From positions 1-24,199 of the IMG/VR virus record IMGVR_UViG_3300042540_000050: a stretch of 24,199 bases of DNA; one strand, 5' to 3'. The stretch comes from a virus. The position numbers were made by a program, and so were the translations under genes. The notes under the pieces are model-generated. The model was not told the DNA's origin. It ran no database searches and saw nothing but the letters and a program-made list of their open reading frames with translations. This document shows positions 1 through 24,199 of this stretch, in pieces; within the stretch, counting starts at the first letter, position 1; every line of letters begins with the position of its first letter.

Positions 1-1
1 A

Positions 2-2020
2 GGCAATGGCGTGCGCTATGTTCCATTTGAGTTTTCTGTTGATGACTCCTACATGCTGTGCTTCACGCACCAGCGCATGTACATTGTCAAGAACGGGGTT
101 GTGCAAACCAACATCAACGGTGGCGGTCTGAGTTATTTGGCTGTGTCGTCGATCACCAGCTCCATGCTGGACGACATGTGCTGGACGCAGTCAGCTGACA
201 CATTGATCGTGGTGCATCCAGATCTGCAGCCTGTGCGCATCACACGCACCAGTGATACCGCTTGGACGGCCACAACTATCACATTCGACAGCATCCCCAA
301 ACACGCATACAACATTGATTTTCATACCAACAACGGCTCGACGCTAACCCCGTCAGCCGTGTCTGGCAATGTGACACTGACCGCTTCGACAACGCACCAC
401 GACAGTGGCGCAGCTCAGGCCGGAAGCAGCACCACCATCACACTCAAAAGCACTGCCAGTGCAACTGATGATGTCTACAACGGCATGTATGTCACCATCA
501 CCAGTGGCACAGGTGCTGGCCAAACCAGGATCATTGAGGACTATGTCGGCAGCACCAAGGTTGCGACCGTAGATGGTGCATGGACAACTGCGCCAAATGG
601 CACCAGCAACTACGAACTCACCACTTGGGCGACCCAATCAGTCAACCAGTATGTCAATGTGCAGCCGCAGGGCCGCGCAAGGATTACCCGGTATGTGTCA
701 TCTACTGTGGTTGAGGCCGTCACTGAATACCCGTTTTTTAACACCACAGTGATTGCTGCTGGCCGCTGGGAATTGGAACACAACTACGAAGATGTGTGGA
801 GCAGCGCCAGGGGCTGGCCGCGCAGCGTGACGTTTCACGAAGGCCGTTTGTATTTTGGTGGCAGCAAGTCTCGCCCCGCCACAATCTGGGCCAGCCGCAT
901 TGGGTTGTTTTTTGACTTCCAGCCAACAGAGTCGCTGGACGACGATGCCTTGGAAGCCACGCTGGAAACCAACCAGCTCAACGTGATCGTGGACATGATC
1001 TCTGGCCGCGATCTGCAGGTGTTTACCACTGGCGCGGAGTTCTACGTCCCGCAGGCTGGCACCGAGCCAATCACGCCAACAACAATTGCATTCAAAGCAG
1101 TCAGCCGCAATGGCACAAAGATCGGCACCAGGGTGCAGACCATTGAGACAGGCACGGTATATGTGCAGCGACAAGGCAAAGCGCTCAATGAGTTTCTTTA
1201 CAGTGACACGCAAGCGACCTATGTGACCCAGCGAATCTCGCTGCTGGCTGGTCATCTGCTCAAAACCCCTTACCGCTTGGCATTGCGCCGTGCGACCAGC
1301 ACAGACGAGGGTGACTTGCTGCTGTCAGTCAACGAGCAAGACGGCACCATGGCGGTGTTTTCTGTGCTGCGTTCCCAGCAGATCACAGCGCCATCAGAGT
1401 ACACCACAGACGGTTTGTTCTTGGATGTCAACGTAGATGTGACCGACATTTATGCGGCGACAAAACGCACATTCAATGGTGTGAACAGGTATTTTATTGA
1501 ACTGTTTGACGATAATTTATTCACAGATTGTGCGTTTATTGGTGGCTCTGCTGGTGGTGTTGGCTCTGGCCTCCCGCACATTGGCAAAAGCCTAAATGTC
1601 ATCACAGACGGCGTGCCTCAGTCCAATGAGACAGTCAGTGCTGGCGGTGCTGTGACGTTTGACCGGGAAAGCGTGACCAGCTATGAGGTTGGCCTGCCCA
1701 TCTCTGTGTATGTCAAGACCATGCCCGTTGAAGTCAAACTGCAGACTGGCACACGCATAGCATTCAAGAAGCGCATTGTTGAGATCAACGCAATCGTTGA
1801 CGACACACAACACATGCAAATCAACAACAACCCGGTTCCGTTCCGCAGTTTTGACAATCCTCTTTTGGATGAGCCGGTTCCTGAGTTCACAGGCATCAAG
1901 CGCGTCAATGGTGTGCTGGGTTACAGCCGGGAGCAGGCGATTGAGATCAGCCAAAACCTGCCACTTAAAATGACGCTGTTGGGCCTTGAGTACAAGGTCG
2001 CTGTGTCTGGAGGTACATGA
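2..2020 (+). CDS. Tail nozzle (stabilisation) protein, 5'-truncated by window edge
   Basis: The frame is open from base 2, so the true start lies upstream; the GTG at 11 is only an internal valine. About 672 residues are visible, against roughly 790 for T7 gp12, so perhaps 100 are missing. The visible N-terminal stretch GVRYVPFEFSVDDSYML matches the conserved IPFEFS-type segment of podovirus nozzle proteins. A second family-like stretch, GWPRSVTFHEGRLYFGG followed by a Trp-Ala-Ser and an FDFQP segment, lies near 810-930. Family knowledge: the protein forms the distal tail tube that docks fibres and conducts DNA. The gene ends in TGATG overlap with the next gene, which fits the order nozzle then internal virion proteins. 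A beta-rich insertion around 330-640, rich in Ser, Thr and Gly, may be a lineage-specific surface domain. Identification is from remembered motifs, not a search. Confidence 0.82.
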   Translation, partial: GNGVRYVPFEFSVDDSYMLCFTHQRMYIVKNGVVQTNINGGGLSYLAVSSITSSMLDDMCWTQSADTLIVVHPDLQPVRITRTSDTAWTATTITFDSIPKHAYNIDFHTNNGSTLTPSAVSGNVTLTASTTHHDSGAAQAGSSTTITLKSTASATDDVYNGMYVTITSGTGAGQTRIIEDYVGSTKVATVDGAWTTAPNGTSNYELTTWATQSVNQYVNVQPQGRARITRYVSSTVVEAVTEYPFFNTTVIAAGRWELEHNYEDVWSSARGWPRSVTFHEGRLYFGGSKSRPATIWASRIGLFFDFQPTESLDDDALEATLETNQLNVIVDMISGRDLQVFTTGAEFYVPQAGTEPITPTTIAFKAVSRNGTKIGTRVQTIETGTVYVQRQGKALNEFLYSDTQATYVTQRISLLAGHLLKTPYRLALRRATSTDEGDLLLSVNEQDGTMAVFSVLRSQQITAPSEYTTDGLFLDVNVDVTDIYAATKRTFNGVNRYFIELFDDNLFTDCAFIGGSAGGVGSGLPHIGKSLNVITDGVPQSNETVSAGGAVTFDRESVTSYEVGLPISVYVKTMPVEVKLQTGTRIAFKKRIVEINAIVDDTQHMQINNNPVPFRSFDNPLLDEPVPEFTGIKRVNGVLGYSREQAIEISQNLPLKMTLLGLEYKVAVSGGT

Positions 2021-2625
2021 TGGCATTGACAGAACAACAGAGTGCAAACTTGTATGCTGCTTCCGGGCTGCTTACCGGCATTGGCACGGGCATGGCGCAA
2101 GAGGCGGCGGCCATCAACCAGCAAACTGGCTACATGGTCAACGCCATCAACACGTTGGCCATTGCCAATGTAAGGGCAGACCAAGAAGAGCGCTATGCAG
2201 CAATTCAAGCCGGTCGCATTCTTAAGCGCGCAGAGAATGAAAGCCTGAATTACAAAATGGCTGGCAATGCCCTGATTCGCAACTTGGAAAAAGTGAACGC
2301 CACGGCGCGTGCGCGTGCTGCGGCCAACGGTGTTGCGTTTAACGAAGGCTCCGCTGCGTTTGTACAGGACGCCAACGCTCGCGCCACGTTTCGTGATGTG
2401 GGCTTGACTGATTACAACGCTTTGATGGCCAGGGTGCTTGGATTTGAAGATGCGACCTCTATGCTGGACAATGCTGAAATCCAAGCCCAGATCACACGGG
2501 CCGGGGCGAAACTGCAAGCTGGCCAGTATCAAGCGGCTGCATCGGCATCTCGCGCAACTGGTGGTTTGTTGGCAGGTGCTTCCTTGACGGAAAGCATTGT
2601 GAAGTTCAGCAAAACATACAAATAA
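2020..2625 (+). CDS. Internal virion protein, T7 gp14-like (DNA ejection)
   Basis: This 201-residue, alanine-rich, mostly helical protein is close to the 196 residues of T7 gp14 and sits directly after the nozzle gene, the position expected for the smallest internal core/ejection protein. Family-type features are the Ala/Gly-rich N-terminal half, where a weak membrane-interacting segment is plausible (ASGLLTGIGTGMA), then a long helical stretch around ERYAAIQAGRILKRAENESL, an N-G-V-A-F-N-E-G-S turn and a second helix. Two ATGs are adjacent. GGAGGT at 2009-2014 lies only 2 nt from the ATG at 2017 but 5 nt from the ATG at 2020, so I chose 2020, giving a one-base TGATG overlap with the upstream stop. 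Such proteins enter the cell envelope during ejection. The assignment rests mainly on length, composition and position. Confidence 0.7.
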   Translation: MALTEQQSANLYAASGLLTGIGTGMAQEAAAINQQTGYMVNAINTLAIANVRADQEERYAAIQAGRILKRAENESLNYKMAGNALIRNLEKVNATARARAAANGVAFNEGSAAFVQDANARATFRDVGLTDYNALMARVLGFEDATSMLDNAEIQAQITRAGAKLQAGQYQAAASASRATGGLLAGASLTESIVKFSKTYK

Positions 2626-2634
2626 GGCAAGAGC

Positions 2635-4407
2635 ATGGCAACACTTCCGCAAATCGATTCAGGCCGGGTGCAGTTGGCAGGCGTGCCAGGTGCGCAGCTG
2701 CAGCCAGTCAATGTTCCGCAGATCAACATGGTTGGCACTCAGGTGCAAGCCCAGCAGGCCAGCACGCTGTCGCAGCTGCTTGATCGCATGAGCCAAAGCG
2801 CTTTTAGCGAAGCAGGCAAAATGCAGGAAAAGGCTGGCGTTCAATTTGCTGCCGAAAATCCACCAACAGCTGAACAGCTGGAGTTGGCCAAGAATGGCGA
2901 CATGAGCTGGGTTGGGTCTGCTGGCAGCCAAAACATTTTTGACATCGCCTTGCGCAAGGCTCGCAGCCTTGAGGTCGCATCTCACTTTGAGGCAGAGGGT
3001 CGCACCGAGCTGACCAAGCTGCTTACCCAAGTTGAAACCGGCAAGGTGACATCGCAAGATGTGGCCACAAAAATCAGGTCCATGACCGATGGCTTGGCCA
3101 AATCGTTGGCCCCTGTGGATGCCGATGCGGCGCTGAAGTTTCGCGCCAGCATGGCCACCTATGGCAGCACCGTGCTGAAGTCTGCGTTTGATGCAGAGCA
3201 AAAGCGCGCCAAGGAGCAGCGCAAGATCAAGTTCGATGTGACGTACAACAACATCACAAGGTTGATGGAAGAAACCGTCAAGCAAGGTGGCTGGATGGAC
3301 GCTGAAGGCCAGATGCGGCCAGTGGACGATCTGGCCAACGTCATGCGCGATAACGTCAAGAACGAGGCTTTACTGCTTGGCGATGCGGCTTTGCAAAAAC
3401 AGTACAGCGACGATTTTGAAAAGAAATTCTCTGCTGCCAAGATCAATGCTGTGTCTGAGCATGTTGCAGATACTGCGTTTGCACCAGATGCCATGAGCGC
3501 CATTTCCAACTTGGACAAGGGAAACGCAGGAAAGATGACGGCTGTCTGGAGCAAGATGACATTTGACGAAAAGGCCAAGGTTCGCAGCAACCTTCGCACC
3601 GTGCAGATTGAACGTCAGACAACCAAAGACCAAAACGACAAAGACTTGCTGACCACCGACACCCAGCGCGTGGCAGTGCTGCAGTCTGAGTTTTTCAAGT
3701 CAGGCAGCAAAGCAGCGCTGGATGAGCTGCGTGCAATCAGCATTCGCAGCCCCAAAGCAATCAGCCCAGAATCTGTCTTTGATTTGCCCAAAAAGCGTAG
3801 CGAGGGTGAGATCGCAAACCCACGAGCTGAGTTTGTAATCAAGACTGAAATCATGCAGGGCTTGCATCCAGATGCCGCATCAATTGAACGCAGATCAAAA
3901 GAACTTGGCATCGGGTACAAGCGATTAAGCGATGCTGTTTTACCGTTCCTGATCACCCGTGGCAATGATGAAGAGCGAGACATTGAGCGCATGTTCCGCA
4001 CTGAATCCAAGATCGTGCCTGGCCAGTTCAACATCAGCCAGCGCCAGAACTCTGCTTACGCCAAGCTGACCACAGACTTCGCCCGTGAGTATCCGCAGCG
4101 CGTGGCGCAAGCCCAGGCTGACAAAAAGCCTGTGCCAACTCGCATTCAAGTGGCCAAAGATCTTCTCGCTGTTCGACAAACCAGCGAGCAAACCAAGGCC
4201 ATCAAAAACAACTTGGAAGCACTGAACAATCAGTTCGGCGTTTCTGGCACCTTGCGCAAGACTGGCATTGTGTTTACCGATGAGTCGGACTACAACGAAA
4301 TCGCCAGCCAGGCCAAAAAACTGAACCTTACTGGCGATGACTTGCGCAGCATTGAGCAACGCATGAAAATCATCAAGCAACAACGTGAAGCACTGGACGC
4401 ACAATGA
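2635..4407 (+). CDS. Large helical internal virion protein (gp15-like position)
   Basis: This 590-residue protein is hydrophilic and almost entirely helical in appearance, with many Ala, Lys, Glu and Gln and no signal peptide or membrane segment. It lies second in the ejection-protein set, where T7-like phages encode gp15. The N-terminal 40 residues are Pro/Gln-rich and look flexible. Two helical stretches with regular charge patterning follow (around 3180-3260 and 3540-3660), and the C-terminus ends in a lysine/glutamine-rich helix. I see no catalytic signature; in particular, no lytic transglycosylase motif with a clear catalytic glutamate. AAGG at 2624-2627, overlapping the upstream TAA, gives a 7-nt spacing to the ATG. 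Its stop overlaps the next start as ATGA. The role as a virion core/ejection protein is inferred from position, size and composition; a search would be needed to place it in a named family. Confidence 0.65.
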   Translation: MATLPQIDSGRVQLAGVPGAQLQPVNVPQINMVGTQVQAQQASTLSQLLDRMSQSAFSEAGKMQEKAGVQFAAENPPTAEQLELAKNGDMSWVGSAGSQNIFDIALRKARSLEVASHFEAEGRTELTKLLTQVETGKVTSQDVATKIRSMTDGLAKSLAPVDADAALKFRASMATYGSTVLKSAFDAEQKRAKEQRKIKFDVTYNNITRLMEETVKQGGWMDAEGQMRPVDDLANVMRDNVKNEALLLGDAALQKQYSDDFEKKFSAAKINAVSEHVADTAFAPDAMSAISNLDKGNAGKMTAVWSKMTFDEKAKVRSNLRTVQIERQTTKDQNDKDLLTTDTQRVAVLQSEFFKSGSKAALDELRAISIRSPKAISPESVFDLPKKRSEGEIANPRAEFVIKTEIMQGLHPDAASIERRSKELGIGYKRLSDAVLPFLITRGNDEERDIERMFRTESKIVPGQFNISQRQNSAYAKLTTDFAREYPQRVAQAQADKKPVPTRIQVAKDLLAVRQTSEQTKAIKNNLEALNNQFGVSGTLRKTGIVFTDESDYNEIASQAKKLNLTGDDLRSIEQRMKIIKQQREALDAQ

Positions 4408-6647
4408 CCATGAACTTCGACCAGCGTTACATTGATTTCAATTTGGCACGGGATTACCCGCCTGCGCCACCAGAAGAGCAACCAGAAGAGATGCCCAGCA
4501 TGGACGGCATGCAGCTGGCAGAGGTCGGCTCACGGGGTCTTCCAGAGCAGGCTTACAGTGGCCGCGCACCAGACACCATGAAAGACTACGACCCGACCAT
4601 GCGCGAGCGCATGTCTGAGTTTTTGCAGGCTGGCTTTGAAAAGTTTGGAATGGACCGCTACAAGGCGCGCCAAAATGCACAGACTCTGATGGGTGGGCCA
4701 AGCAGCAACCTGCCATTGACCATGGGGTTTGCTGACGTTATTCCTTTTCTGGGCACTGGCCTGCAGACAGAAGAAGCCGTGCGCATGGGCAAAGATGCTG
4801 TGACTTCTGCACAGCAAGGTGAATATGGAACTGCCGCGCTGCAGGCTGGTGGTGCTGTGCTTGGCTTGTTGCCTGGCGCTGCAGGCACAATCAAAGCTGT
4901 AAAGGCCACCAAGGGCATGCCTGTGGGTATGAGTACACAAGCTGTTGGCGGCATGGAAAATGTATTGACACCTCCAGCAACTGGAATAGTTACACCTCAA
5001 GCCGACTTGCAGCCTGGGTTGAATGTTGCAGCTGGAAACAAAATTGGAGTTGAGCAAGATTTGCGGGTGAAGGTTCCATCGCCAGATCTCGAAATGCCAG
5101 ACAAGCCGCTGCTTCTTTTGTCTACTGACGAAAAGAACGTAAACAGGCAAATCGAAAACCTTGACGCGATCTTTACAAAATTCCCAGAACCTGTGTTGAC
5201 GCAAGATTCTTGGACAAAAATGTTGGGCTATGCATTTAAGTCGGACGAAGTTCCAGTTCCTCCATATGCAGCCATCAAAGCTCTTGAGTCGCCAGAAAAC
5301 TTGGCAGCACCTTTGCGCAAATTGACGCAAGGACAAATTGATGATGCAAGTGCAGGATTCAAAAATGCTGGGCAGTTTAAAGAGCTGTACACATCTGGCA
5401 AGGCCGATGTGGTTACCACTGGTAAATTGTTCTTGTGGTCTTTCTTGTCTCGCGGTGTAAGCCCGTATGTGCAAGAAGGTTTGTTCATGGATGCAATCAG
5501 TGGAATTGAACCATTCCTGCAAAAAGCCGCATCTGGAAAATTTGACAAAACAGATTTGGATGAGTATTTGGCCTGGGCATCAACTGTTGCAGGCAAGGGT
5601 TCTGGCCAGCCAGGCTCTGGTGCCATGCACAACCTCAATGCATTTGGCAAAAACTTCTTGACAAAGCTGGCCACCAAAGACGCAGAAGGCATCACTGGTC
5701 TGCAAAAAGTCCATGAAATGATGGCCAACCCGAACATGAGTGGACCACAGATCAGGCGCGAATTTGCAAAGATCGGCACAGGTGTTGGCATTGACAACAA
5801 GGTTGTCAGCTTCACGCTGCTGGTCAGTGGACGCGATGATGTGCTTGTGATTGACCGAGTTCAGTTGCGAAACCTTTGGGACGATGGAAGGTTTGCCGGG
5901 AAAAACCTGTGGGATGGACGATCTGAGAAAAAGATGGTCAAGCAAAAAGATGGCACAGAAGTTGAAAAGAGCGCGCAGATTGCTGGCACAGCGCTTTCTG
6001 AAATAACCTATGGCGCCAAAGGTTTGCTTGTGTACGAATCGATTGAGCGAGCAATGGCGCAACAACTCAAAAATGCATACAGGTTGGTTGGCCGCGAAGG
6101 TGATGCTTCGCTTGGCCGTTATCATTGGGAGACATGGGTCGCAGGATCTCAGCAAGAAGCCAGCCATGGAACCATTGACGCGATCATGCGTGAGGCTGCC
6201 GGGGTGCCCGAACCGTTTAAAGGCGTAACCGCAAAGCAAGGTGAATATGGGATGTATGACTATGGCGCAAAGTATGGCGTTGATAAATCTGGACCATACT
6301 TTATTTACGACAATTCCAAAGGCGAACAATTCAGGTTTACCGTGCCAGAATACCGTGATATGCTGACGGCAATAAAAGATCCCAAGTCGGGTATTGTCCC
6401 AAAGAATTTCAGAGTTTCTGCCAGTGGCAACGCCCCATGGTTTGAACGCTCTGAGGTCAACAGGAGTAAATTAGATGAACTCATTGCCTCAAGAGGACTC
6501 AAAACTGGAGACTCGCAATCTGGAAAACAATCTGTTTCAACAGATGGCGAAGGTTCAACAACCAATGCAACCAGAAGCAGAGGAGCCAGAGCAAAAGGTA
6601 CAGTCGTAAAAGGGAGCGCTGTTGCTCCAGAACAAGGAGCTAAGTGA
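4404..6647 (+). CDS. Internal virion protein with HhH-GPD glycosylase-like segment
   Basis: This 747-residue protein lies between two ejection proteins and starts within an ATGA overlap; the ATG at 4410 is an alternative. The N-terminus is Pro/Glu-rich, with a hydrophobic Ala/Gly-rich stretch near residues 135-170. The middle, about residues 330-620, looks like a folded domain: a FLWSFLSRGVSPYVQEG helix, a run of helices, then GTGVGIDNKVVSFTLLVSG and DDVLVIDRVQLRNLW. The lysine (K466) and aspartate (D484) are 18 residues apart after a Gly-rich turn, the geometry of the helix-hairpin-helix/GPD motif of EndoIII-type DNA glycosylases. The C-terminal 60 residues are low-complexity and basic. It may belong to a podovirus family annotated only as a DUF (DUF7178 comes to mind, unverified). 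Virion location is inferred from context; the enzymatic reading is a hypothesis. Confidence 0.6.
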   Translation: MTMNFDQRYIDFNLARDYPPAPPEEQPEEMPSMDGMQLAEVGSRGLPEQAYSGRAPDTMKDYDPTMRERMSEFLQAGFEKFGMDRYKARQNAQTLMGGPSSNLPLTMGFADVIPFLGTGLQTEEAVRMGKDAVTSAQQGEYGTAALQAGGAVLGLLPGAAGTIKAVKATKGMPVGMSTQAVGGMENVLTPPATGIVTPQADLQPGLNVAAGNKIGVEQDLRVKVPSPDLEMPDKPLLLLSTDEKNVNRQIENLDAIFTKFPEPVLTQDSWTKMLGYAFKSDEVPVPPYAAIKALESPENLAAPLRKLTQGQIDDASAGFKNAGQFKELYTSGKADVVTTGKLFLWSFLSRGVSPYVQEGLFMDAISGIEPFLQKAASGKFDKTDLDEYLAWASTVAGKGSGQPGSGAMHNLNAFGKNFLTKLATKDAEGITGLQKVHEMMANPNMSGPQIRREFAKIGTGVGIDNKVVSFTLLVSGRDDVLVIDRVQLRNLWDDGRFAGKNLWDGRSEKKMVKQKDGTEVEKSAQIAGTALSEITYGAKGLLVYESIERAMAQQLKNAYRLVGREGDASLGRYHWETWVAGSQQEASHGTIDAIMREAAGVPEPFKGVTAKQGEYGMYDYGAKYGVDKSGPYFIYDNSKGEQFRFTVPEYRDMLTAIKDPKSGIVPKNFRVSASGNAPWFERSEVNRSKLDELIASRGLKTGDSQSGKQSVSTDGEGSTTNATRSRGARAKGTVVKGSAVAPEQGAK

Positions 6648-9600
6648 TGGCGATTCAACCCCTTGACCAACGCTTAGACAGCATGGTTGCATCACCAGAT
6701 GCGACCGACATTGACCAATCACTGCCTGCCACGCCACAGCTCGGCGCGCCTGATATGCCACAAGAGGAAGGCACGCAGGTCGCCGGTCTTGGCATGGGCA
6801 TCCTCAAGGGCTTGACCAAGTCGGGTGCGCGAGCCACCAAAGAGCCAACGCTGGTTGATAGTGCTGCCAAAGCTGCAGCTGCTGTACCAACTCCACCCGG
6901 CTCGACAAAGCCACTGGCCACGCCTGTTGCCCCTGTGCCTGCGGCCACAGTGAAGATCACGCCAAAGCCTCGCCCTGTCGATGTGACCGAGATGAACACC
7001 ATTGCAGACGAACGCATGTTCCTGCAGATGGAGGACATTGGCCAAGCCAAGCCACCAGACACTCCGATCGGCAGCGCATGGACAGATAGCGACAGCCTGG
7101 CTGCCACCATTAGAGCAGCCGGTGACAACTTCGCCACCCAAGATCCCAGCATGTCGCTGCGCTCAATCTACACAAGCGCGATCAATGCTGGTGTGCCAGA
7201 GCAGTTTTTGAAGACAGCGCTGGCCGGCGAAAGCATGGAGGCCACGGTGGGCGGCAGCAGCCTGGCCAAGCAACTGGCCGGTGCCGTGGTGGTGCATGAC
7301 GAGAGCGCCAAGAACCTGGACAGCCTGTTCCAAAAAATGGCCGATGGCAGTTTGGATGATCAGGGCAAGCTGAACCTGCGCATGCAACTGGCCCAGCACA
7401 AGATCATTGTCGACCAGCTCAAGGGCATTCAGACCGATGTGGCCCGTTCGCTCAACGTGTTCAAGCGCGTCAAGGACAAAGGCCCAGGGTTGAACACCCA
7501 AGATGTCCGCGCTGCGCTGGACGAGCTGGGTGCCAATCAGTCCGATCAGGTGCTGTTCCAGTTGGCCACCGACTACATCAACACCCCGACCCGCGCCGGA
7601 AAGAACCGCATGATTGAGGCTGGCCTCGGTGCCAAGATGCGCGATGTCTGGTTTCACACCTATCAAGCCAACCTGCTCAACGACCCGCAGACCCACGCCT
7701 ACAACTTGGTTGGCAGTGGCGTGTTTGGGGCAATGGCACCCATTGAGCGCACGGTGGCCATCGGCATTGGCAAGGTGCGCCAGATGATCCCAGGCGCGGA
7801 CCCAGATCGTTACAAGATGGACGACATCCAAGCCGGTTTGTCTGGCTTGAAGAACGGCATCTTGGACGGCTGGGAGCTGGCAGCTAAGGCGCTCAAAGAG
7901 GGCGGCGAGTCAAAGATGACTGATGCCGGTGCGCGTCTTAACCCTGTCTCCTCTGAGTATCTGTCCGACACTCCGCTGCGCTTGTTTGGCAAAGAGGTCT
8001 ATCGCACCCCAGACCTGCGCGACACATGGATGGGCCGTGCCATTGATGGCCTTGGCTTTGTGCAAGATGCCATGAGCTTCAGGCCAATCGCTGCAGCTGA
8101 CGAGTTTGTCGGCTCAATCGCTGGCCGCTACCAGCTGCACGAAGAAGCCTGGCGCTTCGCCAACAAAGAGTATGACCGCCTGATTGCCAATGGCATGGAT
8201 GATGTCGCAGCCCGTGCCGAGGTGGAGGGCAAGGTTGGCCAGCTGCTTACCGAGCGCCCACGCGACATGCAAGAGAGCATTGAAGGCATGCGCCGCATGG
8301 TGACACTGCAAGACACCATCAGCAAAGAGGGTGCGCTTGGTGAGACTTACTGGTGGAGCAACCAGATCTTGAACTTGGCCCCGATCAAAGTGATCGTGCC
8401 TTTTGCCAAGACGGTGACCAACTTGTTCATTGAGGGGTCGAGCTACATTCCAATGCTTAACACCCTGTCGCCCCGCTTCTATGACCTGTGGAGCAAGGGC
8501 GGTCGCCACCGTGATGTGGCCATTGCTCGCTTGTCCATGGGTGGCACGGCCATCACTGGCGCTGCGATGCTGAACTTGGACAACAGGATCACCGGCTCTG
8601 GCCCATCCCAGACTGAAGACCGTCAGTCTTTGCAAAATCTGGGCTGGCAGCCTTACTCAATGGTGTTTGACAAGGGCGAGATCAGCGAGGAAAACATTGA
8701 GCGCCTAAAAGCCATCACCAAGGTCGGCGTTGGCCCAGACAAGGTGTATGTCAGCTACGCCAGATTCGACCCTGTCAGCATGATCCTGTCCATGGGCGCT
8801 GACATGGCCGATGCCAGCAAATTTGACCGGCACCCCGACCGCGAGGATTGGCAGGTCATGGCCATGGCTGGCATGACGGCAACAGGCGAATACATGAGCA
8901 ACCTGCCACTGATGCAAGGCCTTGGCGAGATGATGGCTGTGGCCAGATCCCGGTCAACTGACACTGGTGAAAAGATTGTCCAGATGTTTGATGCGCTGGC
9001 CAAGCAATACGCAAACTTCTTGTACACCGGCACGCCAGGTCTCGGCATCACCAACAGCACGCTGATGGCCCACATTGAGCGCTTGGTTGACCCCACAAGG
9101 TCCAACACCAAGTCGCCTGAGATGAACACGCCACCCGGCCTGCGTGCCTTCTACGAAGCTCGACAGCGGGTCATGTCGCGCATCCCAGGGCTGTCTGAGG
9201 GTGTGCCGCCAATGCTGGACAATTTGGGCCGTGAGTCTGCCGTCCGCAATCGTGGTCTGGATTATTGGGCCAACTGGTCGCCCATTGTCCAAGCGACCGA
9301 GGGCAGAAGCTCCGAGGTGGACGAGATCTTGGCCAGCCTAAACTTTGGCATCGCCAACCCCAGCGAAACATGGGACGGCGTGCGCCTATCATCTGGCCAG
9401 ATCAATCGCTTCAAGCGCTTGTATGGCCAAGAGATCTTGGACGATGGCATGAACCTTGAGCAGCGCATTCCGTATGAGCTGAAGCAGGCCGAGGCTGATG
9501 CCAATGCGTCTGGTGAGCCATTGCTGGTCGGGGACAAGCAGAAGCTGATCAGTTCAATTGTTGAGCGCTATCGGTCCATGGCAAAGTTCAAAATGATTGG

Positions 9601-9703
9601 CGGTCCTGATGGTGAAACTGATGAAGAGGGCGGGATTGAGTTCCCAGATCTGTCGTCTGCCATGCAGCGCAATCGTGATATTTCAAGGACATACGGGAAG
9701 TAA
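6647..9703 (+). CDS. Very large internal virion / ejection protein (gp16-like position)
   Basis: At 1018 residues this is the largest gene in the window and the last of the ejection set, as gp16 is in T7-like phages. AAGGAG at 6634-6639 is 7 nt from the ATG at 6647, so I prefer that start to the GTG at 6644; it overlaps the upstream TGA by one base. The N-terminal 110 residues are Pro/Ala-rich linker. A conserved-looking stretch, YQANLLNDPQTHAYNLVGSG (around 7660-7720), resembles the NLLSxPxTHxxN segment I associate with very large phage virion and polyvalent proteins. Hydrophobic helices flank it and occur again near 8380-8590 (LAPIKVIVPFAKTVTNLF and MGGTAITGAAML), which could insert into the host membrane during ejection. 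No transglycosylase motif is evident at the N-terminus, unlike T7 gp16. Confidence 0.7.
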   Translation: MAIQPLDQRLDSMVASPDATDIDQSLPATPQLGAPDMPQEEGTQVAGLGMGILKGLTKSGARATKEPTLVDSAAKAAAAVPTPPGSTKPLATPVAPVPAATVKITPKPRPVDVTEMNTIADERMFLQMEDIGQAKPPDTPIGSAWTDSDSLAATIRAAGDNFATQDPSMSLRSIYTSAINAGVPEQFLKTALAGESMEATVGGSSLAKQLAGAVVVHDESAKNLDSLFQKMADGSLDDQGKLNLRMQLAQHKIIVDQLKGIQTDVARSLNVFKRVKDKGPGLNTQDVRAALDELGANQSDQVLFQLATDYINTPTRAGKNRMIEAGLGAKMRDVWFHTYQANLLNDPQTHAYNLVGSGVFGAMAPIERTVAIGIGKVRQMIPGADPDRYKMDDIQAGLSGLKNGILDGWELAAKALKEGGESKMTDAGARLNPVSSEYLSDTPLRLFGKEVYRTPDLRDTWMGRAIDGLGFVQDAMSFRPIAAADEFVGSIAGRYQLHEEAWRFANKEYDRLIANGMDDVAARAEVEGKVGQLLTERPRDMQESIEGMRRMVTLQDTISKEGALGETYWWSNQILNLAPIKVIVPFAKTVTNLFIEGSSYIPMLNTLSPRFYDLWSKGGRHRDVAIARLSMGGTAITGAAMLNLDNRITGSGPSQTEDRQSLQNLGWQPYSMVFDKGEISEENIERLKAITKVGVGPDKVYVSYARFDPVSMILSMGADMADASKFDRHPDREDWQVMAMAGMTATGEYMSNLPLMQGLGEMMAVARSRSTDTGEKIVQMFDALAKQYANFLYTGTPGLGITNSTLMAHIERLVDPTRSNTKSPEMNTPPGLRAFYEARQRVMSRIPGLSEGVPPMLDNLGRESAVRNRGLDYWANWSPIVQATEGRSSEVDEILASLNFGIANPSETWDGVRLSSGQINRFKRLYGQEILDDGMNLEQRIPYELKQAEADANASGEPLLVGDKQKLISSIVERYRSMAKFKMIGGPDGETDEEGGIEFPDLSSAMQRNRDISRTYGK

Positions 9704-9714
9704 TTCCGTACAAT
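9682..9714 (+). promoter_or_regulatory. Possible promoter before the tail-fibre gene
   Basis: The 33-nt gap between the ejection and fibre genes contains TACAAT at 9709-9714, a fair -10 hexamer. The nearest -35-like sequence is TTCAAG at 9682-9687, inside the preceding gene and 21 nt away, which is too far for a standard sigma70 promoter. TACAAT is also the best -10 of the leftward promoter at 20745-20750. An AAAGGA ribosome binding site follows at 9724-9729. Weakly supported; it may only mark an AT-rich gap. Confidence 0.2.
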
Positions 9715-9736
9715 TTACAACTGAAAGGATTGAGCC

Positions 9737-11161
9737 ATGAGCGTCCCAATTTCCAACGTGACCAGGCGAGTGGTGTATGTGGCCAGTGGCACTGGCCCTT
9801 ACAACTTTACTTTTGAGATTCTGAGCAACACTGATGTCGCGGTTTACCGCGATGAAACTCTGTTGACGTTGACCACCGATTACTCCGTGACCATCAACAG
9901 CAATGGCACCGGGTACATCACCTTGGCTGCGTCACCAACTGGGGCAGATCAGATCGCCATTGTTGGCAACCGCACCATCCAGCGAACCACAGACTTCGTG
10001 ACTGGTGGCGACTTCTTTGCCAACACAGTGAACGACGAGATGGATCAGCAGACCATCTTTGCCCAGCAAAATGCCGAGGCAATTCAGCGTGCGCTTATTG
10101 CTCCGCAGACTGACCCGACAAACATCAACATGACGCTGCCGCGAGCTTCGCTGCGCGCCAACAAAACGCTTGGCTTTGACTCTTCTGGCAACCCAGCTCT
10201 TGGCGAGACTCTTGGAACAAACCGAGGGAACTGGGCAAGCGGCACGTTGTATTACGTCCGAGACATTGTCAAAGACACCAGCAACAACAACATTTGGCAG
10301 TGCTTGACGCAGCACACATCAACTGGTTCGCAGCCAATCAACACCAACACAGACAGCGCAAAATGGTCTCTGTTGGTGGATGCTGCGAGTGCCAGCACCT
10401 CGGCCACCAATGCTGCGGCATCAGCCTCTGCTGCTGCCACATCCGCAACAAACGCAAGCAACAGCGCAAGCGCGGCCAGCACATCAGCGTCCAACGCTTC
10501 TACCAGTGCTACCAATGCGGCCAGCTCGGCCACATCTGCAAGCAACGCGCAGACCGCAGCCGAGGCAGCACGCGATCAGACGCTGGCTGTTTACGATTCC
10601 TTTGATGACCGATACCTGGGTAGCAAGACCAGCGACCCATCTGTTGACAATGACGGCAACGCGCTGGTGGCTGGATCGCTGTATTTCAACAGCGTGTCTG
10701 GAATTATGAAGCTGTACACCGGCAGCGCATGGGTGGCTGCTTATGTGCAGGGCGTGGCAAGCAGCATCAACTTCACCCCTGCTGGTGGCGTGGCTGCGAC
10801 CAATGTGCAAGCAGCGATTCAGGAACTGGACACAGAAAAAGTACCTCGCACATCAACAACTGGATCGGCTCTTGTTCCGGCTGGTACAACGGGTGAGAGG
10901 GACGGCAGCCCTGCAACTGGTTATTTCCGTTTCAACTCTACTCTGTCTAAGTTTGAAGGCTACAACGGCACAGCATGGGGATCTGTTGGCGGTGGAGCAA
11001 CAGGTGGTGGGACTGATGAAATCTTTGTGGAGAACGGCCAGAACGTCACCACAAACTACACCATCCCGTCCACACGCAACGCCATGAGCACAGGCCCGAT
11101 CACGGTTGACTCGGGCGTTACAGTAACAATCTCCAGCGGCTCACGCTGGGTGGTCCTTTAA
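9737..11161 (+). CDS. Tail fibre protein with T7 gp17-like N-terminal domain
   Basis: This 474-residue protein has the layout of a podovirus side fibre. Residues 1-150 resemble the T7 gp17 N-terminal attachment domain: a PYNFTFEILSNTDVAVYRD beta segment, a D-Y-S-V-T hairpin, then IAIVGNRTIQRTTDF. Residues about 215-280 are an Ala/Ser/Thr/Asn heptad-like low-complexity shaft, probably a trimeric coiled coil. Residues about 285-340 contain GSLYFNSVSGIMKLYTGSAW, and a similar unit, GYFRFNSTLSKFEGYNGTAW, occurs near residue 395; these are fibre modules common in phages. The C-terminus, ITVDSGVTVTISSGSRWVVL, is a small beta cap. AAAGGA at 9724-9729 is 7 nt from the ATG. The N-terminus should bind the nozzle/adaptor; with no long receptor-binding tip here, the short proteins downstream may supply specificity (inference). 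Confidence 0.85.
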   Translation: MSVPISNVTRRVVYVASGTGPYNFTFEILSNTDVAVYRDETLLTLTTDYSVTINSNGTGYITLAASPTGADQIAIVGNRTIQRTTDFVTGGDFFANTVNDEMDQQTIFAQQNAEAIQRALIAPQTDPTNINMTLPRASLRANKTLGFDSSGNPALGETLGTNRGNWASGTLYYVRDIVKDTSNNNIWQCLTQHTSTGSQPINTNTDSAKWSLLVDAASASTSATNAAASASAAATSATNASNSASAASTSASNASTSATNAASSATSASNAQTAAEAARDQTLAVYDSFDDRYLGSKTSDPSVDNDGNALVAGSLYFNSVSGIMKLYTGSAWVAAYVQGVASSINFTPAGGVAATNVQAAIQELDTEKVPRTSTTGSALVPAGTTGERDGSPATGYFRFNSTLSKFEGYNGTAWGSVGGGATGGGTDEIFVENGQNVTTNYTIPSTRNAMSTGPITVDSGVTVTISSGSRWVVL

Positions 11162-11171
11162 GGGGTAAGAC

Positions 11172-11699
11172 ATGACAGTAGTTATCGACGGAACAAACGG
11201 AATCGACACGCCTGACTTGGCTTCTACGGGGCCAATTACCGGAACCACGGGTACTTTTAGTGCTGGCGTGTCTGGAACCACGGGTACTTTTAGTGCTGGC
11301 GTGTCTGGAACCACGGGTACGTTTAGCGCTGCCGTGTCTGGCACAACCGGTACTTTCACTTCAGGTGTAAGCGTTGGCCCGTCCGTTACTTTTGGTGATG
11401 CAACAGTTCAAACTACGGCGGCTGGCGCTCCTACAACAGCGCAGGTTCTTACAGCAACAGCAGGGGCAACAGCAGGCGGCGTGGGTACTTATGCGTTTCT
11501 GAGAAACTCAATAGGCGGATCGAATGTGTTTGGTGGAACCGCTGCTGGCGGTGTTCTTCAGGCAGTTTCCTTATCGACAGATGGCAGCAGCATTGGTGGC
11601 GGTGCTGTGGGAGCTTCCATGTCGGGAACTTGGAGGGCTATGTCTTATCCGCAAGCATCCTACACATACCCAATGGGACTTTATTTGAGAATTTCTTAA
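11172..11699 (+). CDS. Short fibre-like protein with 11-residue tandem repeats
   Basis: This 175-residue protein has almost no charged residues beyond the first 15 and is rich in Gly, Ser, Thr, Ala and Val. After the opening VVIDGTNGIDTPDLASTG it carries four tandem copies of an 11-residue unit of the type GTTGTFSAGVS (residues 24-67), which would suit a trimeric beta-helix or triple beta-spiral shaft. The second half contains FGDATVQTTA, a short motif I associate with phage fibre proteins, and a Gly-rich C-terminal domain ending WRAMSYPQASYTYPMGLYLR, a plausible receptor-facing tip. An AAGGGG ribosome binding site lies at about 11160. It follows the main fibre by 10 nt, so it is probably co-expressed as a fibre extension or a second fibre. 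Function is inferred from composition and context. Confidence 0.65.
   Translation: MTVVIDGTNGIDTPDLASTGPITGTTGTFSAGVSGTTGTFSAGVSGTTGTFSAAVSGTTGTFTSGVSVGPSVTFGDATVQTTAAGAPTTAQVLTATAGATAGGVGTYAFLRNSIGGSNVFGGTAAGGVLQAVSLSTDGSSIGGGAVGASMSGTWRAMSYPQASYTYPMGLYLRIS
11241..11372 (+). repeat. Four 33-bp in-frame tandem repeats
   Basis: Units are 11241-11273, 11274-11306, 11307-11339 and 11340-11372. The first two are identical base for base; the third differs at a few positions and the fourth is clearly diverged. There are no spacers, and each unit is exactly 11 codons, so copy number can change without breaking the frame. This looks like recent duplication within a fibre gene, not CRISPR. Confidence 0.9.
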
Positions 11700-11711
11700 A
11701 AGGAAAACAAC

Positions 11712-11963
11712 ATGCAAGCGACCCTTACATCCCTGACAAACCCAAAATGGGCAAATGCCGAGCACACCGCTATCGACTGCGAAATCACAACCAGCCAATT
11801 TGGCGATGAAGTTCTTCCATTCACTGCTTCACAAAACGATGTTGAAGCGCATGGCCGTGCCATTTTTGCTGATATTGTTTCTGGCAAATACGGTCCAATT
11901 GCTGAATACGTTGCGCCGCCAGAGAAAGTACAGCCCGCTGTAGACGGAGCGCAAACGCTGTGA
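11712..11963 (+). CDS. Small tail-module protein, unknown function
   Basis: This 83-residue soluble protein has an AAGGA ribosome binding site directly after the previous stop. Its sequence (for example LTNPKWANAEHTAIDCEI and FGDEVLPFTASQNDVEAHG) is like small proteins I recall next to fibre genes in many proteobacterial phages, sometimes labelled tail assembly or fibre-assembly chaperones. The pattern of two short beta segments, a helix (EAHGRAIFADIVSGKYG) and an acidic/proline tail is compact. Position among fibre genes supports a fibre-folding or tail-associated role, but nothing in the sequence proves it. Confidence 0.6.
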   Translation: MQATLTSLTNPKWANAEHTAIDCEITTSQFGDEVLPFTASQNDVEAHGRAIFADIVSGKYGPIAEYVAPPEKVQPAVDGAQTL

Positions 11964-12028
11964 TCGCCATCACCCCTCGCTTTAGTGTCACTCAAGACGG
12001 CGCAACGCTGAATAAGGAACAACCATGA
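11960..12028 (+). CDS. Possible 22-residue ORF in fibre intergenic gap
   Basis: A GTG at 11960 overlaps the preceding TGA and opens a 22-codon frame (beginning IAITPRFSVTQDG) that ends with TGA overlapping the next ATG as ATGA. It fills an otherwise empty 61-nt gap exactly, like the coupled genes elsewhere here. A GGAG at 11946-11949 is about 10 nt upstream. The peptide is very short with no recognisable motif, and the AAGGA for the next gene lies inside it, so chance or a decayed gene remnant is equally likely. Confidence 0.2.
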   Translation: MIAITPRFSVTQDGATLNKEQP

Positions 12029-12648
12029 GTAAAGTCGCTCTCTCCGGCAACGCCAGCGGCACAGGCACGTTCACGATTGCCAGCCCCAACAGCAACACCG
12101 ACCGAACCCTGACGCTGCCTGACAATACGGGAACTGTTGTGACCACAGGCTCAACTGCGGCTGTTACGCAAGCCATGCTGGCTGCGGGTGTGGCTGGGAA
12201 CGGCCCTGCGTTTAGGGCTTTTTTAGTCAACAATCAAGCATTATCAAATACCGTCGATACAAAAATCACATTGTCTGCTGAATCATTTGATACTACCTCT
12301 TGTTTTAACAACACAGGAAGCACCGTAGGTGGTATCCCAGCGTATGCGTTTTTGCCTAATGTAGCTGGCTATTACCAAATTACCGCCAACGTCGGAGCCA
12401 ATGCAACGTCTGGCTTGACTTATAACTACATTCAAATCAGAAGAAACGGCGCAAATACCGCTTTCTCAATTTATCCCCCATATGCAACAACCACCCAGTA
12501 TGGGTCTTGTTCTGCTTTAGTATTTTTAAACGGCACAACAGACTATATTGAATTATTTGTGCAAGTTAGTGGGTCTGGATCGCTTATTGCGCTAGGCGGC
12601 GATCCTTCCACTTTTCTCTCAGGCTTTTTGGCGAGGGCTTTAGGATGA
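12025..12648 (+). CDS. Fibre/receptor-binding protein, C1q-like jelly-roll candidate
   Basis: This 207-residue protein starts with a short fibre-attachment module: VALSGNASGTGTFTIASPN, then DRTLTLPDNTGTVV, a motif common at the heads of phage short fibres. From about residue 60 the pattern AFRAFLVNNQ, LSAESFDTTSCFNN, YAFLPNVAGYYQITANV, YIQIRRNGANTAF, TDYIELFVQVSGSGS and FLSGFLARAL follows the strand order of C1q/TNF-like trimeric jelly rolls, which occur at phage fibre tips. Charged residues are scarce. AAGGA at 12013-12017 serves the ATG, and the stop overlaps the next start as ATGA. Base composition dips to AT-rich between about 12230 and 12560 relative to its neighbours, which could reflect exchange of the receptor-binding domain. 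The fold call is from pattern only. Confidence 0.65.
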   Translation: MSKVALSGNASGTGTFTIASPNSNTDRTLTLPDNTGTVVTTGSTAAVTQAMLAAGVAGNGPAFRAFLVNNQALSNTVDTKITLSAESFDTTSCFNNTGSTVGGIPAYAFLPNVAGYYQITANVGANATSGLTYNYIQIRRNGANTAFSIYPPYATTTQYGSCSALVFLNGTTDYIELFVQVSGSGSLIALGGDPSTFLSGFLARALG

Positions 12649-12815
12649 CCTTGTACGACAAAATCAAAGCCCTGTATCCTGAGTTGACAGCGCAAGATTT
12701 CATGCCATTTGAAGGCACGATTCGCTTGCAGAACGACTCTGACGGCAACGGCGACTACATTGCTGCGTGGGATCACCCCACACTGGCACGACCAACTCAG
12801 GAGCAATTCGCATGA
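12645..12815 (+). CDS. 56-residue XkdW-like small tail-module protein
   Basis: This short gene lies between two fibre-type genes and overlaps both: ATGA at 12645 with the upstream stop and ATGA at 12812 with the downstream start. The product begins MTLYDKIKALYPEL, contains FEGTIRLQNDSDGNGDYIAAW and ends PTLARPTQEQFA. Small proteins with this head (LYDKIxxLYPELT) and a DGDYI-x-x-W segment are frequent next to phage fibre genes and resemble the XkdW-type family. The precise stop/start fit and coherent composition make it a real gene. Function is unknown; a tail assembly or fibre accessory role is suggested by position only. Confidence 0.7.
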   Translation: MTLYDKIKALYPELTAQDFMPFEGTIRLQNDSDGNGDYIAAWDHPTLARPTQEQFA

Positions 12816-13243
12816 CCATCGAAGTAAACGGCTCAGGCACACTTGGTGGGGTTCTGTCAATCCCCGAGAGCGTGACCATCACGGCTTCAGCGCCAACCTC
12901 TACGACCAACTACGACTACGTGACGCAGTCGGTGCAGTACTACACGACCAACGCAACCACCAACTTCACGTTGAACATTCGCGGCAACGGCTCAACAACG
13001 CTGTCCAGCCTGCTGGCGGTGGGCAAGGCCGTGACGCTGGTGTTGATGGTGACAAACGGCGGCACAGCCTACTACCCCAACGTGATCCAGATTGACGGCA
13101 GCACAATCACTCCTGAGTGGCAGGGCGGCACAGCGCCAACGGGCGGCAACGCCAACAGCATTGACGTCTACACCTTCACGGTCATCAAGACTGCAGCAAC
13201 GCCCACATACGTTGTGCTGGGCGCTCAGACGCAGTTCACATAA
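12812..13243 (+). CDS. Small beta-rich tail/fibre accessory protein
   Basis: This 143-residue, Thr/Ser/Gly/Asn-rich protein has almost no charge, typical of virion surface beta structure. The head, EVNGSGTLGGVLSIPESVT, is followed by repeated strand-like segments (YDYVTQSVQYYTTN, FTLNIRGNGSTT, AVTLVLMVTNGGTAYYPNVI, IDVYTFTVIKT) and the tail YVVLGAQTQF. I chose ATG 12812, which overlaps the previous stop as ATGA, over an upstream GTG at 12767 that would overlap the previous gene by 49 nt. It resembles proteins found before glycine-rich tail proteins in several phages, but I cannot name a family. A role as fibre tip or decoration protein is inferred. Confidence 0.6.
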   Translation: MTIEVNGSGTLGGVLSIPESVTITASAPTSTTNYDYVTQSVQYYTTNATTNFTLNIRGNGSTTLSSLLAVGKAVTLVLMVTNGGTAYYPNVIQIDGSTITPEWQGGTAPTGGNANSIDVYTFTVIKTAATPTYVVLGAQTQFT

Positions 13244-13252
13244 AGGCGGGTT

Positions 13253-14065
13253 ATGCCAATCCTTACAACTCGTGCTCTCTCCAGCGCAAGGGGCTTTGGC
13301 TTCGGGGGTGGCGCACGGTTTTTGTTGACCGTCAGCGCCAACCAGTCCAACTTCAACCTGCGCACGTATGCGCTGGCAAACGGCTGGAACGGGAGCGCTC
13401 GGCTTGTCGTAACGATCAACGGGGGTGTGACCCTCAGCAGCACCAGCACGGCCACCCCGGCGTGTACCGTCAGCGGCTCCTTCCCCGGGGGCGTGAGCCT
13501 CATCAACAACGGCCTGATCTACGGTCGCGGGGGTAACGGCGGTGGTGGTGGAACATGGTCAGGGGCCAGCTCGTTTACCAACGGCGTTGCGGGTGGCGGT
13601 GGTGGCACTGCCTTGTCCGTGTCTTCTGTCATATCCATCACAAACAACGGCACGATTGGTGGTGGCGGCGGTGGCGGTGGTGGCGGCGGCGCTGCAAACC
13701 TGTACAACGCCTACTACTGCGGTGGCGGTGGCGGTGGCGGCGGTATCGGCGTCAGTTCGGCTGGCGCTGGCGGAACCATCACCTATGGAACCGCATACCC
13801 CGGCGCGGCAGGCACTGCCGGAACAATCAGCGCGGCTGGTGGCGGTGGCGCAGGAGGCCTGTACTCAGCCCCTTACTACGGCGGCGGCGCAGGCGGCTCG
13901 GGTGGCGGCTACGGTGCAGCAGGCGGGTCTGGCGTCACAACCCCTTTGGGTTACGCCACAACGTACACTTTCGGTGCCTCTGGCGGCGCAGCAGGTTCTG
14001 CCGTCACCGGAAACTCAAACATCACTTGGGCCACCACTGGAACCCGACTCGGACCAATCAGCTAA
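13253..14065 (+). CDS. Glycine-rich tail adhesin candidate (polyglycine)
   Basis: In this 270-residue protein the N-terminal 95 residues look folded (FLLTVSANQSNFNLRTYALA and a V-V-T-I-N-G-G-V-T-L beta segment). The remainder is dominated by glycine tracts, including an uninterrupted run of 11 near 13660-13690, separated by short aromatic or polar insertions such as NLYNAYYC and LYSAPYYG. Similar architecture is known in T-even/S16 gp38-type adhesins, where glycine tracts pack as polyglycine-II helices and the loops between them bind the receptor; this is an analogy, not homology I can demonstrate. The glycine tracts use mixed GGT and GGC codons, so they are not simple trinucleotide slippage products. 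The ribosome binding site AAAGGCGGG follows the upstream stop. It probably determines host range, exposed at a fibre tip or particle surface. Confidence 0.65.
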   Translation: MPILTTRALSSARGFGFGGGARFLLTVSANQSNFNLRTYALANGWNGSARLVVTINGGVTLSSTSTATPACTVSGSFPGGVSLINNGLIYGRGGNGGGGGTWSGASSFTNGVAGGGGGTALSVSSVISITNNGTIGGGGGGGGGGGAANLYNAYYCGGGGGGGGIGVSSAGAGGTITYGTAYPGAAGTAGTISAAGGGGAGGLYSAPYYGGGAGGSGGGYGAAGGSGVTTPLGYATTYTFGASGGAAGSAVTGNSNITWATTGTRLGPIS

Positions 14066-14076
14066 GGAACAAAGAC

Positions 14077-14355
14077 ATGAGCATCGACTTCAACTACGAA
14101 ATCATCGCGGTGGACGAGGCCGCAAAGTGCATGGAGGTGGTCTACACCGCCCAAGGTCGTCAGACGATGCACATCGGCGCACGCTTGCCTTTTGATGGTG
14201 AGGCGCTGGAGGCAGTCATCCGCATGTACGCCCCAATCCGCTACTGGGAAGAGCAAGAGCTGACCGTGGTTGCCCCTGCTGTTGGCACATCCGGATTTTT
14301 GGCCGCGCCGGTCGTCAGTGAAGTTCCGCCACCTTCCAACAATCAGTCCGAGTAA
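14077..14355 (+). CDS. Small acidic protein at the end of the fibre module
   Basis: This 92-residue protein begins MSIDFNYEIIAVDEAAKC and continues VVYTAQGRQTMHIGARLPFDG and VIRMYAPIRYWEEQE, then a Val/Pro-rich tail. AAGGA lies just after the upstream stop, with the ATG at 14077; the much longer frame extending upstream through the glycine-rich gene is a shadow. The N-terminal half reads as a small alternating beta/helix domain. I recall similar short proteins after fibre genes of betaproteobacterial phages, but no function is established to my knowledge. It is the last gene before the lysis cassette, separated by 32 nt. Confidence 0.6.
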   Translation: MSIDFNYEIIAVDEAAKCMEVVYTAQGRQTMHIGARLPFDGEALEAVIRMYAPIRYWEEQELTVVAPAVGTSGFLAAPVVSEVPPPSNNQSE

Positions 14356-14387
14356 AATCTGACAACATTTTTTAGCTGAGTTAAGAC

Positions 14388-14612
14388 ATGGACAACCAAC
14401 AACTCTTCAACCTCGTAGTATCGGTAGCCGGGTTCTTGGCGATCTATGTCATCAACAACCTGACGCGCACAATCCAGCGTCTGGAAGACAAGGTAAACGA
14501 GCTGCCGCACACTTATGTGGCTAAGGACGACTACCGGTCTGACATCACAGAGATCAAGTCGATGGTCAAGCAAATTTTTGACAAGCTGGACGGCAAAGCC
14601 GATAAGCCATGA
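14388..14612 (+). CDS. Small membrane protein with coiled coil (lysis cassette)
   Basis: The 74-residue product has one N-terminal membrane segment (about residues 6-24, LFNLVVSVAGFLAIYVINN) followed by a charged helical region with heptad-like spacing (LEDKVNELP and ITEIKSMVKQIFDKL). The AT-rich 32-nt leader carries a weak AGTTAAG ribosome binding site. It opens a run of overlapping small membrane-protein genes ending in holin and endolysin, so a role in lysis control, as an accessory holin, antiholin or inner-membrane spanin-like protein, is plausible. It is not clearly XhlA-like, since the membrane helix is at the N-terminus. Stop overlaps the next start as ATGA. Confidence 0.6.
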   Translation: MDNQQLFNLVVSVAGFLAIYVINNLTRTIQRLEDKVNELPHTYVAKDDYRSDITEIKSMVKQIFDKLDGKADKP

Positions 14613-14701
14613 GAGACTTCGCCGAGGCTCTGGTCGCGGCGATTCTGATTGTCGGTATTGTCGTTTGGACGGTAAAAATTGTAGTTGAGGTGTTGAGATG
14701 A
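14609..14701 (+). CDS. 30-residue single-TM peptide in lysis cassette
   Basis: A 30-codon gene fits exactly between its neighbours, with ATGA overlaps at both ends (14609 and 14698). The peptide has a short acidic head (MRDFAEAL), a continuous hydrophobic core (VAAILIVGIVVWTVKIVV) and ends EVLR, so it is a minimal transmembrane peptide. The double ATGA fit and the non-random hydrophobic composition argue that it is translated. In this position it could be a tiny holin, pinholin or regulator of the larger holin, but no family is recognised. Confidence 0.55.
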   Translation: MRDFAEALVAAILIVGIVVWTVKIVVEVLR

Positions 14702-15144
14702 TTGCAGAAATTGCTGCGGCCAACGCTGCGTTTGCAGTCATCAAAGGCGCTCTGGCTAACGGCAAAGAGCTGCACCAGCTCGGCTCGCGGGTCTTTGACT
14801 ACTTCGACAACAAGGCCAAGATTCAGGAGAACGCCACCAAGAAGGGCAACAGCTCTGATCTTGAAGAGTTCATGGCGCTGGAGCGACTCAAGCAGCAGGA
14901 AGAAGAACTGCGTGAGCGCATGGTCTACGCTGGCCGCCCCGGCATGTGGGACGACTGGGTCAAGTTCCAAGCCATGGCTGCCCGTAAGCGCAGAGAAGCC
15001 AAAGAAGCTGCCGCCCGTGAAGCCCTCAGACGCAAGGAAAGCCTTGCGAGGATGACCGAGTACATCGCTATGGGCATGGTGGCAGTTGTCCTTGCCGGAC
15101 TGATTATTTACGGGATCGTTTTATACATCAGGTATTTGCGATGA
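14698..15144 (+). CDS. Tail-anchored membrane protein with basic coiled coil
   Basis: The 148-residue product has an Ala-rich N-terminal helix (residues 1-20), a long charged helical body (about 35-118, with LERLKQQEEELRERM and a very basic ARKRREAKEAAAREALRRKE run), and a C-terminal membrane segment at about 122-144 (IAMGMVAVVLAGLIIYGIVL) ending in IRYLR. By the positive-inside rule most of the protein would be cytoplasmic. This is the reverse of Rz-type spanins, so I do not call it a spanin. A tryptophan-containing patch (RPGMWDDWVKF) interrupts the coiled coil. It is translationally coupled at both ends (ATGA). Function is unknown; the lysis context is the only clue. Confidence 0.6.
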   Translation: MIAEIAAANAAFAVIKGALANGKELHQLGSRVFDYFDNKAKIQENATKKGNSSDLEEFMALERLKQQEEELRERMVYAGRPGMWDDWVKFQAMAARKRREAKEAAAREALRRKESLARMTEYIAMGMVAVVLAGLIIYGIVLYIRYLR

Positions 15145-15758
15145 GTGACGAGAAGCTGAACGCCAACACAACCCTAGACAAAGTGCTCGGGTATGTGGAC
15201 TCGCCGTTCAAGCTGTTTGCCATCCTCATCATGGGCATCGTGGCGTTCTCGGGTTACTTCGTTTGGCAGAACCAAGAGTTCATGCGGGACGCCTACAAGG
15301 AATCCAAAAAGCTGCCCGAGATCAACACTAGCCGGGCAGATGACGCCAGCTCAATGCTGTTCAAGAATACCGGTGCAACCGTGGTAGCCATCTTCAAGGT
15401 CAACCCGCTGTTTGGCAGCCGGGTGCTGTACCGGGCATATACCAAGGATGGACGGGATAAGTCCGTGGAGGACATCGACGTGGGCCTGTTCAGCCAGAAC
15501 TCGGCCAACAATGCCGACGTCATCAAGCTGATGACCAACGACATCCCCTGCTCTGAGTACCGATACGCTCAGTCTGAAGTTGGGCTGTGGTACATAGAAA
15601 AGGGTGTGGGGTTTACTTGCCGGGTAAGTGTTCCACCAGACAGCCACAGGTTTGTGGGCCAGATCACGGTTGGCTGGACGCAGCAGCCTGAGAACATTGA
15701 GCAAGTGAAATTCATGCTGGAGATTGCCAGCGCCATGTTGACCAAAAGGGGGAATTGA
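15141..15758 (+). CDS. N-terminally anchored protein of the lysis cassette, unknown
   Basis: The 205-residue product has a short polar N-terminus, one membrane segment at about residues 22-42 (FKLFAILIMGIVAFSGYFVW) and a 160-residue soluble domain. The soluble domain mixes strands and helices (ATVVAIFKVNPLFGSRVLYRAY; DVIKLMTNDIPCSEYR; HRFVGQITVGWTQQPENIEQ) and contains two cysteines. No lipobox is seen, so it is not an outer-membrane spanin lipoprotein. The topology is ambiguous; if the soluble part is periplasmic it could be a lysis effector or superinfection factor. It sits 1 nt before the holin gene, with the holin ribosome binding site inside its last codons. I do not recognise the family. 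Confidence 0.6.
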   Translation: MSDEKLNANTTLDKVLGYVDSPFKLFAILIMGIVAFSGYFVWQNQEFMRDAYKESKKLPEINTSRADDASSMLFKNTGATVVAIFKVNPLFGSRVLYRAYTKDGRDKSVEDIDVGLFSQNSANNADVIKLMTNDIPCSEYRYAQSEVGLWYIEKGVGFTCRVSVPPDSHRFVGQITVGWTQQPENIEQVKFMLEIASAMLTKRGN

Positions 15759-15759
15759 T

Positions 15760-16188
15760 ATGTTTGCACTTGACGCGCTTTTGAATGTGGGCGGTAAGCT
15801 CATCGACAAGCTGATCCCGGACCCAGAGGCCAAGGCAAAAGCCACGGCTGAATTGGCCAAGATGGCGCAGGACGGTGAGCTGGCCAAGATGGCCAACGAC
15901 ACCAAGCTGTTTGAGACAGAACAGAACAACCTGACCGACCGGCTAAAGGCCGACATGTCGTCAGATTCCTGGCTGTCCAAGAACATCCGACCCATGACCC
16001 TGCTGCTGATCCTTGGCGGTTACTTCACCTTTGCCATGATGAGCGCATTCGACTACGACACCAATCGCAGCTACGTTGAGCTGCTTGGCCAGTGGGGCAT
16101 GCTGGTCATGTCCTTCTACTTTGGTGGCCGCACCCTTGAAAAAATTATGGACATGAAATCTGACAAAAAGGAAAAGGACCAGAAATGA
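15760..16188 (+). CDS. Holin, 3-TM (GTA holin) family-like
   Basis: The 142-residue product has an N-terminal amphipathic segment (LLNVGGKLIDKLIPDPEAKAK), a helical K/E/A-rich region (TAELAKMAQDGELAKMA), two clear membrane segments (about 79-97, MTLLLILGGYFTFAMMSAF; about 107-125, ELLGQWGMLVMSFYFGG) and a charged lysine-rich tail. The IPDPEAKAKA-x-x-E head followed by S-W-L-S-K-N-I-R-P-M before the first hydrophobic helix is the pattern I know from the GTA-type 3-TM holin family. AGGGGG at 15747-15752 gives 7-nt spacing to the ATG. The stop overlaps the endolysin start (ATGA), the classical holin-endolysin pairing. It should form the inner-membrane lesion that lets the signal-less endolysin reach peptidoglycan. 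Confidence 0.8.
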   Translation: MFALDALLNVGGKLIDKLIPDPEAKAKATAELAKMAQDGELAKMANDTKLFETEQNNLTDRLKADMSSDSWLSKNIRPMTLLLILGGYFTFAMMSAFDYDTNRSYVELLGQWGMLVMSFYFGGRTLEKIMDMKSDKKEKDQK

Positions 16189-16697
16189 AAGACAACTTCG
16201 ACTCCGCGCTCAAGGCCATCCTCCACCATGAGGGCGGCTACGTTAACCATCCTGCAGATCCTGGCGGCATGACCAACCTCGGCGTGACAAAGCGCGTATG
16301 GGAAGAGTGGGTTGGCCATGAGGTTGACGAGAAGACGATGCGCGGCCTGACGCCTGAGATCGTCGGCCCCATGTACAAGGCCAAGTATTGGGACAAGATC
16401 AAGGGCGACGACCTGCCTGCTGGTGTGGACTACTGCGTATTCGACGCTGCCGTCAACTCCGGCCCTGGCCGCGCAGCCAAGTGGCTGCAGGCTTGCGTTG
16501 GTGTCGAGCCTGATGGCGGCATCGGCCCCAAGACTCTGGCCGCCGTGGCCGCCATTGAGCCAGCCGACCTGGTTGAAGATTATGCCAAGCGCCGACTGTC
16601 GTTTCTGATGGACCTCAAGACATGGGATACGTTCGGCAAAGGCTGGGGTCGCCGTGTGGCAGAGGTGCAGGCCAGCGCGACAAGCATGCTGGCCTGA
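16185..16697 (+). CDS. Endolysin, glycoside hydrolase 108 family
   Basis: This 170-residue lysozyme-like endolysin carries the family hallmark EGGYVNHPADPGGMTNLGVT at the N-terminus, with E16 the predicted catalytic glutamate, followed by the YKAKYWDKIKGDDLPAGVDY segment and the FDAAVNSGPGRAAKWLQ helix. The C-terminal half, GVEPDGGIGPKTLAAVAA and onward, matches the peptidoglycan-binding-type domain usually fused to these enzymes. Length is normal for the family. There is no signal peptide or SAR helix, so export should depend on the holin upstream, with which it overlaps by 4 nt. It cleaves the glycan strand of peptidoglycan (N-acetylmuramidase-type activity known for the family). It is the last gene of the rightward late operon and ends 5 bp from the convergent RecT gene. 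Confidence 0.93.
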   Translation: MKDNFDSALKAILHHEGGYVNHPADPGGMTNLGVTKRVWEEWVGHEVDEKTMRGLTPEIVGPMYKAKYWDKIKGDDLPAGVDYCVFDAAVNSGPGRAAKWLQACVGVEPDGGIGPKTLAAVAAIEPADLVEDYAKRRLSFLMDLKTWDTFGKGWGRRVAEVQASATSMLA

Positions 16698-16702
16698 CCT
16701 GC

Positions 16703-17746
16703 TTACTGGGCCGCTCCAAGCGCCGCAAGGCGCTTGCTGTAGGCAGCCGTGTGGCGCACACGCTTGACCGTGTCGACACGCAGCAGCGTTTCAGCGTTGG
16801 CCTCTTTGAACTCTCGCAAGATGGTCATGCGCTCGCGTGCTGGCCGCTTGCCTGCTTTTGAGATCTTGTCGGCCACATCTTCGTATGCGTCTTGCCATTC
16901 ATCAAGGCTGGCATGCACGCTGTTTGGGGTGTCCTTGCCTGGCACGAACACAGCGAACCCATCGCCCACCACCATCGGCTCTGGCACCCATTCAACCACA
17001 ACGTCCGGCTCCGGCTCCGGCTCCGGCTGCAGCACAACCTCATCAATCTCGACCACCTCTGTGCCGGGCATTACCACGGCGTCCAATGTGTCGGCCATCA
17101 GGTCTTCGATCTCAGCGCGGTCGCTGGTCACTTCGATGGCTGGCTTGGCCACCAGGTCGAGCGGGTTGCGTGGCTTCTCCTGCTTCACGGCTGGCGCTGA
17201 CGCATCGTCTTGCCCTGTGGTGTCCCATGCTTCTTCGATGGTCAGCAAACCCTTGAGGACATCAGCAAACTGATCGCGCAAGGCAAAGCCTCTGGCACGC
17301 ATTTGCAGCATCCGCTTGGGGTATGCCTGCCACGGGCCACCCTTGCCCCACAAACCAGCTCGCTTGGCGTCCTCAACGCTGAACTTGGCAGTGACAGGTT
17401 TGCGGCCCTTGCGGTGGGCGACACACACAGCGACAGGGTTGACTGTTCCCTCGCTCTCCAAAAATTCTTCAATGCCCTCGCACTGTGGGCTGGCCTGCAC
17501 CAGCGCCATCATTGCGTCACCGTACACGCTGGGCTTGCCATTGATCACAGCGATGTTCTGCAGCGCCTGCATGGGAGCCAAGCCGATCTCTTGGCCCCAT
17601 TGCACGCAGACCATAATGTCCTGCGGCTTTCCTTGATACTGCTTTGGCACCATGCTGCTGTCGGCCAGCATCTTGCTGAACTCCATGGCTTCGGTGATGG
17701 TGGCCGGGGCAAAGCCCTGGCGGTTAGTTACTGTAAGAGCTGACAT
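16703..17746 (-). CDS. recT: RecT-type single-strand annealing protein
   Basis: The 347-residue protein carries RecT-family patterns: ITEAMEFSKMLADSSMVPKQYQGKP, then MVCVQWGQEIGLAPMQALQN, IAVINGKPSVYGDAMMALV, a FSVEDAKRAGLWGKGGPW stretch and YPKRMLQMRARGFALRDQF. Family function is ATP-independent annealing of complementary ssDNA, partnered with a 5'-3' exonuclease, here the YqaJ gene two genes upstream. ATG 17746 was chosen over a longer frame because GAGGA lies about 8 nt upstream and RecT homology begins there. It is longer than E. coli RecT (269 residues). After residue 180 comes an acidic linker with a Pro-Glu repeat (about 241-247), then a basic helical C-terminal region of about 60 residues, perhaps a host SSB- or exonuclease-contact domain (inference). 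It is the last gene of the leftward operon. Confidence 0.88.
   Translation of the reverse strand: MSALTVTNRQGFAPATITEAMEFSKMLADSSMVPKQYQGKPQDIMVCVQWGQEIGLAPMQALQNIAVINGKPSVYGDAMMALVQASPQCEGIEEFLESEGTVNPVAVCVAHRKGRKPVTAKFSVEDAKRAGLWGKGGPWQAYPKRMLQMRARGFALRDQFADVLKGLLTIEEAWDTTGQDDASAPAVKQEKPRNPLDLVAKPAIEVTSDRAEIEDLMADTLDAVVMPGTEVVEIDEVVLQPEPEPEPDVVVEWVPEPMVVGDGFAVFVPGKDTPNSVHASLDEWQDAYEDVADKISKAGKRPARERMTILREFKEANAETLLRVDTVKRVRHTAAYSKRLAALGAAQ
16717..16736. terminator. Hairpin at the convergent junction (possible terminator)
   Basis: CAAGCGCC and GGCGCTTG form a perfect 8-bp stem around a GCAA loop, 19 nt past the endolysin stop and inside the last codons of the leftward RecT gene. Neither strand has a T-run after the stem, so it is not a canonical intrinsic terminator. 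It may act as a weak bidirectional barrier or RNA 3'-end stabiliser, or be a coincidence of GC-rich coding sequence. Confidence 0.3.
17004..17027 (-). repeat. Four 6-bp tandem repeats coding a Pro-Glu linker
   Basis: Plus-strand TCCGGC is repeated four times without mismatch, coding on the minus strand for the PEPEPEPE linker in the RecT-type protein. Each unit is two codons, so expansion or contraction would alter linker length without frameshifting. Confidence 0.85.
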
Positions 17747-17912
17747 TTTTTTCTTCCTCAAAGTAGGTTTGCATGGTGGTAAAAATAAGCTGGGCCATGG
17801 CGTCGACAAACGCCTCGGCCTGCTCTTCAGTGGTCTCTGGGTTGGCGTTGAGCAGCGCGACAACAGCTGTCTCATAAGCAGCCCTGATGGCTGGTTTGTC
17901 TGGCAGGTTCAC
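17724..17912 (-). CDS. 62-residue acidic protein between exonuclease and RecT
   Basis: Translation probably starts at GTG 17912, overlapping the exonuclease stop as GTGA, and ends 23 nt inside the start of recT. The product (NLPDKPAIRAAYETAVVALL, then TTEEQAEAFVDAMAQLIF, then QTYFEEEKNVSSYSN) is acidic and helical, with an even hydrophobic spacing that suits a small helical bundle. The longer frame upstream is a shadow of the exonuclease. Its place inside an exonuclease-annealase pair suggests a recombination accessory role, but no family is recognised. The C-terminal codons contain the ribosome binding site of recT, so expression of the two is likely coupled. Confidence 0.6.
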   Translation of the reverse strand: MNLPDKPAIRAAYETAVVALLNANPETTEEQAEAFVDAMAQLIFTTMQTYFEEEKNVSSYSN

Positions 17913-18865
17913 GACAGCTCTTTCACGGTCAAGCTGGACTGGCGCACGCTGTAGGCTTTCTTCGCAGGCACCAGTCGCTCTGGCGAGTCCTTGTAATTGC
18001 GCATTGGCCAGCTGATCACAGCGTTGCCAGCTCGGCCACGCTCGGCCACGCCCAACATTTTTTTCAGCTCGACCTCGGCTTTTGCGATAGAGTCCTCGGC
18101 CTCTCGGATGTCGGCCTTGGCCTGCAAGATCACGCCAGCCCACTGCTCGGCCTGAGATGGCAGAGCGACCTCTTCCTTGGCGGCTGCCTGCGGGTAGATG
18201 CGATCCAGCTCGCGGCTGGTCTGTGGTGGATACCAATCGATGCCACCCGTCTGGCGATAGGTTTCCAGTTTGGTTTCAAATTCCTGCACCGCATTGATGA
18301 TCGCGTTCTGGGTTTCTTTGTGCGGCGCGAACAGGAAGATGCGCAGCTCAATGCCTTGGTACAGCACGCAGACCGCGCCCCACTTGTGGCCGGTGATCAG
18401 CATCTGGCCTTGCAGCTGGATCGGGCCACGCGCCAGGTGCGGCACATCCTCCGGCATGGTCTTGGTCAGCTTGGCCTCAAGCACGCCTGAACCGTTCAGC
18501 ACAATGCTGTCTTGTCCGACCACATAGATGCCCTTGTCGGGGTCTGTGGTGATCTCTTGGCCAACACCATAGCCGAGACCATCAAGGCTGCACTGCAGCG
18601 CGACAGACCTGTGCATATAGGGCACGGTGATGTTGGTGTTGAACTCGGCAATGCCCAAGCGCTTGGCTGCTTGCTCTAAGATCACCGGCTCCAAAGTATT
18701 GCCCCAGCCCATGGCTTCGTTGCCAATGTCGGGGCGCTCCTTGCCATCGATTGCGTTGATGCTGAACTGCAGCTCATCGTTGGGGGTGCTGTACTTGCTG
18801 AAGCCCATCAGGCCAGGCAGGCGCGAAGCAGACATCTCGCGGTCATCAGTTAATTTTCCGGCCAT
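17909..18865 (-). CDS. YqaJ-type viral recombinase (5'-3' exonuclease)
   Basis: This 318-residue nuclease has the YqaJ/lambda-exonuclease-like layout: SASRLPGLMGFSKYSTPNDE at residues 12-31, EAMGWGNTLEPVILEQAAKR at about 50-69 with the conserved glutamate E59, CSLDGLG around D95, GVLEAKLTK with the E130-x-K132 pair, and GPIQLQGQMLITG around 147-159. D95, E130 and K132 are the expected metal-binding/catalytic set of the PD-(D/E)XK fold. It should degrade the 5' strand of duplex ends, feeding single strands to the RecT protein encoded two genes on. A C-terminal helical region (about 240-285, ADIREAEDSIAKAEVELKKM) is a likely coiled coil. AAAGGAG 6 nt before the ATG is a strong ribosome binding site. 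The start overlaps the preceding HTH gene by 20 nt. Confidence 0.9.
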   Translation of the reverse strand: MAGKLTDDREMSASRLPGLMGFSKYSTPNDELQFSINAIDGKERPDIGNEAMGWGNTLEPVILEQAAKRLGIAEFNTNITVPYMHRSVALQCSLDGLGYGVGQEITTDPDKGIYVVGQDSIVLNGSGVLEAKLTKTMPEDVPHLARGPIQLQGQMLITGHKWGAVCVLYQGIELRIFLFAPHKETQNAIINAVQEFETKLETYRQTGGIDWYPPQTSRELDRIYPQAAAKEEVALPSQAEQWAGVILQAKADIREAEDSIAKAEVELKKMLGVAERGRAGNAVISWPMRNYKDSPERLVPAKKAYSVRQSSLTVKELS

Positions 18866-19064
18866 CGCTGGCTCCTTTCAGTTGATAGCTGGCAATGTGC
18901 TTGCCAGTCGGGGTGGTGATCGTGTCGGTGATGATTTCGTGGCCTTGCTGGCGCAGGTCAGCGATGCGTGCAGCCAGCCTAAAGCAGCCAGCCTTCTCAA
19001 GCGCATCCATGGCCGTGACCGGGCCACGCTTGAGCATGTCAAGGATCTCAGTGGCCTGGCTCAT
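18846..19064 (-). CDS. Small helix-turn-helix protein (HTH_39-like)
   Basis: The 72-residue protein has the pattern QATEILDMLKRGPVTAMDAL, then CFRLAARIADLRQQGHEI and a short beta wing, ITTPTGKHIASYQL. This matches the winged helix-turn-helix domain type often encoded by phages next to recombination genes (HTH_39-like in my memory). It probably binds DNA, either as a regulator of this operon or as an accessory factor for the recombination proteins. Both its start (ATGA with the upstream gene) and its end (20-nt overlap with the exonuclease) indicate tight translational coupling. Confidence 0.75.
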   Translation of the reverse strand: MSQATEILDMLKRGPVTAMDALEKAGCFRLAARIADLRQQGHEIITDTITTPTGKHIASYQLKGASDGRKIN

Positions 19065-19246
19065 GGCGCGAGCCTCTGGCTGACAGACATGGGGTTGAGG
19101 CGCTGCATGACTTCCTGCTGGGCATCACGGCTTGGTGGCACCCAGCCAAAACTTAGCCATGTCTTGGCCACATCGGTGGACGCTGCCGGGGTGTAGGGTC
19201 GACCACCCAGCAAGCTCTCGGTCGGGTTGACTCTCTTTGCGGCCAT
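19061..19246 (-). CDS. 61-residue hypothetical protein in recombination operon
   Basis: ATG 19246 is preceded by GGAGGGG about 6 nt away, inside the end of the tiny gene before it; the longer frame starting at 19432 is a shadow of the recombinase. The product (AAKRVNPTESLLGGRPYTPA, then STDVAKTWLSFGWVPPSRD, ending LNPMSVSQRLAP) is soluble, proline-rich and lacks a recognisable motif. Its last codon region overlaps the HTH gene start as ATGA. No function can be assigned; an AKTWLSFGWVPPSR-like motif could be a short protein-binding segment. Confidence 0.6.
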   Translation of the reverse strand: MAAKRVNPTESLLGGRPYTPAASTDVAKTWLSFGWVPPSRDAQQEVMQRLNPMSVSQRLAP

Positions 19247-19248
19247 GA

Positions 19249-19338
19249 TCAACCCCTCCACGCCAGCATGACACCCATGCCAGCGAACAAGATGATGGTG
19301 GCCACGGCACACAAACGGTCTACGGTTTTTTCGCTCAT
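19249..19338 (-). CDS. 29-residue membrane peptide gene
   Basis: A 29-codon gene has its own strong ribosome binding site (AGGAG, about 6 nt before the ATG) and ends 2 nt before the next start. The product has a charged head (MSEKTVDRLC), a hydrophobic stretch (AVATIILFAGMGVMLAW) and an RG tail, so it is a single-span membrane peptide. Its GGAGGGG tail doubles as the ribosome binding site of the following gene. In a leftward early operon, tiny membrane peptides may act as superinfection exclusion or host-takeover factors, but no similarity is recognised. Confidence 0.5.
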   Translation of the reverse strand: MSEKTVDRLCAVATIILFAGMGVMLAWRG

Positions 19339-19358
19339 AAGTTTCTCCTGTTGTTTTG

Positions 19359-20006
19359 TCAGGCTCGCGCCATGACGTTGCTGACTTGGCTTGCGTGCCA
19401 AGTGCTGCCCCCACGGGCAGTTTCGATCCCACGGCTGGTCAACTCCACGGCAATCTCGCGCATGGTGTTAAAGCCTTGGGCTTTGATCTTCTCAATGATC
19501 GGCTGCACACGGGCAGCGAAGGCATCAGCACGGGCTTGGATGCGCTCATTGCCGGCAGCGCTTCCCTTGCTGGGGTCAGGGCAGCCAAGACGCACGCCAC
19601 GGGCCTTGGCAGCCTGCAGAGCAGCCTTCGTGCGCTCGCTGATCTTGCGCGCCTCCCACTCGGCAAACACGGCAGACATCTGCAGCCAGGTGCGGTCGGC
19701 CTCCGGCATGTCGGCGCACACGAACGGCACGCCAGACTCAAGCAGGCCAGACACGAAGTGAACATTGCGAGCGAGGCGGTCCAGCTTGGCGATCACCAGT
19801 GTAGCCTTGGCGCGTTTGGCCGTGGCCAGTGCTGCAGCCAGCTGTTCGCGGTCGTTCTTGCGGCCAGACTCCACCTCGGTAAACTCAGCCACCAGCTCGG
19901 CTTGGCCAATGTACTGGGCAACAGCTGCGCGCTGGGCATCCAAGCCCAAGCCAGACTGGCCTTGGCGGTCGGTGGACACTCGAAAGTAAGCAACGAATTT
20001 GGTCAT
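19359..20006 (-). CDS. Small serine recombinase (resolvase/invertase type)
   Basis: The 215-residue protein has the serine-recombinase catalytic domain: VAYFRVSTDRQ with nucleophile S11, E-V-E-S-G-R-K-N-D-R around residue 45-53, LVIAKLDRLARN with arginines at 77 and 80, and the long helix AEWEARKISERTKAALQAAK (about 115-134). A short C-terminal DNA-binding part follows, with FNTMREIAVELTSRGIETARGG resembling the helix-turn-helix of recombinase-family proteins. It is longer than classical resolvases (about 185) but far shorter than large serine integrases (about 450 and more). AGGAG lies 6 nt before the ATG. Family members catalyse site-specific strand exchange through a phosphoserine intermediate. 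Here it could mediate integration, resolve genome multimers or invert a segment; no att or res pair was recognised in the window. Confidence 0.85.
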   Translation of the reverse strand: MTKFVAYFRVSTDRQGQSGLGLDAQRAAVAQYIGQAELVAEFTEVESGRKNDREQLAAALATAKRAKATLVIAKLDRLARNVHFVSGLLESGVPFVCADMPEADRTWLQMSAVFAEWEARKISERTKAALQAAKARGVRLGCPDPSKGSAAGNERIQARADAFAARVQPIIEKIKAQGFNTMREIAVELTSRGIETARGGSTWHASQVSNVMARA

Positions 20007-20018
20007 GTCTGTCTCCTG

Positions 20019-20249
20019 TTAGGTTCCGCGAGTGCCCCATTCGGGCATGTCCATGGTCAGCTGGATGGCCGTGTGGCACATCTCATGGCGCTTGATCTCG
20101 CCAGCCATAAACCGGTGGTAGTCGTTCTTGGCCTGCACCAGAGCAAAGGCTTGGGACACATTCCAATCGGTGGGCTTGGCCAAGGCGCGAGCCATGGCTC
20201 GCTCAAGGTTGTCCCCGATGGTCTGCAGGTTGCGGGTGTGGTCGCTCAT
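20019..20249 (-). CDS. 76-residue helical hypothetical protein
   Basis: The start at ATG 20249 lies 1 nt after the previous stop (TGACATG); an upstream GTG/ATG extension to 20288 would overlap the upstream gene and looks spurious. The product (SDHTRNLQTIGDNLERAMAR, then DWNVSQAFALVQAKNDYHRF, then GEIKRHEMCHTAIQLTMDMP) is helical and soluble with several histidines. The H-E-M-C-H stretch resembles a zinc-peptidase HExxH only superficially, because the spacing gives H-E-M-C-H without supporting context. No family is recognised. Confidence 0.55.
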   Translation of the reverse strand: MSDHTRNLQTIGDNLERAMARALAKPTDWNVSQAFALVQAKNDYHRFMAGEIKRHEMCHTAIQLTMDMPEWGTRGT

Positions 20250-20250
20250 G

Positions 20251-20397
20251 TCAGGCCACCACGATGCGAGTGGCCACAACGCGACCAAAGATGTCGGCCA
20301 CTTGGGCCTGGTCGCTGCACTTGGCCAACCAGGCCAGTGCTTCGGTGCGCGACCATGCGCGCTGACGGGTGCCGAAAGAATCTGTGATCAGGTACAT
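20251..20397 (-). CDS. 48-residue hypothetical protein
   Basis: A 48-codon gene has a good ribosome binding site (AGGAG, about 6 nt before ATG 20397) and 1-nt spacing to the next gene. The product starts MYLITDSFGTRQRAWSRTEA, continues LAWLAKCSDQAQVADIFGR and ends VVATRIVVA. This pattern, a short beta hairpin followed by a helix, looks like a compact soluble domain. It is consistent with a real, co-transcribed small phage gene; function unknown. Confidence 0.55.
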   Translation of the reverse strand: MYLITDSFGTRQRAWSRTEALAWLAKCSDQAQVADIFGRVVATRIVVA

Positions 20398-20409
20398 GGT
20401 GGGCTCCTA

Positions 20410-20703
20410 TCAGGCTGCAGTGGTGGAAACGATCTCAATGCGCACGTTGGCGTTGGCCAAGAACTTGGCGTTTTGCTGTGCAGAAAAGGCGCGATCTTTG
20501 GAAGACATGCCACGCCATGTGCCATAAGGCAAGCCGGGTCGGGCGCTTTTGGTGGCGTTTTCTGTGCTGGACGAGAAGCCTGTCTCGCTGCAAGGATTGC
20601 CCTCTAAGTTTGTCCATGTGGCGCGCCATGCAACGGTGTAGTTGCGAGCGCTCTTGCGGGTAATGCTGGTGCCGTCTGCAAAGGTGGCTGTGTACTTTTT
20701 CAT
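20410..20703 (-). CDS. 97-residue protein, first gene of the leftward operon
   Basis: ATG 20703 has AAGGAG 6 nt upstream, so I prefer it to the in-frame ATGs at 20724 and further upstream. The product begins KKYTATFADGTSITRKSARN and YTVAWRATWT, then a Ser/Thr-rich middle and a C-terminal helix/strand (DRAFSAQQNAKFLANANVRI). The basic, Thr-rich head resembles small early phage proteins I have seen in betaproteobacterial phages, without known function. Being first after the control region it would be the earliest and most strongly expressed leftward product, a typical place for a host-takeover or anti-defence protein (inference only). Confidence 0.6.
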   Translation of the reverse strand: MKKYTATFADGTSITRKSARNYTVAWRATWTNLEGNPCSETGFSSSTENATKSARPGLPYGTWRGMSSKDRAFSAQQNAKFLANANVRIEIVSTTAA

Positions 20704-20744
20704 GTTGAACTCCTTGAGCGTCATCTGCTCGTTGAACATGGAGT

Positions 20745-20750
20745 ATTGTA
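20745..20750 (-). promoter_or_regulatory. Probable -10 of the leftward promoter
   Basis: Minus-strand TACAAT, five of six matches to TATAAT, lies about 40 bp before the first leftward start codon. The -35 is poor: TTCAAG occurs 19 nt upstream, so activation or a non-standard spacer would be needed. It overlaps the octamer at 20747-20754. Confidence 0.4.
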
Positions 20751-20861
20751 AACACAAAACGATATCGGTCTTGAAGTGGGTAAACAAATAATTTTCTAGG
20801 TGCTTACCCTAATAAACCAACAAATTTGCAATGGCTGCAGCTGTGGCCGCTATCGCGCAGA

Positions 20862-20867
20862 TATACT
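20862..20867 (+). promoter_or_regulatory. Possible -10 placing the next mRNA start at its ATG
   Basis: TATACT matches five of six bases of the -10 consensus and ends 7 nt before ATG 20875, which lacks a Shine-Dalgarno sequence. Transcription from here would begin at or next to the A of the start codon, giving a leaderless message. No good -35 is seen at 16-18 nt spacing, so support is limited. Confidence 0.3.
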
Positions 20868-20874
20868 TCTGGGC

Positions 20875-21066
20875 ATGGACACTAAACGAATCCCGTTCCT
20901 TGTGCGGTTACACAAGGACAGCCGCGAGCTGCTCACCAAGGCCGCTGAAGACCAGCGCCGCAGCGTCAGCTCAATCATCGACCAGTGTGTGCGCGACCAG
21001 CTGCAGACCAAGTACGGAGACCTGTCGCCCCGGCTGCAGCGCTTCCTGATGGGGGCCAAGCAGTGA
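20875..21066 (+). CDS. Ribbon-helix-helix (Arc/MetJ-type) DNA-binding protein
   Basis: The 63-residue product has the ribbon-helix-helix pattern: a short strand (KRIPFLVRL), helix 1 (DSRELLTKAAEDQRR), the turn S-V-S and helix 2 (SIIDQCVRDQLQTKY), followed by a basic tail. Arc-type proteins dimerise through the strand, which enters the DNA major groove, and often act as repressors of divergent phage promoters. ATG 20875 was chosen because the domain begins there; a GTG at 20800 would add 25 residues of unconvincing sequence. No ribosome binding site precedes the ATG. It is the first rightward gene beside the control region, so it is the likeliest regulator of both operons. The stop overlaps the next start as GTGA. 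Confidence 0.75.
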   Translation: MDTKRIPFLVRLHKDSRELLTKAAEDQRRSVSSIIDQCVRDQLQTKYGDLSPRLQRFLMGAKQ

Positions 21067-21575
21067 GCAAGCCACGCACCGTTCACACGATTGAAAGCCT
21101 GAAGGACCGAGTCATCGAAGAGGGCGAGTGCTGGCTGTGGCAGGGCTACATCCAGAACAACACACCCCAGATCGCCCACTACCCTGACGGCAAGAAGACC
21201 ATGGTCAGCGTGCGCAAGCTGCTGCGCGAGCTGGAGACCGGCAGGATGCAGCCCAAGGGCCACTACGCCAACACCTGTGGCGAGTGCCGGTGCGTCAACC
21301 CTGACCACACGATCTACAGGTCGCAGGACACACACATGCGCACCATGGGCCGTGGCAAAGCCAGCCTGACCAAGGCCGCAAAGCTGCGCGAGTACCGCAT
21401 CAGCACTGGCCAAGTGAAGCTGGACGAGTCCAAAGCCCAAGAGATCCGCTTGAGTGAAGACTCTGGTCCAATGCTGGCCGAGCGCTTTGGCGTCAGCCGG
21501 GGGCTGATCAACCGCATCAAGCGCGGTCGGGCCTGGCGAGTTCTGTCCAGCCCATGGCAGGGGTTGTTCAAATGA
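21063..21575 (+). CDS. HNH-endonuclease-like protein with C-terminal HTH
   Basis: The 170-residue protein is read from GTG 21063, overlapping the previous stop. The N-terminal part has ECWLWQGYIQNN and a K-K-T-M-V-S-V-R-K-L-L segment, followed by GHYANTCGECRCVNPDHTIY, which resembles the H...C...CxNPDH metal-binding/catalytic core of HNH_3-type nucleases with clustered cysteines. The position normally held by the last asparagine of the HNH triad is Thr/His here (SQDTHMRTM), so catalytic competence is uncertain. The C-terminal region (LDESKAQEIRLSED, then ERFGVSRGLINRIKRGRAW) is a homing-endonuclease-type helix-turn-helix. It could be a free-standing homing endonuclease or a DNA-binding regulator. 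It sits within a coupled early operon. Confidence 0.65.
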   Translation: MSKPRTVHTIESLKDRVIEEGECWLWQGYIQNNTPQIAHYPDGKKTMVSVRKLLRELETGRMQPKGHYANTCGECRCVNPDHTIYRSQDTHMRTMGRGKASLTKAAKLREYRISTGQVKLDESKAQEIRLSEDSGPMLAERFGVSRGLINRIKRGRAWRVLSSPWQGLFK

Positions 21576-21748
21576 CCCACCAAGAAGCCACCAGGCTGCT
21601 GGACATGGCCAAAGATGGCCAGCCAGTGCCAGAGGATGTGATGACTGAGGCGCTCTACATGACCGGTGACGGTGCCTGCTGGCGCGACCTGCCATGCCAC
21701 GACATCGAAGAGTTCTTGGCCGACATGCGCAAGGCTGGGCTGCTATGA
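21572..21748 (+). CDS. 58-residue hypothetical protein upstream of rusA
   Basis: ATG 21572 overlaps the previous stop (ATGA), and the stop overlaps the RusA start (ATGA). An AGGGG element lies upstream within the previous gene. The product (THQEATRLLDMAKDGQPVPE, then DVMTEALYMTGDGACWRDLP, then IEEFLADMRKAGLL) is acidic and helical with two cysteines, and reads as one compact domain. No family is recognised. The double overlap makes it a convincing gene that would be made in a fixed ratio with RusA. Confidence 0.6.
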   Translation: MTHQEATRLLDMAKDGQPVPEDVMTEALYMTGDGACWRDLPCHDIEEFLADMRKAGLL

Positions 21749-22173
21749 CCGCAGCCGTCTACTTCGTGGTGTACGGCACACCGATCGGCAAGGGCAGGCC
21801 ACGGGCCACCAGCCGGGGCGGCTTTGTGCGCATGTACACAGACGCCAAGACGCTGGGCTTTGAGGCAGCTGTGGCCGATGAGGCGCGCATTGCCATGAGC
21901 AAGTGGGAGCTGTTTGACACGCCGATGCAGCTGCAGCTCTCGGCCTACTACCCGATCCCCAAGAGCTGGAGCAAGAAAAAGCGCCAGATGGCCATGGACG
22001 GCGAGATCCACCCGCAAGTCAAGCCCGACCTCGACAACGTGATGAAGGCCGTTCTGGACGCCATGAACGGGGTGGTCTACGTTGACGACAGCCAAGTGAT
22101 CAACATGGTGGCCACCAAGCGCTACAGTTCCGACCCTCGCGTCGAGGTTTATTTGCATGAGGTATTGAAGTGA
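21745..22173 (+). CDS. rusA: RusA-type Holliday junction resolvase
   Basis: The 142-residue protein begins YFVVYGTPIGKGRPRATSRG and carries the RusA core KPDLDNVMKAVLDAMNGVVY followed by VDDSQV, in which D95, D97 and one of D114/D115 are the expected metal-binding aspartates. An SKKKR basic segment precedes it. Family function: dimeric endonuclease that cuts four-way junctions symmetrically. In this phage it would clear recombination and replication intermediates before packaging, complementing the YqaJ/RecT pair on the opposite strand. ATG 21745 overlaps the upstream stop; the longer frame starting at 21694 would overlap the upstream gene by 55 nt and is not preferred. The length is normal for the family (about 120-140). 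Confidence 0.92.
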   Translation: MTAAVYFVVYGTPIGKGRPRATSRGGFVRMYTDAKTLGFEAAVADEARIAMSKWELFDTPMQLQLSAYYPIPKSWSKKKRQMAMDGEIHPQVKPDLDNVMKAVLDAMNGVVYVDDSQVINMVATKRYSSDPRVEVYLHEVLK

Positions 22174-22337
22174 AGCCAATCAGTTTGACCGGGACGCCGC
22201 GCAACGCGCAGCCACTGCGGTTCTGCGACAAGTGCGAGATCAGGCAGCCACCCGAGGGTGGCGTGCAGATGCGTGTTGGCCGTTGGTACTGCGCCAGTTG
22301 CTGGCTTCGGCGCAACCACAAGGAGCAAAAGAAGTGA
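22170..22337 (+). CDS. 55-residue zinc-ribbon protein
   Basis: A 55-codon gene starts at GTG 22170 inside the RusA stop (GTGA) and ends in a GTGA overlap with the next gene. It contains two Cys-x2-Cys knuckles: FCDKCEIRQPPEG and YCASCWLRRNHK, separated by 18 residues, the standard spacing of a small zinc ribbon. The termini are basic. It probably binds zinc and either DNA or a protein partner. The precise overlaps at both ends support translation. No specific function is known; small zinc ribbons in phage early operons are often regulators or anti-host factors (general knowledge). Confidence 0.65.
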   Translation: MKPISLTGTPRNAQPLRFCDKCEIRQPPEGGVQMRVGRWYCASCWLRRNHKEQKK

Positions 22338-22804
22338 GAAAGCGCAGCAAGTACAAGCCACGGCCAAAGCTGGTCAACCCCGTGCAGTGGGTGCTGGAAG
22401 GGTTCACGCCGATGCGCGAGAACTCAGAGGCCGTGGCCATCAAGATCAGAAACCACCAGGCCATGGTCGAGATGACCAGCGGCAACGCAGGCCAGCGCGA
22501 GTTCAGCGTCATCGACACCGCGATGCTGATGGCTGGAGGCATGGCCCAGGTCAACCCCGACAAGCTGGGTGGCCATCTGATGCAAGAGATCGACGCCGCC
22601 ATCTTGGCCAGCCTGGCGATGCACAAGCGCTCAAAGGCCAAGGGCGTGTTCCGCTTCACCGGCCCAGAGATGCAGGCCATCAACATGGGCATGGAGATTC
22701 ACGACCAGCAGCTGGACACCTGCTCGCTGGACGAGCTGCACAAGGCCGTCATGCTGATCCGGCCAATCATCATGGCCAGAGAAAAAGCTCTGACCGCAGC
22801 ATGA
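22334..22804 (+). CDS. Conserved phage hypothetical protein
   Basis: Read from GTG 22334 with AAGGAG at 22320-22325 (8-nt spacing), the product is 156 residues. It starts with a basic RKRSKYKPRPKLVNPVQWVL segment, then a helix-rich body (AVAIKIRNHQAMVEMTSG, VIDTAMLMAGGMAQVNPDK, DAAILASLAMHKRSKAKGVF) and ends with LDELHKAVMLIRPIIMAREK. I recall similar proteins in betaproteobacterial phages, always hypothetical. The basic head hints at nucleic-acid contact. It overlaps the next gene as ATGA. Confidence 0.65.
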   Translation: MRKRSKYKPRPKLVNPVQWVLEGFTPMRENSEAVAIKIRNHQAMVEMTSGNAGQREFSVIDTAMLMAGGMAQVNPDKLGGHLMQEIDAAILASLAMHKRSKAKGVFRFTGPEMQAINMGMEIHDQQLDTCSLDELHKAVMLIRPIIMAREKALTAA

Positions 22805-23037
22805 TCAAGAGACCGTTCAAGCCATGGTATCCAAAGCACACAGGGCCGCTGGAGCCCGACATGACCATCATCTTGATGGGACACGCACGCGAGCTGCTGA
22901 CCACTTGGGAAGTGACCAAGGACAAGCAGCTGGTGGACAGGCACTTGGCCACAATGGACAAGCGCCATGGCAAAGGAGCCGAGGAGCGCGTGCGGCAGTA
23001 CATGAGACAGGTCAAGAAGTACGAGCGACCAGAATGA
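22801..23037 (+). CDS. 78-residue basic hypothetical protein
   Basis: ATG 22801 overlaps the preceding stop and the gene ends in an ATGA overlap with the Mom-like gene. The product (KRPFKPWYPKHTGPLEPDMT, then MGHARELLTTWEVTKDKQLV, then GKGAEERVRQYMRQVKKYER) is basic and helical. Its basic N-terminus and charged helices would suit a small DNA- or protein-binding factor. No family is recognised. Position directly upstream of the modification gene raises, but does not establish, a functional link. Confidence 0.6.
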   Translation: MIKRPFKPWYPKHTGPLEPDMTIILMGHARELLTTWEVTKDKQLVDRHLATMDKRHGKGAEERVRQYMRQVKKYERPE

Positions 23038-23720
23038 GAATCGTCAGAAGAATTGACCCGGCCATGACGCATGAGTGGATGTTGCTCGTCCATTACGCCA
23101 AGCGAGTGCCGACCATCAGTTTTGCTTTTGGTTTGTACGAGGATGAGGACTTGGTCGGCGTGGTGACGTATGGAACGCCAGCGTCTGCGCCACTGCGGGA
23201 CGGTGTCGCTGGGCCAGATCATGCGCACTTGGTGCTTGAGCTGAACCGGTTGGTTTTCAAGCGCGAGGTCAAGAACGGCGCAAGCGAGTTGGTGGGCGCA
23301 AGCCTTCGCAATTTGCCCAAGCCAAGCATTGTCATCAGCTACGCAGACACAGCGCAGGGGCATGTCGGCTACGTGTACCAAGCCTGCAATTTCCTTTACA
23401 CCGGCCTGTCTGCAAAGCGAACCGATTGGAAGGTCAAGGGCATGGAGCATTTGCACGGCCAGACCATTGCAGACATGAGCAGGTCGGTCGCTGGTGGTGA
23501 TAAGGGCTCACGCGCTCAGTTCATGCGGGACAAGTACGGCGAGGACTTCTATCTTGAGGACAGATCACGCAAGCACCGCTACGTCTACGTTTGCGGCTCC
23601 AAAACCCAGAAGCGACAACTTGTTGCAGCCTTGCGCTACAAGCAGGCAGCATACCCAAAGGGCGACACAAAGCGATATGAGATCAACCACAAACCAATCT
23701 ACCAAGCGGTGCTGCTGTGA
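23034..23720 (+). CDS. mom-like: Mom-like DNA adenine modification protein
   Basis: The 228-residue protein, read from ATG 23034 (ATGA overlap), has a GNAT-like arrangement: a strand/helix head, then SFAFGLYEDEDLVGVVTYG (residues 29-47), ELNRLVFKREVKNGASELVG (69-88) and the signature SYADTAQGHVGYVYQACNFL (102-121) followed by Y-T-G. SYAD...GHxGxVYQAxNFxYxG is the pattern I know from phage Mu Mom and relatives, which convert adenine in phage DNA to N6-carbamoylmethyladenine and so protect it from restriction. The C-terminus is basic (RKHRYVYVCGSKTQKRQLV). Mu mom is controlled by Com and Dam methylation; no recognisable com gene is adjacent, although the zinc-ribbon protein three genes upstream is an analogue worth testing because Com is also a small zinc-binding protein. 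Confidence 0.75.
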   Translation: MRIVRRIDPAMTHEWMLLVHYAKRVPTISFAFGLYEDEDLVGVVTYGTPASAPLRDGVAGPDHAHLVLELNRLVFKREVKNGASELVGASLRNLPKPSIVISYADTAQGHVGYVYQACNFLYTGLSAKRTDWKVKGMEHLHGQTIADMSRSVAGGDKGSRAQFMRDKYGEDFYLEDRSRKHRYVYVCGSKTQKRQLVAALRYKQAAYPKGDTKRYEINHKPIYQAVLL

Positions 23721-24199
23721 GTGCCATGCCTGACAACATCGTGCCATTTGCGCTGCCCAAGAAGCCGCGCATCAAGGAGAAGGACGCGCCGCCAGACCAG
23801 CGCAAGGTGGCCATTCTGCCCATCAGAGCGTTGACCGACGAGCGCCTGACCGATGGCGCGTTCAGGGTGCTTGGACTGCTTTGCAGTTACTGCAACCGCG
23901 CAGGCATCACATGGGTCAGCCAAAAGCGCTTGGCCGAAGACATGAAGACCAGCCGCCAGAACATCACCAATCAGGTGGCCAAGCTGCGCGAGGCTGGCTA
24001 TGTTGAGATCATCCGCAAGGGCTTCAGAGGCGAGCGCTGCAACACCCTGCGCGTTGTCTTCGATCCCAGTCTGACAGCAGAGGACGCCATCGCCATGACC
24101 AGCAACAAGGAAGACACCCGGCCACCAGCCATCCGCGAGGAGCAGGAGCGCGAGGCGTCACAACAGATTGACCGTGAGGGTCAAGCAAGGATCGCCAAG
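23717..24199 (+). CDS. Winged-helix replication-type protein, 3'-truncated
   Basis: GTG 23717 overlaps the upstream stop (GTGA); ATG 23726 is an alternative start. The frame stays open to the window end, giving at least 161 codons. After a basic/proline-rich head (PFALPKKPRIKEKDAPPDQR), a winged helix-turn-helix is clear: FRVLGLLCSYCNRAGITWVS, QKRLAEDMKTSRQNITNQVA and KLREAGYVEIIRKGFRGER. This is the layout of phage replication initiators (lambda O-like or RepA-like) and of helix-turn-helix_36 domains. A charged Glu/Gln/Arg region follows. Position after RusA and the modification gene supports a replication role, but a plain transcriptional regulator cannot be excluded without the missing C-terminus. 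Confidence 0.65.
   Translation, partial: MSAMPDNIVPFALPKKPRIKEKDAPPDQRKVAILPIRALTDERLTDGAFRVLGLLCSYCNRAGITWVSQKRLAEDMKTSRQNITNQVAKLREAGYVEIIRKGFRGERCNTLRVVFDPSLTAEDAIAMTSNKEDTRPPAIREEQEREASQQIDREGQARIAK

Follow-up and report, generated by a model that had tools for sequence, protein, structure and literature searches.

A putative divergent control region with an Arc-like regulator and a structured leader before an exchangeable gene slot in uncultured podovirus-like phages

The operator of the phage P22 repressor Arc, a small ribbon-helix-helix (RHH) protein, lies at promoter boxes and has dyad half-sites 5 bp apart. Here we describe a phage locus with candidate sites of a similar kind, next to a gene for a small RHH protein which scores over the cut-off of the Arc family (PF03869) and for which Arc structures are the top Foldseek matches, albeit with an E value that is not significant. 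The locus differs from that of P22 in its operator sequence and in that the RHH gene is probably leaderless and heads the replication side, and in the window's lineage neither a cI-type partner over cut-off nor evidence of lysogeny was found. A second point of comparison is provided by Aca-controlled anti-CRISPR and early anti-defence loci which, in the passages of PMC11065993 consulted, combine a constant regulatory sequence with a small DNA-binding regulator, as is the case here; the same passages report that Aca8 is a predicted wHTH protein and that consensus early promoters of archaeal viruses precede many unrelated small early genes. In contrast to the Aca loci, the leader RNA in the window's lineage is structured, the regulator is a divergent RHH protein and there is one site per record; as for the features of an Aca-type locus, a constant promoter and leader stand before 27 exchangeable families, and repression is at present a candidate property.

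Conserved elements directly upstream of start codons are also known from cluster K mycobacteriophages, where SAS/ESAS elements precede different gene families, about half of them with inverted repeats, and are present at many genes per genome; the passages of PMC3203893 consulted make no mention of RNA covariation in these elements. Unlike SAS/ESAS, our leader is found once per record, at a promoter, and forms base pairs with the start codon; assignment to the SAS/ESAS type was rejected on the number of copies (each of 13 records has a single strong match rather than many). The translational operators of T4 (gene 32, gene 43 and gene e) resemble the leader in being structured RNA at the translation start, but each serves one gene whereas the leader fronts different genes in different phages, a comparison made through Rfam only and from an excerpt of PMC3014915. 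The top-ranked literature matches held no description of the control region or leader, which is not proof of their absence from the literature. Among cultured phages the nearest relative found is Methylophilales phage MEP301, which by annotation shares a resolvase-type recombinase beside YqaJ and an ERF-family gene as well as tail tubular proteins, internal virion proteins and RusA, and whose gp55 resembles, by eye, a replication-initiator-like protein of the window. The divergent gap of MEP301, by contrast, has neither an RHH frame nor the hairpin leader.

The window, that is, the whole stretch of DNA analysed here, is the 24,199-base virus record IMGVR_UViG_3300042540_000050. A first-pass annotation had drawn attention to its only long gene-free region, and on reading the list of open reading frames the 171-bp gap at 20704-20874 is indeed the longest; it also coincides with the lowest-GC 200-base segment within 16000-24199 (GC 0.435). 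Leftward of the gap lie a serine recombinase and a YqaJ gene, both over Pfam cut-off, together with a RecT-like gene that is sub-threshold (20.2 against 24 bits), and rightward lie RHH, HNH-like, RusA and replication-initiator-like genes. The two divergent gene sets that had been opposed as leftward recombination versus rightward replication are therefore present, but there is no obvious either/or choice between them because genes of DNA metabolism are found on both operons. Megablast of a phage collection with positions 16000-24199 gave no match. The HNH endonuclease-like gene (21063-21575) lies directly 3' of the RHH gene in the window, and in some relatives a short ORF is seen by eye in its place. 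The features referred to below are the following, where labels such as L008 denote related loci.

19359-20006, minus strand: small serine recombinase gene, 215 aa, the constant far border of the slot
20019-20249, minus strand: third gene of the slot, 76 aa; in L009 the first gene encodes a protein that looks similar by eye
20251-20397, minus strand: second slot gene, 48 aa; its family provides the first gene in L008, L010 and L011
20410-20703, minus strand: first leftward gene, 97 aa, the slot occupant; 27 families occur at this position
20701-20740, minus strand: RNA leader, recognised by fold, covariation and one strong copy per record
20740-20735 with 20706-20701, minus strand: P1 arm of the leader, the second strand of which holds the start codon
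20730-20727 with 20719-20716, minus strand: P2 hairpin of the leader, with loop AGATGAC at 20726-20720
20715-20710, minus strand: Shine-Dalgarno sequence of the leader, AAGGAG
20745-20750, minus strand: TACAAT, the predicted -10 box of the leftward promoter, which octamer 1 overlaps; transcription start predicted at about 20739
20760-20767, no strand: palindrome CGATATCG, the operator-like site on the left, shortly upstream of the leftward -10 box; sole exact copy in the window
20796-20812, no strand: central conserved element CTAGGTGCTTACCCTAA, including octamer 3; sole exact copy in the window
20851-20863, no strand: dyad TATCGCGCAGATA, the operator-like site on the right, which overlaps the -10 box of the RHH gene; sole exact copy in the window
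20862-20867, plus strand: predicted RHH -10 box TATACT, 7 nt upstream of the ATG
20875-21066, plus strand: Arc-like RHH protein, 63 aa, a probable autorepressor, assigned by PF03869 and its relatives

The 63-aa protein matched the Pfam Arc family PF03869 at 21.9 bits (cut-off 20.4), a profile that 6 of 13 aligned RHH members match at E<=0.01, and the best match in a PDB profile search was again Arc (E 0.034). Foldseek returned Arc structures first with a probability of 0.96 and an E value of 0.53, with no match at E<=0.001, and the AlphaFold model of the monomer is moderate (pLDDT 70, pTM 0.46) and consists of helices only. A protein scan of viral contigs placed relatives of the protein at 50 viral loci, and a second scan with divergent RHH queries confirmed 156 relatives, of which 80 were kept; the phage collection gave no match to the RHH protein at E 0.01. 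The gene is present once per record in all 13 records, and automatic calling found it at 153 of the 158 entries for leader loci, two of the five misses being truncated and L149 carrying an RHH-like frame. Likewise, nearly all of the new leader loci listed have an RHH protein as the divergent gene. The presence of an RHH gene adjoining the gap, as pointed out in the first-pass annotation, thus stands: the protein is Arc-like over the Pfam cut-off and is conserved together with the region.

For the analysis of the intergenic DNA, related regions were grouped into 47 clusters at 90% identity and the elements compared with shuffles. One contig may carry two locus ids, and the main counts were made on unique sequences or on the 90% clusters, after leaving out 5 of 158 loci that had no called RHH start, 14 of 131 that had no parsed leader, and redundant sequences. 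A consensus promoter scan of the window gave no promoter, and promoters were predicted instead from -10-like boxes conserved in position. Leftward, such a hexamer stands exactly 5 nt upstream of the leader arm in 40 of the 47 clusters (mean score 5.56, against 3.82 in shuffles), with a weak -35 in the window (AAGACC, by eye). With this spacing, transcription is predicted to start at the A of the CAT in the leader (20739 in the window). Rightward, the RHH -10 box reads TACACT in 24 clusters and TATACT in 11 (mean score 5.0, against 3.93 in shuffles) and is 6-8 nt from the start codon in 40 of 47, and none of the 47 clusters has a Shine-Dalgarno-like word before the RHH start. Given this spacing and the missing Shine-Dalgarno sequence, the RHH message is probably leaderless. 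At the distant loci L235, L237, L241 and L243 we found, by eye, Shine-Dalgarno-like words upstream of the RHH gene and a different leader, and the full set of elements is therefore clade-specific. These four loci share an alternative leader, CCACCGAGAAACAGGAG, upstream of the RHH gene.

Three related octamers in the gap had been proposed to form an operator array through which the RHH protein controls a lysis-lysogeny switch without a cI-like repressor. All three are exact where they were reported, TGTAAACA at 20747-20754, GGTAAACA at 20779-20786 and TGCTTACC at 20801-20808 in our search of the window, and the overlap of the first with the minus-strand TACAAT (20750-20745) is real, such that octamer 1 covers the leftward -10 box, while octamer 3 falls inside the central element. 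The annotation had also suggested looking for them elsewhere: in the window TGTAAACA has a single exact occurrence, GGTAAACA recurs at 1020 and 4271 (minus strand) and TGCTTACC at 2069, 3020 and 8244. When one mismatch was allowed, KGTAAACA was matched 37 times across the window (mean of 23.9 in shuffles, 2 of 100 reaching 37) and TGCTTACC 20 times (mean of 16.7 in shuffles, 20 of 100 reaching 20). At least three octamer sites occur together in 2 of the 47 clusters and in none of 200 shuffles of the 47 regions, so that the trio is clustered beyond composition chance in the clade; this speaks for the proposal, as does the fact that Arc, an RHH repressor, takes part in P22 immunity control. However, on either strand and anywhere in the region, exact copies of TGTAAACA, GGTAAACA and TGCTTACC occur in only 4, 6 and 5 of the 47 clusters, respectively, and only L008 and L057, the latter representing the window itself, keep octamer 2 at its own place. 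In the aligned intergenic regions of relatives the octamers are, by eye, variable and other blocks constant. Lack of conservation in related phages had been named beforehand as the outcome that would speak against the array, and since the octamers are rarely conserved among related regions we discarded them as an operator.

The lysis-lysogeny part of the proposal fared no better. We found no tyrosine integrase in 13 records, which are possibly incomplete, and no HTH_3 domain over cut-off in the same 13, G005 having a sub-threshold hit (15.7 against 23 bits). A search of 84,980 bacterial and archaeal species genomes with the RHH query confirmed 0 of 97 stretches as host-genome copies, and the word 'lysogen' occurs 0 times in the available text of the MEP301 paper. 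Taken together with the poor conservation of the octamers, this makes an octamer-based lysogeny switch highly improbable. A plasmid-like prophage, unsampled hosts or incomplete records are possible. The leader pattern described below matched only two unrelated sites in the same species genomes, on MAG contigs titled Chloroflexi and Dehalococcoidia; a pattern search found no RHH there, the frame beside both is one we take to be PdxT-like, and the two matches were dismissed as chance. A 35.4 kb relative, in which the first 30 bases are repeated 208 bases before the end and which is therefore probably near complete, has structural genes that appear T7-like by eye, and the MEP301 paper, in the part consulted, reports no RNA polymerase and doubts that its serine recombinase is functional. 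What remains of the proposed divergent switch is the divergent region, which would serve early control in a phage that is probably lytic and would rely on the host polymerase, and its adjoining Arc-like protein. The first-pass annotation had overlooked the other operator-like site and the RNA leader, as well as the probable lack of a leader on the RHH message and the exchangeability of the first leftward gene.

In place of the octamers, three other elements are conserved. The left site (GATATC, TATATCG, CGATATCG or CGATAGCG) is found in 46 of the 47 clusters (shuffles mean 0.7, max 3), the right dyad TATC-N5-GATA with at most one mismatch in 39 (exact in 24; shuffles mean 0.8, max 9) and the central TAGG-N5-7-CCCT in 41 (shuffles mean 0.2, max 2), and thus the left element is missing from one cluster (L106), the right from eight and the middle from six. 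That both promoters carry GATA-type sites suggests that the RHH protein likely co-represses them, binding putatively at conserved inverted half-sites. Within one region, moreover, the left end matches the right end better than it matches the right ends of other regions (best 9-base matches 7.88 against 7.57), a likeness reached by 2 of 5000 permutations in a set of 51 regions that comprised the 47 clusters and four distant relatives; left ends slightly favour their own middle too (7.33, against 7.17 for other middles and a shuffled baseline of 7.05), and the left-right signal may therefore be partly one of composition. The GATA-type sites might instead serve a host factor or another phage factor, the RHH protein acting only on the central element or its own promoter with no co-repression of the two. 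Such a separate factor would account for two lineages (L119/L041 and L046) in which the right site alone is altered, to TTGC-N5-GCAA, while the left is still GATATAC, and for the distant L237 and L243, where by eye the GATA-type sites are absent and the central element is retained; in L075, moreover, the central element is a near-perfect palindrome. Because the layouts of the left GATATC and the right TATC-N5-GATA differ, it is not certain that a single protein reads both. Nevertheless, with GATA-type sites at both promoters and ends that co-vary, we consider a separate factor unlikely, and co-repression by the RHH protein is the reading retained below. The palindrome of L075, CTAGGGAGTTTCCCTAG, is found in a shortened region that is also present in L131 and L140. 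An overlapping palindrome, GGCTGCAGCTG/CAGCTGTGGCC, lies at 20833-20848 between the central element and the right dyad, and by eye it is not conserved among aligned relatives.

The leftward leader is a covarying RNA structure that pairs the predicted 5' end of the message with the start codon. Its P2 hairpin has four pairs and a 7-nt loop, which reads AGAT-R-A-M in 42 of 45 leaders, and ends 2-4 nt upstream of GGAG, and the predicted 5' nucleotides pair with the start codon. All eight leaders that were folded singly adopt the same shape, with modest z scores (-0.97 to -3.60). Covariation was assessed in 45 unique leaders, obtained with a parse that demanded GGAG, ATG and at least three hairpin pairs. 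From the outer to the inner pair, standard hairpin pairs are present in 43, 45, 45 and 45 of the 45 leaders, against shuffle means of 36.6, 19.6, 43.1 and 42.2 (maxima 41, 34, 45 and 44), so that pair 3 (45 of 45; mean 43.1, max 45) lies within the shuffles. Two-sided changes are seen at all hairpin pairs, the second being CG in 21 leaders, GC in 15 and AT in 9. Pairs 4 and 5 of P1 form in 44 and 41 of 45 (shuffles 30.3, max 38, and 31.6, max 39), again with two-sided changes, and pair 6, at 34 against 33.5, is not above shuffles; the covariation in P1 is carried mainly by two versions, CATGTT and CATCG. A covariance model found one strong copy in each of the 13 records, the next best match scoring 18.4 bits, which ruled out a repeated element. 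An Rfam search of 20300-21300 gave nothing significant (best E 1.1, far under the gathering score).

A scan of viral contigs with the leader pattern gave at least 119 stretches. Among 131 RHH loci, 14 had no parsed leader, and ten of these were inspected (all but L187, L191, L195 and L230): five carry another leader (L235, L237, L238, L241 and L243), and in the other five the hairpin is retained but the 5' arm is altered or there is a single mismatch. A leader peptide, which would read MFNEQMTLKEFN in the window, was considered and ruled out: the reading frame of the start codon relative to the 5' AUG varies (frames 0, 1 and 2 in 8, 20 and 17 of 45), and there is therefore no coding extension. 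Could the leader be a DNA element, either a protein site or the recombination site of the serine recombinase? Its inverted repeats can be read as DNA, and it adjoins an exchangeable slot which has the serine recombinase gene at its other border. Yet the loop is near-constant, the hairpin stems show compensating changes, the start codon is paired, and the leader stops at the Shine-Dalgarno sequence and start codon of whichever gene follows, bearing in mind that the parse required GGAG and ATG. Furthermore, the exchange of cassettes needs partner sites, and each record has a single strong copy. A DNA element is therefore very improbable. As an RNA, the leader would most likely act by setting or gating translation or by protecting the 5' end of the transcript.

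The gene behind the leader is exchangeable. At the first-gene position, 158 listed locus entries yielded 93 unique proteins, which single-linkage BLAST clustering sorts into 27 families, comprising the serine recombinase itself and 26 families of small proteins, and a single first-gene family can be found behind differing versions of the leader. The 97-aa protein of the window matched nothing in Pfam or PHROG at E<=0.1, and proteins representing 10 of the 27 families had no Pfam match at E<=0.01. The 78 distinct regions between leader and recombinase, measured from one start codon to the other, span 0 to 877 bp, lengths for which some recombinase starts are automatic guesses, and have one called ORF in 54 cases, two to four in 22 and none in two. 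The far border is constant, with a serine recombinase found in all 12 long relatives searched, and the 215-aa recombinase of the window matches Pfam Resolvase at 98.3 bits. Many unrelated slot genes of relatives, though not those of the window, have in common a 3' end, GTGGAGGCCTGA(T)CATG or similar, that doubles as the Shine-Dalgarno sequence and start of the recombinase, and several slot proteins end in ...VEA because of it.

We therefore propose, as the probable explanation of the locus, that the 171-bp region is the central control region in a lineage of uncultured, podovirus-like phages, in which Arc-like autorepression is combined with a new structured leader that serves an accessory-gene slot. 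Two host-type promoters would fire outward in opposite directions. The rightward one would give a leaderless message for the Arc-like RHH protein, followed by the HNH-like, RusA and replication genes, whereas the leftward message, from the predicted +1 at 20739, would carry the structured leader, then the small exchangeable proteins (usually one, up to four) and, further on, the serine recombinase and the YqaJ/RecT-like pair. Probable targets of the RHH protein are the GATA/TATC-type sites on both promoters (20760-20767 and 20851-20863), and as the protein accumulates it would close its own promoter and the leftward one; if it represses both, an early burst of both gene sets would follow. The central element (20796-20812) may be an extra regulatory site for the RHH protein or for another factor. 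In the leader, with its 5' end paired with the start codon and its hairpin beside the Shine-Dalgarno sequence, the structure would act in the same way on any gene in the slot, most likely on its translation or on the stability of its 5' end.

More tentatively, and with greater doubt than the control region itself calls for, we suggest that this leader, a 'start-codon clamp' present once per genome, may mark a swappable slot for small accessory genes, probably with anti-defence roles, in a widespread phage lineage that exchanges the gene while retaining the RHH-controlled promoter and the RNA, and that it would give any cargo uniform, switchable expression. If this holds true, the leader could be used as sequence bait for the accessory-gene slot in many uncultured phages, a slot of a type that may harbour proteins for host takeover or anti-defence. 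The locus would also provide a compact case of base pairing between the 5' end of a message and its own start codon, with one leader serving unrelated genes, and an example of regulation by an RHH protein in a phage that shows no signs of lysogeny.
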